Assembly (NCBI RefSeq): GCF_014495685.1
Contig: NZ_JACTVI010000003.1
Location: forward strand, 1 to 64,000
Source of the DNA: Streptomyces sp. TRM68367
Lineage (GTDB): Bacteria > Actinomycetota > Actinomycetes > Streptomycetales > Streptomycetaceae
Direction of reading: 5' to 3'
DNA: 64,000 nt
Positions 1 through 64,000 of the stretch are shown one piece after another. The notes below the pieces were generated by a model. The model saw nothing but the letters and a program-made list of their open reading frames with translations. It did not search any database and was not told the origin of the DNA. The position numbers and the translations under genes are program-made. The first letter of the stretch is position 1. The number at the start of each line of letters is the position of its first letter.

Positions 1-169
1 ACGAACCGATCAACTCATCGAAGCGACCCATACCGCATCAACGAGCCCAACTACCGCAAGAAACCCACTAATTCATCGACAGGCCCCATCTTCGCTCGCA
101 CCACCGGAGAAACCTGCGACAGCGTGCGCAGGGCCGCGATCTATACCTTCTCCATCGCCCCGGGCGGCG

Positions 170-1012
170 TCACCGGCCACGTGCCGTCGTCCCGGCCGCC
201 GATGACGGCACACCCACTTTGGGCTGCGGTCGGGAAGACAGCGTCGGCACCTCTAACTCGCTTTCGTGCGTGGGGAGTTGGGTACCGATGGCGTCGGTGA
301 GTGCGGCGCTGAGGAGGAACAGATCCTGGCGGCGAGGGACATCAGCTTTCCCGAAGCCTGCGGTGAGCCGGTGGTCGCCCAGGTGGTCGGCGGCGTCGAC
401 GAAACCCGCCTCGGCCAGCACATCCATCGTTTCGCGGTTCACGATCCACTCGCCGTTGTTGCCGCGGACGAGGTGGGTGCGGCGCCAGGTCGGCGGCATC
501 GGGCTCCAGTCCGGTTCGGGGTGTCCGATGCCGAGGGTGCTGGCGTCGGCGAGGAGCACGGAGAGGCGGCCCCCGGCGCGGCGAGCGTCTGCAGCGGCTC
601 GACTTCCAAGGTCCGGTGGGCGGGGGAGATCGGGCTGAGGTGGAGGTTACGGAAGTTCCACTCGGCGGGGTGGTTGTCGAGGCGGGCGGTGGCCCAGCCG
701 AGGACGTGGTGGTACTTGTTCCGTTCCGCGCCCTCGCCGACGACGTTCCAGCGATGGTTGAAGAACAGTGCGGTGTGGAAGCGGTGGCCGGTGGTGTTGG
801 CCTTGGCCAGGAAGGCGCTGCTCGCGCCCAGATCGCCGCGGGCCTGCTGGAGACGCCGATTTCCTAGCACGTCCCAGAAGTTGCCCTCCTGCAGCGCGTA
901 CATCCCCTTCCAGAGACTTCAGGAACGGGGCGGCTGGTTTCCAGCGGGTGTCATTGCCAAGGCAGAAGTCGTCCCGGCCGCCGAAGAGCGTGTTGTAGGT
1001 GATGAGGCGCAC
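170..1012 (-). pseudogene. Endonuclease/exonuclease/phosphatase-family relic, frameshifted
   Basis: Three consecutive minus-strand frames together read like one endonuclease/exonuclease/phosphatase protein. The first frame starts at a GTG near 1012 with VRLITYNTLFGGRDD, a typical family N-terminus. The second frame carries ALQEGNFWDVLG and a middle stretch ending in LHLSP. The third carries HLVRGNNGEWIVNRETMDV and a segment with ADHLGDHRLT. No single frame covers the domain and the usual C-terminal SDH motif is not recognisable, so at least two frameshifts have broken the gene. Sequencing error at both points is the alternative. The 169 bases before it hold nothing I can support. Confidence 0.6.
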
Positions 1013-1132
1013 TTGGCATGGGATTCTCCAAATCACGCAGGGGAGCCTCACGACCCCGTGCGGGGGTGTGTCGGCGGACGGAAGCGAGACGGCGTGGTGA
1101 GGGTGCTGCATGGCTTCGCGCCGCGGGCCTGT

Positions 1133-3436
1133 TCAGGGTGTCTCGGATGTCCAGGTGAAGACGAGGCGGCGGTGCGGCTTGTCCAGGACATGCCCTACGG
1201 CCAGGTCTCGGTCGACGGTTGCGGCGGGATACGCCCTCAGTTGGGGGCTGGTGGTGCGGGCGGTGCGGTCCCAGGCGGTGACGAGGCCGGCCATCGTGTC
1301 GGCGAGGGCATCGGCCTGCGGGCCGTGGGCGTGGATGCCGAACTCCCACAGGCTGGGGCGAGATTCGTCGTCGGGGAGTTTGCGGGTGAGCAGGTGGGCG
1401 AGGGAGTCGTCGCGGATGAGGGTGGCGGCGTCCCAACCGCCGGGGCGGTGCAGGAGACCGGTGTCGAGGTCGGCGTCGACGGCGAGGCGGGCGAACCCGC
1501 CCTCGATGTGGGTCGCCAGCCACAGCATGAGCATGTCGAAGGGCACGTTGCCCGGAATGGTGACGCCCGTCCAGCGTTCGATGCGCGGCATGTCAAGGGC
1601 GGCGTCGAGGCGGCTGGTGCCGACGGGGGTGCCGTCGGCGAACCGTAGGGTGATCTCGCCGCCGCGCAGCCGGGTGACGTGGTCCGCGCGGTGGCCGGGC
1701 CCCTGGAGCGGGACGAACCCGCACACCGTGTAGCTGTCCGCGATCAGTACGCCGTCGCGGTTAGTGAAGGGGATGGCCCAGGTGTAGCCGTGGATGCGCA
1801 GCGGGACGACGAGGCGGCCGCCCTCGACGAGAGAGTCGATCCAGGCGGGCGGGATGTCGCGGGCCTCGACGGTGACGATCAGGGCGTCGACGCTTGCGGG
1901 CTTGGCGAGTTGGGCCGGGGCCTGCTCACCGTCGCCGAGGTGGACGCGGACCTGGTGGTAGCCGGTGTCGTCGAGGTGGCGGCGGGCGCGGTCGGTGACG
2001 AACGGGTCGATGTCGATGCTCAGCACGGTGCCGCGTGGGCCGACGAGTTCCTGGGCGAGGGCGGCGTGGTAGCCGCCGGAGCCGACTTCGATCACCGTGT
2101 CGCCGGGGTTGAGGTCGGCGTCGCGGAGCATGACGGCCTGCAGCCAGGGGGCCGAGACGCTGCTGGTCGCCTTCCCGCTGGGGGTGCGCTTGGTGACGGG
2201 CGCCTGCATCGGGTCGTAGGCGTCCTTGAGTTCACTGCCGGGCAGGTAGCGGTGACGGGGGACGCACCGGACGGCGGCCTCGATCGGGCTGCCCGCGTCC
2301 ATCCAGCCGTCCTCGATCAGCCGGTCGGCCATCGCCTTCCGCAACGCGGAGGCCTCGGCCGCCTGTTGGGCTGGCTCGGGGACTTCGGCGGGTGTGATCG
2401 GGTAACGCTGGACGGGAGGCAGGCCGGTCAGCAGGCCGGGCCAGACGGTATCGATGACGTGCGCGCTCGGCGTGAAGAGCGGCTGGGCAAGGTGGGACAG
2501 GTCGGAGACCTCGTGCCACTCCCAGCGGCGGATCAAGTCCGGTTCAGTGACGGCCACTTCGCCGCTGTAGGCGGCGACGCGTACGGCGGCCGTCATGCGC
2601 GGGATGCCGTGGGTGGAGTCCATCAGCAGGGCCAGCAGCCGCGCGCCCGCAGGGTTGGCCTTCAGACCGGTCTCCTCCTGAAGCTCCCGTACGGCCGCCG
2701 CGAGGAAGTTTTCGTCAGCGTCATTTTTGCCGCCGGGCAGCTCCCAGACCCCGCGCCGTTCCGACCAGCCCAGCAGGATCCGCCCCACGGGGTCGGTGAC
2801 GACGACGCCAGCACCCGTCAGGGCGTGCGGGGAAGGCCGCCCCTTGCCAGCGCACTCGACCGGGGCGGGGGCGGGACCGCGCAGGACGATGAACGCGAGG
2901 TCGTCCGCGTCGTGGCGTTCGGCGATCGTCCAGCCCGCGCACAGCAGGCCGATCTCCTCGTCGTCGAGGGCGATGTCCCGCTGGCCGTCCGGCACAGCGG
3001 TGGTGATGGGCGTGATGACGCAGACGGTGCCGTCCGGGCGCAGGTGTTCGCGCAGGCGGCTCATGACGCGGGTGCGGTCGCGGATGAAGGCCCAGCTGAG
3101 GCGGAAAATGATCAAGTCGTAGGCGGAGTGGGGCAGGTCGTCCAGACCATCCCGCTCGATGTCGCACACCTGGTAAGTAACCGCCGAAGTAACGGTGTTG
3201 TGGGCTTCGGCGTGGGTGAGGGCGGCGGGAGCGTAGTCGATGGCGTCGACCGTGTAGCCACTTTCGGTGAGATAGCAGGCGAGTTCACCGAGTCCGCAGC
3301 CGACATCGAGGGCGAGGCCGCCGTCGGGGGCAGGGGCGTGTACGGCGAGCAGTTGGCGCTCGGCGTCGCCGAGGTGCCGAAAGGTCTTGCCGCTGATGTA
3401 GTGCGCGTCCCACTCGTCGGGCGTGGTGTATCCCAC
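1133..3436 (-). CDS. SAM methyltransferase-NUDIX-PCMT (FxLD-type) fusion protein
   Basis: The 767-residue protein has three domains. Residues about 1-190 are a class I SAM methyltransferase (motif LDVGCGLGELACYL). Residues about 205-340 are a NUDIX hydrolase with a complete box (GG, then REL-EETG). Residues about 365-767 match the isoaspartate O-methyltransferase-like family named 'methyltransferase, FxLD system' (PRHRYLPG, SSVSAPWLQAVML, IEVGSGGYHAALA, CGFVPLQG). In lanthipeptide and graspetide pathways such PCMT-like enzymes modify Asp side chains, but no FxLD-type precursor is visible beside this gene. The GTG start at 3436 is chosen because AAGGAG lies 8 nt upstream; an ATG 33 codons earlier has no such site. 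The three-domain fusion is unusual. Substrate unknown. Confidence 0.85.
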   Translation of the reverse strand: MGYTTPDEWDAHYISGKTFRHLGDAERQLLAVHAPAPDGGLALDVGCGLGELACYLTESGYTVDAIDYAPAALTHAEAHNTVTSAVTYQVCDIERDGLDDLPHSAYDLIIFRLSWAFIRDRTRVMSRLREHLRPDGTVCVITPITTAVPDGQRDIALDDEEIGLLCAGWTIAERHDADDLAFIVLRGPAPAPVECAGKGRPSPHALTGAGVVVTDPVGRILLGWSERRGVWELPGGKNDADENFLAAAVRELQEETGLKANPAGARLLALLMDSTHGIPRMTAAVRVAAYSGEVAVTEPDLIRRWEWHEVSDLSHLAQPLFTPSAHVIDTVWPGLLTGLPPVQRYPITPAEVPEPAQQAAEASALRKAMADRLIEDGWMDAGSPIEAAVRCVPRHRYLPGSELKDAYDPMQAPVTKRTPSGKATSSVSAPWLQAVMLRDADLNPGDTVIEVGSGGYHAALAQELVGPRGTVLSIDIDPFVTDRARRHLDDTGYHQVRVHLGDGEQAPAQLAKPASVDALIVTVEARDIPPAWIDSLVEGGRLVVPLRIHGYTWAIPFTNRDGVLIADSYTVCGFVPLQGPGHRADHVTRLRGGEITLRFADGTPVGTSRLDAALDMPRIERWTGVTIPGNVPFDMLMLWLATHIEGGFARLAVDADLDTGLLHRPGGWDAATLIRDDSLAHLLTRKLPDDESRPSLWEFGIHAHGPQADALADTMAGLVTAWDRTARTTSPQLRAYPAATVDRDLAVGHVLDKPHRRLVFTWTSETP

Positions 3437-3591
3437 CGGTAAGGCTCCTTGCCTGGTCCATGGGCCTTGGTTTGGACAGATGAAGTGCGCAGGATGGGCC
3501 GTCCGCTTCGACGGCCTCCTATGGCCGAACGTCACGCGGGCCTGAATGACAGAGGCCGCGTGGCTGTCGGTGCCGGCCGCGCGATGACGCC

Positions 3592-4077
3592 CTATGCGAA
3601 GTTGAGGTCTTGCCGCTGCGGGAGAGTCGGCGACAAGACGGTTCCGGTCTCGTCCTGGTAGGCGGTGTCCATCAGGGCGTGAAACCGGCGCGCGCGTGTG
3701 CCGGCCGCGGCCCTGGCCCGCTCTTCACGGACACGGGCCCACCAGCACAGGCCCTCAGGTGTGGCGAAGAGGGCGCGCGCGCCACCGTCCACTCCGGCAG
3801 GGGATAGGGCGCCGACGCGGTACATCGCCTCCCACGCGGAGACCCAGGCATTGCGGTACATGTGCAGGCGGCGCTCGGTCGAGTCGAGCGGTGTCAGGCT
3901 TCCCCAGATCGCGCGGAGACCGGGTCGTTCCACCTGAGCGGCGAGCAGCTGCTGGTGTATGCGTGCGGTCTCCAGAACGGTTCGATCGCGATGCCGGCGT
4001 TCACTGAGAACGAGGTGAGCGAGGCCGGTGCCCGCGAGGGTGAACAGCGCGGCAGCGGTCACACGGTTACTGCGCAT
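3592..4077 (-). CDS. DUF6082-like small membrane-anchored protein
   Basis: A 161-aa protein starting MRSNRVTAAALFTLAG, with a hydrophobic N-terminal segment (about residues 5-24) that should act as a membrane anchor or uncleaved signal. The rest is soluble and contains ERRLHMYRNAWVSAWEAMYRVG and a late WW pair, a pattern typical of the Streptomyces DUF6082 family. The ATG at 4077 is preceded by GGAAGG about 6 nt upstream. The start overlaps the end of the DUF5753 relic upstream. No biochemical role is known for the family. Confidence 0.7.
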   Translation of the reverse strand: MRSNRVTAAALFTLAGTGLAHLVLSERRHRDRTVLETARIHQQLLAAQVERPGLRAIWGSLTPLDSTERRLHMYRNAWVSAWEAMYRVGALSPAGVDGGARALFATPEGLCWWARVREERARAAAGTRARRFHALMDTAYQDETGTVLSPTLPQRQDLNFA

Positions 4078-4605
4078 GAGAGCTTCCTTCCTTCCAACTG
4101 ATCGTCGAGGGGTCTGGGAGCGGGCAGAGGCAGAAGACGCGCCAGGTACTCGTGAGCCTCCAGGCAGGTGAGCGCGATCTGGCGTAGTCGGTGGAACGCG
4201 GAGGAGTAGCGGCCCACTCGGTCGCGGTGTTCCACGAGGAGCGGCACGGGAGCGATCGGGAGGAGCACTTCGTGTCCGTCGATGATCACGAAGGGCTCCA
4301 TGGGCAGTTGCCTCGTGGACCGCGCCGCGTGCAGAGGAATCACCGCCACCGAAACGGCCGATTCGAACGCGAGCAGCCCCAGTACGTGGAGGATCTGCGT
4401 TGACATGAGATCGCTCCCGCCCACGTGGTGGTGCAGGACCGACTCTTCGAGCACGACCATGATCGGTACGCCGCTCGGCAGTTCGGATTCGTCGTGACCG
4501 CACTGCCGTGCCAGCGAGTACGAGCGGACAGCCTCCCGATACCCCTAGACCTGCAGAGGCCCAGGAAGGAGCGTGGAGGCGTAGATCTGGATGTGGTGAG
4601 CGCAA
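4059..4605 (-). pseudogene. DUF5753/Scr1-type regulator relic with internal stop
   Basis: One frame reads HHIQIYASTLLPGPLQV, then a TAG, then GYREAVRSYS, and continues to the family's C-terminal part (ILHVLGLLAFESAVSVAVIPL, then VPLLVEHRDRVGRYSSAFHRLRQ in pieces). The LLPG-LQ followed by Y-AV pattern is the characteristic start of DUF5753, the domain that follows an XRE HTH in many Streptomyces regulators. The N-terminal HTH is missing and the stop interrupts the domain, so the gene looks dead. An ATG after the stop, at 4460, could still give a 133-aa fragment. Confidence 0.6.
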
Positions 4606-4706
4606 AGCCATCGCACGGCCGGGCCTGGCATCCGGAGCGCGTGCGGCACGGGCTGCAGGGAGCATGCCGCCCGGCACGGGCGAGTCAGCGGCGAGAACGG
4701 GATTCA

Positions 4707-5633
4707 TTACCACCACCTCTCCTGCCCGTCAACGGGTGCCGTCGAGTCGCTGTCGAGCGTGATCCCGTTCTGGTCCATGGCCTGACTGAGGGCAGCGGCT
4801 GCTGCTGAGATCGATTCCTTGTCGCGGCGATGGATCGCGTGGAGCAGGTCCTCGCCACAGGCAAGCACCGACAGGGGGCCGAGAATGAGCAGCTCATGTT
4901 CCGAGAGCGTGCGGCCGTAACCCTTGAAGAACCAATCACGCAGGTGCGGCTGCATGGCCCACAACAGCGCCGGCCGCGCGAGGTCAACGACGGCAGCCAT
5001 GATCTGGGACCGTCCGAACCCGGTGAAGGACAAGGTCTGAGACTGGCTTTGCCACTCCCAGGTGGCCGGACCGAACGTGCCGTGACAGAACGCGGGCGGC
5101 AGTTCCCGGGCGTGCCCCAGCACGAGGGCCGCCGATCGTCGAAGGGCCTGGGCCTGCTCCGGAAGAGCCACCGCAGCGATCTGGTCAGCCATCCCTTGGA
5201 CGCGCCGTGCATAGCAAACGGTGGACCGCGTAGCGCGTGGCTTCGCTTCACGCACCCGGCTGACACTGGCGTGCAGTACACGCAGCAGTTGACCGGCGTC
5301 CTCGTGAACGCGTGGCAGGAACTGAAGAGCTGCGTTCTCGACGCGCCATGCCCTGGGCTGCACCGTCAGCAAGCTCCTGAGCCGGGGCTCGCTGGCGAGC
5401 AGTCGAGGGCCGTGGCTGGGGCCGAGACGACAGATGGCGTTCCGATGCGCGTAGACCTCGCGGCCGAAGTCCTCATCAGTTCGCGTGACACGGACGTCGA
5501 TGAGCCCTTGCGGCGAGGACATGCGCCACGACTGGGTGCCGCTGAGATCGGCGGGCAGGGCCCAGGCGGCATGCCGGCCCACATGGATTCTGGCCCAGTC
5601 TGCGGCCTCGGCCGGTATGGTGGTTTGTGTCAT
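4707..5633 (-). CDS. Aminoglycoside-phosphotransferase-fold protein, probable pseudokinase
   Basis: A 308-aa protein with the APH/choline-kinase fold layout, including a C-terminal YGRTLSEHELL segment shared with the phosphotransferase-like gene ending at 18466. At the catalytic loop it reads FCHGTFGPATWEW where active members have HGD-x4-N, and the metal-binding D-F/W-E is replaced by TGFGR. Both catalytic aspartates are therefore missing and it is probably not an active kinase. The ATG at 5633 follows GAGAGGAGAA. It lies 24 nt after the ABC transporter remnant and would originally have been downstream in the same operon. Confidence 0.75.
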   Translation of the reverse strand: MTQTTIPAEAADWARIHVGRHAAWALPADLSGTQSWRMSSPQGLIDVRVTRTDEDFGREVYAHRNAICRLGPSHGPRLLASEPRLRSLLTVQPRAWRVENAALQFLPRVHEDAGQLLRVLHASVSRVREAKPRATRSTVCYARRVQGMADQIAAVALPEQAQALRRSAALVLGHARELPPAFCHGTFGPATWEWQSQSQTLSFTGFGRSQIMAAVVDLARPALLWAMQPHLRDWFFKGYGRTLSEHELLILGPLSVLACGEDLLHAIHRRDKESISAAAAALSQAMDQNGITLDSDSTAPVDGQERWW

Positions 5634-5657
5634 TTCTCCTCTCGCTCCTCCGAGGCG

Positions 5658-5945
5658 TTAGAACAGGGCGTGCTGGTTGGGCGCCACATCGTCGCCGGAC
5701 GAAGCGGGGGCAGGAACCTGACCCGTCCGCTCGTTCTGCAGGTCCCACAACTCGCGGAACAAGCCGCCGCGGTCGGCCAGCAGCTCGGCGAAGCTGCCGT
5801 GCTGGATGACGCGGCCCTTCTTGAGGACCACGATGCGGTCGGCGATCGACACATTGGTAAGCCTGTGGGTGACCAGGACGACTGCACGGTCTGCGGCAAG
5901 GCGGCGTAGTCCGGTGAAGATGCGGTGCTCGGCCCTCGGGTCCAT
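5658..5945 (-). pseudogene. C-terminal fragment of interrupted ABC transporter ATPase
   Basis: The fragment begins MDPRAEHRIFTGLRR and contains VLVTHRLTNVSIADRIVVL, the H-loop and following strand of an ABC exporter ATPase. It starts exactly after the Walker B/D-loop Asp. Everything upstream of that residue is found on the same strand at 15375-17066, ending LLVLDEPTAALD. Joining the two halves restores LDEPTAALDPRAEHRIF, a normal ABC sequence. The separation is caused by the transposon at 5946-15374. Confidence 0.9.
5940..5945. repeat. Left core site of transposon
   Basis: The plus-strand hexamer GTCCAT (ATGGAC on the gene strand) lies at the junction between the ABC fragment and the transposon. 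It aligns codon-for-codon with the right core CTCGAT (gene strand): Met-Asp against Leu-Asp. In Tn554-type transposition the two cores differ because one comes from the previous target. Confidence 0.5.
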
Positions 5946-6774
5946 CTTTATCTAGGGTTGTCAAGCCGCTTGAGCAGGTCAGGGCGAAATCAGCTCCTCA
6001 GGTATGTGAGGCACGGTGTGTGACAGGACATCGACCAGACCCTCTATCGCGGAGATAGGCGGGGTTACTCAGGTTGAACTCGTGGTGTCCGCCGTGTGAC
6101 TGACGCCCAGGGAGCGAAGAGCCCCGGGGTGGCCGCTTGCGTGCTGGCTGCCCCGCGAGCGTCAATTGTCCAGGCCGAGGTGCTGGAAAACGACTTCCCG
6201 GATCGAGGTGACGACGTCGGGGCGAGGTCTGCGAGGACCGGTACGGAGTTGTGCCAGCCGTCGACCAGGAGTGCTGCGCCAGCAGGCTGAAGGCGATGTT
6301 TCGCCGCTCGGCCGGGCCGGTGGTGTGCATTGCGTCGCCCGCTCCCAGTTGTCGGCCGTCGGCCGCGTGGGCCGGCGTGACGAGTGCGGCGAGTCGGCGG
6401 GTTAGCCACAGTTGCGGGGCGCCTCCGATGGTGCCGCTGAACATGGTGGTGCCCGGCACGCCGACGACTTGGCCGCGAGTTCCGTGAGCCCCTCGGCCTG
6501 CATGCAGTGATCGAAGGCGCCGTGCGGATCGCGCCATGATCGTTCAACGCCGCGGATGTTCATGCGTCGCAGTCAGCCGACCCCGCATCGCGCGCCACGC
6601 ACGTTGCATTGTTGATGTGTGCAGGTCAGGAGCGGTATTCGACTCCGACGAGTGAAAACTTACGGAGTTCAACTCTGGAATGCATACACGTGAAGGGGAA
6701 TGGCTCATTCTCCGCTGCCGCTGAAGTCGCACCGCCCGGAAGACTCATCACTCCTACGAAAGGGGACTCTCGGA
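5946..6774. other. Left end of transposon, no intact gene
   Basis: No intact gene is supported in this 829-base stretch. The minus strand from about 6540 to 6000 has coding-like pieces in shifting frames (for example TTMFSGTIGGAPQLWLTRRL, then LLVDGWHNSVPVLADLAP in another frame), suggesting an unidentified decayed gene. The last 200 bases are less GC-rich and precede the ribosome binding site of the first cargo gene, so they probably hold its promoter. Confidence 0.4.
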
Positions 6775-7170
6775 ATGGGAGTAAAACGAAAGGCGGGCTG
6801 GCTACTTGTCGCCAGTACGGCCTTGAGTGCCGGCATTTTCGCGGCGCCGCAAGCGGTAGCAGATCCAGCCGACTGTAACGGCTTCAAGCCAACAATCACG
6901 CTGTCGAGCGACGCGAGACTTTCCGCCGGCATTACGGCATTCTGTAGCGTCGACAGAAGCAGATATTACCGTGGTGAAATCAAGTGGGACAAGAACTTCG
7001 CGCCGGACCCACTCACGTCGAGCTACACCGACCATGACTATGACGCGTACGACGCAGGGCACCGCACCTGCGACAACCAGAATACGCGCAAGTACTACTC
7101 GCGCGGCTTCTTCACATCCGGATCGGACTATCACGACTCAACTCACCGTGACCTGACCGTCGGATGTTAA
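6775..7170 (+). CDS. Secreted four-cysteine protein, paralogue 1
   Basis: A 131-aa protein with a clear Sec signal peptide: Lys/Arg-rich start, hydrophobic core to about residue 27, and cleavage expected near AVA-DP. The mature part is about 100 residues with four Cys and the motifs RYYRGEIKWDKNFAPDPL, TCDNQNTRKYY and FTSGSDYHDS. It shares these blocks with the next gene, so the two are tandem duplicates. The ATG at 6775 follows AAAGGGG. Two disulfides are likely. Function unknown. Its position before an ABC system on a transposon suggests an exported effector or bacteriocin-like protein, but it does not look like lactococcin 972. Confidence 0.8.
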   Translation: MGVKRKAGWLLVASTALSAGIFAAPQAVADPADCNGFKPTITLSSDARLSAGITAFCSVDRSRYYRGEIKWDKNFAPDPLTSSYTDHDYDAYDAGHRTCDNQNTRKYYSRGFFTSGSDYHDSTHRDLTVGC

Positions 7171-7193
7171 TGCGGAACCCGCAAAGGAGAAGC

Positions 7194-7589
7194 ATGAGAG
7201 GCACACGAAAGATGGCCAGCGTCGTGGCGCTGTCTGTCGCGTCGTTCGGCCTGAGTATCGGGGCCGCAACGATGGCGGCGGCGGACCCAGCCGGCTGCGA
7301 CGCAACCAAGACAACGGTAGGTCTCACGGACAACGGACGGGTCTACGGCGAGGGCTTCGGCTCCTGCGACATCACGGCACTTCGCTACTTCCGAGCCGAA
7401 GTGAAGTGGGACAAGGCATTTTCTCCGGACCCGCTCGTGGCTTCGAGGACGGTGTCAGGCAGGACGAACTGGCACGGATTCGTGGCCACCTGCGACAACG
7501 GCAACACCAGGGGGTACTACGGAAGGACCTTCTGGACCACGGGAAGTGACTACCACGACTCGAATCCGCGGGACATTCGCGCCTGCTAG
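7194..7589 (+). CDS. Secreted four-cysteine protein, paralogue 2
   Basis: Also 131 aa, with a signal peptide ending near MAAADP and a mature domain of about 90 residues. It shares with its neighbour FRAEVKWDKAFSPDPL, TCDNGNTRGYYGR and TTGSDYHDSNPRD, and has four Cys at equivalent places (AGC, GSC, ATC, RAC). GGAG lies 5 nt before the ATG at 7194, and only 23 nt separate it from paralogue 1, so the two are co-transcribed. The strong conservation around WDK-F-PDPL and GSDYHDS marks the likely functional surface. No known family recognised. Confidence 0.8.
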   Translation: MRGTRKMASVVALSVASFGLSIGAATMAAADPAGCDATKTTVGLTDNGRVYGEGFGSCDITALRYFRAEVKWDKAFSPDPLVASRTVSGRTNWHGFVATCDNGNTRGYYGRTFWTTGSDYHDSNPRDIRAC

Positions 7590-7639
7590 CGACTCCGGGG
7601 CGTGAATCGGGCACCATGCAGAAGGGTAGTTGGAGAGTA

Positions 7640-8395
7640 GTGGAACCTGCAGTGGCGACGAAAGGCTTGGTCCAGCGATACGGCCGCAAGGTCGTGCTGA
7701 ATAATTTAGACCTGGTGGTGCGTAGTAAAGGGATCACCGGGATCGTCGGGCCGAACGGTGCAGGAAAGACCACGCTGCTTTCCACCGTGGCTACCTTGAT
7801 GCAACCGGCGGGTGGGGAGATGTCCATCATTGGGCTGAACCCCACCCGCCGTCAGGAGCGGAAGGAAATACGCCAACGCAGCTCGTTCCTTCCGCAGTCG
7901 TTCGGATACATCCCGAAATTCACTGTGAAGGAATTCGTAGGATACGCGGGGTGGCTCAAGGGAATACCATCCGCCCGGATCGATCAAGCAGTCAGTGACG
8001 CCATCGAGTACGTCTCGCTGACCGAGAAGGCTGACCAGCCGATGGGGCGTCTGTCGGGCGGGATGATCCGCCGAGTCGGCATCGCCTCCGCCCTCGTCAA
8101 CTCTCCCGAGATCCTCATCCTCGACGAGCCGACCGTCGGGCTGGATCCACGGCAGCGCCTGGACTTCCGCACCGTGATCAAGGGATTGGGAGAGACGAGC
8201 ACTGTCCTTCTGAGCACCCACCTCATCGAGGATATCGCCGCCACCTGCAAGGACGTTCTGGTGATTCAGGACGGAGCGGTCATGTTCAGCGGCGATACCA
8301 AGGAACTGGCGCAAGCTGGCGACATGATCGGCGAAGGGCAGTCCCCCCTCGAACGCGGTTATGCAGCCCTGATCGGAGAGGGTGAGCCGTCGTGA
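7640..8395 (+). CDS. ABC transporter ATP-binding protein (transposon cargo)
   Basis: An ABC ATPase of about 251 aa. It has Walker A GPNGAGKTT, Q-loop FLPQSFGY, signature LSGGMIRR, Walker B ILILDEPTVGLD and H-loop LSTHL. This architecture is typical of ABC-2-type exporters or immunity transporters. The GTG at 7640 is chosen because GGAG lies just upstream; an ATG at 7616 lacks a site. The stop overlaps the permease start (GTGA). It probably acts with the two membrane proteins that follow, either to export the secreted pair or to protect the cell from them. Confidence 0.9.
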   Translation: MEPAVATKGLVQRYGRKVVLNNLDLVVRSKGITGIVGPNGAGKTTLLSTVATLMQPAGGEMSIIGLNPTRRQERKEIRQRSSFLPQSFGYIPKFTVKEFVGYAGWLKGIPSARIDQAVSDAIEYVSLTEKADQPMGRLSGGMIRRVGIASALVNSPEILILDEPTVGLDPRQRLDFRTVIKGLGETSTVLLSTHLIEDIAATCKDVLVIQDGAVMFSGDTKELAQAGDMIGEGQSPLERGYAALIGEGEPS

Positions 8396-9657
8396 GAAGC
8401 GTGTTCTTCACCGAGGTTCGGCGCAGCCCAATGCTCTACGCCCTTCCGATCCTCATCTTCCTGTGCGGAATGGCCGCATGGCGCTCGCTCATCCCTGGCG
8501 TCAACGCCTGGGACGCCAACTCCCTGGCAATCCTCAGCGGCATACAGCTGCTCGGCCCCGTCGCCGCCGGCATCTCCTGCTGGATCGCACAACGCGAGCG
8601 GCAGCGGCGCCTCGCGTATCTCCGGATACTCTCCGATGACCGAAACGGTCTCGTGCCGGTCGTACAGCTAGCCTCTGCCGTCACGTGGACGGTCGGAGCC
8701 GTGCTCTTCGTCTATGCAGCACTCGCGATTCAGACGATCTACGTCGGCGGATACGGCAGTGTGTCGGTGAGCGCCCTCTTCTCGGCCTGCATGGGCGCAG
8801 CAGTCCACGCAGCCTTCGGATACCTAGCCGGCTGGCTCATTCCACGAACTGTCGTCGCGCCGATCGTCGCGCTGGCCGCCTACGTGTACATCGTCCTTAA
8901 CCTGGACTACCCAGGTTCTTGGTTCTACCTTCTCGCGCCGGTCACCAGCGAGCGCCCTAGCGTCTTCGTCGAGTGGCAGTCCAACATCTTCCTCACACAA
9001 GGCGCCTGGCTCGCATGCGTCCTGGTCCTCCTCGCCGCACTATGCGCCATCTCCAGCGTGCCCAGGAAGATCTACCTCGCGGCGGGCGGCACCAGCTTGG
9101 CGCTGGCCCTGTGTTTCGGCCTGATGATGCAGTCTTATGACGGATACGTCTTCGCCGGTGGGTTCGCGCGTCCGAAACCTGTATGCAAGGGTCAGAGCCC
9201 GACGGTCTGTGTCCACCCTGCGTTCCAGGACTCGGCTCAACCCGTGAGCAACGCATTCCACGAGCTGTCCGCACGCTTCGGAACGTCTCCGCTGGCCTTC
9301 GACCGCCTGGAGCAGAGAGCCACAGGAGACTTCTCTCCCCTCCCCAAGGGAACCCTCAGAGTCACACTTGACGACGAGGCACCCGGCTACACGGACCTCG
9401 CCCGCAGCTACTTCGTGACGGACCTGGTCGATCAGGCCGCGTGCGGCCGCAGAAAAGACATCGAGGGACGGGCTTACACAGAAGTCGTGAGCGCCTGGCT
9501 TCTCGACACCCAAATCCGCCTCCCCTCCCGGTTCCGGGACACCGAGCAGAAATTCCGCAACGCGACCGAAGAGAAGCGACGCGAGTGGTTCGGCCAGCAC
9601 GTCAACGACTTCAGAACGTGCGGACTGTCCCCCCAGAGTTTCGACACGGTTTCGTGA
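8392..9657 (+). CDS. ABC permease-like membrane protein with extracellular domain
   Basis: A 421-aa protein. The first 250 residues hold about six membrane segments, with RSVFFTEVRRSPM at the N-terminus as in ABC-2-type subunits. After the last helix comes a soluble domain of about 160 residues with a CKGQSPTVCVHPAF motif and two later Cys. That CVHPA motif recurs in actinobacterial ABC-linked membrane proteins (DUF7224-like, from memory). The GTG start overlaps the ATPase stop. It is likely the transmembrane partner of the ATPase. Confidence 0.75.
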   Translation: MRSVFFTEVRRSPMLYALPILIFLCGMAAWRSLIPGVNAWDANSLAILSGIQLLGPVAAGISCWIAQRERQRRLAYLRILSDDRNGLVPVVQLASAVTWTVGAVLFVYAALAIQTIYVGGYGSVSVSALFSACMGAAVHAAFGYLAGWLIPRTVVAPIVALAAYVYIVLNLDYPGSWFYLLAPVTSERPSVFVEWQSNIFLTQGAWLACVLVLLAALCAISSVPRKIYLAAGGTSLALALCFGLMMQSYDGYVFAGGFARPKPVCKGQSPTVCVHPAFQDSAQPVSNAFHELSARFGTSPLAFDRLEQRATGDFSPLPKGTLRVTLDDEAPGYTDLARSYFVTDLVDQAACGRRKDIEGRAYTEVVSAWLLDTQIRLPSRFRDTEQKFRNATEEKRREWFGQHVNDFRTCGLSPQSFDTVS

Positions 9658-10280
9658 CCCGCCTCTCCTCACGCAGCTACCTTTCCTTTCTCCGGGCACG
9701 CAGCGTCGGAACCTCTCTCGCCGTCATCGCTGCGGTGAGCGCAGTTTCACTGCTGGCCGGCGAAAACCTCATCGACCTCCGCGTCGGAAGCGGCGCGGGA
9801 GTCCCCTATGCCACGCTCGCGCCGGCCATGTCAGGAAGTCTGATCGCGGCCTCAGCACGCAGTGGCTTGTTCCGACAGGAGCAGTTGGCGTCCAGAAACT
9901 TATGGGGCCCCCGCGCGGCCCTGCTCCTCGGCATGGTCTTGTGGGCCGCGGCATGGGCAGCCATCGCCCAACCGACACTGCCCAGCTCACCCGGGGACGT
10001 CGCCGCAGTCCGCAATGTCGTCGGCTTCACAGGATTGGGGCTGATCGCCAGCCGCATCGTCGGGGGCCGACTCGCGTGGATCGCGCCGATCAGCATGGCG
10101 ATCGCCGCGCTGACCTTGGCCAGTTCCAGCGGTCAGTCCCGTGGCGGCGCCCTCGTATGGCCGCTGACCGCCGACGGCAACGTCACCGCAGCTCTCGTAG
10201 CTCTCACGTTGTTCGCGGTGGGTGCAGGCGTCGTCATCGCACAGGGAACGCGCGAGCGGGAGACAGATGCAGAGGAATGA
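9654..10280 (+). CDS. Second ABC-associated membrane protein
   Basis: The GTG at 9654 overlaps the previous stop, giving a 208-aa protein (VTRLSSRSYLSFLRARSVG) with about six hydrophobic segments and a charged C-terminal tail. It resembles the membrane half of an ABC-2 exporter without a soluble domain. The four-base overlap implies a fixed ratio with the preceding permease, so the two probably form a heterodimeric channel. Confidence 0.7.
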   Translation: MTRLSSRSYLSFLRARSVGTSLAVIAAVSAVSLLAGENLIDLRVGSGAGVPYATLAPAMSGSLIAASARSGLFRQEQLASRNLWGPRAALLLGMVLWAAAWAAIAQPTLPSSPGDVAAVRNVVGFTGLGLIASRIVGGRLAWIAPISMAIAALTLASSSGQSRGGALVWPLTADGNVTAALVALTLFAVGAGVVIAQGTRERETDAEE

Positions 10281-10350
10281 TGTCAGCAGACCTCAGCCAT
10301 TGTTCACAGACCGGTAGACGACGAACTCGACGCGACAGAATACTGAGCAC

Positions 10351-10770
10351 ATGCCCGAATTGATGTCAGAGGATGCAGTTCGAGACCTTGCACAGGCCCC
10401 TGCCGAAGCCCGGTCCTTGCACCGCAACGAAGTCTTCCCCGTGCACGTGCTCCTCTGCGTCGCTCACCATGAGAGCGATGCGAGCAGCCTGCTGAAGGCC
10501 GCGGGAGTCGAGTACGCGGCCCTGCACGCGGCACAGGCGGCCGGTCAACCGGCCAGCAAGCCGACCAACAAGCGAGAGCTCCCGTGGTCCAGTTCGATGG
10601 AGCACATCCTCCAGCTCTCCCAGAGCTACACCAAGAAGCACTTCACATCGAGCCACTTGCTGGCCCTGATCCTGGACAACGACAAGGACAGCGTCACGCT
10701 GCTGCGCGAGTGCGGCCTGAACGTCCCGGAATTCCGAGCCACGCTCTCTCAACGTTTGGGCGACGCCTGA
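10351..10770 (+). CDS. Stand-alone Clp N-terminal (R-domain) protein
   Basis: A 139-aa protein with two copies of the Clp-N repeat: a first around RDLAQAPAEARSLHRNEVFPVHVLLCVAH (given here in outline) and a second around KKHFTSSHLLALILDNDKDS. These repeats form the substrate/adaptor-binding domain of ClpC/ClpA, but no AAA module follows. Stand-alone forms are widespread in actinobacteria and may act as adaptors or decoys. As the last cargo gene of the transposon it may belong with the secreted pair, but its role is unknown. Confidence 0.65.
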   Translation: MPELMSEDAVRDLAQAPAEARSLHRNEVFPVHVLLCVAHHESDASSLLKAAGVEYAALHAAQAAGQPASKPTNKRELPWSSSMEHILQLSQSYTKKHFTSSHLLALILDNDKDSVTLLRECGLNVPEFRATLSQRLGDA

Positions 10771-10771
10771 C

Positions 10772-10885
10772 CTGAAGGTGGCGCCGACCTACCGCTGGCC
10801 GATCGACGAAGTCGGCCGGATGCTGCGCGAGCCGGGCGAGGAGGAGCGGTTCCGCCGAGGCCATCTGCTGATGCGCAAACAGTAG
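10772..10885 (+). pseudogene. C-terminal scrap of a class I methyltransferase
   Basis: The 37 codons read APTYRWPIDEVGRMLREPG, then EEERFRRGHLLMRKQ and a stop. This resembles the last part of SAM-dependent methyltransferases (YRWP-DE-A-LL, then an RF-RGHLLARK-type ending), apparently with an internal deletion. There is no start codon or ribosome binding site. It is a relic left between cargo and recombinase genes and may mark a former cargo boundary. Confidence 0.4.
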
Positions 10886-10952
10886 AATCCGGGCAGGCTG
10901 AGACCGGTTCCACTGGATCGCCTCAAGGAACTACACAAGGAGGTACGTAGAG

Positions 10953-10980
10953 GGTTGCCCGGGGGTGATGTCGGGCAACC
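10953..10980. terminator. Hairpin between cargo and tnpC
   Basis: GGTTGCCCG and CGGGCAACC form a perfect 9-bp stem with a 10-nt loop, about 40 nt beyond the tnpC stop. There is no U-tract, as is common for Streptomyces terminators. It would insulate the convergent cargo and recombinase transcripts. Confidence 0.55.
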
Positions 10981-11019
10981 TGCTGCTCCCAGGACGAAGA
11001 CGGAACCGATGTCCGACTG

Positions 11020-11601
11020 TCAGTCGACGACGCTTCTCTGGTTCTCGGCGCGGATCATGCGTCTCAGGCTGGTGCGGGCTGCGTTGAGGTCCTCGCCGGT
11101 CTCGGCCAGGCGTCGTTCAAGGTTCTTGTTCACTTGGTTCAGTCCGTCGATTTCCGAGCGCAGTTCGCGGTTCTGCCGGGTCAGTTCCTCCACCCTCGCG
11201 GTCAGGTCGGCGGAGCCCAACTGGTCGAGTTGGTGACCGAGTTGCCGCTGGACGGCGGCCCGCGCCTGGGACAGTTCGGCTCGCAGCCGGGCATTGTCTG
11301 CGCGGGTGAGCTCCAGTTCGGTCTGCAGGCTGGCAGCGCCGACCGGCGGGTGTGCCTGCGTGGCCCTGGCCGCTTGGCGTTGCTGCCTGGTCCGGGCCGC
11401 CTCGATGTGCTCGCGCACGCCGTCAGCGTAGACGAGCCAGCTGGACACGCCGGCTGCCCTGGCCACCCCGGTGAACGTGATCAGGTCACCGCTGGTCAGC
11501 ATGGCGTCCACGACGGCCACGACCTTGGCTCGCTTGGCCCGGCTGTCCTTGCGCCGGGCCTCGCGCAGCACCTCGCCTGGGGTGCGCGTGGCCGCCGTCA
11601 T
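11020..11601 (-). CDS. tnpC: TnpC-like coiled-coil protein (DUF6262)
   Basis: A 193-aa protein with an N-terminal helix-turn-helix-like region (GVARAAGVSSWLVYADGV) and a long coiled coil (about residues 95-185, heptads LRAELSQARAAV, LRSEIDGLNQVNKNLERR). This is the DUF6262 architecture found third in Tn554-type operons, where TnpC affects the efficiency and orientation of transposition. Its start overlaps the tnpB stop. Confidence 0.85.
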   Translation of the reverse strand: MTAATRTPGEVLREARRKDSRAKRAKVVAVVDAMLTSGDLITFTGVARAAGVSSWLVYADGVREHIEAARTRQQRQAARATQAHPPVGAASLQTELELTRADNARLRAELSQARAAVQRQLGHQLDQLGSADLTARVEELTRQNRELRSEIDGLNQVNKNLERRLAETGEDLNAARTSLRRMIRAENQRSVVD

Positions 11602-14120
11602 GCCCCACGGTCTTCCCGGTGGATCACTGTCAGGGGCAGCAGGGCACGTCCCTCGGCCGCGCGGGCCTTACGCAGGATCCGGCTAGCGTCCTCGATCTCC
11701 GCCCGCTGGTCGGTGGGGAGGTCCGCCAGGCGGCGGTGCAGGGTGTCGGACACGTCCTTGAAGGCGTCGATCTGGTCGGTGAGGTTGCGCAGGACAAACG
11801 GCACGGCGTCCATCGCGTCGGCGGTCTCGCGGTCGGCCCGCAGCGCGTGCAGGTGCTCCTCGATGGCGGGCAGGTAGGAGGGATCGGGGCGGTAGAAGCC
11901 GCAGCCGGCGCACTGGAATCGCAGCGCGCAACTCTTCCCGCCGGCCTTGACGTTGGTAGGCTCGGTGCAGTTGCCGTAGGGCACCGCTACGGATCGGGCC
12001 TCGTACGCGGTTGCGGAGTGCATCGGGGCGGGGCGTCCCGCCCGGTCCACGACCTGTAGCCGCAGCGTGTTCACCGCGGACCTCTTCCGTTCCAGGGAGA
12101 TCTTGTAGTAGCCCATGGTCGTGTCGATGGACCGGTGGTCCATCAGATCGCGCAGCACGTCGGGCCGCACCCCCGCGTCGGCGTGCCGCTGGGCGTAGGA
12201 GTGCCGGAACGCGTACGGGAACACCAGCGTCGAATCGAACGGCATCGGGAAACCGTCGAGACCGGGCATCTCGGAGTCCAACACAGGCAGGTGGTCCGCC
12301 CACGCGCGGATCGCCCGGGCCAGGTTGCCGGCCAGCAGGTGGTGCACCCCGGTGTCCTCGGAGATCGCAGGGAAGAGGTAGGACCGGCTGTGAGCCGGTC
12401 CGCCGATCTGCTGGCGGCGCTGCTGCCAGATCTGGATCGCGGTCGCGGTGGCCTTAGTGATCGGCAGTCGGCGGCGGTACCGCTTCTTCTTGTGGTTGTC
12501 CCAAACCAGGGTGAACTCCCCGCCTTCCGCCTCCAGACAGGCGGATTTGAGTGAGGTGACCTCGATGGGCCGCCGCCCGGTGTCGCGCAACACGGTGTAG
12601 GCGGTGCGGAACATCAGCCGCACGTCCTGCGGGGCCATCTCGCCGTAGGGGAAGCCGTTGCCCAGCCGGTCGAGGTGGGTGTCGAGCTGGGCGATGACCG
12701 ACTCGGGGATCGCCTTGCCGATCTCGTCCTCGTTGTCCTCGTCTCCGGGAATACTGTGGGATTGCTGGCGGGCGAAGCCGCCGGCCATCCGGTCCAGCAG
12801 CCCGGCCCTGCGGCCGAAGTCGAGCATCTGGAAGAACTTCGCCAACAGGTCCCGGCGCACAGAGTTGGAGTATCGCTCACCGTCGGGCTTGCGCGCGTCC
12901 CTGAACCCCTCCACCACGGCGTCGATGTCCGTGAAGGCCAACTCGGCCTCGTCCTGGCCGCCGCCGGGGCGAGCGTCCAGCGCCTGGGACGCCCGGACGC
13001 AGGAGTTCATCATCCGGTTCAGCGCGTAGCTGTCCGGATCGGTGGTCCGCGCCCAGGCCAGCACGCTCTCGCGCAGCCAGAGCTGGGAGATCCGGCCGAA
13101 GTCGACGGTGCCCTGGTTGTAGCGGCGCCCCGAGCGGCTGTAGCGGGAGGCTATCTTGGCGGTGACCGCGTCCCAGACCTCCGAATCCCGGGGCCCACTG
13201 CCACCCGCCTGCTCGTAGCCTGCCTGCACATGCCGGAAGAACTCCTTCACATGTGCTCGGGTGTTGTTCGAGGCCCGCTCCACCATGGCCAGCGCAGTGG
13301 GCCGGTCGACTTCGAGCAGACTCCCGTACCCGGCAAAGGCCCGGGTCAGGTGGCGTACGCACTGGGTGTCGAGCTTGGCCCCGCGCTGATCCCGCTGCTG
13401 GACCGCGTAGAGAAACTCCAGCCGCAGCACCGGTGCCAACTGACGCAAGGAGAACTGGTGTTGCAGCAGGAACGGGACCTGCCCCTCAGCCCACGAGGCC
13501 GCGTCCTGGCCCGCGTTGCCCGTCCGCGCGTCAGCGGTGCGGCGCCGACGGTGGTACGCGCACAGCGGCAAGCCGGAGTCCTGGGCCGTCGGGCAGCCCA
13601 GCACCACACACATCGGGACTTCCTCCACCCCCACCCGGATATCAGCCGACGCGAGCCACGGGCCGGGATCGTCTCCGCCCAGTCCGCCCTTGCGCTTCCA
13701 CTGCTGCCACAACGCGTAGTGGTCCTTGCACACGCCCCGCGCCGAGACCGGGTAACCGCAGCGCCGAGCCTCCTGTCGCGCCTCGCACCGCGCCGGGGAC
13801 TGCCCGGACGTCGCGGCCATCCGCTGCGGGAGGTACTGACCGGCAAACGCTTCGGCGTCCAGGCCACTCACCGAGAGTGCCTTCACGCATCCGCTGCAGA
13901 AGCTGCGGGTGTGCACGACCGTCGAACACGCCGCTGTGCGGCAGAAGTTCGCGCGGGTACGGGAGTTGTTCGGATCTCCGGTGAACAGCAGGGCCTGCGG
14001 ATCCCACTCCCCTGGGCGCCAGCCGGGGACGATGGCGTCCTGCAGCCAGCAGGTCCAGGACGCCAGGTCCACACCTGCGAGCAGAGCAGGGGTGTCGTCG
14101 CGAATCAGCGCGAGGGTCAT
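11598..14120 (-). CDS. tnpB: TnpB-type tyrosine recombinase with zinc fingers
   Basis: An 840-aa protein. The N-terminal 200 residues hold several Cys/His clusters (CSTVVHTRSFCSGC, then CVVLGCPTAQ). A SAM-like core-binding domain and a C-terminal tyrosine recombinase domain follow: Arg I in LRDTGRRPIEV, box II YAFRHSYAQRH with Tyr where most have His, then MDHRSIDTTMGYYK with the catalytic Tyr. A further CAGCGFYRPDP cluster lies near the end. It is longer than classical Tn554 TnpB (about 630 aa). Start and stop both overlap neighbours by 4 nt. Confidence 0.9.
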   Translation of the reverse strand: MTLALIRDDTPALLAGVDLASWTCWLQDAIVPGWRPGEWDPQALLFTGDPNNSRTRANFCRTAACSTVVHTRSFCSGCVKALSVSGLDAEAFAGQYLPQRMAATSGQSPARCEARQEARRCGYPVSARGVCKDHYALWQQWKRKGGLGGDDPGPWLASADIRVGVEEVPMCVVLGCPTAQDSGLPLCAYHRRRRTADARTGNAGQDAASWAEGQVPFLLQHQFSLRQLAPVLRLEFLYAVQQRDQRGAKLDTQCVRHLTRAFAGYGSLLEVDRPTALAMVERASNNTRAHVKEFFRHVQAGYEQAGGSGPRDSEVWDAVTAKIASRYSRSGRRYNQGTVDFGRISQLWLRESVLAWARTTDPDSYALNRMMNSCVRASQALDARPGGGQDEAELAFTDIDAVVEGFRDARKPDGERYSNSVRRDLLAKFFQMLDFGRRAGLLDRMAGGFARQQSHSIPGDEDNEDEIGKAIPESVIAQLDTHLDRLGNGFPYGEMAPQDVRLMFRTAYTVLRDTGRRPIEVTSLKSACLEAEGGEFTLVWDNHKKKRYRRRLPITKATATAIQIWQQRRQQIGGPAHSRSYLFPAISEDTGVHHLLAGNLARAIRAWADHLPVLDSEMPGLDGFPMPFDSTLVFPYAFRHSYAQRHADAGVRPDVLRDLMDHRSIDTTMGYYKISLERKRSAVNTLRLQVVDRAGRPAPMHSATAYEARSVAVPYGNCTEPTNVKAGGKSCALRFQCAGCGFYRPDPSYLPAIEEHLHALRADRETADAMDAVPFVLRNLTDQIDAFKDVSDTLHRRLADLPTDQRAEIEDASRILRKARAAEGRALLPLTVIHREDRGA

Positions 14121-15289
14121 CGGCGAGCTCCCTGGGCTGCACCGACGCGCTCGACGGCATCCCGCAGATCCGTGTCACTGGCGTGCAGGTACGGGTCCAT
14201 CGACGAGGCCGAGGCATGGCCCATCAGAGTCTGGACCACGTCGCGGTCCACCCCGGCACGTACCCAGCGGGTAGCGGCGGAGTGCCGCAGCATGTGCGGG
14301 CGGGCCGTGAAGCCGACCTTCCTGGCCAGCCGGTCGAAAAGATCCTTCGCCGAGGCATAGGTCATCGCCCGTCCCAGCGGCCCGCGGAAGAGGTTGACGA
14401 AGACCATCTCGCAGTCCTCCGCCTCCCTGACGCCCCCACGCTCATGGAGGTAGTCGGCATACAGTGCCACCACCTCTTCGGTGACCGGGATCGACCGCGA
14501 GACGCGGGACTTCGCCAATGCCCCGTTGGGGTTGCGTCGCCGCCGCACGTGCACATGAGGCCCAGTCACCTGGCAGCCGAGCGCACCGGAATGCGACAGC
14601 AGGTGCATGTCCTCACGCCGCAGCCCCAGCGCCTCCCCGATCCGCATCCCCGTGCAACTCAACATTCCCACCAGGAAGCGGTCCCGAGCCCGGCGTGTGG
14701 CCGCGACCAGCAGGTCGACCTGCTCGTAGGTCAGCCACTCGTAGCCCTCCACCGCGACCGCGTATTTCAAGTTCCTCGCCCGCACCGTGCGGAACTGGCC
14801 GTCCTCGCCCGGGTCGTAGCCCGCGGGGAGGTAGGACAGGTGCCTCGGCTCCGACAGTGACGCGGAGATCTCCGTCGGAACCCAGCCGTTCCGAGCCCCG
14901 AACCGGAGAAATTCACACACCGTGGTCATCACGGCGTTCGCGGTCGACTCCCGCCGATACCGCGCCTCCAGCGCAGGCCCTCGCCCGCGCGACGGCAGCG
15001 GCTCCGCCACCAGCCAGCGCAGGAACCTCCCCAGATCCAGCATTCCTGCCTGGGACCAGTCCACGCCGTGCTCGGCGCACCAGCAGAGGTACAGCGCGAC
15101 CCTGCCCGCATACACCCGCTCCGTGTTCGGCGAGCGCCCAGCCGACCTCAGCTCCGCGAGGAACGACGACGCTTCCATGTGCAGGGCGAACGCCTCGTCC
15201 ACGACCACCCACGCCACCGACTCATCAACTGGCGAGAGCGCCCGTTCCGCCCTGTACTTTCCGATCATGATCACGAACGTACCTGACAT
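14117..15289 (-). CDS. tnpA: TnpA-type tyrosine recombinase
   Basis: A 390-aa integrase-fold recombinase with all catalytic positions: Arg in CTGMRIGEALGL, HMLRHSAATRW (H-x-x-R), MGHASASS and the nucleophile Tyr in DPYLHAS. The N-terminal core-binding domain starts around FLAELRSAGRSPNTERVYAGR (in pieces). The ATG at 15289 follows GAGGGG by 8 nt. The gene is first in the tnpABC operon and its start lies 85 nt inside the right end of the element. Confidence 0.9.
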   Translation of the reverse strand: MSGTFVIMIGKYRAERALSPVDESVAWVVVDEAFALHMEASSFLAELRSAGRSPNTERVYAGRVALYLCWCAEHGVDWSQAGMLDLGRFLRWLVAEPLPSRGRGPALEARYRRESTANAVMTTVCEFLRFGARNGWVPTEISASLSEPRHLSYLPAGYDPGEDGQFRTVRARNLKYAVAVEGYEWLTYEQVDLLVAATRRARDRFLVGMLSCTGMRIGEALGLRREDMHLLSHSGALGCQVTGPHVHVRRRRNPNGALAKSRVSRSIPVTEEVVALYADYLHERGGVREAEDCEMVFVNLFRGPLGRAMTYASAKDLFDRLARKVGFTARPHMLRHSAATRWVRAGVDRDVVQTLMGHASASSMDPYLHASDTDLRDAVERVGAAQGARR

Positions 15290-15374
15290 ACCTATGACCC
15301 CTCAGATACTGCTGAGGCAACGGGCCCCACCGCGGGACCTCTCGTGTGCCTCGCAACCTGCTGGACCTATAGAT

Positions 15375-15380
15375 ATCGAG
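15375..15380. repeat. Right core site of transposon
   Basis: The plus-strand hexamer ATCGAG (CTCGAT on the gene strand) encodes the Leu-Asp of LDEPTAALD. Element sequence starting ATCTATAG on the gene strand follows. The 6-bp core length is inferred by analogy with Tn554 and from the codon alignment with the left core. Confidence 0.5.
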
Positions 15381-17066
15381 GGCTGCGGTCGGTTCGTCCA
15401 GGACGAGCAGTCCGGCTGGCCGGTGGAAGGCGCGGGCGAGCGCGATCCTCTGCCACTGTCCCCCGGACAGCTCCTGCCCTCCCCACCATTCCTTGGCCAG
15501 CAGGGTGTTCAAGCCGCTGCGCAGTCCGTCGATGACCTCATCGGCGCCCGCGGCATGCGCTGCGGCGAGCACCGCGGCGTCCCCGTCCTCGGTGGGCTGG
15601 CCGAGGGTGATGTTCTCCCTCGCCGAAATTGGCCAGTTCGCGTAGGACTGCGGTACGACGGCGACACGCTCCCAGGTGGCATGCGCGTCCAGGTCTCTGG
15701 TGTCGGTGCCGTCCCAGGTGACGGCTCCTCCCTGATCGGGAAGGTAGAGAGCGGCAAGGATCTTGCTGAGGGTGGTCTTGCCGGAGCCGTTCTCACCCAC
15801 CAGTGCGACGACTTCGCCGCGCCGGACTTCCAAAGAGACGTCGTCGAGGGCGGGACGGTCGGCGCTCGGGTACTGGAAGGTGATGTTCTCGGCGCGTACG
15901 ACCGTGGGCGCGGCCGGCGCCCGGGGGCCGCGGTCGATGCGGTGGCCGCCGGCTTCGTCGATGAAGTCCGCCCAGTCGTCCAAGTACATGCCGGTACGGA
16001 AGAGTTGGGCTCCGTAGCCGACGATCCCGTCCAGTCCTGCGCTGACGCGGCCCAGGGCGAGAAACGCGGTGCCGAGGGCGGCGACCGAGATCTGCCCGGC
16101 GGACACCAACAGCGCCAGGGCCACCCACACAACCGCGTGGGCGAGACCTCCCGCGGCCCCACCCACCAGGGAGATCCTGGCAGAGCGCCAGGTGGCCTGG
16201 TCAGTCGTCGTGTCGATCCGCGCCCCGGCCGTGCGGTACTTGTCGAGCAGGAACGGTGCCATGGTGCCCGAGCGGACCTGGTCGGCGGTCTGCTTGTCGA
16301 CCAGGTACCAGCGCAGCATGCCCAGCAGCCGCCGATCCTTCGACGTGGCAAGCGAGGCGATGTAGCTGATACGTGCTGCTCGCACGCTGGCCAGGCCCTT
16401 CGGTAGGGCGGCCAGGATAAGCAACGGCAGCAGGAGCGGGTGCACAGCGGTCAGGACGAACGCCGAGGCGACCAGCGATGCCGATGCGGCGAGGATGTAC
16501 TGGGCTTGAGTGAGAAGGTCCCTGGAGACTTCCACACCTCGGTCGGCGGCGTCCCAACGGTCGTTGTATCCAGGGTTGTCATACGCGGCCAGTTCCGCCT
16601 TGGTCGCCGCGTCGAGGAGTTCGAGTTCGGCCTCCCGGGCAATGCGCGGGGCGAGTCGGGCCGACAGCGTGGTGGAGGCGATGCCGAGCAGGGCTCGCAG
16701 ACCGATGGCCCCCGACAGGACCACAAGAGACGGTACGGCGGAGCGGAGTTGGTCGCTGCTGATGTGCTGGGAGGCGATCAGCGGCTTGATCACACCGGTG
16801 GTGGCCATCAGCCCGAACGCCTCCAGCACACCCGAGAGGACCTGGACGCTGAGCAGGGCGATGACTGCGGCGCGGTCGACCTGCCAGCCCAGTGCAAGGG
16901 ATCGGCGGATCAGTTGGGGCAGGCGTTTGGCCATCGAGCGGGTGGTGATCGCGTTGGCGGCCTCGATGCGGCGGTCGCCGGGGATGACGAACTTAAGTTC
17001 CTCATCCGACACCTCCCCCTCGTCCGTCGGTGCGGTTGTGGCAGCGGGATTCGGGATGGTGGTCAT
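15375..17066 (-). pseudogene. ABC transporter (membrane plus ATPase), cut by transposon
   Basis: The gene encodes about 564 native residues. A six-helix ABC exporter membrane domain spans about residues 50-330. The ATPase follows, with Walker A LVGENGSGKTT, Q-loop VVPQSYANW, signature ELSGGQWQR and Walker B LLVLDEPTAALD. Reading then runs into transposon sequence (IYRSSR...) and stops at 15225. The H-loop and C-terminus lie at 5658-5945. A truncated product lacking the H-loop would not hydrolyse ATP normally. The ATG at 17066 overlaps the stop of a tiny upstream ORF. Confidence 0.9.
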
Positions 17067-17164
17067 CAGCTCTGGCCCTCCACCGACGCGCGGTGCCCGG
17101 CCATGGTCGTACGGAAGCCCAGCATGGGCTGGTCGCGGATGAGGACCAGATGCAGGCCGATCAC
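17066..17164 (-). CDS. 32-aa coupled ORF, NUDIX-like fragment
   Basis: A GTG overlaps the stop of the preceding 34-aa ORF, and the stop overlaps the ATG of the ABC gene (TGATG). The peptide reads VIGLHLVLIRDQPMLGFR, then TTMAGHRASVEGQS, which resembles the first strand and loop of a NUDIX hydrolase with most of the domain missing. It could be a relic kept for translational coupling. No experimental expectation beyond that. Confidence 0.4.
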   Translation of the reverse strand: MIGLHLVLIRDQPMLGFRTTMAGHRASVEGQS

Positions 17165-17265
17165 TGTTCGATACGCCAAGGTGTCCCCCTGTATGCCGTG
17201 TGCGGTTGAGGCTGTTGCTCAACATCCGTGGAATGCTGCGCAGTTGATAGCCGCAGGATGGTCAT
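17161..17265 (-). CDS. 34-aa coupled ORF of unknown function
   Basis: The ATG overlaps the stop of the phosphotransferase gene (ATGA) and the stop overlaps the next GTG (GTGA). The peptide begins MTILRLSTAQHSTDVEQ and ends PWRIEQ. It is too short to classify. Support comes only from the exact overlaps on both sides. It may be a coupling ORF or chance. Confidence 0.35.
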   Translation of the reverse strand: MTILRLSTAQHSTDVEQQPQPHTAYRGTPWRIEQ

Positions 17266-18317
17266 GAGGTGTCCCCGCTCGCCCCGAGGACGGTGAGCTC
17301 GGCTTCGAGGCCCTCAAGGTCATCGAGCAGGCGGCGGATGGCGGTCTGACGCTCACTCCAGTACCGCTTCAGATCCACTTCCGCCTCCCGAGGTAGGTCG
17401 TACTCGGCGGTGGTAGCGCCGTAGAAGCTGAACAGCATGTACAGCAGGGCGATCCGGGCACAGGCCCGGACCTCATGCATCGGGAGGCTGGGATGCTCCG
17501 AGCGGTAGGCGCCCACCATGGCCAGGGCGCAAGCAGTCCACTCGGTGCTGGTCGCGACCGTGCGCGGGTCGAACGCTGCTCGCCCCAGCTCCCAGGCCGG
17601 CATCGCGCTGGCGCAGCGGAAGTCGATGATGCCGGTGACGGCATCGGTGAGGGTGATCAGGTTGGTGCGGGTGAGATCCGCGTGCAGCGCCTGTTCCACG
17701 AGCGTCGCGGGCAGCTGTTCCCGCAGCGCGGCAGCGTGGGTGCGTAAGTCCGTACGTCGCTGGTCAAGGTCGACTCGCAGTTGGCCGAGACGGTCGTGGC
17801 CTTGCCGCGTGGCTCTGGCCATCACGTTGTCGCACTTCGCTACAGCGTCCTCGACGGACTCCGTCCGCCAGCGGGTCTGCTGCACGCGCTTGGGCAGCGG
17901 GTACGCGGCGAGCGCACGGTGCATGCGCCCCATGACGACGCCGATGTGTTCGGCTAGGGGGACCGTCATCGCTGACGTGGTCACCCGGCCGGGAGCCTCG
18001 TCGACGACGGCCCATGCGCTGCCTTCCGCGATGGTGACCAGGTTGTCGTCGGCGTCGGGCCACACGCGTGGAACGGGGAGTTCCGCGGCCCGGCAGTATT
18101 CCGACATGTCCCACGCGTTGCGTGCCTCGTCCAGGTCGGCCATCGCCGCGTACTGCTTGACGAACAACCGCAGCCCGTCGTCGGTCAGGACGCGCCGGTT
18201 GATCGTGTCCGTGCCCATGTGCACCGGCTCGACGAGGTCGACGACGAGTCCGTACCGGTCCTCCAGCACGTCAGCAGTCAACGCCGCACCCTGCTCTGCT
18301 TCGTCCATAGGGATCAC
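17262..18317 (-). CDS. Aminoglycoside-phosphotransferase-fold protein
   Basis: A 351-aa protein (or 348 from the internal ATG at 18308) of the APH superfamily. The nucleotide-binding lobe carries LRLFVKQYAAM with the ATP-contacting Lys. The catalytic loop reads ALHADLTRTNL (HAD replaces HGD but keeps Asp and Asn) and the metal site reads GIIDF. It may phosphorylate a small molecule or be a sugar/peptide kinase. The start overlaps the stop of the 51-aa ORF and the stop overlaps a 34-aa ORF, so translation is tightly coupled. Confidence 0.8.
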   Translation of the reverse strand: MIPMDEAEQGAALTADVLEDRYGLVVDLVEPVHMGTDTINRRVLTDDGLRLFVKQYAAMADLDEARNAWDMSEYCRAAELPVPRVWPDADDNLVTIAEGSAWAVVDEAPGRVTTSAMTVPLAEHIGVVMGRMHRALAAYPLPKRVQQTRWRTESVEDAVAKCDNVMARATRQGHDRLGQLRVDLDQRRTDLRTHAAALREQLPATLVEQALHADLTRTNLITLTDAVTGIIDFRCASAMPAWELGRAAFDPRTVATSTEWTACALAMVGAYRSEHPSLPMHEVRACARIALLYMLFSFYGATTAEYDLPREAEVDLKRYWSERQTAIRRLLDDLEGLEAELTVLGASGDTS

Positions 18318-18469
18318 AGGCCTTCGTGTGCCGAGGGACGAGGTGCCGTGGGGACGGTGAACGCGTTGTCCTCCGTGGGCACTCCTCTGTCGGCGAAGGG
18401 GGCGAGGGCAACGGGGATACCCGAGTGAAAGCGTCGGTAGTAGGCGGAGGTTCCGGCGGAGGCATTCAC
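18314..18469 (-). CDS. 51-aa peptide embedded between two phosphotransferase genes
   Basis: A GTG overlaps the upstream stop (GTGA) and the stop overlaps the downstream GTG, so the ORF is fitted exactly between two kinase-fold genes. The peptide starts VNASAGTSAYYRRFHSG, continues IPVALAPFADRGVPTEDN and ends APRPSAHEGL. It has no Cys, is rich in aromatic and small residues near the N-terminus and rich in Pro at the C-terminus. The original operon also held a full ABC exporter, so a modified peptide precursor is possible. There is no recognised family. Confidence 0.5.
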   Translation of the reverse strand: MNASAGTSAYYRRFHSGIPVALAPFADRGVPTEDNAFTVPTAPRPSAHEGL

Positions 18470-19350
18470 GTGCGCCACCCGCTCCACACGCTCTTGCCGG
18501 TCTCCAGGCGCAGGTTCTCCAGCATGGTGTGGGCTTCGTCGACCAGGCCGACGTCGTGATGCTGGATGCCCCAGGCCAGGGAGTCGACAGCGTCCAGGGC
18601 CCCGTACGCCCGGCACGCCGTCGCTTCCTCCTCGGTGAGCGTGCGGCCGTACCCGTGGTGGAACGCGGCGTTGAGGTCCGGGTTGTGATGCAGGATCCGG
18701 TAGCGCAGGCGGCTGAGATCCCGGCGTGGTGCGGGCTGGAGTTCGGCGCGTTCGAAGTCGATGACCCTCAGCAGTTGCTCGGACTCGTCCCACATCCAGT
18801 TCTTCGGCATGTAGTCGCCGTGTCCAGCGACCTGCGGTAGCCGTGGGGGCGGCTCGCTCAGGAGGGCTCGCATTGTTGAGAGTTCGTGCTCGGGCACGTA
18901 CGCGGCGGCGGACACCAGGACCTTCGACACCGTCTCCTCCCACTCGCCCTCGCTCGTGTCCGCGGCGGGCTCGCCGCCGGCCGCCGCGTGATGGCGAGCG
19001 AGGAGTTCACCCGCCTGCTCGTAGGCCTTGCGCTCCTGCTCGGCCGGCAGCCGGAGCGCGTCGAGGCTGTGCCCGGGCACAGCGGTGACCAGGACGGTGT
19101 GTGAGACGGCCTCGGCGGCGACCAGGTCGGGCGTCCGGCCGTCGCCGAGGGAGATCGTCCACTTCCGGTATGCATCGACCTCACGCCGGTGCAGCTTGGG
19201 GCCCACGTGCTGTTTGGCAAACCACCGCCGGCCCCCGGGCGCGTGGACTTCCCAGAGGGACGGCCTGATGGTGCCGGGGCGGGGGTGTTCGGCAACCACG
19301 GTGTACGTGTCGGTTACCGACTCCACCAGTTGGTGGAGTGCGCCGGGCAT
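18466..19350 (-). CDS. Aminoglycoside-phosphotransferase-fold protein
   Basis: A 294-aa APH-family protein with RRWFAKQHVGPK (ATP-binding Lys), the complete catalytic loop VAGHGDYMPKNW, and metal site RVIDFERAE. The tail segment YGRTLTEEE matches the pseudokinase at 4707, so the two are close relatives within one former operon. The ATG at 19350 follows GAGG by 8 nt. It is the first gene of the operon interrupted by the transposon. Confidence 0.8.
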   Translation of the reverse strand: MPGALHQLVESVTDTYTVVAEHPRPGTIRPSLWEVHAPGGRRWFAKQHVGPKLHRREVDAYRKWTISLGDGRTPDLVAAEAVSHTVLVTAVPGHSLDALRLPAEQERKAYEQAGELLARHHAAAGGEPAADTSEGEWEETVSKVLVSAAAYVPEHELSTMRALLSEPPPRLPQVAGHGDYMPKNWMWDESEQLLRVIDFERAELQPAPRRDLSRLRYRILHHNPDLNAAFHHGYGRTLTEEEATACRAYGALDAVDSLAWGIQHHDVGLVDEAHTMLENLRLETGKSVWSGWRT

Positions 19351-19539
19351 GTTGGTCACCTCGGTGCGCCCTTTCGTTCGCCGAGCCTCCCAGCCACATC
19401 CGTGCACAGCATGTGACTGGACAGCTTCTCTAGGTATTCGCGTATGGGTGCGTAGCCTGTCAAGAGGTACTGACAATGGCCGCTGAGCTGGGCCTTTCTC
19501 ACTCGGTAGAGCGGGCCCTTGCAGAGCCGTATCCCCGGC

Positions 19540-20784
19540 TCAGTCGGATTGGCGCATGGACTGCAGCCGCACGGGCACTGTGCGGTGCCCGTTGACGAGG
19601 AGGCTCGCCACCGGCTCGAGCTCCTCGGGCGGCACGGCGAGGGCCATGTCCGGGAAGGTGTCGAAGAGGGCGGGGAGCGCGGCGCGCGCTTCGGCTCGGG
19701 CCAGGGGAGCGCCGAGGCAGAAGTGCGCGCCGTGTCCGAAGGCGAGATGTTGCTTGTCGTCCCGCATGACGTCGAATGTTCCCGCGGTGGTGCCGTGCAG
19801 GTTTGGATGGCGGCCGGCGGCGCCGTACGAGGCGAGGATCGCCTCGCCCTGACGGATCACGATCCCGTCCGGGAGGGGGATGTCCTCGACGGCATACCGA
19901 AGCGGCAGGTGGCTGATGGGCGAGGCGTAGCGGAGGGACTCCTCGATCACGTCGTCCCAGGAGGCGCGTCCCGCGCGGACGTGAGCGATTTGGTCGGGGC
20001 GGGTGAGCAGCGCGGTGACGGCTTGATCGAGCAGGTTGACGGTCGTCTCGTAGCCGGCGCTGATGATCAGGAGCAGCGTGTCCAGGAGTTCCTGCTCCGT
20101 GAGAACGGAGCCGTCGCCCTCGTCGTCGCGTACGTCGATGAGTGCCGACGTGATGTCCTGGCCAGGGGTGGCCCGCTTCGATTCGACCAGCTCGGTGAGG
20201 ATGCCGTACAGGGCCATGGTGTTGGCGCGGGCCTCCTCGCTGCTGAGCGTGGTGTCGAAGACGCCGTCGACCACGGTGCGGAAGCGGGGCCACACGTCCT
20301 CGGGCAGACCCATGAGATTGCCGATGACCTGGATCGGCAGAGGGAAGGCGAGGGCCTCGCGCAGCTCGACGACCTCGCCGGGCTGGGTCCGGGCTATTCG
20401 GTCGATGAGGCGGGCAGTGATCTGTTCGATGCGCGGCACCATCTCGGCGGTGCGTCGGGCGGTGAACGCCTTGCTGACGAGACGCCTCAGCCGCCGGTGG
20501 TTGTCTCCGTAGGCGGTGAACATGTTGTCCACGCCGACCCACAGGGCCAGGGGCCACTTCTCGGTGATCTTGCCGCTGATGAATGCTGGCCAGTGCCTGC
20601 TGGCGTCCTTGGACACCCGGGGGTCGTTCAGGAGGTTCTTGAGGATGGCCGGGTCGCTGACCGACCAGGCGGTCACGCCGAGGATGTCCACGAGCGTGGT
20701 GGGACCGGCGGTGTGGAGGGCGGCTTCTTCGGCCGCGCGGGCACGGCCGGTGGGGTCGAGGACGAGGGGCTGGGTGCGGTCCAT
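19540..20784 (-). CDS. Cytochrome P450, CYP154-type conservon member
   Basis: A 414-aa P450 with I-helix SAGYETTVN, ExxR in EESLRY, and heme loop FGHGAHFCLGAPLAR, all canonical. It is the last gene of a conservon, where CYP154-family P450s usually follow a CYP157 member. GGGAG precedes the ATG at 20784 and only 12 nt separate it from the upstream P450. The substrate is unknown; CYP154 enzymes hydroxylate macrolides or steroids in vitro. The family assignment is from context and motifs. Confidence 0.85.
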   Translation of the reverse strand: MDRTQPLVLDPTGRARAAEEAALHTAGPTTLVDILGVTAWSVSDPAILKNLLNDPRVSKDASRHWPAFISGKITEKWPLALWVGVDNMFTAYGDNHRRLRRLVSKAFTARRTAEMVPRIEQITARLIDRIARTQPGEVVELREALAFPLPIQVIGNLMGLPEDVWPRFRTVVDGVFDTTLSSEEARANTMALYGILTELVESKRATPGQDITSALIDVRDDEGDGSVLTEQELLDTLLLIISAGYETTVNLLDQAVTALLTRPDQIAHVRAGRASWDDVIEESLRYASPISHLPLRYAVEDIPLPDGIVIRQGEAILASYGAAGRHPNLHGTTAGTFDVMRDDKQHLAFGHGAHFCLGAPLARAEARAALPALFDTFPDMALAVPPEELEPVASLLVNGHRTVPVRLQSMRQSD

Positions 20785-20796
20785 GTCGGGTTCTCC

Positions 20797-22032
20797 CTAG
20801 GTCAGAGTGAGGCGCGGCGACGGGGGGAAGTGGACCGGCAGGCCGGTCAGGGACCGGTGGAACGGGCCGGGGCGGTAGGTGAGGTGGTCGGCGGGGACGG
20901 CAAGTTCCATCTCTGGGAGGGCGTCGAGGATCTGCTCAATGGCCACTTGGGCGATGAGGTAGGCCAGGGGCTGAGCGGGGCAGGCATGGGGTCCGGCGCT
21001 CCACGTCAGGTGGGAGCGGTTGCCGGCCCGCTGGTCCGAGATGACCGCGGGGTCGTTGTTGCAGGCGGCCATGCTGATGACGACCGGCTGATGGGCTGGC
21101 AGGACGACGCCGTCGACCTCGACCGGGCGTGGCGGATACGACACGCAGAAGTTGGCCAGTGGAGGGTCGACGAAGAGCAGTTCGTCGAGGGCGTCACGCA
21201 CGCTGAGGCTCCCCCGCAGTACGTCGCCGGAGTACCGCTCATCGCTGAGGATTAGCCGCAGGGTGTTGGCAATGGTGTTCTGTTCGGGCTCGATTCCGGC
21301 GCCGTAGAGGGTGACCAGTTGGTGCATCAGCTCCAGATCGTTCAGCTGCGTCGGGTGCATCAGCAGGCCGGTAGTGATGTCCATCCCGAGATGGCGACGC
21401 TTGAGGTCGACGAGTTCTCCGAGAGCCTCGATGAGCATGACGTTGCCGGCCTCAGCGTTTACGCCGTCGAAGATCGCGGCCATCCCGCCGGCTACACGTT
21501 GCCCGATCTCCGGCGGGCAGCCGAGGATCGCGTTGAGGACCTGGAACGACAGAGGTTGTGCGTACTGCGTCAGCAGGTCCGCCTGGCCCGCCTCGCAGAT
21601 CTCGTTGATCAGGGGTATGGCGATCTGCTGCACCATGTTCTGCAGTTCGTGCTGGCGGACATGGTCGAGGGCGGACGTGTTCGCGGCACGGTAACGAGCG
21701 TGAGCGGGCCCGGAATTGCGCAGGGCGTTGGGACGGTGCTCCAGCATTGGCAGGACCGGGCAGTGCGCGGGGACGCCCTGTTGCCAGACCCGCGGGTCGG
21801 CGGGGAACCGTACGGGGTCGTGGAGGATGCGGACTGCGGTCTGATAGCCGATCACCAACGTGGCAGGCACATCGGGGTCGAGGTAGACCGGGGCCAGCGT
21901 TCCGTGGTGCTCTCGCATCTGCGCGTAGAAGCGGTAGGGGTCGGCTGCGAATTCCGGTGCGTACATGGCGAATCGCATCTGACCTGCGGGTGCGTGGTGG
22001 CTGGTCCGCGGTGTCGGTGGCGGCGTATTCAC
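20797..22032 (-). CDS. Cytochrome P450, CYP157-type lacking ExxR
   Basis: A 411-aa P450 in which normally invariant features are altered. The K-helix has E284-L-L-F287 where ExxR should be, the I-helix reads GAGIEPEQNT, and the heme loop reads SAGPHACPAQPLA with Cys351. Loss of ExxR is the hallmark reported for the CYP157 family of Streptomyces conservons. The ATG overlaps the cvnD stop. Whether such proteins turn over substrate is open; they may work as redox or structural partners of the neighbouring P450. Confidence 0.85.
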   Translation of the reverse strand: MNTPPPTPRTSHHAPAGQMRFAMYAPEFAADPYRFYAQMREHHGTLAPVYLDPDVPATLVIGYQTAVRILHDPVRFPADPRVWQQGVPAHCPVLPMLEHRPNALRNSGPAHARYRAANTSALDHVRQHELQNMVQQIAIPLINEICEAGQADLLTQYAQPLSFQVLNAILGCPPEIGQRVAGGMAAIFDGVNAEAGNVMLIEALGELVDLKRRHLGMDITTGLLMHPTQLNDLELMHQLVTLYGAGIEPEQNTIANTLRLILSDERYSGDVLRGSLSVRDALDELLFVDPPLANFCVSYPPRPVEVDGVVLPAHQPVVISMAACNNDPAVISDQRAGNRSHLTWSAGPHACPAQPLAYLIAQVAIEQILDALPEMELAVPADHLTYRPGPFHRSLTGLPVHFPPSPRLTLT

Positions 22033-22631
22033 GACAGGTGCTCCAGTCGGCTGGATCGGTGGAGGTATTCGACGAACGCGATCAGCGCGTGGATGGAGGA
22101 CACTTCGTCGCGGGCGTCGCAGGAGGTGAGCACTACGTCGTCGTCGAGGGCCAGGGCCTGCCGGATCTCGTCGAGGTCGTATCGTGGAGCGCCTTCGAAT
22201 TCGTTGACGGCGACGCCGAATGGCAGGCCGCGTTCTTCGAAGAGCCCAAGGACGGTGTCGGAGTCTTGGAGCCGACGGGTGTCGACGAGGACCAGCGCGC
22301 CCAGTGCCCCGTGGAAGAGGTGCTCCCAGAAGGGAGTGAACCGGTTCTGGCCTGGGGTGCCGAACAGGTAGAGGGCCAGTCGGGGGCTGAGGGTACGGCG
22401 GCCGAAGTCGAAAGCGACCGTCGTCTCCGTTTTGCTGGGCAGGCCGGCGAGGTCGTCGATGCCGGTGCTGGCTTCTGTGATCGGCTCCTCGGTCCTCAGC
22501 GGTCTGATTTCCGACACGCTGCCGACCAGCGTCGTCTTCCCTGCCCCGAAGTGGCCGGCGATCAGGATCTTCGCTGATCGGGTCACGGTGGCGGGGAGGT
22601 ATTGGTGCTCAGACGAGAGCACGGAGTCCAT
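22029..22631 (-). CDS. cvnD: Conservon GTPase CvnD
   Basis: A 200-aa Ras-like/MglA-type GTPase with P-loop GHFGAGKTT, switch region DFGRRTL, G3-like LFGTPGQNRF and the VNEF motif in place of NKxD. It is the fourth gene of the cvnABCD set, which assembles at the membrane in a manner likened to eukaryotic G-protein-coupled systems. It overlaps cvnC by 23 nt. Confidence 0.92.
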   Translation of the reverse strand: MDSVLSSEHQYLPATVTRSAKILIAGHFGAGKTTLVGSVSEIRPLRTEEPITEASTGIDDLAGLPSKTETTVAFDFGRRTLSPRLALYLFGTPGQNRFTPFWEHLFHGALGALVLVDTRRLQDSDTVLGLFEERGLPFGVAVNEFEGAPRYDLDEIRQALALDDDVVLTSCDARDEVSSIHALIAFVEYLHRSSRLEHLS

Positions 22632-22956
22632 TGAGCACTTCCTCTATGACGCTGATGTCCGGCTGGTCGGCCGGTGCCGACGCCGGGGTGTCGAGGTGGC
22701 CGGTATCGAGAAGTCCAGAGACGACGATGAGGGCGACGGTGGGTGGCAGGTCGAGGAGCGAGGCGATCTCGGCGATCACGAGCGGACCGTGGCAGATCCG
22801 CAGGACCCGCTGGGCTTCGACGTCGAGGCCGTGGAGTGGGCGGTCTGCGGCGCGAACCAGGGTCGTCAGAGTCAGGCCGTCGCGGGACGGCGATGAGTGC
22901 CCTCGTGTGCGGACATACGCTCGGACCATGTCGGGATCGCGCCGCAGAGCGCTCAT
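22609..22956 (-). CDS. cvnC: Conservon DUF742 protein CvnC
   Basis: A 115-aa DUF742 protein with RAYVRTRG near the N-terminus and a winged-helix-like C-terminal part (RVLRICHGPLVIAEIASLLD, then VIVSGLLDTG-like). Its start overlaps the cvnB stop and its end overlaps cvnD. In conservons it associates with CvnB and CvnD. Confidence 0.9.
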   Translation of the reverse strand: MSALRRDPDMVRAYVRTRGHSSPSRDGLTLTTLVRAADRPLHGLDVEAQRVLRICHGPLVIAEIASLLDLPPTVALIVVSGLLDTGHLDTPASAPADQPDISVIEEVLNGLRALV

Positions 22957-23372
22957 GGCCGAGCGCCGCCTTCGTCACCTTGGTTGCGCGCCGGGCTGGA
23001 CAGTTCCGCACCGAGGCGCTCGGTCAGTCCGTTCATCCGGTAGGTAAGGACTTCGGCGTCCACCGTCTCGGTCGTCGAGACCGCCAGCAACGCGTTGTGG
23101 CCGACTGTCTTGACGAACAGGAGTCCCTCGTCGAACTCGCCCACGACTTGGCGCAGACCGTTCTTCTTGCCGCCGGTGTAGGGGGCCATGGCGACGCCGA
23201 TGGAGTGAAAGCCGCTGGTAGATGCGGCGATCTTGTCCGCCGTGTCGCGGTCCACAGATTCCGAGTGGCCCAATGCAAGCCCATCCGTGGCCAGGAGGAC
23301 TGCGTAGCGGACATCCGGCATGCTCGAAAGGTCCCCGAGCATCCAGCCGAGCTTGTTCGCCTGCGTCGTCAT
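22953..23372 (-). CDS. cvnB: Conservon roadblock/LC7 protein CvnB
   Basis: A 139-aa roadblock/LC7 domain protein: LGWMLGDLSSMPDVRYAVLL, then ATDGLALGHS, LRQVVGEFDEGLLFV and LLAVSTTETVD. Roadblock proteins regulate small GTPases, here CvnD. The ATG at 23372 overlaps the cvnA stop and AAAGG lies upstream. Confidence 0.9.
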   Translation of the reverse strand: MTTQANKLGWMLGDLSSMPDVRYAVLLATDGLALGHSESVDRDTADKIAASTSGFHSIGVAMAPYTGGKKNGLRQVVGEFDEGLLFVKTVGHNALLAVSTTETVDAEVLTYRMNGLTERLGAELSSPARNQGDEGGARP

Positions 23373-24694
23373 GAGTCGAGGGACCTTTCTTCCTGGTCGG
23401 TGCGGACGGCCGTGTCCTGGGCGTGTTCCAGCGGGGTTGCGGCCGTGCCGCGAGCCTGTCTGGTTGCCTGCTGCCACGCGCCGATGACCGCGGGCCGTGC
23501 CGGCTCGGTACTCGTACGGCGCCCAGGAGGGTCCTGCTGGGGCTGATGCATCGGTTGGCGAGACGTGCGTGTCGGCAGCCCGTTCTCTGTCAGCACAGGC
23601 TGCGAAGGCGCGTGCGCTTCCACACTGGTGGGCTGCGGGGCCGGTTCGAGTTCGGCCAGGGCGGTGGTGAGATGGGCCTCGGGCAGGAAGACCGAGGCGC
23701 ACATGCCGCCGTAGCGGTTGGAGTCCGACAGCACCACCTTGATGCCATACCGGCGGGCAAGGAGCGCGATCACCGGGAAGCCGACCCTCGGATGCGCCTC
23801 CATGTTGAGGATGTCGACCTCATGGCGGCCGTCCAGGATGCGCCGCGCCCGCTCCAACTGCTCCTCGCTCATGCGCTTGCCGGCGTCGTCAATAAGGAGA
23901 GTGACGCCGTGGTGGCCGTGCTGAGCGCTCACCTCCACGTGGGTCTGGGGCGGCGAATAGCGAGCAGCGTTGTCGAGCAGGTGGCTCAGAATCAGCTTCA
24001 CCGGCCCGACCATGCGGGCGATCACTGCCCGGTCCGACGCGTACGGCTGGATGCGCGCGTAGTCAGGGATCGCGCCCTGGGCCGCCCCGACAACGTCCGT
24101 GAGTGCGCTGGCCGGCCACCTCTGCCCAAGCAACCCTCCAGCAAGCACGACGTAGGACTGTGCCTGGTGCAGCATCTGCTGGACGCCGTGATCGATCTTG
24201 GTCAGCGTCGCGAAGATCGCACTGCCATGATGCCGGCGGAGGGCCTGGGCGATCTCGCTGCTCACGTTGATGCCGGTGCTCACCATCGCGGTGGCGAAGG
24301 ACTTGACGGCTCCCTTCGCTGACTCGCGTGCCTCGGCTTCGACTTGCTGACGTGTCGAAGCCGCAGTCGCTTGTTGCACCTGGTGCAGGTCGGCGACATA
24401 CCGCTCGCCGAGCACGCGGAGGTTCTCCACGAAGGCGGAACCGGCGAGACAGTCCGGAACCGCGAACTCTGCCGACGTCGGCTGTGGCCTCTGGAGCGAG
24501 CCCGTGACTGGTTCAAGGCCCTGTGAGATCAGCGCGATCAGGGCCATGTCCTGGGCAGCGGCGATCTCCTGCCAACGCGCAGCCTGGGCACGGTGCTTGG
24601 CGGAAAGCCAGGCGAAGTATGCAGCCAGCCCGAGCGCGACAACGAGCACGGCGGCCAGGCCAATGGATGCCGCGACGGCTGTTTCGTGTCTCAT
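23369..24694 (-). CDS. cvnA: Conservon sensor histidine-kinase-like protein CvnA
   Basis: A 441-aa membrane protein: one N-terminal helix (about residues 7-27), a coiled linker, a dimerisation-like helix, and a GHKL ATPase domain with N-box ILSHLLDNAARYSPP and LLIDDAGKRMSEEQ. The C-terminal 80 residues are Pro/Thr-rich and disordered. No phosphorylatable His motif is evident, as is usual for CvnA. The ATG at 24694 is used; an extra 14 upstream codons are unlikely. It is the first gene of the cvn operon. Confidence 0.9.
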   Translation of the reverse strand: MRHETAVAASIGLAAVLVVALGLAAYFAWLSAKHRAQAARWQEIAAAQDMALIALISQGLEPVTGSLQRPQPTSAEFAVPDCLAGSAFVENLRVLGERYVADLHQVQQATAASTRQQVEAEARESAKGAVKSFATAMVSTGINVSSEIAQALRRHHGSAIFATLTKIDHGVQQMLHQAQSYVVLAGGLLGQRWPASALTDVVGAAQGAIPDYARIQPYASDRAVIARMVGPVKLILSHLLDNAARYSPPQTHVEVSAQHGHHGVTLLIDDAGKRMSEEQLERARRILDGRHEVDILNMEAHPRVGFPVIALLARRYGIKVVLSDSNRYGGMCASVFLPEAHLTTALAELEPAPQPTSVEAHAPSQPVLTENGLPTRTSRQPMHQPQQDPPGRRTSTEPARPAVIGAWQQATRQARGTAATPLEHAQDTAVRTDQEERSLDS

Positions 24695-24829
24695 CGGTTC
24701 TCTCAATGGGGGTCGAAGGGGACAGCGACAGAGCACGGGACCGGTGAATCGAGGGACCGCCCGACTGGCGATAGTTGAGCGGAGACGAAAGCGGGCTGCC
24801 CCATGTCACGGAGGTCGTCGGCGAGGCGC

Positions 24830-25024
24830 CTAGAACTTGATCCCGCCGATCATGTCCACGAGGCTCGCCGTGGCCTTGGAGATCGTTGGCGCGATCGACG
24901 AACTGGCGAGGTAGAAGCCGAAGAGCGTGCAGACGATCGCGTGCGCCGCCTTCAGTCCGCCCTTCTTGATGAGCAGGAATGTGATGATCCCGAGGAGGAC
25001 GACGGCCGAGATGCTAACCGCCAT
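24830..25024 (-). CDS. Small two-helix membrane protein
   Basis: A 64-aa protein with two hydrophobic segments (VSISAVVLLGIITFLLI and IVCTLFGFYLASSSIAP) separated by a short KKGG loop. It overlaps the end of the upstream 184-aa gene by 11 nt, so the two form a pair. Similar small membrane proteins occur with a partner in many streptomycetes, but the function is unknown. Confidence 0.65.
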   Translation of the reverse strand: MAVSISAVVLLGIITFLLIKKGGLKAAHAIVCTLFGFYLASSSIAPTISKATASLVDMIGGIKF

Positions 25025-25568
25025 ACGCCATCTCCCTGTTGCGCGCGCCGGCCGACCGCGTCAGGGCGAGCCAGTGAAGGAGCGCGGCGCTGTCGGTGCC
25101 TTCTGGATGTCCGTCAGGGGGAAGCAGCCATACCGTCGCGCAGCGCAAGTACCCGGCGGCGTGTCCGTCGAGCGCGCACTCCCACATGCGGCCCGACCGA
25201 CAAAGCGTCTGCGGAGCGTGCCACCGGTCTGCCGCGCCTGCTTCGACCGGGATGTGGACTCGGGAGTGCACGTGGCAGCAGAGCACCGGCCCCACAGCGA
25301 GTCCCCGGATTCGGGCACCCTCGACGGCACGCAACCCAACGAGCAGTCCAGCCTGCACGACATCGACGGGCCCGAGTCGCGGCAGCGGATGGGACGCGAG
25401 CTGGATCCGCCAGGGCAGTTCGGTCTGTGCGAGCGGCAACGCCGACTCCGGTGAGAGGGAGCGACGCTGCAACCGCTGCCAGCCGGCCCGCGGCACCAAA
25501 GGTGCGACTGGCCGCTGGGCAGCGGGCGGATCAGGGGCGGCTTCAACTCGGCCTGGCGAGACAATCAC
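25014..25568 (-). CDS. Hypothetical protein paired with small membrane protein
   Basis: A 184-aa protein of unknown family. The GTG at 25568 is preferred because GGAG lies 6 nt upstream; a TTG 17 codons earlier would be weaker. Recognisable pieces are PWRIQLASHPLPRLGPVD in the middle and RMWECALDGHAAGYLRC near the end. It has no membrane segment. It overlaps the 64-aa membrane protein, which suggests a joint job, possibly peripheral membrane association. Confidence 0.5.
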   Translation of the reverse strand: MIVSPGRVEAAPDPPAAQRPVAPLVPRAGWQRLQRRSLSPESALPLAQTELPWRIQLASHPLPRLGPVDVVQAGLLVGLRAVEGARIRGLAVGPVLCCHVHSRVHIPVEAGAADRWHAPQTLCRSGRMWECALDGHAAGYLRCATVWLLPPDGHPEGTDSAALLHWLALTRSAGARNREMAYGG

Positions 25569-25679
25569 CGGGATCTCCTGTGCGTCCGGACACACTGACT
25601 GAGCCGCTTGACCAAGCAACTGCTGTCACAAGGACGTTGGCTGATCCCTAAGACTGTTTACCGAAAGGCGATTACGCAC

Positions 25680-25707
25680 ATTCCGAGGGTGATATCACTG
25701 AGGTGAT
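25680..25707. promoter_or_regulatory. Operator-like double palindrome, site 1
   Basis: The sequence fits ATCAC-N4-GTGAT-ATCAC-N4-GTGAT at 18 of 20 defined positions; the three right-hand half-sites (25689-25707) are perfect. It lies 53 nt before the GTG of the zinc-ribbon regulator at 25760, a position suited to autoregulation. The same motif occurs at 40996, 41885 and 47531. Confidence 0.75.
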
Positions 25708-25759
25708 TCCGGTTCCGGAAAGGCCGGGAACCACGTGCGCTCGGCCAGGGGAGGAAAGA

Positions 25760-27277
25760 GTGCTTCAGCAGGCGCAGCGACGCTGTGACCGGTGCGGCTG
25801 CTCCCTGAGCCAGTACAACACGGACACTCTCTGCGCCGCCTGCATTCGCTCACGAACACGGGAGAAACACGCCCTTACCATCCCGGAACACATCTGGAAC
25901 GACCCAGATGTGCGAAACGCGCTCGCAGCTTGGGATTTCGGTAGAGCCAGCCGCCTCATCCGACTCCGCGGTGGTCTCCGTCAAGAGGACATGGCCCACC
26001 TCACGGGCCTCAGCCAGGCGTTCCTGTCCATGCTGGAGAAGGGCAACCGACGCCTCACCAACATCGACAAGATCATCGAGTTCCTCACCGGCCTCGGTGT
26101 ACCCGCCGACCTGGTCGCGCTTCCACTCCCGAATCCTCCTGCCCCGGCCACGCAGGAGCAGCCGGCCCAGTTCGCCGGCGACGCTGATCCCAGCCTGCCC
26201 TGGACCGCGGCCCGTATGGTGGCAGCACTGGATACCGCGGTAGGAGGCAGCGCGATGGACCGTCGACGATTCCTCACCGCAAGCGGCGTCGCCCTCACCG
26301 CGTTCGTGAGCGCGTGGGACACCGCCGAAGCCGAACCCCTCCATCGAGCTATGCAGGGAAGCCGCCTCACCGACGATCTCCTTGACGGCCTCCAGCGCAC
26401 CACCGACAGCCTGCGAACCATGGACGCGAGTGACGGCAGCGGCACCCTCACGAATCTCGGAAACCGCCACCTCCAGTTCCTCAAGCAGCTCGCGGAAGAA
26501 ACGTCGTACGACGAGGCCACAGGGCGACGGCTCGCGGCGATCATCGCCGACACCGCCACCCAGACCGGATGGTTCGTCTTCGACTCCGGCGACCGCGACC
26601 GCCCACTCAGCTACCTCTACGCCGCACTCCGCGCCGCTAAAGCCTCACAAGACGCACGGCTCGGCGCCGGCGCCCTGTCCTACATCGCCATCCACGGCTA
26701 CTCCACCGGAGCTCCGCACCACGCCGTCACAGCAGCACAGCGGGCCCGCGACAAGATCAGGAAACTCGGCACGCCCGCACTCGAAGCGATGCTCCTGACC
26801 CGACAGGCCCGCGGGCACGCCAAACTCGGCGAACGCCAGGCGGCGCTCACCGCGCTCGGAAGAGCCGCTGAACTGTGCGCCCAAGGCAGGTCAGAACACG
26901 ACCCGCACTGGCTCTACTGGATCAACGACGGCGAGATCCACGGACAGACCGGCAGCTGCTACCTCGACCTCGGCGACCCCCGCAGCGCCGTCGCCAGCTT
27001 CACGAGGGCGCGGGAGGCACTCAACCCAGCGGACCACCGCACCAGAGGGCTGTTCCTCTCCCGCGCCGCAACCGCCCACATCGAGCAGGGTGACCTCGAA
27101 GCCGGCTGCGCCACGGCACACGAGGTCCTCGACCTCGCCGAGAAGCTTCAGTCGGCACGGTTCGATAGCCACGTCACGAGCATGATCCAACAACTCCACC
27201 CCGTCGCCCACAGCCCGTACGCTCAAGACGTACTGGAGCGACGCGCCGCCATGACGGCAACAGGGAGCCGAACTTGA
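25760..27277 (+). CDS. Zinc-ribbon/HTH regulator with TPR-like C-terminus
   Basis: A 505-aa protein in three parts. A four-Cys zinc ribbon (CDRCGCSLSQYNTDTLCAAC) occupies residues about 9-28. An XRE helix-turn-helix (LRQEDMAHLTGLSQAFLSML, then RRLTNIDKI) lies at about 70-125. A long alpha-helical TPR-like region follows from about 200, preceded by MDRRRFLTASGVALTAFVSA. The last phrase resembles a Tat-like motif but sits mid-protein, as in many Streptomyces HTH-TPR regulators. The GTG at 25760 has the ideal site GGGGAGG. A double-palindrome operator lies 53 nt upstream. It is a strong candidate for the regulator of the surrounding clusters. Confidence 0.85.
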   Translation: MLQQAQRRCDRCGCSLSQYNTDTLCAACIRSRTREKHALTIPEHIWNDPDVRNALAAWDFGRASRLIRLRGGLRQEDMAHLTGLSQAFLSMLEKGNRRLTNIDKIIEFLTGLGVPADLVALPLPNPPAPATQEQPAQFAGDADPSLPWTAARMVAALDTAVGGSAMDRRRFLTASGVALTAFVSAWDTAEAEPLHRAMQGSRLTDDLLDGLQRTTDSLRTMDASDGSGTLTNLGNRHLQFLKQLAEETSYDEATGRRLAAIIADTATQTGWFVFDSGDRDRPLSYLYAALRAAKASQDARLGAGALSYIAIHGYSTGAPHHAVTAAQRARDKIRKLGTPALEAMLLTRQARGHAKLGERQAALTALGRAAELCAQGRSEHDPHWLYWINDGEIHGQTGSCYLDLGDPRSAVASFTRAREALNPADHRTRGLFLSRAATAHIEQGDLEAGCATAHEVLDLAEKLQSARFDSHVTSMIQQLHPVAHSPYAQDVLERRAAMTATGSRT

Positions 27278-28005
27278 CCGACGCCAGGCAGATCCTCGTG
27301 CTGTGGGACATCGACCGCACCCTGCTGTACGTCGGTGACATCGACCGGCAGGTGTACCGGGAGACCTTCGCCGAGATCGTCGGCCGCCCCGCGGAACGCC
27401 TTCCGGCCCGCGGCACCGGCGTCACCATGCCCCTCGCCATTCGATCCCTGCTCCTGGACAACGGCGTCCCCGAGGCAGACGTCCCCGGCCTGGTGCCGCG
27501 TATGGTGGAACTCCTGCCGCAGCGCCTCGCCGCGCACGCCGACGACCTTCGTGAGCAAGGCGTGCTTCTGCCTGGCGCCGTGGACGCTCTCAAGGCCGTA
27601 CACGCGCAACCGGGCTGTGTTCCTACCGTCGTCACAGGAAACCTCAAGCCCAACGCGCTGCTGAAGCTCGAAGCGTTCCACCTCGACGAGTTCCTTGACA
27701 CGGAGATCGGCGGATACTCCTCGGACAACGACCACCGTCCAGCTCTCGTCGCCGTCGCACAGGAACGAGCCCAGGCCAAGTACGGGACCACCGCCTTCAC
27801 CCGCACCAACACCGTCATCATCGGAGACTCGCTCGAAGACGTCCGTACTGGGCTTGACGGCGGAGCTCCTGTGATCGGAGTCGCGTCTGGCAAGACCACC
27901 GCCGACGAACTTGCCGCGGCCGGCGCCGACCTGGTCCTCGACAGTCTCGAAGGCGTTCCTCGGCTCCTGGACGCGATCGCCACGACGACCCGCAATCGCA
28001 CCTGA
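27274..28005 (+). CDS. HAD-superfamily hydrolase
   Basis: A 243-aa HAD hydrolase with nucleophile motif LWDIDRTLL (DxD), motif II VVTGN and motif IV VIIGDSLEDV. A cap domain lies between residues about 20 and 95, giving a phosphoglycolate-phosphatase-like layout. The start is a TTG that overlaps the stop of the regulator (TTGA), with GGGAG upstream. It probably dephosphorylates a small molecule; coupling to the regulator suggests a role in its signal or pathway. Confidence 0.8.
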   Translation: MTDARQILVLWDIDRTLLYVGDIDRQVYRETFAEIVGRPAERLPARGTGVTMPLAIRSLLLDNGVPEADVPGLVPRMVELLPQRLAAHADDLREQGVLLPGAVDALKAVHAQPGCVPTVVTGNLKPNALLKLEAFHLDEFLDTEIGGYSSDNDHRPALVAVAQERAQAKYGTTAFTRTNTVIIGDSLEDVRTGLDGGAPVIGVASGKTTADELAAAGADLVLDSLEGVPRLLDAIATTTRNRT

Positions 28006-28111
28006 TTGCGGCTGCCCCGTAGAAGGCCTCAACTGCCCGTATTACATGAGTGATACCGGCAGGCGCACGCCCCGCCTACGCTCTTGGGCGCAGACGAGAA
28101 ACGGGGGTGTG

Positions 28112-29590
28112 ATGCCAAGGCCCACTCGCGTATGCGCTGACTGCGGATGCCGCTTAAGCCAGTACAACGATGAGGACCGCTGTTCCACGTGCGCACGCGA
28201 CAGACGTCTCGACATCCGCCTTCAAGACCGCGTTCCGGACACGGTCTGGCACGATCCGGAAGTTCAGGCTGCACTCGCCGCCTGGGACTTCGGGCGGGCA
28301 AGCCGTCTCATCCGCGAGCGGGCGAAGCTCCGCCAGGAGGACATGGCCCACATGACGGGGCTCAGCCAGGGTTTCCTGTCCATGCTCGAAGCAGGAACCC
28401 GCCGGCTGACGAACCTCGACAAGGTCGCGAGGTTCCTTAACGGCATCGAAACACCCGACGCCTTGCTCCCCCCACCGTTCCGTGAGTATCAGTCAGCCCT
28501 CACGCCACTGCCGTTGCCGCACCCAGGCCCGCCCGCCGTCGATCTCCAGGTTGCGACCGGCGAGCAGGCAGCGGACCTCTATGAGCTCGCGACACAAGCT
28601 GCGGCCCAGTCGCTGCAGTTCGCAGAAGTGGTCACGAAGAGCAACGTGAGCGACGTCGAGCTTGAGGGGTTGGAATCGAGGATCACCCGGATCGCGACGG
28701 ACTACGTCCATGCTCCGCTGTACCCGCTCTTCCACGACTTGCTGTCGACGAGAAACCAACTCTTCTCGCTGCTGAGCGGCCACCAACCCCCGGGCCAAAC
28801 ACGCGAGTTGTGCCTCCTCGCTGGCACGAGCTGCCTGCTCCTCGCCCACGCGTCACAGAATCTCGGTGACCAGGACGCCGCTGTCGCCCAGCTCCAGACG
28901 GCCGGGACCCTCGCTGAGCATGCCGACCACGACGATCTCCGGGCATGGGTCAAGGGCACAGCCGCGTTGATCGCGGAGTGGTCAACCCACCGGTACACAG
29001 CCCTTGAGTACACGCAACAGGCGATCCAGTTCGCCCCCGTCGGCGAGACCCGGGTCAGAACCGCGGCGATCGGGGCCAGGGCCGCGGCACGCGTCGGAGA
29101 CCGGAACACGGCACTGGCGGCTCTGAAGGAACTTGAGCGTGCCCGCGAGCAGCAGACAGACCCCAACGGACTCACGAGATTCGGGGGGTTGCTCACCTTC
29201 CCGGAAGCCAAGCAGGAGTACTACATCGGCGGAACGTACGCCCTCCTCGGCGAACACGAGAGGGCCGAGCAGCACGCCGCCGCCGCGATCGATCTGTACG
29301 AGATGGGCCCGAAGGAGCAGCGATCGTACGGCGACGAAGCACTGGCGCGCCTCGACATCGTCACAGCGCGCATCGCCGCAGGGGAGATAGAGGGAGCTGG
29401 CGAGCAACTACAGCCCATCCTGGAACTGCCGGTCGACCGTCGTATCCGACAGCTCGGCGACGCTGTGCAGGGAGTAGCTAAGCTTCTCGAAGAACCACGG
29501 TTCGCCCGGAGCCGGGTTGTTCGCGAGCTCGCCGACGCCACTCGCGGGTATCAGGTGATCGACACGAGAGCGAAGGCCCTCACCTCATGA
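28112..29590 (+). CDS. Zinc-ribbon/HTH regulator with TPR-like C-terminus, second copy
   Basis: A 492-aa paralogue of the regulator at 25760, with zinc ribbon CADCGCRLSQYNDEDRCSTC, HTH LRQEDMAHMTGLSQGFLSML and RRLTNLDKV, then a TPR-like helical region from about residue 150. The two share AALAAWDFGRASRLIR. No copy of the double-palindrome operator precedes it; only GAGTGATACC resembles a half-site. The ATG overlaps the phosphotransferase reading by 4 nt at its stop end, so the two are co-translated. Confidence 0.8.
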   Translation: MPRPTRVCADCGCRLSQYNDEDRCSTCARDRRLDIRLQDRVPDTVWHDPEVQAALAAWDFGRASRLIRERAKLRQEDMAHMTGLSQGFLSMLEAGTRRLTNLDKVARFLNGIETPDALLPPPFREYQSALTPLPLPHPGPPAVDLQVATGEQAADLYELATQAAAQSLQFAEVVTKSNVSDVELEGLESRITRIATDYVHAPLYPLFHDLLSTRNQLFSLLSGHQPPGQTRELCLLAGTSCLLLAHASQNLGDQDAAVAQLQTAGTLAEHADHDDLRAWVKGTAALIAEWSTHRYTALEYTQQAIQFAPVGETRVRTAAIGARAAARVGDRNTALAALKELERAREQQTDPNGLTRFGGLLTFPEAKQEYYIGGTYALLGEHERAEQHAAAAIDLYEMGPKEQRSYGDEALARLDIVTARIAAGEIEGAGEQLQPILELPVDRRIRQLGDAVQGVAKLLEEPRFARSRVVRELADATRGYQVIDTRAKALTS

Positions 29591-30462
29591 CAATGACGGT
29601 CTCTCCCGAGTCCGCCGCCCGCATGGCCTGCCGGGCATCAGGTCTGACAGACCGCTCCCTCGTCCCGCTTCACCACCACGCCACTTCTGTGTTCCTACTT
29701 GCTGCAGAGGGCGTTGTGGTCCGTGTCAGTCCCGTCTCGCAGCAGCGGCGCCTGACAACGGCCGTCTCTCTCACGCGCTGGCTCATCGCGAACGGCTTTC
29801 CGGCGACGGAGCCCGTCGACGTGTCCCAGCCGGTGGCATACGAGCCGTACGTCGTCACGTTTTGGCGGCACTACCCGCAGCCCGCGCACGGGGCGCCTCC
29901 GTCTGGACGGTTGGGCGCTCTACTGAGAACTCTGCATTCTCTACCGCCCCCGCCGGTGACACTGCCGCGGCACCAACCGCTTGCCTCACTCAAGACCGCC
30001 GTGGAATCCAGCACCTACCTGGCACCGAACCAGCGGGCGTGGCTCATGGAGAGCCGGCAAGAACTCCTCCATGCTTACGGAGAGCTCGATTTCCCCTTGG
30101 GGCACGGGCACATCCACGGCGACGCCTATCCGGGCAACACCCTCTGGGACGAGCAGGACGTCAGGCTTGGAGACTGGGACGAGGCAGCGTCCGGTCCGCG
30201 AGAGATCGACTTGGCCAACACCTTCCAAGGAGTGCGCTTTGGCCGCACCTCCGCAGAGCTGGATGACTTCAGCCTTCAGTACGGCTACGACATCCGGCGT
30301 TGGCCTGGTCTTCCACTCCTATGTGGCATTCGGGACCTGCACACACTCGGCTCCTTCATTCGGCGTGCGGATCGCGGGGACACGGCTGCTGCGGAGCAGT
30401 TGTCGTATCGCATCGAGACGCTCAGGAACACGGACACCCAAGCAAAATGGGGTTCGGCGTGA
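29587..30462 (+). CDS. Aminoglycoside-phosphotransferase-family protein
   Basis: A 291-aa APH-family protein with intact catalytic loop GHIHGDAYPGNTLWD and metal site LGDWDEA, so an active kinase is likely. The ATG overlaps the stop of the upstream regulator. It could modify a pathway intermediate or confer self-resistance by phosphorylation. The substrate cannot be read from sequence. Confidence 0.8.
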   Translation: MTMTVSPESAARMACRASGLTDRSLVPLHHHATSVFLLAAEGVVVRVSPVSQQRRLTTAVSLTRWLIANGFPATEPVDVSQPVAYEPYVVTFWRHYPQPAHGAPPSGRLGALLRTLHSLPPPPVTLPRHQPLASLKTAVESSTYLAPNQRAWLMESRQELLHAYGELDFPLGHGHIHGDAYPGNTLWDEQDVRLGDWDEAASGPREIDLANTFQGVRFGRTSAELDDFSLQYGYDIRRWPGLPLLCGIRDLHTLGSFIRRADRGDTAAAEQLSYRIETLRNTDTQAKWGSA

Positions 30463-30689
30463 GAACTCCATGACTGCGTCGGAAGTCAGCTGTCCGTTCC
30501 CAGCACTGCTGTAGCGGTTGTCAACAGGACGATCTCGCGTGCGCTGTCACTGAATGACGCACCCGATTGGCGTGATCGAACGAACACGTACAGTTACGAT
30601 CCAGATCCGTGTAACCTGCTGGGTGCCCGTCGCCGTGTTCCACCTGGGACGAGCGGGTTCGCAACAATCAACTTCGGTTTGGAGGACGG

Positions 30690-31520
30690 GTGGCAGTGCA
30701 GCGGATCACGACCCGCAATGCCCGTTTCCAGCAGCTGCAGACGCTGCTCAACAACCGCACCAAGCGAGGGCGTGCCAAGGAGTTCCTGGTCCAGGGCGTA
30801 CGTCCGATCACGATGGCTGTGGAGCACGGCTGGACCGTTCGTTCCCTGCTCTACGACGCCAGCCGCCCGCTCTCCCGATGGGCGGAGGATCTGCTGCGCG
30901 GTGTCGGCGCCGAGCGCGTCGCGATGGCGCCGCAGTTGCTCGCCGAGTTGAGCGAGAAGGCCGACGGGGCTGCGGAGGTCCTGGCGGTGGTCGAGATGGC
31001 GCCGGACAGCCTGTCTCGGATCAAGGTTCGCGACGACTTCCTCGGTCTGGTCTTCGACCGGCCGACGCAGCCCGGCAACATCGGGAGCATCGTGCGGTCG
31101 GCCGACGCGTTCGGCGCCGACGGGCTCATCGTGACGGGGCACGCCGCGGACCCCTACGACCCCAAGTCGGTACGCGCCTCCACGGGATCCTTCTTCGCCG
31201 TGCCCGTGGTGCGCAGCCAGTCGCACCACGAGGTCATGGAGTGGCTGGAGAAGGAGCGCGCTCAGGGACGACCGGTGGCCGTCGTCGGCACGGACGAGGA
31301 CGGTGACGCCGACGTCTCGGAATTCGACCTGACCCAGCCCGTCCTTCTGCTCGTCGGCAATGAGACCGCAGGCCTCAGCGCGGCCTGGCGTGAGCTCTGC
31401 GACCACGTGGTCAGCATTCCGATGACGGGCTCGGCCAGCTCCCTGAACGCGTCGAACGCTGCTTCCGTCGTTCTCTACGAGGCGCGCCGCCAGCGTCTGG
31501 CGAAGCAGCGCACAGCGTGA
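30690..31520 (+). CDS. AviRb-like 23S rRNA 2'-O-ribose methyltransferase (SpoU family)
   Basis: A 276-aa SpoU/TrmH-type methyltransferase with RPTQPGNIGSIVRSADAFGA (motif 1), LLLVGNETAGLS (motif 2) and SASSLNASNAASVVLYEA (motif 3). The N-terminal substrate-binding part (ITTRNARFQQLQTLLNNR, KEFLVQGVRPITMAVEHGW) closely resembles AviRb of the avilamycin cluster as I remember it; AviRb methylates a uridine of 23S rRNA to give orthosomycin resistance. The GTG at 30690 follows GGAGG. It stands convergent to the sugar operon and could be self-resistance or a housekeeping rRNA enzyme. Confidence 0.85.
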   Translation: MAVQRITTRNARFQQLQTLLNNRTKRGRAKEFLVQGVRPITMAVEHGWTVRSLLYDASRPLSRWAEDLLRGVGAERVAMAPQLLAELSEKADGAAEVLAVVEMAPDSLSRIKVRDDFLGLVFDRPTQPGNIGSIVRSADAFGADGLIVTGHAADPYDPKSVRASTGSFFAVPVVRSQSHHEVMEWLEKERAQGRPVAVVGTDEDGDADVSEFDLTQPVLLLVGNETAGLSAAWRELCDHVVSIPMTGSASSLNASNAASVVLYEARRQRLAKQRTA

Positions 31521-31535
31521 CCTGCCGAGGTCACG
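31516..31535. terminator. Bidirectional terminator hairpin
   Basis: CGTGACCT and AGGTCACG form a perfect 8-bp stem with a GCCG loop. It overlaps the stop codons of the convergent rRNA methyltransferase and glycosyltransferase genes, so it can terminate both transcripts. Confidence 0.7.
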
Positions 31536-32532
31536 TCCAGACCTCGCCTCTGACCGCTCTCGTGTATACCGCCAGGTACTGGCTGGCGATGGCGTGGTGG
31601 CCCCATCGGTCCACCGCTGTTTCGCGCACGGCCTTGGCCTGGGGCAGCGATGCCAGCACGCGCTTCGCGTCACTGGGTGTGATCTCCTGCCCGACCGGGA
31701 GCACCGTGCCGACACCGGGGACGATCTCGGGCAGGCATCCGTTGTCGCTGGCGATCACCGGGGTGCCGCTGGCTGCGGCCTCCGAAACCACGGTGGCGCC
31801 GGGCTCGATCCATCGTCCGCCGAACGGTCCTCCCCACGGCTGGGACAGCACGAGTTGTGCTCGGGCGCGTGCGATCAGTCGGGTTCGGGCGCTGCCGCCG
31901 ACCTCGCCCACGTAGCGGACGGTGTGCGGGAAGTCGGTGAGCAGGGCGTTCACGTAGTCCTTCTCCCAGGCTGGTCCAGCGACCGTCAGCGGCAGGCCGG
32001 CGGCGTGCGCGAACATGGCCGCCTCGTGTACGCCCTTGTGCGCGGAGACCCTTCCCAGGAAGAGGAGGTAGTCGTCCTTCGCCTCCTGGAATGGATATCG
32101 CGAGGGGTTGACCGGCAGCCGGATCACCGGGGCGGACACGGACCCCGCGGCGGTGCGTTGAGCGCAGGAGAGGTAGATGCCGTTGATCTGCCGCTCAGGC
32201 ATGCCGTTGAGGTGGTGTGTACTCACCGTTGGCCTGGGGTCGCCGATTGGCAGTGCGGCGGTGTTCGAGTGGTCGTGGACGATGTCCGGGCCGAACGTCT
32301 CAATGGCGGCGTGGATGTCGGGCGCCTCGACCGCGGCAGATACCGTGACCCCCTCCTGCACGGGGCTTCCTGGCGCTCCAAGGAGCAGGATCTCGCATCC
32401 GGCCGCCAGCAGTCCGTCCATGAGCGTGGCGACGACCCACTGGATCCCGCCGTAGCCCTGGGGTGGCACGGTGATCCACTGCCTGGGGTCAGCGCCGTAC
32501 CGATAGGGCGGAATGACCATGGCCACCTTCAT
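31531..32532 (-). CDS. Family-4-like glycosyltransferase
   Basis: A 333-aa GT-B glycosyltransferase. The N-terminal domain opens MKVAMVIPPYRYGADP with GGIQWVVATLMDGLLAAG, typical of GT4 acceptor domains. The C-terminal donor domain carries YLLFLGRVSAHKGVHEA, then SGTPVIASDNGCLPEIV (the E-x7-E-type loop region). It is the last gene of the sugar operon; its ATG overlaps the upstream stop. Confidence 0.85.
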   Translation of the reverse strand: MKVAMVIPPYRYGADPRQWITVPPQGYGGIQWVVATLMDGLLAAGCEILLLGAPGSPVQEGVTVSAAVEAPDIHAAIETFGPDIVHDHSNTAALPIGDPRPTVSTHHLNGMPERQINGIYLSCAQRTAAGSVSAPVIRLPVNPSRYPFQEAKDDYLLFLGRVSAHKGVHEAAMFAHAAGLPLTVAGPAWEKDYVNALLTDFPHTVRYVGEVGGSARTRLIARARAQLVLSQPWGGPFGGRWIEPGATVVSEAAASGTPVIASDNGCLPEIVPGVGTVLPVGQEITPSDAKRVLASLPQAKAVRETAVDRWGHHAIASQYLAVYTRAVRGEVWT

Positions 32533-33428
32533 CGGTCACTCCCAGTCTCGATGTCGGTGGCCCTGGTCCGGCTTCGTGTGAAGGCCTCCCGGGCAACTCC
32601 GAGAAGAACGCTGGCGGTGTAAAGCACAGCGAGGGCGGCTCGCACTGGACGGGCGCCGTCCCCCGACCGGTTGCGGTTCCATTCCTTCTCGATGCCTCGC
32701 CGCGCGTCGTTGCGCCGTGCTTCGCTACGCCCCTGCCAGAAGGCGCGGCGCAGCAGGTAGGACAAGGTCAACCGGTGAGCGGGGATCAGGTGTTGGACCT
32801 CGGCGTCGTGCAGGATCGTCGCGGTGGCGCCGCGCGCGATCATCTCTCGCACGAAGGTGGTGTCCTCGGCGGAGGTGAGGGAGCTGCCGATCCGGCCGAG
32901 GCGTTCGTCGAAGCCGACTCCGAGCAAGCGGGCGTGCTCCGAGTCGATGGCGAAGCTGCCGCCCCAGATCGAGGCCGGCCGGGCAGGAGCGTGGGATCCG
33001 AGGTAGTGCAGCTGTCCCGAGGTGAGGAACCACGGGCGGCGGAGCCCCTGAAGATGGGCGGTGATCCTCGTCCCGGTGACCTGTACGCCAGCGGTCAGAG
33101 CGGCCCGTATCTGCGTCAGAGCCTCGGCGGTGGGCACGATGTCGTCGTCGAGGAAGACGAGGTGCCGTGTCGTGGCCTCCTTCAAGGCCTTGTTGCGGCT
33201 GTGGGCGAGTCCCTGGTTTCCCTCGTTGCAGATGACGCGGATACGTGACGGAGGCGGCGAGGCGCTCGTGGGCAGTGCGGGAAGGTGCTGGGCGGGCATG
33301 TCCGCGATGATCAGCAGCCGGTCGCGGGGGCCCATCGCCGCGGCGGTACGGACGACGGCTCCCGGCAGGCTGTTGGGGCGGTTGCTGCAGATGGCGATGG
33401 TGAGGGGCAGGTCGGCGCCGGGGGTCAC
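32529..33428 (-). CDS. Family-2 glycosyltransferase
   Basis: A 299-aa GT-A protein with NEGNQGLAHSRNKALKEA and the DxD-type motif VFLDDDIVPTAEAL, then WGGSFAID and a late ED pair (SAEDTTF). The final part has a short hydrophobic segment (ALAVLYTASVLLGVA), so it may sit at the membrane. The GTG at 33428 follows GGAGGT and overlaps the previous stop. Confidence 0.85.
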   Translation of the reverse strand: MTPGADLPLTIAICSNRPNSLPGAVVRTAAAMGPRDRLLIIADMPAQHLPALPTSASPPPSRIRVICNEGNQGLAHSRNKALKEATTRHLVFLDDDIVPTAEALTQIRAALTAGVQVTGTRITAHLQGLRRPWFLTSGQLHYLGSHAPARPASIWGGSFAIDSEHARLLGVGFDERLGRIGSSLTSAEDTTFVREMIARGATATILHDAEVQHLIPAHRLTLSYLLRRAFWQGRSEARRNDARRGIEKEWNRNRSGDGARPVRAALAVLYTASVLLGVAREAFTRSRTRATDIETGSDR

Positions 33429-34180
33429 GGACGCACCTCCTGGTTGGGCCGTGGGCTGCGCTCTTTGTGGCCGATCGCCCGCAGCACATCGGCCAGGTCC
33501 CCGAGGGCGGCGATGGCCCAGCAACCTGTGCTCCCCTCGGTTGTGCGGCCGCGCCGGGCCTTCAGTTCGCGATAGGTGGTCACGATCTCGGGATCGACCC
33601 CAGCAGGCGCGCTCCACCCACTGTCGACGTTGACGATCGCGACTGAGCAGCCGAGAGCGAGTGCTGGAGCAGCGTCGTGGTCGGTCCGGTCGCCGACGAC
33701 CATGGTGTGTTCCGGCTTCCAGCCCAGCCGGTCCAGGGCCCATTTGAAGAGCCGGGGGTCGGGTTTGGCGTAGCCGACGAGGGAGTCGAGTGCGACGAGT
33801 TGGACCTGGTGCTCGATGCCGAGAACACGCAGGGCGGCGAGGCATTCCGGAGGTTGGTTGGCGACGATACACACCTCGTACTCCCCGGCGAGGTCGCTGA
33901 GCGCGTCGACGGCTCCCGGGATGGGCTGGATGAGCGAGGTCCACCGTTCGCGGATGCGCTGCCAGCTCTTCGTGCCGTTGGGCGGGAAGAGGCTGGGCGG
34001 GGGTGTTCCGGGCACGCGGCCTCGGTAGAAGTCGCGCATGGCCTGGAGGAAGGCGTCCTTGGTGAGGGCCGGGTCGTCCGCCTGTGCGAGCTCCCAGACG
34101 CCCTGGAGCCAGGCGAGGTCGAAGGGTACGTCGTAATAGAGGATGCCGCCGACGTCGACAGCGAGGGTGCAGCCGGTCAT
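33425..34180 (-). CDS. HAD-superfamily protein with altered nucleophile motif
   Basis: A 251-aa HAD-like protein. Motif I is AVDVGGILYYD: the first Asp is kept, but the second acidic residue of DxD is Gly. Motif II is CIVANQPP, motif III is GYAKPDPRLF with Lys, and motif IV is MVVGDRTDHD. Loss of the second Asp argues against a standard phosphatase and fits other HAD chemistry or a non-catalytic role. The start overlaps the epimerase stop. Confidence 0.75.
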   Translation of the reverse strand: MTGCTLAVDVGGILYYDVPFDLAWLQGVWELAQADDPALTKDAFLQAMRDFYRGRVPGTPPPSLFPPNGTKSWQRIRERWTSLIQPIPGAVDALSDLAGEYEVCIVANQPPECLAALRVLGIEHQVQLVALDSLVGYAKPDPRLFKWALDRLGWKPEHTMVVGDRTDHDAAPALALGCSVAIVNVDSGWSAPAGVDPEIVTTYRELKARRGRTTEGSTGCWAIAALGDLADVLRAIGHKERSPRPNQEVRP

Positions 34181-35199
34181 GCCGTGGCCGCCCGACCAGC
34201 AGCCCACTCGAACCACTCGGGCTTCTCCGTGGTGTCGTTCTCGATGCTGAGTGTGGTCGTGGGCTCCACGGGGCCCTGCTCGCGAGCCCAGGCCGCGGTG
34301 CGCCGCAGTCCTTCGGCAAGCGCGGTGTCGGTCCAGTCGCCGAGCGTCTTACGGGCGAGGCTGTTGTCGGTGTACGCAGCGTGGACCTCATCGCGGGCCG
34401 CCAGGTGCGTGATCGGGTGGTCGGGGACGCCCATGGCGGTACGCACGGCGTGGGCCATCTCCAGCACGGTGGTGGTCTGCGAGGAACCGACATTGAAGAC
34501 CTGGCCCCAGGCGCCCGGATGGTCGGCCGCGGCGAGGAAGGTACCGACGATGTCGGGGGCGTAGGTGAAGGCGCGGATCTGGCTGCCGTCTCCGTACACG
34601 CTGATCGGTTCGCCGCGCATGATCTGGTTGAGGAAGATGGCGACGGCGTTGCGGTATGGGTCGCCCATGTTCTGCCGCTCGCCGTAGACGTTGTGCATGC
34701 GCAGGGCGAAGTAAGGCAGGCCCTGCAGCTTCATGGTGACGGCGAGTTCGCGCTCCACGGCGAGTTTCGCGTTGCCGTAACTGTCGGCAGGGATGCTCTG
34801 CTCGTCCTCGCGCATGGGGACGTGTCCGTGGCCGTACACGGCAACCGATGAGGCGAAGCCGAATAACTTGACCTTGGCGGCCAGCGAGGCGTTGATCAGG
34901 TTGATGCTGCCGAGCAGGTTGATGGAGTAGTTGTGGTGCTTGACTGCGTGGCTGATGCCTTCGGCGGCGAAGGCTGCCAGGTGGTAGACGCTGTCGAAGC
35001 TGTACGAGGCGAAGAGTTCGGCGACAGCGGCCTGGTCGGCGACCGAGCCGACGACGAGGGTTGCGCCGACGGGCACGTTCTCGGTCTTGCCGCCGTCGAG
35101 GTTGTCCAGGACGACGACGTCATCGCCGCGCTCGATCAGGGCTGCGGCGAGGTGGGACCCGATGAAACCGGCGCCGCCGGTCACCAGATGCGTGGGCAT
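34177..35199 (-). CDS. NAD-dependent sugar epimerase/dehydratase
   Basis: A 340-aa extended short-chain dehydrogenase. It has Rossmann motif VTGGAGFIGSHLAAAL, a DNLDGG segment as in nucleotide-sugar epimerases, and catalytic YGNAKLAVERE (YxxxK). The family acts on UDP- or dTDP-sugars. GGGAG precedes the ATG at 35199. The 110-nt gap upstream is the only sizeable break in the operon and could hold an internal promoter. Confidence 0.85.
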   Translation of the reverse strand: MPTHLVTGGAGFIGSHLAAALIERGDDVVVLDNLDGGKTENVPVGATLVVGSVADQAAVAELFASYSFDSVYHLAAFAAEGISHAVKHHNYSINLLGSINLINASLAAKVKLFGFASSVAVYGHGHVPMREDEQSIPADSYGNAKLAVERELAVTMKLQGLPYFALRMHNVYGERQNMGDPYRNAVAIFLNQIMRGEPISVYGDGSQIRAFTYAPDIVGTFLAAADHPGAWGQVFNVGSSQTTTVLEMAHAVRTAMGVPDHPITHLAARDEVHAAYTDNSLARKTLGDWTDTALAEGLRRTAAWAREQGPVEPTTTLSIENDTTEKPEWFEWAAGRAATA

Positions 35200-35308
35200 G
35201 TCGTGTCTCCCTTTGTGTGGGTGGGGTCCCGCTGCGGCCCAGAAGTGGGCCGCAGCAGGTCGTGTGAGATGCGGTGCGATCAGCCGACCGTGTTGCGGGC
35301 GGGGAGGC

Positions 35309-36511
35309 TCAGACTCCGAGGAGCCCGTTGATCTGCGCGAAATCGCCGCGGGCCCGTTCCATGATCAGAGGGAGCCGCTGCCGCAGGGTGGCGCGCAGCC
35401 CGGCCACGTCGGTGTCGTTGACGAGCCGGTTGATGACGGTGCTGTCCTGGACGAAGGCCCGGACGTCTGCGTGGATGTCGTCGACGTCGACGGTGTCGCC
35501 GTAGGTTTCGGCGAGTACCCCGTTGAACTTGTGCGAGTGACCGATCGCGATCGCCGGGACGCCGCTGGACAGTGCGCCGATCGCGGCGTGCAGGCGTTCG
35601 GAGATGACGAGTTCGCCGTGGGAGAGCACGCCCTTGTAGTCAGAAGCCGTCAGCGCGCCGGGCAGCGCCATGACCTCGGGCATGCCGGCGGCCTCGGCGA
35701 TGCGGGCGGCGAGGATCCGGTCGTCGTTGTGGGACCGGGAGTCGTGGCAATGCGGCACGAGGACGACCGGCATCTTCCGAGTACGGACGAGAGCCGTGGC
35801 CAGTCGCGTCAGTGCTGCTGCGTGCTGGGCCTCATCCACGGCGCTGAAGCGAGTGATGCCCTGGCTGGGGGCGAGGCAGAGGTAGGGGACTTCGGGGGTT
35901 AGCCCCAGGGAGTTGAGCACGGCCGATGTCCGCTCGCCGTTGGCTGTCGGCAGGAGGAAGGCAGGGTCGGAGGACAGTTGCACGCGGTGCTCGGGAAGGC
36001 CGAGCTTGCCCATGAGGTAGCCGTGGGAGGCGCTCTCCCGGACGGTGAGCAGACGGCACCGGTCGGCGACCGTGAGCCATGCCTCGGCATCGGCCGGGTC
36101 GTCGAAGGGGCCGACGGACTGGCCGATCATGACCGTCGGGATGTCCCTCTCTTGCGCGGCGATGAGGGCACGCAGGTACGGCGTGGATACCCCGTAATCC
36201 GAGGTGTGCAGGTCGCCCCCAGTGGCGATGACCAGGTCGGTTTCGGCGAGCAATTGTTCGCGGCGTGCCGTCAGTTCGGCAGGGCTCTCCTGAGGACGCA
36301 TCTGCTGCCAGGAGCGGGAGACGACGAAGGGATCGGCCACACAGAGGGAGCCAGTGGGGGCGAGGGCTTCCGCGTCGAGCACCGGGGTCTGGGTGAGGAC
36401 GGTGACCTTGTTGCCTCCTTCGGTGTTCAGTTGCTCGGCGATGGCGCGAGCCAGGGCCTCGACGCCTCGGCTCTCGCAGCTGGTGATGCCGGTGATCAGG
36501 ACGTTGGACAC
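35309..36511 (-). CDS. Polysaccharide pyruvyl transferase-family protein
   Basis: A 400-aa protein opening VSNVLITGITSCESRGVEAL, followed by LVIATGGDLHTSDYG, TVMIGQSVGPFDDP, LTVRESASHGYL and VISERLHAAIGALSSGVPAIAI (in outline). These match the pyruvyl transferase family, which adds pyruvate ketals to sugars using phosphoenolpyruvate. The GTG at 36511 has AGG upstream; an ATG at 36532, overlapping the previous stop, would add seven residues and is nearly as likely. Confidence 0.8.
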   Translation of the reverse strand: MSNVLITGITSCESRGVEALARAIAEQLNTEGGNKVTVLTQTPVLDAEALAPTGSLCVADPFVVSRSWQQMRPQESPAELTARREQLLAETDLVIATGGDLHTSDYGVSTPYLRALIAAQERDIPTVMIGQSVGPFDDPADAEAWLTVADRCRLLTVRESASHGYLMGKLGLPEHRVQLSSDPAFLLPTANGERTSAVLNSLGLTPEVPYLCLAPSQGITRFSAVDEAQHAAALTRLATALVRTRKMPVVLVPHCHDSRSHNDDRILAARIAEAAGMPEVMALPGALTASDYKGVLSHGELVISERLHAAIGALSSGVPAIAIGHSHKFNGVLAETYGDTVDVDDIHADVRAFVQDSTVINRLVNDTDVAGLRATLRQRLPLIMERARGDFAQINGLLGV

Positions 36512-36528
36512 AGCGGACCTCGCAAGGG

Positions 36529-37584
36529 TCATCGGGTGAACCGCATGAGTTCGGCCAGAACGGCGCGATAGTTGAAGCGCTCGTGGACTCGACGCTGGAT
36601 GGTCGCCAGGCGCTCGCGAAACCGGGCTGGCTCGCGCATCATTCGGGCGAGGGCGTCGGCCCAATCATCGTCGAGCAGGAACAGCTCCACGTCGTCGCCG
36701 TAGAGCGCGGACAGGTAGCCCAGGTCCGGCCAGAGTGCGGGGATGCTGCCCGAGGCCAGGGTTTCGAACATCCGGGGGGTCAGCAGTTCCAACTGCGCGA
36801 GCAGCGGTCGGGCAAGCACTGGCGTGATCGCCGCCTGGGACATGGAGGCGACCACCTGCCCGAACGGAACGGGCGGCGCCACCTCGACTCCGTGATCCTG
36901 CATCCAGCCGGGCTCGTTCGCGGTGGCGGCCACGTGGTCGGGGTGCGGGCCGCCGGTCCACCAGCGTCCGCACACCCGGATGCGCCTGAGAGGCGGCCCT
37001 GCTGCGGCTGCGGCCCGGATGAGATCGGTCATCTCGTTCCAGCGCCACCAGTTCGCGCCGACGTACTGCAGCTGGTACGGCAGTGCCTGCGGGTGCGGGA
37101 GGTCGGTGGCAAGCCGGTGGATGTCGGGCATTCCGAAGTAGCTGAAGAACTCGGCTCCGTCGGGGAGTTGTTCGTTCAGGCGCGGCTGCAGGATCAGATC
37201 GCTGAGGTCGGCATACAGCTTGTGCCAGGACTCGATGGTGTCCACACCCGCGTTGTCATCCACGCCGGCGGTGACGTACGGGCCCCAGTGGCCGTCGGGG
37301 TCGAGGATGATGCGTCGCTGGCGAGGCACGGCCTCACACAGTTCACGCTGTTGGGCTGAGAGGAACTGCCTGCTCTCGAATACGAGGACGAGGTGGGTGG
37401 CCCAGGTGATGTCGTCCACGAGCGGCAGGTGGACGTTCACCGTGCCATCCAGGCGCGACAGTTGGCTGGATACGCCGATCTCGCATCCGGCCGTCGAGGC
37501 GGATCGGCTGTACTCGGCGATCATGTGGCTGGAGCCCGCGTTCCAGTGGAAGACGCCGGCGAACAGAATCCGGGGTCGGGTCAT
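36529..37584 (-). CDS. Glycosyltransferase-like protein
   Basis: A 351-aa GT-B-like protein starting MTRPRILFAGVFHWNAGSS. The donor-site half contains LLTPRMFETLASGSIPALWP, a pattern of the CgeB/GT4-like families. Many Trp residues lie mid-protein (ANWWRWNEM, GRWWTGG). The ATG at 37584 overlaps the upstream gene's stop. It probably transfers a sugar or sugar-like group. Confidence 0.7.
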   Translation of the reverse strand: MTRPRILFAGVFHWNAGSSHMIAEYSRSASTAGCEIGVSSQLSRLDGTVNVHLPLVDDITWATHLVLVFESRQFLSAQQRELCEAVPRQRRIILDPDGHWGPYVTAGVDDNAGVDTIESWHKLYADLSDLILQPRLNEQLPDGAEFFSYFGMPDIHRLATDLPHPQALPYQLQYVGANWWRWNEMTDLIRAAAAAGPPLRRIRVCGRWWTGGPHPDHVAATANEPGWMQDHGVEVAPPVPFGQVVASMSQAAITPVLARPLLAQLELLTPRMFETLASGSIPALWPDLGYLSALYGDDVELFLLDDDWADALARMMREPARFRERLATIQRRVHERFNYRAVLAELMRFTR

Positions 37585-38624
37585 CGAGCGCTCCCTGCCT
37601 GCGGTCGGGCGGGACCGCCGGCCTGTGGGCCGAGTTGGCGGTGGGCGCGGCGCCGGGCCCGGATCAGTCGTGCTCGGCGCACAAGCCAGCACACGGCCTC
37701 GGTGGTCTCCCAGGTCCCGCGCCACCAGGTGGTCACTCCGCCCACACCACGTCCGCGCAGATCGTCCTTCAGCCACCGGGCCGCCAACCGCAGCATGGGC
37801 AGCGGTCGCCAGTCGATGTCGGTGAGCAGGTAGTAGTAGCGGTTGCGCCGCATCTGGATGCGCCGGTAACTGCTACCCGTGGTTCCTCCGCCGCCGAAGT
37901 GCTGTATCCCGACGTCGAGCAGGAGGGCGACGCGCCACCCGGCCCAGCGGGCGCGACGGCACAGATCGGTCTCCTCGTAGTACGTGTGGAAGACCTTGTC
38001 GAAGAGTCCGACGGTACGTAGCAGCGTGGCGCGGACGAAGAAGGCCGCCCCCTGTACGTAGGCGTGCTCCAGGGTGTTCGGAGCCCGCCCGAAGGGCGAT
38101 CCGGCAGGTGAGGGGTGGCTCGGCCAGTCTCCGGCGAAGGCGTGCTGCTCGCCCCAGCGCAGAGCTGTCTTCGACCAGTCGTTGTACGCGCCCAGAGCGG
38201 TACTGCCCGACTCGTCGTACTCGTACTGCATGGGACCGACGACGCCGTAGTCGGTCCAGGACTCCATGAACTCGGCCAGCTCGCGCACCAGCGACTTCGG
38301 GGTCTGGGTGTCCGGGTTCACGAGGAACACGTAGTTGACGCCGTCGTCGAGCGCGGCCCGCATGCCGATGTTGTTGGCACAGGCGAAGCCGACGTTGCTC
38401 CGGTTCTGGATGACACGCACGTCGGGAAAGCGGTCCTCGACGAATGCTGTGCTGCCGTCGTGGGAGTCGTTGTCGACGTACCAGACCGTCAGGTCGATCC
38501 CGGGGGTGTCGCTGTCCAGGAGTGTCGAGAGACAGGGCTCCAACCAGCGGCGCTCGTTGGTGCCCACAGTGATGGTCGCCACCCGCACCTTGGGGCTCTG
38601 GCCAGTGAGGTTGGGACTGGTCAC
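37581..38624 (-). CDS. Family-2 glycosyltransferase, rhamnosyltransferase-like
   Basis: A 347-aa GT-A enzyme with VATITVGTNERRWLEPCLST, YVDNDSHDGSTAFVE, NVGFACANNIGMRAAL, FLVNPDTQTPKSL and the acceptor-side HTYYEETDLCRRARWAGW. These blocks match rhamnosyl- and related transferases that use dTDP-sugars. The GTG at 38624 overlaps the PhyH stop. Confidence 0.88.
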   Translation of the reverse strand: MTSPNLTGQSPKVRVATITVGTNERRWLEPCLSTLLDSDTPGIDLTVWYVDNDSHDGSTAFVEDRFPDVRVIQNRSNVGFACANNIGMRAALDDGVNYVFLVNPDTQTPKSLVRELAEFMESWTDYGVVGPMQYEYDESGSTALGAYNDWSKTALRWGEQHAFAGDWPSHPSPAGSPFGRAPNTLEHAYVQGAAFFVRATLLRTVGLFDKVFHTYYEETDLCRRARWAGWRVALLLDVGIQHFGGGGTTGSSYRRIQMRRNRYYYLLTDIDWRPLPMLRLAARWLKDDLRGRGVGGVTTWWRGTWETTEAVCWLVRRARLIRARRRAHRQLGPQAGGPARPQAGSAR

Positions 38625-39331
38625 GGCAGCTCCAGGTCGGCGGGGGCGAACTCGATGACGATGCTGCGCCGGATCCGCGGGGAGGTGTTGCGGCGCGAGG
38701 CGTGGGCGATGCGCACGTCGTGTACGGCGACGTCGCCGGCCGCGAGCGGGAGAGCACGGACCGGGCCCTGCGCCTGGAGTACCTCGGCCTCCTCCGCACC
38801 GGACGCCAGGTGGGAGCCGGGGACGAATTCGAGGCATCCGTTGCCCCTGTCGGAGTCGTCGAGGAAGACGCTCAGGTTGCAAACGGTGTGCGGCGGAACA
38901 TTGGTCCGGTCGCGGTGCCAGGGCACCGGGGCGGCCACCCCCGGCAGTTTGACGATCATGGCGCAGGCGGTTGCGCGTACGGGCACGCCCAGGATGGAAG
39001 CGGCCATCGAGTGCAGGGGGCCTTCGCCGGCGTAGAGGCGTGCCGCCGCCGGGCATCCCTGATTCTCCAGGTTGTGGATGCGGAAGAGAACGGGCGCGTC
39101 CGTACCCGCGGGCGTGAAGTGCCAGTAGTCGTCCGAACGGAACCCGTCCTGGGCGAAGCGCCGGATCAGGCCGTCAGCCTCGGTCCGGAGGGCCCCAAGC
39201 ACGTCCTCCGTGATCCTCTGGGGCAAGACGGCGTAGCCGTCCGTCATGAAGCCTTGGAGCCCGTCATCAGGCAGGTGGTTCTCTAACGGCGCCTCGTCGG
39301 CCTCTGCCTGTCGCGGTGCGTGTCGCGTCAT
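38621..39331 (-). CDS. Phytanoyl-CoA dioxygenase (PhyH)-family oxygenase
   Basis: A 236-aa Fe(II)/2-oxoglutarate oxygenase with the metal motif VPWHRDRT (HxD), a distal His in DVRIAHASRRNTSP and the 2-oxoglutarate Arg near RIRRSIV. PhyH enzymes hydroxylate or cyclise natural products, including orthoester formation in orthosomycins. It is translationally coupled to a decarboxylase/epimerase and a glycosyltransferase, so a sugar or glycoside is a plausible substrate. Confidence 0.85.
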   Translation of the reverse strand: MTRHAPRQAEADEAPLENHLPDDGLQGFMTDGYAVLPQRITEDVLGALRTEADGLIRRFAQDGFRSDDYWHFTPAGTDAPVLFRIHNLENQGCPAAARLYAGEGPLHSMAASILGVPVRATACAMIVKLPGVAAPVPWHRDRTNVPPHTVCNLSVFLDDSDRGNGCLEFVPGSHLASGAEEAEVLQAQGPVRALPLAAGDVAVHDVRIAHASRRNTSPRIRRSIVIEFAPADLELP

Positions 39332-40326
39332 CGTTCCCTCGCTGCGGTGTCGTTGAGCTGCGTGGCGAACCAGTCGATGGTGGTGCTCAGTCCCTTGCGG
39401 AGATCGGTCTCCGGCTTCCAGCCGAACTGCTCCCAGGCGAGGGCTATGTCGGGCCTGCGACGCCCGGGGTCGTCGGCCGGCCGGTCGATGAACTCGATCG
39501 GCGCGGCGGAGCAACTCAGTTCCCGCACCAGGTGCGCGAGTTCGAGCACGGTGGTCTCGGCGGGATTGCCCAGGTTGACAGGGCCGGGCTGGCTGCCTGC
39601 GGCGACGGCGAGGATGGCGCGGACGGTGTCGTCGACGTAGCACAGTGACCGGGTCTGCGATCCGTCGCCGGTGACTGTAAGCGGCTCACCGGTCAGCGCT
39701 TGGCGGATGAAGGTCGGAACCGCCCGTCCGTCCTCCGCGCGCATCCGCGGCCCGAAGGTGTTGAAGATCCGCACGATTGCGGTGTCGACACCGTGCTTGG
39801 TGCGGTAGGCGGTGGTGGCCGCCTCCGCGAACCGCTTCGCCTCGTCGTACACGCTGCGCGGCCCCACCGGATTGACGTTGCCCCAGTACGACTCCCGCTG
39901 CGGGTGCTGCAGCGGGTCGCCGTAGACCTCGGAGGTGGAGGCGAGCACGAAGCGTGCTTGCTTCTCCCGGGCCACTTCCAGCGCGTTGAAGGTTCCGAGG
40001 GAACCGACCTGCAGCGTCTCGACCGGCAGACGCAGGTAGTCCTGAGGGGAGGCTGGCGAGGCGAGGTGGAGTACGAGGTCAACGTCTCCTGGTATCGAGA
40101 TCGGATCCGTGACGTCGTGGATCAGTAACTCGAACCGGTCGTCCGGCTGACGGTGCACGACGTTGTCCGCCGTGCTCGTGAGGAAGTTGTCGACGCACAC
40201 CACGTCGACACCGCTGTCGAGCAGCAGATCGCACAGGTGCGAGCCGACGAACCCACAGCCGCCAGTGACGATGGCGCGCCGGAAGGGGGTCGAGTCTGGG
40301 CCGCACCCTGGTAAAGAGATTCCCAT
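39328..40326 (-). CDS. UDP-glucuronate decarboxylase-like SDR enzyme
   Basis: A 332-aa extended SDR with VTGGCGFVGSHLCDLLLDSG, catalytic SVYDEAKRFAEAA (YxxxK), and FNTFGPRMRAEDGRAVPTFI and VNLGNPAETTVLELA. These blocks are characteristic of UDP-glucuronate decarboxylase (UXS), which makes UDP-xylose. The 9-residue N-terminal extension is uncertain. GAGG lies before the ATG at 40326. It starts the fully overlapping part of the sugar operon. Confidence 0.88.
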   Translation of the reverse strand: MGISLPGCGPDSTPFRRAIVTGGCGFVGSHLCDLLLDSGVDVVCVDNFLTSTADNVVHRQPDDRFELLIHDVTDPISIPGDVDLVLHLASPASPQDYLRLPVETLQVGSLGTFNALEVAREKQARFVLASTSEVYGDPLQHPQRESYWGNVNPVGPRSVYDEAKRFAEAATTAYRTKHGVDTAIVRIFNTFGPRMRAEDGRAVPTFIRQALTGEPLTVTGDGSQTRSLCYVDDTVRAILAVAAGSQPGPVNLGNPAETTVLELAHLVRELSCSAAPIEFIDRPADDPGRRRPDIALAWEQFGWKPETDLRKGLSTTIDWFATQLNDTAARER

Positions 40327-40403
40327 AGTGCCTCACTCTTCGTAATTGGGATGAAAGGCGGCATGGCTGTACTACGGGCAGCACGTGACAAGAAGTGGTG
40401 GGC

Positions 40404-40766
40404 TCAGCAGCGTTCGGCTGGTCGGGGCTTCGCGACGGCACGGCCGTCAAACTTCGTACAGTTGAGCGCGCACACGGCCTTGCCGCCCGGGGTCTGCGTC
40501 CAGTTCCAGTTCCGAGTAAGTTCAGTGACCAACGCCAGCTGCCAGCTGGTCTCGGAGGCTTCAGCGCTATCCCTCAGCGGCACTTTGCCACCGATCTGGT
40601 GGATCGCCTCAACGGCGACACCCTCGTCATCAACCGGCCGGTGGCTGTCGACATGGCCACGCGCGAGGCGACGCGCCTCGTTGGCGGTCATCGCTTCGAT
40701 GGCCAGGGTGCACAGCAGTCGAGATGTGCTCATTGGCTGCTCGGTGTTGAGCGTCAAGGTCATCAT
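40404..40766 (-). CDS. Small hypothetical protein heading the sugar operon
   Basis: A 120-aa protein beginning MMTLTLNTEQPMSTSRL, with EAMTANEARRLARGHVD and later LTRNWNWTQTPGGKAVCAL. AAGGGG lies just upstream of the paired ATGs at 40766/40763. It ends 77 nt before the UXS gene and follows the operator pair at 40996-41071, so it may be the first gene of the operon. No family recognised. Confidence 0.5.
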   Translation of the reverse strand: MMTLTLNTEQPMSTSRLLCTLAIEAMTANEARRLARGHVDSHRPVDDEGVAVEAIHQIGGKVPLRDSAEASETSWQLALVTELTRNWNWTQTPGGKAVCALNCTKFDGRAVAKPRPAERC

Positions 40767-40995
40767 CGGCCCCTTCGCCGGACGTGGTCCCTTGGTTGAG
40801 CACGGCTTCAACTCCGCGGAAGCCGCTGCGAGATGCGGTCACAAGCGACATGTGACCGAATTCAGACCCGGCTGCGGCGATGACGCTTTGTCACTCGTCG
40901 TCGCGCAGGAGACTGTGTGTTCATCCCTCAACTGGCGTGCTCACATGACATGTTGAGCACCGCCCCAGAGTGCTCGTCGAGCTCAATCGCCGCAC

Positions 40996-41023
40996 ATATC
41001 GGGGGTGATATCACCGGAGTGAT
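40996..41023. promoter_or_regulatory. Operator-like double palindrome, site 2
   Basis: It matches ATCAC-N4-GTGAT-ATCAC-N4-GTGAT at 18 of 20 positions (first half-site ATATC). It lies 230 nt before the small gene that heads the sugar operon. Between this and the YdcF gene end there is no other gene. Confidence 0.7.
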
Positions 41024-41043
41024 GCGGCCATTTGAGTCGCCGG

Positions 41044-41071
41044 GGCACCCGAGCGATATCACCGACGCGAC
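41044..41071. promoter_or_regulatory. Degenerate second copy of the operator
   Basis: 48 nt from site 2 in the same register, with half-sites GGCAC, GCGAT, ATCAC and GCGAC, matching 15 of 20 positions. A tandem weak site beside a strong one suggests cooperative binding. Confidence 0.45.
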
Positions 41072-41109
41072 GTGCTAGGACCCGGCCTGAGGCAGGTTGC
41101 GGACCTATC

Positions 41110-41775
41110 TCAGGCCCCTGCCGGCCCTGCCTGCACGTGTCGGCTCGTGAAACCGTCGCTATGCAACCGTTCGAAAGCCGCCGCCACGTCGTCGGGGATC
41201 GCCTGCTCGATCATGAACCCCTGTCGGGGGTACAGCATGAGCCTCTGTTGAGCTCCGACCAGCATGTCGAAGACGAGGCGTGCGTCCTGGATCGAATCGA
41301 CGTACTCGGAAAGCGTCATGGATGTGGACGCGCTCACCCACTCGACATCCGGCCAGAGCTTCCGCGCCGTTGCGTACGCCCGTCGCTCCTCGTACGGCTT
41401 GCTGACCAGCAGGACTGAGGACACAGGAACGCCCCGGTCCTCGATCAAGGCGCGAGAGAAGAGGATGTTCTCGCCCGTGTTCCGGGCCCGTGGCTCGACG
41501 AGGATGGCGTCCACGGGAACCCCGAGTTCGATGGCCCGCTCTCGGTAGTGCTCGGCTTCGCCACGGGGCATGCGCTCGCGCGTCGTACGGCTGGTGGCCC
41601 CAGTGAAGACGATGAGCGGCATCATCCCGCGTCGGTACAGGTCGACGGTAGTGTCGGCAACTCCCAGGTCGTGGCTTCCTAGTCCGATAGCCACGGAACA
41701 AGGGCGCGGCTCATGGCCCATCTGCTGGAAGTCCCACAGCCGCCGAGCATCAGCCCATGCCCGCGTTGAGATCAC
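41110..41775 (-). CDS. YdcF/DUF218-family protein
   Basis: A 221-aa soluble DUF218 protein with VAIGLGSHDLGVADTTVDLY, PLIVFTGATSRTTRERMP, EPRARNTGENILFS and VLLVSKPYEERRAYAT. This series of blocks is typical of YdcF-like proteins, some of which bind SAM. GAGGG precedes the GTG at 41775. It runs divergently from the 63-aa peptide gene across an operator. Confidence 0.85.
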   Translation of the reverse strand: MISTRAWADARRLWDFQQMGHEPRPCSVAIGLGSHDLGVADTTVDLYRRGMMPLIVFTGATSRTTRERMPRGEAEHYRERAIELGVPVDAILVEPRARNTGENILFSRALIEDRGVPVSSVLLVSKPYEERRAYATARKLWPDVEWVSASTSMTLSEYVDSIQDARLVFDMLVGAQQRLMLYPRQGFMIEQAIPDDVAAAFERLHSDGFTSRHVQAGPAGA

Positions 41776-41884
41776 TCGCTCTCGCCCTCCCTGCTCGCCG
41801 AGGACCGCTCCCCCGTCGAAAACCTACAAGGTCTCGTCTCCCCTGAGCATCACTCGGAGCTCAGCCGATGACGAGCACCCTCCG

Positions 41885-41912
41885 ATCACCCTGGTGATAT
41901 CACGGCCGTGAT
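41885..41912. promoter_or_regulatory. Operator-like double palindrome, site 3 (perfect)
   Basis: All 20 defined positions of ATCAC-N4-GTGAT-ATCAC-N4-GTGAT are present. It lies 110 nt before the YdcF start on the minus strand and 300 nt before the peptide gene at 42212 on the plus strand, so it could control both. The rest of the 436-base gap holds no supported gene. Confidence 0.8.
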
Positions 41913-42211
41913 GTGCGAAGTCCCCTCATCAGAACCAGGGTTAAGACCATGGACGAGCAGCCCACAAGTATCGGGTGACGTCCGGAGCGCATCGTTCCTG
42001 GAGTGCAGACGACCAACGCCGGCACGACCGCAACGCATCGCGCCGTCGACAGGCCCCGCCTCTGCTCCGCCCAAGCACCACGGACACCGGAGGCGGTTTC
42101 TGACGCGTATCGCGCCAGATTGCACCACACCACTCAGCGGTTGCGTCTCGTGCATCCGCAGGATCCCCAGGCCACTCGCTTGCCGAGAGGTCCCGATGAG
42201 AGGAGTGCCGA

Positions 42212-42403
42212 GTGACCCCGACCGCGAAGAGCACGAAGGCCAAGAAGGAGGGCGGCGGGACCAGCGTCAACCTGCTGGTCACCGTCGAGCAGCTCGCCGT
42301 GGCCCACGACCGCAGCGAGGCGGAGCGGTCCGACATCACCAGCTCGCAGAACAGCGCGGGCGATGACGGCGACAACCGCGACCTGAACCTTCCCAAGGAG
42401 TAG
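42212..42403 (+). CDS. 63-aa hydrophilic peptide, candidate RiPP precursor
   Basis: The GTG at 42212 has an excellent site (GAGGAG, 6-nt spacing). The 63-aa product is charged and Cys-free: a Lys-rich N-terminus (TAKSTKAKKEGGG), a hydrophobic stretch SVNLLVTVEQLAVA, then an Asp/Ser/Asn-rich tail ending DNRDLNLPKE. It lies 9 nt before a JmjC/cupin oxygenase gene. Its size and position fit a peptide substrate or a small carrier, but no known precursor class is matched. Confidence 0.6.
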   Translation: MTPTAKSTKAKKEGGGTSVNLLVTVEQLAVAHDRSEAERSDITSSQNSAGDDGDNRDLNLPKE

Positions 42404-42412
42404 GAGGAACCC

Positions 42413-43603
42413 ATGGAGCACCGGCTCGTCACAGGTATCGAGAAGGCGCTCGGCTGGGGCGGGCCGGGGCCCGTGGGCACCGCGTTCGCTCGCGGGCACC
42501 TCGCCGACCCGCACCTGACAACCCAGCTGATGACCCCGAACCGGCTGCTGGAGACCATCCGGCACCGCCAGCTCGCCAACCCCCAGCTGCGCTGCTACGC
42601 CGAGGGAGACGAGGTGCACCCCTCACTCTTCCTGTCGACCAACGTCAACCGGCGCAGGCAGGCCGTCAGCCAGGCCGACATGGCGGCCCTCGGCCGGATC
42701 CTCAACGGCGGCGGAACCGTGGTCCTGGACCACGTCGACTCCTTCGACCCAACCCTCGAAGTCGCCTGCCGCGCCCTGGGCTGGTGGTCCGGCGAGCTCA
42801 CCTCCGCCAACGCCTACCTGGCCGCCGGAGACACGGACGGCTTCAACCTGCACTGGGACGACCACGACGTGATCGCCGTCCAGCTCTCCGGCGAGAAGTC
42901 CTGGGAGGTCCGAGGCCCCTCCCGCCCAGCACCGATGTACCGCGACGCCGAACGCAACCTCACTCCGTCGGAGGAAGTGCTCTGGAAGGGCACCATGCAG
43001 GCCGGCGACGTCATGCACATACCCCGCGGCTTCTGGCACACCGCAACGAGGATCGGCTCCGGCGACGACGGCCACTCGCTCCACGTGACCTTCGGCCTGA
43101 CCAAGCGGACCGGTGTGACCTGGGCCAACTTCCTGTCCGACGCCGCGCGCGCCGACGAGGACTTCCGTACGGACCTGGAGCGCAGCGACGACAGCGTCGA
43201 CGGCGACGTGCTCGCCACGAAGCTGACCGACCTCGCCCGCGAGTACGACCCCAAGCGATACCTCGCGGAACTGCGCGCGAACACGCCCCCCGCTCGGCAC
43301 ATGCCCCACATCCCGGTGTTCGGCCCGCTCCAATACACCGCGGCTGTCACCGAGTTCGAACCGGTCATCACACCTTCTGGCGACACGGTCCAGGTCGTCG
43401 GCGGCGGCAAGCGCCTCACCTTCCACGGCCGCGCGGAACCCGCCCTTCGCAGTCTTCTGTCCGGGCACCCGGTGCGCCTCACCGACGACGACCAAGACCT
43501 CACCACGCTCGCCGAGAACCTGATCCAGGAGGGGCTGTGCGCACCGCTGACCGTCGAATCGCTCTCGGCCTACACCGAACTCGTCACACCCGACACCTTC
43601 TAG
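42413..43603 (+). CDS. JmjC/cupin-fold Fe(II)/2-oxoglutarate oxygenase
   Basis: A 396-aa protein with the double-stranded beta-helix metal motif FNLHWDDHDV (H147-x-D149) and distal His in IPRGFWHTA (about H209), as in bacterial JmjC hydroxylases of the ribosomal oxygenase type. The C-terminal half forms a winged-helix-like region. Such enzymes hydroxylate protein side chains (Arg, His, Asn), so the adjacent 63-aa peptide is a natural substrate candidate. AGGAGG precedes the ATG. Confidence 0.85.
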   Translation: MEHRLVTGIEKALGWGGPGPVGTAFARGHLADPHLTTQLMTPNRLLETIRHRQLANPQLRCYAEGDEVHPSLFLSTNVNRRRQAVSQADMAALGRILNGGGTVVLDHVDSFDPTLEVACRALGWWSGELTSANAYLAAGDTDGFNLHWDDHDVIAVQLSGEKSWEVRGPSRPAPMYRDAERNLTPSEEVLWKGTMQAGDVMHIPRGFWHTATRIGSGDDGHSLHVTFGLTKRTGVTWANFLSDAARADEDFRTDLERSDDSVDGDVLATKLTDLAREYDPKRYLAELRANTPPARHMPHIPVFGPLQYTAAVTEFEPVITPSGDTVQVVGGGKRLTFHGRAEPALRSLLSGHPVRLTDDDQDLTTLAENLIQEGLCAPLTVESLSAYTELVTPDTF

Positions 43604-44370
43604 AGGGCGCCCTGGAGCAGGGTGTCACTGACCTCGACACCGCGTTCAACTACCACCACTTCACCTCCCACCGTACCCTCGCGGCGATTGCCGACGATCT
43701 GCTCGCCGCCTTCAACATCTCCACGAAGGTCGGCTACTTCCCCGACGGCCACGACCTCGACCCGGCGCGGATTCGCGCTGCCGTCGAGCAGTCGGCCCAG
43801 GAACTCGGCCGTACCCCGGACACAGTGCTCCTGCACAACCCCGAGTCCTCGGTCGACGGCTTCGCCGACGCGTGCGCCGCGCTCCTGGAGATGCGCGAGG
43901 CGGGAATCTGCAAGAGCTGGGGGCTCTCCACCTGGGACCCTCGGCCTCTCCTCAATGCCGGCTGGGAGATTCCACGCCCGGACGTGGCAATGGTCCGCGC
44001 CGGCCTGACCGTCTCCGCCGGGATCCTCAACGCGGTGGACGAACTCGTCGACCGCGCAAGGATCACAGAGCTGTGGGGCATGGCTCCCTTCGCGGGAAAC
44101 GCGGACGACTCGATCTGGCAGACAGTGGACACCTCCACGTTTCTCGTCCCGGGCCAGCAGTGCAGCACGCTTCAGGCAGGCGTCGCCGCAGCGTTCGCGA
44201 TCCCCGAAGTCACCCGTCTCGCGGTCGGCACCTCCCGAGTCGAGCACCTCGCTGAAGCTGTCGGTGGCTCGCGACTTGAGGTCAACACTGAGACGGTGGC
44301 GGTGTATCGAGCACTGCTGCGCGAGAGGGCTACCGTGAGCGCAGGAGCCCCGTCCAGGAAGGACCACTAG
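43537..44370 (+). CDS. Aldo-keto reductase-family protein overlapping the JmjC gene
   Basis: A 277-aa AKR. The start is a GTG at 43537 with a strong AGGAGG site inside the JmjC gene. From there it reads RRIALGLHRTRHTRHLLEGA, the expected first strand and helix, then DLDTAFNY (Asp, Tyr), STKVGYF (Lys) and VLLHNPE (His): the full catalytic tetrad. The two genes overlap by 67 nt in different frames. Starting later would delete the first beta-strand. The stop overlaps the next GTG. Role: NAD(P)H-dependent carbonyl reduction, substrate unknown. Confidence 0.8.
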   Translation: MRTADRRIALGLHRTRHTRHLLEGALEQGVTDLDTAFNYHHFTSHRTLAAIADDLLAAFNISTKVGYFPDGHDLDPARIRAAVEQSAQELGRTPDTVLLHNPESSVDGFADACAALLEMREAGICKSWGLSTWDPRPLLNAGWEIPRPDVAMVRAGLTVSAGILNAVDELVDRARITELWGMAPFAGNADDSIWQTVDTSTFLVPGQQCSTLQAGVAAAFAIPEVTRLAVGTSRVEHLAEAVGGSRLEVNTETVAVYRALLRERATVSAGAPSRKDH

Positions 44371-45203
44371 TGCAAGCCACCTTGGATGATCTCTCGACCG
44401 TTCCGCTCGACGACGTCCTCGACGACGTCGAGCGGCGGCTCGGTCGTCAGCTCAAGCGCGAGGACGGCCACTTCAGCAAGTACAACGGCACCGCCGGATT
44501 CCGAACCGACGAAGGCACATGGGTCCGGCTCGCCTGGCGACGTGCAGAGAAGATCGACACCCAGGCCTGGACCGGCTTCGAGGCTGCAGCCGCCATCGAT
44601 GGCGTGCCTCGGCCCGGATGGTCGGCAGCGGCCCTCTGGACCGACCAGACACGCGGCGTGGTGTGGCGTGCGGACGAGATGACGCTCGTGGACGAAGGGG
44701 CCCTCTCCTCCACGAGCGACATCACTGAGGACCCGGGACTGCCTGAGCAGTGGTGGATCGACCTCCGGACCGCCCTCACCAACCTCTCGGAGCACTCCAC
44801 GGATCGCGTGTCCATGGGGCAATCTCACTTGACCCGACGGATCCACGAGGTGTACGGCGACGACATCGATACCACGATCAACGACTGGGCCTGCGCCCAC
44901 GGCGACCTCGGCTTCGCCAACCTGTGCGGGCCCCGCCTGTCGATCATCGACTGGGAGAGCTGGGGCATGGGGCCGGCGGGCTGGGATGCAGCCTGTCTGT
45001 GGTCCGCAAGCTTGGCCGTGCCGACCTTTGCAGAGCGAGTCCTGTCCCTGTTCTCCGACGAGCTGTCCAGCCGTAGCGGCAAGCTGTCTCGCCTGCTGCT
45101 GTGCGCCAACGTCGAGCGTGCATACCGGCGGACGGGCAGGAAGGCGCCGCTGACGGACACCATGGCCACGATCGCCGAGTCGCTCTTGCGTGAACTGCGA
45201 TAG
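44370..45203 (+). CDS. Aminoglycoside-phosphotransferase-family protein
   Basis: A 277-aa protein with GTWVRLAWRRAEK in the N-lobe, catalytic loop CAHGDLGFANL and metal site IIDWESWGMGP, so probably an active small-molecule kinase. It closes the operon of peptide, oxygenase and reductase genes. Its GTG shares one base with the AKR stop. Phosphorylation of a product or intermediate, possibly as self-protection, is plausible. Confidence 0.8.
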   Translation: MQATLDDLSTVPLDDVLDDVERRLGRQLKREDGHFSKYNGTAGFRTDEGTWVRLAWRRAEKIDTQAWTGFEAAAAIDGVPRPGWSAAALWTDQTRGVVWRADEMTLVDEGALSSTSDITEDPGLPEQWWIDLRTALTNLSEHSTDRVSMGQSHLTRRIHEVYGDDIDTTINDWACAHGDLGFANLCGPRLSIIDWESWGMGPAGWDAACLWSASLAVPTFAERVLSLFSDELSSRSGKLSRLLLCANVERAYRRTGRKAPLTDTMATIAESLLRELR

Positions 45204-45542
45204 ACCTGTCAGCGCCTGGTCTCGACATTGCCGGGTCCTGATCACGAGCCGCCCTGTCCTTCGGCCTCCCCGTAGCCGGTGGGCAGGGCTTCGTCACGAT
45301 GCTCGCCAAGAAGGCAGGTTCAAGTAGTTGATGGCTGGACCAAGCGGTCACTCGTGTCTGCCATGCCATCCGTTGAGCTGATCAACAGATCGTCCGGCTG
45401 CTCGATGGTCTCGATGTGCCGGTGGGCTCATGATGAGACCTCCAGATGGCTTCACCCCACTCCCAGCGAAGCCCTCCGGGGTCATTCGAACACCCATCGC
45501 CGTAGGGCTCGGTGAACGACCGCCCAGTATCCCTCCGAAAAC
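45204..45542. other. Intergenic region between convergent genes, possible terminator
   Basis: No gene is supported here. GCCCTGTCC at 45251 pairs with GGGCAGGGC ending at 45289 (one mismatch) and may act as a terminator between the phosphotransferase and the converging regulator. The other reading frames give only short, unconvincing peptides. Confidence 0.45.
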
Positions 45543-46775
45543 TCAGCGGGAGTGCAGAGTGCGCATGTGCTGGACGAACTCGCGTGCCTCGCGATCGCCG
45601 TCGTACTGCTGGATTAGGACTGCGCTGAGATCGCCGGCCACCATCATCAGTGAAGGCAGGGACTGCCGGTCACCTTGGAGGGCCTGCTCGCCGTAAGCGA
45701 GGGCGGCTCCGAGGTCACCGCCTCGGGCAGCGACTACGCCCAGGGTGATCCGGGCCTCGGCGTTGCGCATGGGTGAACGCTCCGTACCGTCGAAGTCCGT
45801 ACCAGCTCGAAGGACTTCGTGGGCCAGGTTCTCGGAGAGATGGTTGTCGCCGACCTTGCGGTAGCAGTCCATGGAGTAGAAGTCCCACTTGCCGGGGTCC
45901 ACCACGAAGTGATTCTGCACGTTCTCCGGGTACGGCAAAGCCTCCAGGAGGCGGCGCCCGGCGTCGAGGGCAACCTCCGTCTGCCGCCGGTCCCCAATCC
46001 TCGCCCAGGCCTTAGCTTTCTGAGCCAACAACTGGACTGCCACGGACTGGTTGGGGGCAATGGCGAGCCCGTCGTCGGCCGCGGCGAGGACGCCGCGCAT
46101 GTCTCCGGTTGTGAGTGCGAACCAGGCGCGCATCTCGTGCGCCCACCCTTGAATTCCTGAGTGTCCGACCTCGCGACCGATCGACAGTGCGGCCTGCCGA
46201 GTGGCCTCCGCGTGGGTGCGGGTCGCACCTCCGCTGTCGTACTCGACGCAGCCCACAAGCAAGGTGAGCATGCCTGCAAGGGCGAGGACGTCTCGGTGCT
46301 GTCCGAGTGTGAGGCGCTGGTGCTGCATGCCAGCGACTCGGTGGAGCCAGGCTCTGCCCTCGACCAGCAGTTGGTCGCCGGGCATGTAGGCGTACTCCGA
46401 GCAGAGCCTGTCCACGGTGATACGGAGCGCATCCAAGGTGGCCTCGTCGACGTCTGAGGCGCGCAGCCGGGCGACGATCTCTACGGTGTCCATGCCGGAG
46501 ACGTCCCGCACCTCGGCGTTCCCGTCCCGGAGATGGTCTACCGGGAAGAAGGCGTGGGTCGTTGTGCCGAAGACGGCCGCGATCAGCGCCTTGTGGTCCC
46601 GGGGCTCGACTGCCCCGGACTCCCAGCGGCGCCAGGATCGCGCGAGCGTCCGCTCATCGGGTAGATCGTGGCTTGAGTGGGCGCGCATGGCACGGGCTGC
46701 ATCGAGGGGACTCCAGCTACGGGCGGCGCGCTCGGACTCCATGCGCCTTGACCAGACGGGGCGGTCGTCGATCAT
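45543..46775 (-). CDS. XRE-type regulator with TPR-like C-terminus
   Basis: A 410-aa protein. The N-terminal part (SPLDAARAMRAHSSHDLPDE, RSWRRWESGAVEPRDHKALI) is a divergent HTH as in Streptomyces XRE-TPR proteins; the remaining 300 residues are helical repeats. It lacks the zinc ribbon of the other regulators. GAGGG precedes the ATG. It runs divergently from the zinc-ribbon regulator at 47056 across a 280-nt gap in which no double-palindrome motif was found. Confidence 0.75.
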   Translation of the reverse strand: MIDDRPVWSRRMESERAARSWSPLDAARAMRAHSSHDLPDERTLARSWRRWESGAVEPRDHKALIAAVFGTTTHAFFPVDHLRDGNAEVRDVSGMDTVEIVARLRASDVDEATLDALRITVDRLCSEYAYMPGDQLLVEGRAWLHRVAGMQHQRLTLGQHRDVLALAGMLTLLVGCVEYDSGGATRTHAEATRQAALSIGREVGHSGIQGWAHEMRAWFALTTGDMRGVLAAADDGLAIAPNQSVAVQLLAQKAKAWARIGDRRQTEVALDAGRRLLEALPYPENVQNHFVVDPGKWDFYSMDCYRKVGDNHLSENLAHEVLRAGTDFDGTERSPMRNAEARITLGVVAARGGDLGAALAYGEQALQGDRQSLPSLMMVAGDLSAVLIQQYDGDREAREFVQHMRTLHSR

Positions 46776-47055
46776 GCCGTGCCCTCCATCTCATCCGTCC
46801 GGCGTTCTCTGTCAGACGAGTCTTGCACGCAGAATCGACCCCTCGCGGGCGGACAGCGGGGACAGCGCAGGGGCACTTGAAGTGACCCCCATGTCCACCC
46901 TTTCGACGGTAACCGTCCGCATACAGAGTGTCGATCGCGTGGTGGCGTTGGGCCCTACCGCGTTGATCGCCGAGGGGCCTGGGTGGAATGAGCGGCGCAG
47001 CGGCATCGATGGATGCGAACAAATCAGCATGCCCGACGGGGACGAGGGGATAGCG

Positions 47056-47490
47056 GTGCTAAAAGAAGGTTATGCCGGGGCGAATGCGATCACCGAACGC
47101 TACCGTCGCTGTTCTCGGTGCGGCTGCCGCCTCAGCCGCTACAACGGCGATTCACGCTGTGGTGGATGTCAGCGAGTCCCCGCGGGTTTACCCCCGAGGC
47201 AACCGCGAGTGCTGCCCGAGGTGTGGACGGATGCGGGTGTTCAGGCGGCGCTTGCCGCCAGAGACTTCGGGAGGTTGTGCACTCTCGTACGGGCAGTCAG
47301 CGGCCTACGTCAAGATGACATGGTCACGCTAACCGGGCTGAGTCAGCCGTTCCTGTCGATGCTGGAAACGGGTGCACGCCGTCTGACGAACATCGACAAG
47401 ATCATCATTCTCCTCGATGGACTGGGTACGCCAGCCGAACTCACCGGTCCGATGCTGCGCTCCTCGACTGCAGAACCAGACGACGACTAG
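47056..47490 (+). CDS. Short zinc-ribbon/HTH regulator
   Basis: A 144-aa protein with zinc ribbon CSRCGCRLSRYNGDSRCGGC and HTH LRQDDMVTLTGLSQPFLSML, RRLTNIDKI, closing LLDGLGTPAELTGPML. It lacks the TPR region of the long paralogues. The GTG at 47056 follows GAGGGG by 7 nt. An ATG at 47029 is an alternative. The gene ends 41 nt before a double-palindrome operator and lies directly before the pentapeptide/P450 operon, so it is a candidate cluster regulator. Confidence 0.8.
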   Translation: MLKEGYAGANAITERYRRCSRCGCRLSRYNGDSRCGGCQRVPAGLPPRQPRVLPEVWTDAGVQAALAARDFGRLCTLVRAVSGLRQDDMVTLTGLSQPFLSMLETGARRLTNIDKIIILLDGLGTPAELTGPMLRSSTAEPDDD

Positions 47491-47530
47491 ACATGCAGAA
47501 CAACACTGATCACGCGGCGCGCCGTCGACT

Positions 47531-47558
47531 ATCACCCCCGTGATATCACCGCCGAGAT
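47531..47558. promoter_or_regulatory. Operator-like double palindrome, site 4
   Basis: Half-sites ATCAC, GTGAT, ATCAC and GAGAT with 4-nt gaps, matching 19 of 20 positions. It lies between the short regulator and the pentapeptide operon, 390 nt before the pentapeptide start. Confidence 0.75.
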
Positions 47559-47882
47559 GTGCCCTTCCGATGATTCCAGAGCACCCTCTAGGACGGGCCA
47601 ACGCGTCAGCGGGTGCCAGCCCGTCAGCCGGGGCTCGCGTGCGTCCGGGCCTACACGACTGGATGGTTGAGGCGTCGTGCGGCGACAGCGGAGGTCAGCT
47701 GATCCCGCTGCGCCTGCGGCACACCTGATGCGGTTGTTCGTGCCGCCTCGCCGGTCGGGGTACCCGCGCCGACGCCCGCTGTTGGGGCAGAAGGAGCTGG
47801 GCCCAGCTGCGCATTACCGCAGCAGACCAGCTTATGAACGGCCGCCCACTCAGGACTCCCGCCCCCGTCCAAGGGGCGGGCC

Positions 47883-47902
47883 GCCCGGGGGGTCCCCCGG
47901 GC
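47883..47902. promoter_or_regulatory. Strong GC hairpin in the pentapeptide leader region
   Basis: GCCCGGGGG and CCCCCGGGC form a perfect 9-bp stem around a 2-nt loop, 45 nt before the pentapeptide start. It could be an attenuator or a processing/stability element for the transcript. The rest of 47559-47947 holds only weak ORFs (one of 52 codons at 47570 has no ribosome binding site). Confidence 0.5.
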
Positions 47903-47947
47903 CCGTTGCACCGCCGCCAACCAGCAACAAGGGGAAGGAGGACGGCC

Positions 47948-47965
47948 ATGACGTACGACCACTGA
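47948..47965 (+). CDS. Pentapeptide MTYDH, candidate minimal RiPP precursor (bytA-like)
   Basis: An 18-bp ORF, ATG to TGA, encodes Met-Thr-Tyr-Asp-His. It has one of the best ribosome binding sites in the window (AAGGAGG, 7-nt spacing), which a chance ORF would not need. It lies 80 nt before a P450 gene on the same strand. Biarylitide precursors (bytA) are also 18 bp, encode pentapeptides such as MRYYH with aromatic residue 3 and His 5, and precede a P450 (bytO) that cross-links the two side chains. Here position 3 is Tyr and 5 is His, while positions 2 (Thr) and 4 (Asp) are unusual. It might instead be a translational leader. Confidence 0.65.
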   Translation: MTYDH

Positions 47966-48045
47966 TCCCCAGCGTCGGGCCGGGGCCGGCACCCACTGGC
48001 CCCGGCTCGCTCTGGACACTCCGCCTTGACTCGCGAGGAGAGCCC

Positions 48046-49239
48046 ATGCCACCCACGGTCCCCATGCTCACGTATGACCCCCTGGATCCGGCGACGCTCG
48101 CCGACCCCTACCCGCGTCTTGCCGCGCTGCGGGAGACCAAGCCGGTGTTCTGGCATGAGGGCATGCGGTCCTGGGCCCTGACCCGGTACGCGGACTGTGT
48201 CGCCGTGCTCCGCGACCACACTCGGTTCGCCCGCGACCGGCGGCGCATGGGCGCCGAGGTGCCGGAGCCGTCCTTGAGCGTGCAGTCGATGGACCCGCCG
48301 CAGCAGGCGCCGGTGCGCTCACTGTTCATGAACGCGCTGCGGGCCCAGGACCTCGATGCCATTGAGGTGCGTGCCCGAAAACTGCTGGCCGCCCGGTTCG
48401 ATCAGCTCTCCGGCCGCGCGGAGTTCGACGTGATGGCGGAGATCGCGGCGCCGCTGTCGGTGGCAGTCATCTCGGACCTGCTGGGCGTCGACGAGCCCGA
48501 TCACGGCTCCTTCGCCCAGGTGTCGGACGCGATCATGAGGAGCATGGACGGCGGCCTCGATCCATCCGTCGTCGAGCCGGGCCGGATTGCCCGACAGGAG
48601 CTGAGCATGCTGGTGGAGTCGTGGTTCCTTACCAGCGGCCGACCTGGGCTGTTATCGCATGTCCGAGAGCACGCCCGCCATGCCTCCGATGCCGGCCTCG
48701 ACCGTTTCGTACGCAACACGGCCCGGGTGATGTTCCAGGGCGGTTACAGCACGATGGTCGCGGCTATCGGCAACGCCGTGCACTCTCTGTTGCAGAACCC
48801 CCACGCCCTTCAGCGAATGCGTGACACGGACCTGCTCCGCAGCGGCGTCGACGAACTGATTCGCTACGACGGGCCGGTGCAGGGCACGAGCCGGATCGCA
48901 ACCGAGACCTGCCAGATCGGCGGCGTCACCGTGACGGCGGGCGAGACCGTGACGGTCCTGTTCGCCGCAGCCAACCATGACCCGGCTCAGTTCCCCGACC
49001 CCGGCCGGCTGCTGCTGGACCGCTCGCCGAACCGCCACCTCGGCTACGGCTGGGGCACCCACGCCTGCATCGGCACAGTGCCCGCCCAGATGGCCCTGCG
49101 CGCCCTGGTGTCCAGCCTGGTGGAGCACGCGGCGCCTCTGAAAGCGGCTGCCGAGCCGCAGCGCCGCCGCGCCGCGACGATGCGCGCCTTCGACGTGCTG
49201 CCCGCCGCCTTCCACCCCGAGACGGGAGTACACAGGTGA
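48046..49239 (+). CDS. Cytochrome P450, candidate peptide cross-linking enzyme (bytO-like)
   Basis: A 397-aa P450 with heme loop GYGWGTHACIGTVPA (Cys341) and ExxR DELIRYDGP (E270/R273). The I-helix reads VMFQGGYSTMVAA: the usual acid-Thr pair is replaced, which is seen in P450s that do radical coupling rather than hydroxylation. It follows the pentapeptide gene by 80 nt and overlaps the next gene by 4 nt. The predicted role is a C-C or C-N cross-link between the Tyr and His of MTYDH. The ATG at 48046 follows GAGGAG. Confidence 0.85.
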   Translation: MPPTVPMLTYDPLDPATLADPYPRLAALRETKPVFWHEGMRSWALTRYADCVAVLRDHTRFARDRRRMGAEVPEPSLSVQSMDPPQQAPVRSLFMNALRAQDLDAIEVRARKLLAARFDQLSGRAEFDVMAEIAAPLSVAVISDLLGVDEPDHGSFAQVSDAIMRSMDGGLDPSVVEPGRIARQELSMLVESWFLTSGRPGLLSHVREHARHASDAGLDRFVRNTARVMFQGGYSTMVAAIGNAVHSLLQNPHALQRMRDTDLLRSGVDELIRYDGPVQGTSRIATETCQIGGVTVTAGETVTVLFAAANHDPAQFPDPGRLLLDRSPNRHLGYGWGTHACIGTVPAQMALRALVSSLVEHAAPLKAAAEPQRRRAATMRAFDVLPAAFHPETGVHR

Positions 49240-50633
49240 GGATCCTGATCGCCAATCACATCGACCCTGCCATCCGCGACCGTGGCGACCTGCGGGCCTG
49301 GACACAGCGTGTGCTGTGGTTCGCCCGGGCAGGCGACGTGGTCGTGCTGTGCGACGAGCCCGACCCGCAGTTCCTCACCTACCAGGCCTCGTTCACGGGC
49401 GTGGACCCGGCCAACCTGCATATCTTGGTGCCTCCGATCGGCCGCCATGGCGGCCGCCTGCTGGACCCCGAGAGCCTCACCAGTGACAAGTTCGTCCGTA
49501 CCGTCCGCGACGTACTCGGTGAGCGCGGGCCAGGCGGCGTCGAGGAGGTCTTCGCTCTATGGCCGTCGGCGCACGTGGCCCGTTTTGCCGCCGCGCTGGG
49601 CATCGAAGACCGGTTCCCAGGGGCTGACTTCTTCGCTCAGGGCGGTGGGGAACTGGGCAACAACAAGGCGACCTTCCGCGCGCTCGCGGCCGGAGCCGGA
49701 GTGCAGATCCCCGCCGGAGCCATTGCCCGCAGCGAACGGGAGGCCATCGACGCCACCACCACCCTGCTGGACGAGGTCGGTGCCGTCATGGTCAAGCAGG
49801 CCCACAACGGGGCGGGCGTGGGCAACCAGCTCCTGGTGCGCGACGCCTCCCTCGCGTCCGACCACGTCGGCGCGCGTCACCTCTACCACCTCGACAGTGG
49901 GGGCAGGGAGGCGATTGAGGCGTACTGGAAGGAACGCTGGGACTGGGCTTCCGCTTCCGGTCGCTTCCCAGCCGTCATTGAGGAGTTCGTCCCTGACGCG
50001 GCGTCCGTGTACTCGGAGCACTACGCCGCCGATGACGGAACGCAGCCGACGGAGATGGGGATGCTGCTGTACGTCGGGCGGCGCCTGAGCCACCAGATCG
50101 TGCCCCTGCGCGGGGTGGACGAGAACATCCGTGAGGAGTTGTTGGAGGGCGGGACGCGGCTGGCGGAGGTTTACCGGGCGCTTGGCTATCGCGGGCACCT
50201 GAGTGCGGACGCGATTGCCTTGCCGGACGGGCGGGTGGTGTTCACCGAGGTCAACGCTCAGGTTTCGGGAAGCCTGCACATCTACCAGGCCATTGCCCAC
50301 CGCATCGTCGATACCGCAGCCGCCCCCGAGCGGTCGGTGGTGGAGTATCACGTCCACCCGACCTGGGCCGTCCCCGACTTCGACGCATTTCTCGAGGCCG
50401 CCCATGAGCTCGGCTGCGGCTATGACCCCGCCACCCGCACGGGCGTCATCGTCTCCATGCCGGTCATCCCCATCGAACCCGGGCGCGCCCAGTTCGTGTT
50501 CTGCCTCGCCTACGCCACCGACGCCGATCGCCAGGCGATGTGGGACGCGCTCGACCAGCGGTTCGCGACAGTCCCCGCGGACACGTTTGCCGCGAGCGAC
50601 CACGTCGGCGTACCGGCCCGGCCCCGCTGCTGA
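49236..50633 (+). CDS. PGM1-type ATP-grasp peptide ligase
   Basis: A 465-aa ATP-grasp protein. The N-terminal pre-ATP-grasp region starts VRILIANHIDPA. The ATP-grasp core includes NNKATFRALAAGAGVQIPAG, VMVKQAHNGAGVGNQ and the metal site DGRVVFTEVNAQVSGS. The C-terminal segment (GCGYDPATRTGVIVSMP) matches the tail typical of peptide ligase PGM1-related proteins. PGM1 of pheganomycin joins a guanidino-acid cap to a ribosomal peptide. The GTG overlaps the P450 stop, so coupling with the pentapeptide and amidinotransferase fits that chemistry. Confidence 0.82.
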   Translation: MRILIANHIDPAIRDRGDLRAWTQRVLWFARAGDVVVLCDEPDPQFLTYQASFTGVDPANLHILVPPIGRHGGRLLDPESLTSDKFVRTVRDVLGERGPGGVEEVFALWPSAHVARFAAALGIEDRFPGADFFAQGGGELGNNKATFRALAAGAGVQIPAGAIARSEREAIDATTTLLDEVGAVMVKQAHNGAGVGNQLLVRDASLASDHVGARHLYHLDSGGREAIEAYWKERWDWASASGRFPAVIEEFVPDAASVYSEHYAADDGTQPTEMGMLLYVGRRLSHQIVPLRGVDENIREELLEGGTRLAEVYRALGYRGHLSADAIALPDGRVVFTEVNAQVSGSLHIYQAIAHRIVDTAAAPERSVVEYHVHPTWAVPDFDAFLEAAHELGCGYDPATRTGVIVSMPVIPIEPGRAQFVFCLAYATDADRQAMWDALDQRFATVPADTFAASDHVGVPARPRC

Positions 50634-50659
50634 CCCCGGACCTGGAGAGGGAATCCGTG

Positions 50660-51631
50660 ATGAGCACACCCGAACGCACCCAGCCCGCACCGCTCGCCGA
50701 GGCGGCTCGGCTCGCCTGTTCCTTCGACGCAGACCGTCTCCAAAGCGAGCTGGCCAAGGTCACCGGCCACCGCTGGAAGCCCCAGCGCATCCACGCCCCC
50801 GGCGGCAGCATCGGCCAGGCGGCCACCATTGACTGGCGGGTGCTGCCGCTGCGCAGCCCCGACGGCGACCCGGACCGTACCGACCCCGGCGGCCCCGGCC
50901 CGGTCGACTTCGCGCCCACCGTGTGGATCGACCGGCTGCCGTACCTGCGCGAGATCCTCGATGGAGTTCCGGCGCCGCTGAACGCCGTACGGCTGATGGC
51001 GCTCGGCCCGGGAGCCGTCTCCCGGCCCCACTGCGACCCGAAGTACGCGCTGCACCGCGGCTTCATGCGCCTGCACATCCCCCTCGTCACCCACCCCGGC
51101 GCGGTCCTCGTCCTCGACGGCGTGGAGCACTGCTGGCAGCCGGGCGATTTCTGGTACGGAGACTTTTCCCGGGAGCACCTGGTGCGCAACACGGGACCGG
51201 CGACCCGGGTGCACGCAGTCATCGACGCTTTGCTCACCCGCGAGTTGGCCGAACTGTTCCCCGTCGATTGGCAGGTCGCCCTCGCCCGTGCCGATGTGCT
51301 GTTCAACCAGCCCGCCCCCGCAGCCGCGCCCTGCCCCATCGCATTCCCGTACCCCGCCAGCCTTCCGAGCGGCCTCACCGACTTCGATCACGACCAGCCG
51401 CTGGACGGTCCCCTTCAACCCGTGCAGCTAAGCGAGGCTGACGGACATCTCAGCCTGACCACCGCCGACCGGACCTTCGCCCTTGTCCCGGTCAGACAGA
51501 GCGAGTTCCGCTTCGCCGGGTGGAGCGAGCAGCGCACCCTTCAGCTCACCGACGACGGCGTGGTGCTGCGAGCCCGCCACGGCCGCCAGCTCACCGAACG
51601 CCGCCTGCCGGCCGCGGCGAGCACCCGGTAA
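50660..51631 (+). CDS. Aspartyl/asparaginyl beta-hydroxylase-like oxygenase
   Basis: A 323-aa protein whose residues about 105-190 form an Asp/Asn (Asp_Arg_Hydrox-type) oxygenase domain: LMALGPGAVSRPHCDPKYAL (H124-x-D126), LHIPLVTHPGAVLVLDG, WYGDFSREHLVRN (H173) and a following Arg. The C-terminal 100 residues lack known motifs. The gene sits 26 nt after the ligase, with GAGAGGG upstream; a GTG one codon earlier is equally possible. The Asp of MTYDH is an obvious candidate for beta-hydroxylation. Confidence 0.8.
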   Translation: MSTPERTQPAPLAEAARLACSFDADRLQSELAKVTGHRWKPQRIHAPGGSIGQAATIDWRVLPLRSPDGDPDRTDPGGPGPVDFAPTVWIDRLPYLREILDGVPAPLNAVRLMALGPGAVSRPHCDPKYALHRGFMRLHIPLVTHPGAVLVLDGVEHCWQPGDFWYGDFSREHLVRNTGPATRVHAVIDALLTRELAELFPVDWQVALARADVLFNQPAPAAAPCPIAFPYPASLPSGLTDFDHDQPLDGPLQPVQLSEADGHLSLTTADRTFALVPVRQSEFRFAGWSEQRTLQLTDDGVVLRARHGRQLTERRLPAAASTR

Positions 51632-51672
51632 ACGCCCTGCCGAATCCCTCCCCGTCGCAGATGAGGAACCCC

Positions 51673-52818
51673 ATGCAGCTGACCAGCTACGACGACTTCA
51701 CTCCCCTGCGCGAGATCATCGTCGGCTCCGCAGAGAACTACCTATCCCACGAGCGTGACGTCACCTTCGAACTGTTCCACCACGAGAACCTGACCGGCTT
51801 CCGCTCCGACTGGGCCTACCCCCGCCTGACCGCCGCAGGCGGCGGTACGCCGCAGAGTTGGAGCATCAAGCGGCGCTTCACCGAGGAACTCCACCAGGAC
51901 GTCGAGGCACTGGCCGCCACGCTCGCCGATCTCGGCGTCACCGTGCACCGGCCTCTGCCGCTGCCGCCGAACGCCGCGTCCATCGCCGGGCTGGGCTGGC
52001 AGGCCGAGCCCACCCCGGCCCTGAACATCCGCGACAACACGCTGATCCTTGGCGACGAGATCATCGAGACACCGCCGGCGATCCGCTCCCGCTACCTGGA
52101 GACCCGCCTCCTGGCCCCGGTCTTCCGCCGCTACTACGAGGCTGGCGCCCGGTGGACGACCATGCCGCGCCCCACCCTCACCGATCTCTCCTTCGACCTG
52201 TCCTACGCCAGGGATGCCGCGACAACCCTGGGTGGACCCACCGAGCCCGTCGCCGACCCACAACCGAGCCCGTACGACGTCGGTTTCGAGATGATGCTCG
52301 ACGGCGCCCAGGTCCTGCGCCTGGGCCGCGATCTGGTCGTCAACATCGCCCAGGAGAACCACCGCCAGGGCGTGGACTGGTTGGAGCGGCACCTCGGCGA
52401 CCGATACCGCATCCATCGGGTGCACCGGATGGCCGACAACCACATCGATTCGATGCTGCTGGCATTGCGACCTGGGGTGTTCCTCGCCCGGCACGACGGC
52501 ATCCGCGACCTGCTGCCCGAGGCCCTACAAGCGTGGAAGTTCATCGTCCCGCCCGAGCCCGACCCAGGGGCGTTCCCCGCCTACGACGACACCGACCTGG
52601 TCCTCACCAGCCCGTACATCGACCTCAACGTCCTGTCCATCAACGAGGAGATGGTGCTCGTCAACGAAGACTGCACGAACCTGATCAAGGCCCTCGAAAG
52701 CGAAGGCTTCACCGTCGTTCCCGTACGGCACCGGCACCGTCGGCTCTTCGGCGGCGGCTTCCACTGCTTCACCCTCGACACGGTCCGTGACGGCTCCCAC
52801 GAGGACTATCTGTCGTGA
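51673..52818 (+). CDS. Amidinotransferase (glycine/inosamine amidinotransferase-like)
   Basis: A 381-aa protein of the arginine:X amidinotransferase family. It opens DDFTPLREIIVGSAENYL, carries the catalytic Asp region VGFEMMLDGAQVLRLGRDLV (in outline), the His in RMADNHIDSML, and nucleophile Cys365 in GGGFHCFTLD. Such enzymes move the amidino group of arginine onto an amine to make a guanidine. The ATG at 51673 follows GAGGA. In pheganomycin-type pathways this step supplies the guanidino acid used by PGM1. Confidence 0.88.
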   Translation: MQLTSYDDFTPLREIIVGSAENYLSHERDVTFELFHHENLTGFRSDWAYPRLTAAGGGTPQSWSIKRRFTEELHQDVEALAATLADLGVTVHRPLPLPPNAASIAGLGWQAEPTPALNIRDNTLILGDEIIETPPAIRSRYLETRLLAPVFRRYYEAGARWTTMPRPTLTDLSFDLSYARDAATTLGGPTEPVADPQPSPYDVGFEMMLDGAQVLRLGRDLVVNIAQENHRQGVDWLERHLGDRYRIHRVHRMADNHIDSMLLALRPGVFLARHDGIRDLLPEALQAWKFIVPPEPDPGAFPAYDDTDLVLTSPYIDLNVLSINEEMVLVNEDCTNLIKALESEGFTVVPVRHRHRRLFGGGFHCFTLDTVRDGSHEDYLS

Positions 52819-54086
52819 CAACCCGCGTACTACTCCTTGAGGCGGGCGGCCCCGAGTCCGGTGCGATCGTTCAGACCGCAGTTAGATCCGGCTACCGAGT
52901 GCACGCAGCCACAACCTCGGCCATACACGCCACGTACGACGCCGAGCTGAAGGCTCTACTGTCCGGCTGCCTGCTCACTGACTTCGACCGCCCCGACCAG
53001 ACTCTGCGCGACATCGTCGCCTACGTCCGCAACCAAGACATCAACGCGGTGTTTACGACCAACGAGTACCTCACCGAGCTCCTCGCCCATGTGTGTGCAG
53101 ACCTTGGGCTGCCGGGCAACGACCCAGCTCTGGCAGCCGCGGCACGCGACAAAGCAGCCATGTACAGGGCATTCACCGCTGCAGGCGTCACCACTCCGTA
53201 CAGCCGTCTTGTCAGTAGCGAGGACGAGCTACGCGCCCTGTGCGCCGCAGGAGCCATCGCCTTTCCGTGCGTCATTAAGCCGGTCGACGGTGCCGGCTCC
53301 GCCGGAGTCACCGTGTTGACCAATCTGGCGCAGGTACCAGCGGCTTGGCGGGCTGCTCACGCACCGCACGGCATGTACGGGACGCCCTGCGACGCCAACG
53401 TCCTGGTCCAAGATTACGTTGCCGGCACCGAGTACAGCATCGAATCGATGACACGGCACGGCATCACGACGCACCTGTGCATCACCGAGAAAGCCGTCAC
53501 GCGCGGTGCGTACCGAGTCGAAACCGGCCACAGCCTTCCCGCGGCACTGCCGCCCGTCGCAGAACAGAACGTGCACCACGAAGTGGAGAAGGCGATCGCC
53601 GCAGTCGGCATCCGCAACGGCGCCTCCCACACCGAGGTAATCGTGGGCACGGACGGCCGATGCACTGTCATCGAAATTGGAGCCCGTATCGGCGCCGGCC
53701 AGATCGGCTTTCTCATCCAGCACGCGCTCGGCATAGATCCATGGGCAGCCTGTCTCGACACGGCCATGGGCCGTGCGGCCGACCTCACCCCAACCAGCAA
53801 CGGCTACGCCACCGTTCGGTTCCTCACCAGCCCTCGCCGCGGGCGCATAGCCGCGATGACCGGGCTACCTGAGCGCGGGCCACGAGTCCCGATCGTCCGG
53901 CTGCGCGCGGAAACCGGACAAGTCGTCTACGGAGCCCAAAGGAATGCCACCCGCCTCGGCAGCTTCGTCGTGGTCGGCCCCAACCGGGACACGGTCTCCC
54001 CATATGCAGACCATCTGCTCGCCCAGATCCGCATCGAAGTCGAGCCTGTCGAACCTACGGACAGCCACGCCACGCAGGGAGTCTGA
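52815..54086 (+). CDS. ATP-grasp carboxylate-amine ligase
   Basis: A 423-aa ATP-grasp enzyme with N-terminal Rossmann-like part (VLLLEAGGPESGAIVQTAVR), ATP-binding FPCVIKPVDGAGSAGVTVL, NVLVQDYVAGTEYSIES and metal site VIEIGARIGAGQIGF. Overall it resembles L-amino-acid ligases and carnosine-synthase-like enzymes, which join a carboxylate to an amine through an acyl phosphate. The GTG overlaps the amidinotransferase stop. It gives the operon a second peptide-bond-forming enzyme. Confidence 0.85.
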   Translation: MTTRVLLLEAGGPESGAIVQTAVRSGYRVHAATTSAIHATYDAELKALLSGCLLTDFDRPDQTLRDIVAYVRNQDINAVFTTNEYLTELLAHVCADLGLPGNDPALAAAARDKAAMYRAFTAAGVTTPYSRLVSSEDELRALCAAGAIAFPCVIKPVDGAGSAGVTVLTNLAQVPAAWRAAHAPHGMYGTPCDANVLVQDYVAGTEYSIESMTRHGITTHLCITEKAVTRGAYRVETGHSLPAALPPVAEQNVHHEVEKAIAAVGIRNGASHTEVIVGTDGRCTVIEIGARIGAGQIGFLIQHALGIDPWAACLDTAMGRAADLTPTSNGYATVRFLTSPRRGRIAAMTGLPERGPRVPIVRLRAETGQVVYGAQRNATRLGSFVVVGPNRDTVSPYADHLLAQIRIEVEPVEPTDSHATQGV

Positions 54087-54088
54087 CA

Positions 54089-55060
54089 GTGCCTCATCCA
54101 ACTCCCGCGTCGATCACCGCTGAGTGCTTCCCGACACCGGCTCTCATCCTGCGCACCAACGATCCGACCGCACAGCGAAGCCTGCGCAAGTTCGCCTACC
54201 AACAAGCCGAGGTCGCAACCTCACTCCATCAGGCACTCGACGACGGTCTACGCGGTACCCGGGACATCGACGATCGGACCACGGTCTTCAGCAAGGTGTT
54301 CGAAGCAGCAGAAGACTGGCGGTACCGGATCGCAGAGGCCAGCCCTCAGCCTGTCGGCCGATACGGCTCAACCTGGACAGAGCGGTTTCGCACACCAGTC
54401 ACCGACGACAATCCGAACCTCTTCCGGCTCGGCGAACACGAGAGACTCCGGGAGGGCACCCGTTGGGACCCGACGACGCGGACCTACCTCAGAGGAACTG
54501 AGACTCCAGCCAGCCGAACCATGCGGCAGTTCGGTACCCAAGCCTTCGCGAGGTTCTCCCAAACACCGGACACGGACGTTGTGCGCAACCGAGTCACGAT
54601 GCACGACGGCGAAGTGGTGCACGGAATGCAACTGCTGCGGGGCAATGCCGCCCACCGCGCAGCGACCGAAATGGTCGCCCGGATCGCAGCACGGGGCGGG
54701 GACACGTCCCGCATCATCACCGACGGACACCTGATCTACGTCGCCAGCGCCCCGGAAGCGGACTGCGGGAAGATCTTTCACAACGCAATGATCCTTCTCG
54801 CCCGCGACCACGCTTCCGCCGCCTCTGCGTTGACGGCCTGGTTGCAGGCTGCGTACCTGCTCTACCAAGCGCCGCGCAGGAAACGAGGCAGTGACGCCAC
54901 AGTCCGCACCTTCCTCATCGCCGCCGGCGCCTATCTGTTGGACCGGCTCCCCGTACTACTGCATGACATCGACTTGCGCGCCTACGTCACGCCACAGGAC
55001 CAATTCGTGACCGAACTCCGATCCGCACAAGACGGAGCTGACATCCACGCCGAGGCGTGA
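54089..55060 (+). CDS. Unknown protein, last gene of the pentapeptide operon
   Basis: A 323-aa protein starting 2 nt after the ATP-grasp stop, with AGGGAG upstream of the GTG. The N-terminal two-thirds are polar (RTPVTDDNPNLFRLGEHERL, then VTMHDGEVVHGMQLLRG). The last third is helical and partly hydrophobic (SALTAWLQAAYLLYQAP, RTFLIAAGAYLLDRLP). I do not recognise a family. Its place in a tightly packed biosynthetic operon makes an enzymatic or scaffold role likely. Confidence 0.65.
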   Translation: MPHPTPASITAECFPTPALILRTNDPTAQRSLRKFAYQQAEVATSLHQALDDGLRGTRDIDDRTTVFSKVFEAAEDWRYRIAEASPQPVGRYGSTWTERFRTPVTDDNPNLFRLGEHERLREGTRWDPTTRTYLRGTETPASRTMRQFGTQAFARFSQTPDTDVVRNRVTMHDGEVVHGMQLLRGNAAHRAATEMVARIAARGGDTSRIITDGHLIYVASAPEADCGKIFHNAMILLARDHASAASALTAWLQAAYLLYQAPRRKRGSDATVRTFLIAAGAYLLDRLPVLLHDIDLRAYVTPQDQFVTELRSAQDGADIHAEA

Positions 55061-55095
55061 ACCTCCTCAGCAGTTCGACGTCGCAGATCACGCCT
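55053..55095. terminator. Bidirectional terminator hairpin
   Basis: AGGCGTGA and TCACGCCT form a perfect 8-bp stem with a 27-nt loop between the convergent ends of the pentapeptide operon and the phosphotransferase gene, overlapping both stop regions. Confidence 0.5.
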
Positions 55096-56080
55096 GAAGC
55101 CGGCCAAGTACGTCCTGCATCTCCTTGTAAGTCTCAGGCACCAGGTCGACGTTCCCGAGCCGATGCCGCTCCAGACGAATGGCACCGATGTGCCTCGCCA
55201 GATAGATGTCCGACCGCCGGGCTGCACCCGCAGTCGACGGCCGCGGCCCGTAGGACTCCCAGAAAGCATCCCGCTCGGTGCCGGGCTTCTTACTCGCCAT
55301 GTAGATCGTCCAGTCGGCCTCGGGATCGCCCCACCACGTGCGGTCGAAATCGAGCACCCCAGTGATCACTGGCTCCGGCGCAACGGCGTCGAGCATCACG
55401 TTCACGGTCCAGAAATCACCAGCGATCATCCGCGGCTCGGTGATCTCGTCCAGGACAGCCTTGTCATGGCAAGCGACAGCAGCAACTTCGCGCAGGTCCG
55501 TAGCGTCCAGTCCAAGGCTGTCGACATCGGCGGCGATTTCTTCCAGAGAAGCAACCACGGCCGCACTCCATGTCGGATACGCCGGTCCCGATACCGGCCC
55601 GAAGTGCGGGCCACGCACCGCGTGCACGGCCTTCGCGATCGTGCCCATCTGGAGGAAGAACTTCGGCCAGAGCGTGCGGGGATAGTCGCCGATGCGCTCC
55701 GGTGCCGGGACGCCGTCGAGGAGACTCTGAACCATGTAGTCCCGGCCCATGATTTCGTGTGACCAGTCCGCAGCGATCACTCGCGGCATCAGCGATGCGA
55801 TTCCTGCGAGCCACGGCACGCTGGCGTACTCGTTGCGCATCAACTGATGCTCGGAGCGGAACTGCCGCCCTGGTTCCGGCGCAACTCGCAGGATGACTGG
55901 CCGCTCCTGGCCTTCTAGTTCGATGAGGTAGGTGTTGTTGTACATGCCCGCACCCAACTCGGTGGCAGACAGGGCTCGGGCATCGATGCCGAAGACACGT
56001 TGGCAGATCGCCTGAATCTCCTTGGTGGTCACCGACTGCTGGAACGCCTCAGAAGCGCGTTCGATCGGCCGGAAGTCCAT
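55088..56080 (-). CDS. Aminoglycoside-phosphotransferase-family protein
   Basis: A 330-aa APH-family protein with nucleotide-lobe RPVILRVAPEPG, a modified catalytic loop RMIAGDFWTVNVML (GD-x4-N kept) and metal site GVLDFDRTWWGDP. Activity is plausible. The ATG at 56080 follows GGGGAG; another ATG lies four codons upstream. It is convergent to the pentapeptide operon and could serve it, for example by phosphorylating the product, but nothing in the sequence proves a link. Confidence 0.8.
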   Translation of the reverse strand: MDFRPIERASEAFQQSVTTKEIQAICQRVFGIDARALSATELGAGMYNNTYLIELEGQERPVILRVAPEPGRQFRSEHQLMRNEYASVPWLAGIASLMPRVIAADWSHEIMGRDYMVQSLLDGVPAPERIGDYPRTLWPKFFLQMGTIAKAVHAVRGPHFGPVSGPAYPTWSAAVVASLEEIAADVDSLGLDATDLREVAAVACHDKAVLDEITEPRMIAGDFWTVNVMLDAVAPEPVITGVLDFDRTWWGDPEADWTIYMASKKPGTERDAFWESYGPRPSTAGAARRSDIYLARHIGAIRLERHRLGNVDLVPETYKEMQDVLGRLQA

Positions 56081-56503
56081 GCTGCTCCCCATCACTCGGC
56101 TTCGCCCTCGTCCTGTCCGAGGGCACATACTCCATTGCCTTCGGCTGCCTGCTGAGGATGAAGGGACGCCAATCGTCTCTTCCTCACCTGGTCGGCACAT
56201 TACGACCGAAGCCTCAGAGGGCGGACAGGAACGAGTCGAGGGTATCGGTTCGAGACAATCGCGGGTTCGCAGAGGTGGACAGCGAACTTGCCGTCACGCT
56301 GATGGTGAGGTCAGACCTCTTAGGTGCGCTGCCCGAGCATCTCCGTTGCCCACCATGGAGGTGATGGCGCTGGCCCGTGATCCACATGGCCCACCCTGTG
56401 ATCTTTGGCCGGGGGTACGGGACCATTCACGTGATGTTGTTAGTTCTATCCTGTGGCTTTTGGCGATGTGTTGGCCACGGGCGGATTCCCCTTCAATATT
56501 CAA
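56081..56503. other. Intergenic region, no gene seen
   Basis: Both neighbouring genes are on the minus strand. I see no supported ORF, RNA gene or operator copy in these 423 bases. The second half is less GC-rich, consistent with promoter sequence for the phosphotransferase gene at 56080. Confidence 0.4.
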
Positions 56504-56923
56504 TCATTCGTGCACGGCGCGCCATCCGTCGGGCTCGTCCATCCGGTTCGGCATTCGGAGCATGGGCCCAGTAAGTTCCGCCGGAGTGTTGAGTCCGCCA
56601 AGGAGCTCGACAATCTTGTCAATGTTAGTCAGCCTTCGTGTGCCTGACTCCAGCATGGATAAGAATGCCTGACTCAGTCCGGTGAGCTCGGCCATGTCGC
56701 TCTGGCGTAGATCGCCGGCCACGCGCACCAGTTGGCACAGCCTGCCGAAGTCGCGAGCGAGCAGGGCTTCCCGAACGTCCGCACGCGCCCATACTGCAGT
56801 CGGCACGCAGGGAGTTGGCTCAGGCTGATGCCGTGCCCTGCGTGAACAGCCGCTGCAGTACGGCTCCTCGTTATACCGACTGAGGATGCATTGGCAGCGT
56901 CGGCACCGGCGGGCGTCTCGCAT
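56504..56923 (-). CDS. Short zinc-ribbon/HTH regulator, second copy
   Basis: A 139-aa paralogue of the regulator at 47056, with zinc ribbon CRRCQCILSRYNEEPYCSGC, HTH LRQSDMAELTGLSQAFLSML, RRLTNIDKI and the ending LNTPAELTGPML. The ATG at 56923 lies just before the zinc ribbon. Only weak GGCGAG precedes it, so a start further upstream (to 57058) cannot be excluded. It is the fourth member of this family in the window. Confidence 0.75.
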   Translation of the reverse strand: MRDARRCRRCQCILSRYNEEPYCSGCSRRARHQPEPTPCVPTAVWARADVREALLARDFGRLCQLVRVAGDLRQSDMAELTGLSQAFLSMLESGTRRLTNIDKIVELLGGLNTPAELTGPMLRMPNRMDEPDGWRAVHE

Positions 56924-57306
56924 CTCGCCGGAGTTGCTGATGTCCTCCGTCCATGAACCCCGCCGGATGGAGGCGCCAAGCAGTACATCGCCCACCGGGT
57001 GTGTGGTGATCGCGGGCCGACTCGTCGACAAGGGGGTGCTCGTCGCCGGATAGCGCATGGCGAGGCTCCATCAGTAGATCGGTGATCTCGTGCAGAACCG
57101 GGCTCACTGGCCGGCGGGGTATCTGCGACCCGACCACGTCCTGGTCCTCGGGCTCGACAGCTGAGCGGCCTGGTGCATCAGTCAAGCCATCCGGTGACCA
57201 GGCGGGAACGTTTCTAGGGGGTTTCTCTCGACGCTGAGGGTGCTCATGTGCACGTCAGCGTGGGTAACCTCCCAATTATCGAATGAGGTTGACGGGGAGG
57301 CATGAC
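56924..57306. other. Divergent promoter region between two regulators
   Basis: This gap separates the minus-strand zinc-ribbon regulator and a plus-strand XRE regulator. There is no convincing ORF and no copy of the double-palindrome operator. Confidence 0.4.
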
Positions 57307-58650
57307 GTGGCCGGCGAGTCGTTAGCAGTGCACCCACTGACCTTCGTCCGCCAGTCGAGCGGGTGGGGGAAGGCAGAGTTCGCCCGGCTTATGCAGGCGC
57401 GGGGGAAGGAACTGGGCATCCCCCTGGCCACCAATCGCACAACCGTATGGAAGTGGGAGCAAGGCCAGGAGCCGGACGCCGACGCTCAGCGCGTCCTCGC
57501 TGACCTGCTGCGCGTCCCGTACGAACAGGTCCAGGACGAAGGATGGCCGCGTTGGCTCCCCGTATGGGAAGTCACCGGGCTCACCGCTCCCTGGACCGAG
57601 GCCGGTACCGTCGAGGCACTGGCTGACCTGGTTGGGAGTGGCCGCATGGACCGTCGGGGGTTTCTCACCATCACCGGCGCCGCCCTGACGGGGCTGGTGG
57701 CGAGCTGGGCCGAGGCGCCCTCTGCATTCGCCTCAGCACTCAACGGAGATCGAATCACCGACACCATGGTCTCGACGATCGAGCAGCGCATCAGCACTCT
57801 CCGTACGCTCGATGACCAACTCGGGGGCGCCCGACTTCTGGAGCAGGCCCGCGGCGATCTCGCCCTGATTGCTGGTCTCCTGGACGCTGGCCGGTACTCG
57901 GACAAGATCCGCATCCGCCTGTACGCGCTGGCGGCCCGGGTGTCGCATCTGACCGGCTGGATGGCCTACGACGCGGGGTTTCGGTCCGCCGGGCAGCGGT
58001 ACTACGTCGGAGCCATGCGCAGCGCCCGCACCGCTGGCGACGACGCCTTCGGCGCCTTCGTCCTGGCAGAGATGGGAGTCCACGTCTCCGAGGCCGGACG
58101 GACCGCCGAGCGGGTCGATCTCATCACGACTGCCATCGACAACGCTCCTCGAACGCTGTCGCCCTACTCCCGGTCCTTCCTCTACCTGCACAAGGCCGAG
58201 GCGCTGTCCCGCGATGGCGACCACCGGAGGGCTGGAGCGGCGCTGAACCGTGCCGCTTCCCTCTGGGAACGCCACACGGTGGAGGAACACCCGGACTGGC
58301 TCGACTGGTTCGGCGAGGCACAACTGAAGTCCACCGAGGGCAAGGTCCTGCTGCGCTCGGGCCAGGTGGAACGCGCCACGCGCTCGCTGGAGACCTCCGT
58401 CAAGAAGGCCGCCCCCCGGGACAAGGCCGTACGGTCCAGCCGACTGGCCGAGGCCCGGCTCGCCGGTAGCGACCTGGATGGGGCGCTCGACGCCGCCAAT
58501 TACGGCGCCGATCTCCTCGAAGACAAGGTCAGCTCCGTTCGGGCTCTGGACCGGCTGAAGGAGTTCTCCGTGCAGCTTCAACCGCACAAGTCCGTTCCAG
58601 CCGTCCGTGAGTTCCGCGAGCGTATTCAGGCGCTGCCCGTCACAGCCTGA
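57307..58650 (+). CDS. XRE-type regulator with TPR-like C-terminus
   Basis: A 447-aa regulator. The N-terminal HTH (FVRQSSGWGKAEFARLMQAR, then TTVWKWEQGQEPD) is typical of XRE-TPR proteins. The segment MDRRGFLTITGAALTGLVAS is followed by helical repeats. The same MDRR-FLT phrase occurs in the regulator at 25760. The GTG at 57307 follows GGGGAGG. The target is unknown. Confidence 0.8.
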   Translation: MAGESLAVHPLTFVRQSSGWGKAEFARLMQARGKELGIPLATNRTTVWKWEQGQEPDADAQRVLADLLRVPYEQVQDEGWPRWLPVWEVTGLTAPWTEAGTVEALADLVGSGRMDRRGFLTITGAALTGLVASWAEAPSAFASALNGDRITDTMVSTIEQRISTLRTLDDQLGGARLLEQARGDLALIAGLLDAGRYSDKIRIRLYALAARVSHLTGWMAYDAGFRSAGQRYYVGAMRSARTAGDDAFGAFVLAEMGVHVSEAGRTAERVDLITTAIDNAPRTLSPYSRSFLYLHKAEALSRDGDHRRAGAALNRAASLWERHTVEEHPDWLDWFGEAQLKSTEGKVLLRSGQVERATRSLETSVKKAAPRDKAVRSSRLAEARLAGSDLDGALDAANYGADLLEDKVSSVRALDRLKEFSVQLQPHKSVPAVREFRERIQALPVTA

Positions 58651-58723
58651 TCGGTACCGCCTTGAGGACGGAGAGTGAGCCGGCCCCCTCGGAACAGACG
58701 GCCGAAATGCCAGGATGGGCGGC

Positions 58724-59896
58724 ATGACGACGATCGAGGGTGAGGTTGCGGCCGGGTTCGAGCCGGTGCGCGAGGCGTTTGCGGCGAACTTCGCCCAGCA
58801 CGGGGACATCGGCGCGGCAGTCTGCGTGTACCGGGATGGCCGGCCGGTGGTGGACCTGTGGGGTGGGGTAGCTGATCCCGACGCCGGTCGACCGTGGGCT
58901 AGGGACACGCTGCAACTCGTCTACTCGGCAACCAAGGGAGCGACCGCGACCGCAGCGCATCTGCTGGCCCAGCGAGGCGCGCTGGACCTGGACGCGCCGG
59001 TGGCCAAGTATTGGCCGGAGTTCGCCGCGAACGGCAAGGCCGAGATCCCGGTGCGCTGGCTGTTGTCCCACCAGGCCGGCTTGGTTGCTCTGGACCAACC
59101 GGTGCCGCTGGCCGAGGCATTGGCTTGGGAGCCGATGGTGGCCGCGCTGAGCGCTCAGCGTCCACAGTGGACTCCAGGCACCGCGCACGGGTATCACGGC
59201 CGGACCTTTGGCTGGTTGGTCGGCGAGGTGATTCGCCGGGTGTCCGGCCGCACCCCGGGCCGCTTCTTCGCCGACGAGGTCGCTGGCCCCCTGGGGCTGG
59301 ACTTCTTCATCGGGTTGCCGACCGGTGAACGCGACCGGGTCAGCCGGATGGTGTACCAGCAGCCCGAGGTTGATTTCACCACCGCACCTCCGGAGTCGAT
59401 CCCCGAGGAGCTCCGCGAACTGGTCGCGGCCTGGCGCGACCCGAACTCATTCAGCAACAGGGCGTTCCAGGTCACCGACCCGCCCGAGATCGACTTCAAC
59501 TCACCCGAGGTGCAGGTCGCGGAACTCCCGGCCTCCAACGGCATCGGCACCGCGCGCGGCTTGGCGCGCATGTACGCCGCGCTGATCGGCGAGGTGGACG
59601 GCGTACGCCTGCTCACTCCGGAGACCCTCGCATCGGCGCTCAAGGAGCAGGCCAGCGGTGCGGACCAGGTGATGGTGGCGCCGAGCCGGTTCAGCTCCGG
59701 ATACATGCTGCCCACCCAGACCAACCCCATGACCGGCCCGAACTCTCTCGGCCACACCGGTCGAGGCGGCTCGCTCGGCTTCGCCGACCCGGAGCACGGC
59801 ATCGCCTTCGGCTACGCAATGAACCACATCATCGGTGGCCCCAACGATGTGCGTGCGACGTCGCTGGTTGAAGCAGTGCGAAGGTCACTGGGGTAA
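58724..59896 (+). CDS. Serine hydrolase of the beta-lactamase/EstB family
   Basis: A 390-aa protein with catalytic LVYSATKGAT (SxxK), a YHGRTFGWLVGE segment supplying the Tyr, and a late GHTGRGGSLGFADPE motif. These define class-C-beta-lactamase-like esterases. No signal peptide is present, so it is cytoplasmic. The ATG at 58724 is preferred over one three codons upstream. It is probably an esterase, not linked by sequence to the neighbouring clusters. Confidence 0.85.
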   Translation: MTTIEGEVAAGFEPVREAFAANFAQHGDIGAAVCVYRDGRPVVDLWGGVADPDAGRPWARDTLQLVYSATKGATATAAHLLAQRGALDLDAPVAKYWPEFAANGKAEIPVRWLLSHQAGLVALDQPVPLAEALAWEPMVAALSAQRPQWTPGTAHGYHGRTFGWLVGEVIRRVSGRTPGRFFADEVAGPLGLDFFIGLPTGERDRVSRMVYQQPEVDFTTAPPESIPEELRELVAAWRDPNSFSNRAFQVTDPPEIDFNSPEVQVAELPASNGIGTARGLARMYAALIGEVDGVRLLTPETLASALKEQASGADQVMVAPSRFSSGYMLPTQTNPMTGPNSLGHTGRGGSLGFADPEHGIAFGYAMNHIIGGPNDVRATSLVEAVRRSLG

Positions 59897-60130
59897 GCGA
59901 CGAGACCTTGAATACGAAGTAGTCAGCCTGCGAGCTTCAGGCCGTGCTTCGTTCTCGATGCTGCTCATCAGGGCGTTGGTGTCCATGATGCCGACCAGGC
60001 GGGTCGCACTTGAACTGTAGGGGTCAAGCGGCGCGGGTTTCGAACCTGGTTCACGCTGACGTTCCGTCATGCGCAGATGGCAGATGATCGCTACCTGAAA
60101 TGCGCTCTGCTTTTTCTCGCAGCAAGCAGC

Positions 60131-61897
60131 CTATGCTCGCTCGTAAGGGATGCCCCTGGTATCGAGTAGAGCAGCGACCCTGTCTATGTGACTAGTGTGC
60201 ACTGCAAGCACCAAGAGTTCCTCCGCACGCGAGCCAGCGACATATAGAACTCGTCGGGCCTCGGTGTCGAGGTCACGCTCCCAAGCATCCAACACCTGTT
60301 CCGTGGCCTTGCTCTTTGGTGCCTCGGGAACAATTAGCACTACGCCGCGAAACTCCAGACCCTTAACGCCATGGACGGTGGAGTAGGGAACCAATGGGCT
60401 CACGGTTAGATGGGTGATGCTGCCCCATGACTTCTCCGAAGGAGCTTTGTACATAGACCCAACGGATCGCGCCGTGGGTGTGTCGAGATGGCCCCATTCG
60501 ACGTTCTTTAGAAAGGTGCGTACTTCTTCGGCAAAGGTGTCCCGAGGTTTTTCCGTAGCATCCAAAGAGATAGATATGCGTACTGCGAATTCGCGGAGCC
60601 ATCGTGCCTCAACACCAAGCTCCTCGCGGATAAGGTCGAAACTCTTGTGCTCGGTCTTTATGTCGGCGGTAAGTAGCTTCAAGATAGACCGCTCAACTTT
60701 TTCGAGAGCCTTGAGGCGAGTGCGGGCATCAAAATCCGTTGACCTGAGCTTGAACCCGGCGTCAGCGATTTCGAGTACCTTGCTGGTGCCGCTCTCAACG
60801 TCAACGACTCCTGCGGCTTTCATGCTGTGGGCCTCGGCATGCGAAAGGACCATCAGATCAGTAGCGACGAGCTTGTGCTTCTCTGCGATGGGTAGCACAG
60901 CAGGTGCTATCTCGTCGGGCTTGGAGAAGTCCAGGAGATACACAGGAGTTGAGAGTGCGGCGTGCTTACCGCTTGATGACTCAACGAGAGAGCCCGAGCG
61001 TAGCCCGTTATTGAAAGCGGAGATGGCCGGAGAGCTCCGGAAGTTGTCTCGCAGCTCTAGCTGAATGGGTAGGGCTTGCGTAAAATCTCTCACTGCCTGA
61101 GGCGTCGCACTGCGAAACTCGTAGATGGATTGATCAATATCGCCTACCATAACGACACGAACGCCGCATGCTTGCAGGAACCCCAACACGAGTAGCTCTT
61201 CTGCACCACAGTCCTGGGCTTCATCTACGATAACTTCGGCGAAGCGAGCCGTTAGAAGCGGAGCAATAACCTGTCGTGCTCTGGGGTCCCTAACCCATAC
61301 ACCCGCGAGAATCCTTCCTGCCTCGCAAGTAACAGTTCCCGCTCTAATGAGGTGCCCGAAACGGTCGGAAGCTTCATCCTCGGCTTTCACCTTCAAGGAC
61401 ATCAGTGTTTCAGTCTGATTCTTCCCGAAGCGCTGAGGAACACTTACAAGAGTTGCGCGCCCATTAAGGTCAAAATCAAACCAACCCATTTGGATGGGTT
61501 CAGATCCGGGGATGAGATCACGCTGATTTTGGTCAAGCAAGCGAAAATTGCCGGTTGGTGCGTCTTTCCAAGACTGGACGTATCGCGGTGACTTTTTGTA
61601 GTGCTTGGCGAAGAGGGGTGTAACTATGAAGCGATGGAGGAATGAGTCGAAGGTGCCGACAAAGTTCGGCGCCTTCAAGGCTTCATTGTCGCTTCCGCAC
61701 CGGCGACGGACTTCATCGACTGCTGCGTTGGTGAAGGAGATTAGCCCAATTCCCTTGCGCGGCTCTTCGGCGGTGCGCTTCAGGAATCGAGTCACCATTG
61801 CTCGTGTCTTTCCCGCACCGGGACAAGCAACAGCAAAGAGACTTTCTGTGGCATTTACGAGGGCCTTCTGGCCCTCGGACAGGTCGATCATAGTCAA
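60131..61897 (-). CDS. gajB: UvrD-like helicase, Gabija GajB-type
   Basis: A 588-aa superfamily-1 helicase/ATPase with Walker A VACPGAGKTRAM, motif II VIVDEAQDCGA, GDIDQSIYEFRSA, RDNFRSSP and motif V TVHGVKGLEFRGV. It overlaps the OLD-family gene by 4 nt. This pair is the Gabija anti-phage arrangement, in which GajB senses DNA ends and stimulates the GajA nuclease. Codon choice is visibly more A/T-rich than the rest of the window, a sign of transfer. Confidence 0.85.
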   Translation of the reverse strand: MTMIDLSEGQKALVNATESLFAVACPGAGKTRAMVTRFLKRTAEEPRKGIGLISFTNAAVDEVRRRCGSDNEALKAPNFVGTFDSFLHRFIVTPLFAKHYKKSPRYVQSWKDAPTGNFRLLDQNQRDLIPGSEPIQMGWFDFDLNGRATLVSVPQRFGKNQTETLMSLKVKAEDEASDRFGHLIRAGTVTCEAGRILAGVWVRDPRARQVIAPLLTARFAEVIVDEAQDCGAEELLVLGFLQACGVRVVMVGDIDQSIYEFRSATPQAVRDFTQALPIQLELRDNFRSSPAISAFNNGLRSGSLVESSSGKHAALSTPVYLLDFSKPDEIAPAVLPIAEKHKLVATDLMVLSHAEAHSMKAAGVVDVESGTSKVLEIADAGFKLRSTDFDARTRLKALEKVERSILKLLTADIKTEHKSFDLIREELGVEARWLREFAVRISISLDATEKPRDTFAEEVRTFLKNVEWGHLDTPTARSVGSMYKAPSEKSWGSITHLTVSPLVPYSTVHGVKGLEFRGVVLIVPEAPKSKATEQVLDAWERDLDTEARRVLYVAGSRAEELLVLAVHTSHIDRVAALLDTRGIPYERA

Positions 61898-63855
61898 GCC
61901 TTGGTCCCATCCGTTCCGCTCTCTAGCGCGCCACGGATGGCTTTGGCTAGGTACTCGGGAGCTTCGAAAGCTTTTCCATCTTCGATAGCCAAGGCGACGT
62001 CATGCGCAAATTCGCCCTTACTGATGAACTTGTCGTACTTGCAGAGTTTCTGATAGAAGCCGAAAGATCTACCCTTACTGTGCTGCAAAATGTCTTGCCA
62101 GTGGTGCTCAGACTGACGGTGCTGCTCAAGGTACGCATCCTTCAGGACCGGCTCGTTGTTTTCCGGGCCCAGCAGGTCCGCTTCCAGGGTGTGAGGTGCC
62201 TCGGCGACGACCAAGTGCCCAGCTGCGCCGATGGACTCGGCGTGCTTGAGGAGCTGTTCCTTCCGATTACTTACTCTGGTCCTGTTCTGGGAGCGGTCGT
62301 CGCTCTCAGTTTCATCTTCTCCGGCAGACTGTTCGCCTTCATTCTCTGGTTGTTCTCCCGCCCCCTCTTCCTTCTTCTTTTTCTTAGGGAGCTCCGGATC
62401 TGGGTCCCGGTCAGTTACGACCGTAAGCCTGTCCAGAAGACGGCAGCCATTGACTGACGACAGAAGTAGTGTGATGTAAGGCGCAAAATCGACACTGCCC
62501 ACGTTAACTATGGTGACGCCGTGAAAGGCCCGGCGTTGTCCGACATGGTCAGGGTCTTGGTCGTCGCCAAACACGCAGTAGCGTGCAATCACAGGAAGGA
62601 GGACAGCTTCGGCAATGCCCTCAACCAAGATGACACGGCGAGCAAAAAGTAGGCCGGCCCGCGTTGCATCTAGGTATTGATTGATCTTGCGCCGCTCGTT
62701 GGAAGACAAAGTTAGTTGTGCAAGGGGCAGCGCTTGAGTCTTCCGCCGGTCAACGTTCTGTTCCTTGCCCTCGTCGTCTTCCTCCTGCTCGGTCTCAACC
62801 TTCGTCCGAAGAGCTACGACATTTTCAATCCCGACACTGCTCGCCAAGTTGGGTGAGTGTGTGGTAGCGATTACCTGGATTCTTCCCGCAGGTCCCTGCA
62901 AGTCGTCTTTGGTTGACGCCTTGGACTGCTCGCGCAGGTATTCGAGCAGGACGGCCTGCAACTGTGGGTGCAGATGCGCCTCAGGCTCTTCGACAAGAAA
63001 CAGAGTTAGCTCGAATTCCCGAGCCTTGCGTAGTTCCAGAACAACCGTCGCGATAAACAGCAGGTTCGCATACCCAAGGCCAGATTCAATGAGATCGGCA
63101 GGCTCGATGCCTTTCTCTGCCATCTTTACCCGCAAACTGCGGGTCAGGCGCCCCAACTCGTAGTCAGCGAAGGTTACCTCTACAGTCTGACTGCGTACGG
63201 AGTCGGTGAGCTTTCCCAGGTGGTCCTGTATCTCATCCTTGGCGGTAGCGAGAACGCCATGGTCCTTGAGATCCTTAAATGACTTGTTGGCGCTCTTAAC
63301 GAAGTCATCCTGTTGCTCACCGGTGGTGAGGTGCTGAATGATCCGAAGGAGACGCTGACTGTCAGAGGAGTCCAGCTCTCTCTGCGCATCTCGCAATGGA
63401 GCGAGATAAACGTGTGCAATCTGATCACGCTTGTTTGATTCGGCCTCAGGGCCGCCGACGGGACCAGCTGTCACGCTCGGGCGCATTTGATTGCGAGCGG
63501 GATCTTCCTTGTACGTAGTGGTGTAAATTACCTGATTTGAGTCAATGTTTAGGGCTGTGATGTAGTGCGCCCGCTGTGACTCTGTCAGTCCATCGTAGAC
63601 AGCTTGGAACTCTGCTTCCTTGTTTTTCCGGCCGTGTGATAGGTCGGACTTTTCAAACCATCTGGTAGCTCGGCGGTTCAGGGGCGCTGTTGCAAGCCTC
63701 AAAGCTTCGATCACATTCGACTTACCGGAGTTGTTCTCTCCGACTAGGAGTGTGATGTCGGGCTGGAAATCAATCCCAATGTCGTAGCAAGATCGAAAGT
63801 TCTTGACCTGTAGACGCTGGAGGTACATCCCTGCATTAGAGGCTTGAGCAGTCAC
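61894..63855 (-). CDS. gajA: OLD-family ATPase/TOPRIM nuclease, Gabija GajA-type
   Basis: A 653-aa protein with an ATPase N-terminal half (LLVGENNSGKSNVIEALRLA, Walker B LFLVEEPEAHLHPQ, then ATTHSPNLAS) and a TOPRIM half (VILVEGIAEAVLLPVIA, then VVTDRDPDPE). A charged low-complexity linker (KKKKKEEG and Glu/Asp-rich stretch) follows the DxD. That layout is typical of GajA. The GTG at 63855 follows GGGGAA. The AT-rich sequence upstream to the window end holds no other gene. Confidence 0.87.
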   Translation of the reverse strand: MTAQASNAGMYLQRLQVKNFRSCYDIGIDFQPDITLLVGENNSGKSNVIEALRLATAPLNRRATRWFEKSDLSHGRKNKEAEFQAVYDGLTESQRAHYITALNIDSNQVIYTTTYKEDPARNQMRPSVTAGPVGGPEAESNKRDQIAHVYLAPLRDAQRELDSSDSQRLLRIIQHLTTGEQQDDFVKSANKSFKDLKDHGVLATAKDEIQDHLGKLTDSVRSQTVEVTFADYELGRLTRSLRVKMAEKGIEPADLIESGLGYANLLFIATVVLELRKAREFELTLFLVEEPEAHLHPQLQAVLLEYLREQSKASTKDDLQGPAGRIQVIATTHSPNLASSVGIENVVALRTKVETEQEEDDEGKEQNVDRRKTQALPLAQLTLSSNERRKINQYLDATRAGLLFARRVILVEGIAEAVLLPVIARYCVFGDDQDPDHVGQRRAFHGVTIVNVGSVDFAPYITLLLSSVNGCRLLDRLTVVTDRDPDPELPKKKKKEEGAGEQPENEGEQSAGEDETESDDRSQNRTRVSNRKEQLLKHAESIGAAGHLVVAEAPHTLEADLLGPENNEPVLKDAYLEQHRQSEHHWQDILQHSKGRSFGFYQKLCKYDKFISKGEFAHDVALAIEDGKAFEAPEYLAKAIRGALESGTDGTKA

Positions 63856-64000
63856 AAATATTTCCCCGTTTATCTATGCCGTCCATTTTAAGTGAAAGTC
63901 GACCTTCGCACCATGTGTCACACAAAGAACCCCCGTGCACCCTGCCACACAACTCCCTTGCTGCGCAGGTGAACTGACGGGTAAGGCGACAGCACCCCCG

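What the first reader, a model, noticed from the sequence alone, without database searches (positions are those of the whole stretch)
47948..55060. Pentapeptide MTYDH heads an operon with P450, PGM1-type ligase and amidinotransferase
Seen: an 18-bp ORF with a near-ideal ribosome binding site, 80 nt before a P450, followed by two ATP-grasp ligases, an Asp-hydroxylase-like oxygenase, an amidinotransferase and an unknown gene, all tightly packed. Known: biarylitides use 18-bp precursor genes such as MRYYH plus a P450 that links residues 3 and 5; pheganomycin uses a PGM1 ATP-grasp ligase to join a guanidino acid to a ribosomal peptide. Inference: this operon merges both logics, making a Tyr-Asp-His cross-linked core that is hydroxylated and capped with a guanidino acid. 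I know of no described pathway with that combination.
Basis: partly seen in the sequence, partly recalled or inferred. Interest (0 to 1): 0.95.

Follow-up and report, generated by a model that had tools for sequence, protein, structure and literature searches.

The report
Five-residue gene heads guanidino-peptide operon
An 18-base gene encoding only Met-Thr-Tyr-Asp-His heads a conserved, sometimes plasmid-borne gene cluster that is predicted to cross-link the Tyr and His and would likely cap the peptide with a guanidino acid, next to a kinase gene that may protect the producer; the pairing of such precursors with this ligase type was already published in 2026, but the product is unknown.

Summary
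MTYDH (47948-47965) is a real gene: 29 of 29 distinct loci of this operon type examined, the window included, carry MxYDH before the P450. The P450 belongs with pentapeptide P450s and lacks the RufO residues held to favour nitration, so cross-linking is favoured. Three plasmids opened carry the same cassette. The combination is not undescribed: Padva et al. (PMC13417212, July 2026) report 47 clusters joining Pgm1 homologues with Asp-4 precursors. Not found in the parts of that paper that I read or searched: the kinase, the alternating methyltransferase/unknown gene, plasmid carriage, and a related branch with a heptapeptide, MRYDHCL, whose P450 has lost both arginines that hold the peptide C-terminus in RufO. 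Guanidino capping, Asp hydroxylation, cross-link type and self-protection are inferred. A solid new variant of a known kind.

The parts
47935..47941 (+). ribosome-binding site AAGGAGG of the pentapeptide gene
   Evidence: sequence; purine-rich sites precede the ORF in the aligned relatives
47948..47965 (+). precursor gene MTYDH*
48046..49239 (+). cytochrome P450, biarylitide/RufO clade; predicted Tyr3-His5 cross-linking enzyme
   Evidence: PF00067 E 1.7e-14; PDB best group RufO 8spp 293 bits, P450Blt 8u2m 259 bits; tree
49236..50633 (+). PGM1-type ATP-grasp peptide ligase (GTG start, overlaps the P450 stop)
   Evidence: 3wvq PGM1 E 5e-79; PF18604
50657..51631 (+). AspH-like Fe/2-oxoglutarate oxygenase (start GTG 50657 or the next codon, ATG 50660)
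   Evidence: PF05118 E 1.7e-13; HxD...H in 25 of 25 rows
51661..52818 (+). amidinotransferase
   Evidence: 1bwd inosamine-phosphate amidinotransferase E 5e-47, SxtG, Arg:Gly amidinotransferase; GGGFHC in 27 of 27 rows
52815..54086 (+). second ATP-grasp ligase, L-amino-acid-ligase/DdaF-like
   Evidence: PF13535 and PF18603; 3vot and 30vh E about 1e-16
54089..55060 (+). gene of unknown family; replaced by a methyltransferase or absent in other loci
   Evidence: no Pfam match; 85 homologues, none with a Pfam domain listed
55088..56200 (-). convergent APH-family kinase; possible self-protection gene
   Evidence: PF01636 E 4.7e-16; matched in 22 of 23 relatives

Best explanation
MTYDH is the conserved precursor gene of a P450/PGM1-ligase operon that is predicted to turn it into a Tyr-His side-chain-cross-linked Tyr-Asp-His tripeptide, which would then likely be hydroxylated and capped at its N-terminus with a guanidino acid, while the adjacent convergent APH-family kinase may protect the producer. 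Shown by sequence: the pentapeptide gene and its conservation, the gene set and its co-occurrence, and retained motifs. Inferred, in the likeliest order: (1) the P450 joins Tyr3 to His5, perhaps C-C rather than C-N because Gln replaces the His that directs C-N bonding in P450Blt; (2) Met and residue 2 are removed by a protease encoded outside the cassette; (3) the amidinotransferase moves the amidino group of Arg onto an amino acid such as Gly; (4) the two ATP-grasp ligases join this guanidino acid, with or without a linking amino acid, to the Tyr amine, as PumK and PumM do in pseudouridimycin; (5) the AspH-like oxygenase hydroxylates, most simply the invariant Asp; (6) the kinase phosphorylates and inactivates the product inside the producer.
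For: MxYDH in 29 of 29 distinct loci with residues 3-5 fixed and residue 2 variable. PGM1, amidinotransferase and second ligase match in 23 of 23 relatives, AspH in 21, whereas 0 of 8 contigs with non-YDH relatives of the P450 show any of the four at E 1e-6. All 24 YDH P450s keep Arg188 and Arg231, which hold the peptide backbone and C-terminus in RufO, but have Met for Asp169 and Thr for Val240, the two residues by which RufO differs from P450Blt around His-5 and Tyr-3. Amidinotransferase (59-63%) and PGM1 relatives (35-39%) share stretches in 7 other loci (L113, L115, L159, L161, L162, L201, L202), one with DpgA. PumN, PumK and PumM give a precedent for a guanidino acid added by ATP-grasp ligases. 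Three plasmids opened carry the same cassette.
Against: No product, no enzyme assay. The published MRYVH cluster has amidinotransferase and AspH genes without Asp-4, and no PGM1 is named, so neither enzyme need act as supposed here; its expression gave no hydroxylated or amidinated peptide. YDH P450s also lack the His and Glu of the I-helix that RufO and P450Blt share, and have Val for the Ala: all three specificity residues named for P450Blt differ, so its chemistry cannot simply be carried over. The source of the amidinated amino acid is unknown. AspH is absent in L003 and L018. The kinase match in L007 covers only residues 265-369, and the kinase also occurs without the cluster. Sequences of PumK, PumM and PumN were not compared with the window's.
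Confidence: 0.55

Rival explanations
1. The tripeptide is cross-linked, but the amidinotransferase acts directly on its N-terminal Tyr amine, and the two ligases extend another end or make a separate building block.
For: The MRYVH cluster of PMC13417212 has amidinotransferase and AspH but no ligase is named. No gene for a special amino acid is seen among the window's operon genes.
Against: That cluster, expressed with both genes, gave no amidinated peptide. In 7 other loci the amidinotransferase family goes with PGM1 relatives, and in pheganomycin PGM1 joins a guanidinoacetic acid to a peptide (passages).
Confidence: 0.25
2. The peptide is a scaffold, as in rufomycin: the P450 nitrates or otherwise oxidises the Tyr without cross-linking, and a single modified amino acid is released and used by the ligases.
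For: RufO structures score highest among solved P450s; ligases for free amino acids are present.
Against: Asp169 and Val240 of RufO are Met and Thr in 24 of 24; no NO synthase among the nine genes scanned. In L106, which has a P450 92% identical to RufO, the precursor seen is MRYLH, not YDH.
Confidence: 0.08
3. A plain biarylitide with unrelated neighbours: the cluster genes serve another product.
For: Many biarylitide P450s stand without these genes.
Against: Strict co-occurrence and order in 23 of 23 relatives, with overlapping genes, and the same set on three plasmids among different neighbours.
Confidence: 0.06
4. MTYDH is a regulatory short ORF, not a precursor.
For: Short ORF with a strong ribosome-binding site 80 nt upstream.
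Against: Residues 3-5 fixed while residue 2 varies; relatives carry other aromatic pentapeptides, and such precursors are experimentally shown substrates of this P450 family.
Confidence: 0.02

Closest known systems
Biarylitide clusters (BytA/BytO, P450Blt), above all the Pgm1 / Asp-4 group of PMC13417212
   Same: 18-bp precursor gene MxYxH next to a cross-linking-type P450; a Pgm1 homologue with Asp at position 4 is exactly the reported association.
   Different: The paper's main text names neither the kinase nor YDH (term searches); its supplements could not be opened here. Product still unknown.
Saccharothrix variisporea sav cluster (MRYVH, savT amidinotransferase, savH AspH), PMC13417212
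   Same: Pentapeptide, P450, amidinotransferase and AspH genes.
   Different: Val at position 4; no PGM1 or second ligase named; only cross-linked YVH was obtained.
Pheganomycin (PGM1)
   Same: PGM1-type ligase (E 5e-79 to 3wvq) and an amidinotransferase.
   Different: No DpgA-type synthase among the window genes scanned; P450-modified pentapeptide instead of its precursor.
Pseudouridimycin PumK/PumM/PumN
   Same: Amidinotransferase with two carboxylate-amine ligases of the ATP-grasp type.
   Different: Nucleoside scaffold; works-like only, no sequence comparison made here.
RufO (rufomycin)
   Same: About 40% identical P450 acting on an MxYxH pentapeptide.
   Different: Nitration residues not kept; no NO synthase among genes scanned.
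OF4949 and K-13
   Same: Cross-linked aromatic tripeptides; OF4949 inhibits aminopeptidase B, K-13 ACE (passages of PMC13192836). A hydroxylated middle residue in OF4949 is recalled, not from a call.
   Different: Tyr-Tyr ether link; made by other enzymes.

Membership tests
Biarylitide cluster | five-residue precursor MxYxH/Y encoded close to its P450 | tested here: met
Biarylitide cluster | P450 of the BytO/P450Blt clade | tested here: met
Biarylitide cluster | biaryl cross-link between residues 3 and 5 | not testable with these tools
   needs enzyme assay
Pgm1 / Asp-4 biarylitide group (PMC13417212) | Pgm1 homologue with Asp at precursor position 4 | tested here: met
Pheganomycin-type peptide | PGM1 ligase and amidinotransferase | tested here: met
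Pheganomycin-type peptide | genes for a dihydroxyphenylglycine-derived acid (DpgA) | tested here: not met
   none among the nine window genes scanned; present in L113
Pheganomycin-type peptide | N-terminal guanidino acid on the product | not testable with these tools
   no product
RufO nitrating P450 | Asp169 and Val240 | tested here: not met
   Met and Thr in 24 of 24
RufO nitrating P450 | NO synthase in the cluster | tested here: not met
   none among nine genes scanned
APH-family kinase | PF01636 match and GD(x)4N motif | tested here: met
   motif seen in 23 of 26 rows; L007 is partial and L004 and L022 were misread by the script
APH-family kinase as self-protection | phosphorylates the cluster's product | not testable with these tools
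   position and conservation only
AspH family | PF05118 match and HxD...H iron site | tested here: met
   (25 of 25 rows)
Amidinotransferase | relatedness to solved amidinotransferases and Cys in GGGFHC (catalytic role recalled) | tested here: met
   (27 of 27 rows)

The most novel reading that the evidence does not exclude
This is a self-contained, plasmid-mobile cassette for a bioactive biarylitide class: an 18-bp gene specifies a Tyr-Asp-His macrocycle that is guanidino-capped in the manner of pseudouridimycin, hydroxylated, and kept harmless to its maker by a dedicated phosphotransferase; and a related branch puts the same YDH core inside a heptapeptide, MRYDHCL, its P450 having lost exactly the two arginines that grip the peptide C-terminus.
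Probability: 0.35. Interest if true: 0.85.

Novelty: new variant of a known kind. Interest (0 to 1): 0.6.

Why it matters
The biological function of biarylitides is unknown; the YVH product of PMC13417212 showed no activity in its assays. A conserved cluster with a possible protection kinase points to a subgroup that may be bioactive and makes that testable. The MxYDH and MRYDHCL systems together offer a natural experiment on how a P450 recognises a five-residue substrate, and the plasmids show two peptide chemistries fused in one small cassette.

Tried and rejected
RufO-like nitration was considered because RufO scores best in the PDB; disfavoured on residues and on the absence of an NO synthase among the genes scanned. 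A regulatory ORF was rejected on conservation. The product of 54089-55060 stayed unassigned: 45 of its 85 homologues were aligned; no PDB match up to E 1, and no Pfam family matched more than 2 of 45 members (best E 0.00042, not credible). The published MRYVH cluster was sought through its amidinotransferase in 327 genomes of one family: 34 matched, 9 were opened, none showed it. A pseudouridimycin cluster was sought by TruD in 20 genomes: one has TruD, about 7 Mb from its ligase. L104 (P450 51% identical) gave only MRYND with a weak ribosome-binding site; left open.

Literature searches that gave no other report of this combination: (listings; passages of some papers). One search covered the letters MSYDH, MFYDH, MTYDH and MRYDH: 5 papers hold one of them, unrelated by title.

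Rows left out of counts: of the 80 P450 loci kept, only L001-L025 were read for pentapeptides; all 80 were screened for cluster genes, where L050 was the only one besides L001-L023 to match one (amidinotransferase, 50%). L150, L152, L154, L155, L156 and L200 repeat earlier loci and are not among the 29; G316 (L083, L094) has the contig length of L017. In one search the rows include the repeat L150.
Full report
Observation. The 18-bp ORF MTYDH* is at 47948-47965 with AAGGAGG 6 nt upstream, 80 nt before the P450 ATG at 48046. It is the only match in the window to the strict and the loose motif; 100 shuffles give none. The genes that follow are packed with gaps of -4 to 29 nt.

The pentapeptide is a gene. 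A scan of genome contigs gave 231 P450 relatives, of which 80 were kept. Of the 25 closest, 23 actinobacterial loci (56-79% P450 identity) carry MxYDH starting 77-153 nt upstream of the P450 match; the 2 Lysinibacillus loci (45-46%) carry 3 and 4 copies of MQWNY. Residue 2 is Ser in 16, Phe in 4, Thr in 2, Arg in 1 and Gly in 1 of 24, the window included; Tyr, Asp and His are fixed, with one TAT codon, one TAA stop and one GTG start. Five further loci, L151, L153 and plasmid loci L215, L216 and L217, also have it: 29 of 29 distinct loci.

Gene set. In the 23 relatives PGM1, amidinotransferase and second ligase match in 23 (the ligase of L023 is cut by the contig end; the PGM1 match of L017 is partial), AspH in 21 (none in L003 and L018; partial in L017), and the APH-family kinase in 22 (the L023 contig ends first; in L007 only residues 265-369 match). 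Between second ligase and kinase lies the window's unassigned gene in 4 of 23, a SAM methyltransferase in 7 of 23, and neither was matched in 12, of which L023 is cut. Ten plasmid records hold a PGM1 relative, 4 of them at 57.9% identity or more; I opened 3 of these, and all 3 hold pentapeptide, P450, PGM1, AspH, amidinotransferase, second ligase and convergent kinase, one of them on a plasmid typed conjugative. The fourth has the record length of the contig of L151. Different genes lie on either side there, which suggests cassette limits from pentapeptide to kinase.

Control. Of 394 class genomes, 9 have a P450 match at E 1e-60, 11 places in all. The 8 contigs holding the 9 places outside the window and G316 show MRYAY, MRYLH, MKYWH, MRYIY, MSYRH, MRYFY and MRYYH within 1.4 kb of the P450, and one shows only MRYND; none of the 8 matches PGM1, AspH, amidinotransferase or second ligase at E 1e-6. 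The ligase module goes with YDH, not with this P450 family at large.

P450. RufO numbering was checked against residues named in passages of PMC12186263; the residue called Glu84 there reads Gln here, as in PMC10929621. All 24 YDH P450s keep Arg188 and Arg231. They have Met for Asp169 and Thr for Val240, where P450Blt has Val and Ser: at these two positions, held to matter for nitration, they are nearer to the cross-linker. They depart from both enzymes at His235 (Gln) and Glu239 (Ser). In P450Blt the I-helix residues Ala231, His234 and Glu238 control specificity and His234 directs C-N bonding (passages of PMC10929621); all three differ here, so a C-C link is a suggestion only. Residue 69, Phe in RufO and near Arg-2 of its peptide, is Arg or Pro in 24 of 24 and Phe, Trp or Leu in the ten other relatives tabulated, in step with the loss of Arg-2 in 23 of 24 precursors. 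In the tree the 24 form one clade (support 0.972).

Heptapeptide branch. Of 295 genomes of the window's genus, 21 have a PGM1 match at E 1e-40, 22 places: 8 places at 61% or more (window included), all with MxYDH, and two at 43-45%, L157 and L158. These two hold MRYDHCL* behind GGAAAGGAGGGG, P450 46-47%, an MFS transporter, amidinotransferase 27-28%, second ligase 26-27%, PGM1 42-44%, and in L157 a CysE-like acetyltransferase and a CysK-like synthase were identified. No AspH or kinase match was found in these stretches. The two precursors differ by one synonymous Arg codon and are nearly identical around it, so they count as one observation. Their P450s have Gly and Ser for Arg188 and Arg231: the clamp on the C-terminus is gone where the core is not C-terminal. 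The tree places them with L104 and the Lysinibacillus MQWNY enzymes, next to the YDH clade (support 0.982 for the whole), so a shared origin of the two YDH cores is not shown. The CysE/CysK pair suggests a beta-substituted alanine as amidinotransferase substrate (inference).

Amidinotransferase and ligases. The nearest solved relatives are an inosamine-phosphate amidinotransferase, SxtG and Arg:Gly amidinotransferase. PGM1 relatives (35-39%) share a stretch with amidinotransferases (59-63%) in L113, L115, L159, L161, L162, L201 and L202; L113 also has DpgA above its cut-off, the pheganomycin setting. In pseudouridimycin PumN supplies guanidinoacetate, PumK adds glutamine and PumM adds guanidinoacetate (passage of PMC6586884). 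The window has the same three enzyme types, so a guanidino acid joined by ATP-grasp ligases is the simplest reading; which acid is a guess.

Kinase. It is convergent to the operon. It also occurs alone: 10 of 394 genomes match (12 places), and 7 contigs opened from 6 of them show no P450, PGM1 or amidinotransferase; L164 keeps the C-terminal part of the second ligase beside it. Self-protection fits but is not shown, and the partial copy in L007 speaks against it being always needed.

Literature. PMC13417212 (introduction, sections 7, 8, 10, 12 and search passages seen; the rest and the supplements not) reports 47 clusters with a Pgm1 homologue and Asp at position 4, and an MRYVH cluster with amidinotransferase and AspH genes whose expression gave only cross-linked YVH, inactive in its assays. 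'YDH', 'kinase' and 'phosphotransferase' do not occur in its main text. Passages of PMC12951456 put leader removal after cross-linking and point to a prolyl oligopeptidase for myxarylin.

Verdict.

Noticed in passing
window 45543-47490 and 56504-58650: The cassette is flanked on both sides by an NsdA-family regulator (one search left, right) and by a pair of similar small HTH proteins with the same Cys-rich motif; a match to the right-hand NsdA-type regulator lies upstream of the P450 in 14 of 23 relatives at 25-33% identity.
   Followed up: partly
L104, about 224 nt upstream of the P450 match: A P450 51% identical to the window's, followed by a likely transporter gene, has only MRYND upstream, with no aromatic fifth residue; either a new substrate type or a missed precursor.
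   Followed up: partly
L114 and L116: Two amidinotransferase genes lie in one stretch; in L114 each has a P450 nearby.
   Followed up: no
L017 (Candidatus Frankia californiensis): Same cluster, but PGM1 and AspH matches are only partial, perhaps decaying.
   Followed up: no
window 44370-45203: A kinase-like gene without a Pfam match has a 43% relative just beyond the APH kinase in L003.
   Followed up: no
L024 and L025: Lysinibacillus P450s with 3 and 4 tandem MQWNY genes upstream, as PMC13417212 also reports for the genus.
   Followed up: no
L164 (G362:C9): An APH kinase kept beside a C-terminal remnant of the second ligase with the rest of the cluster not matched.
   Followed up: partly
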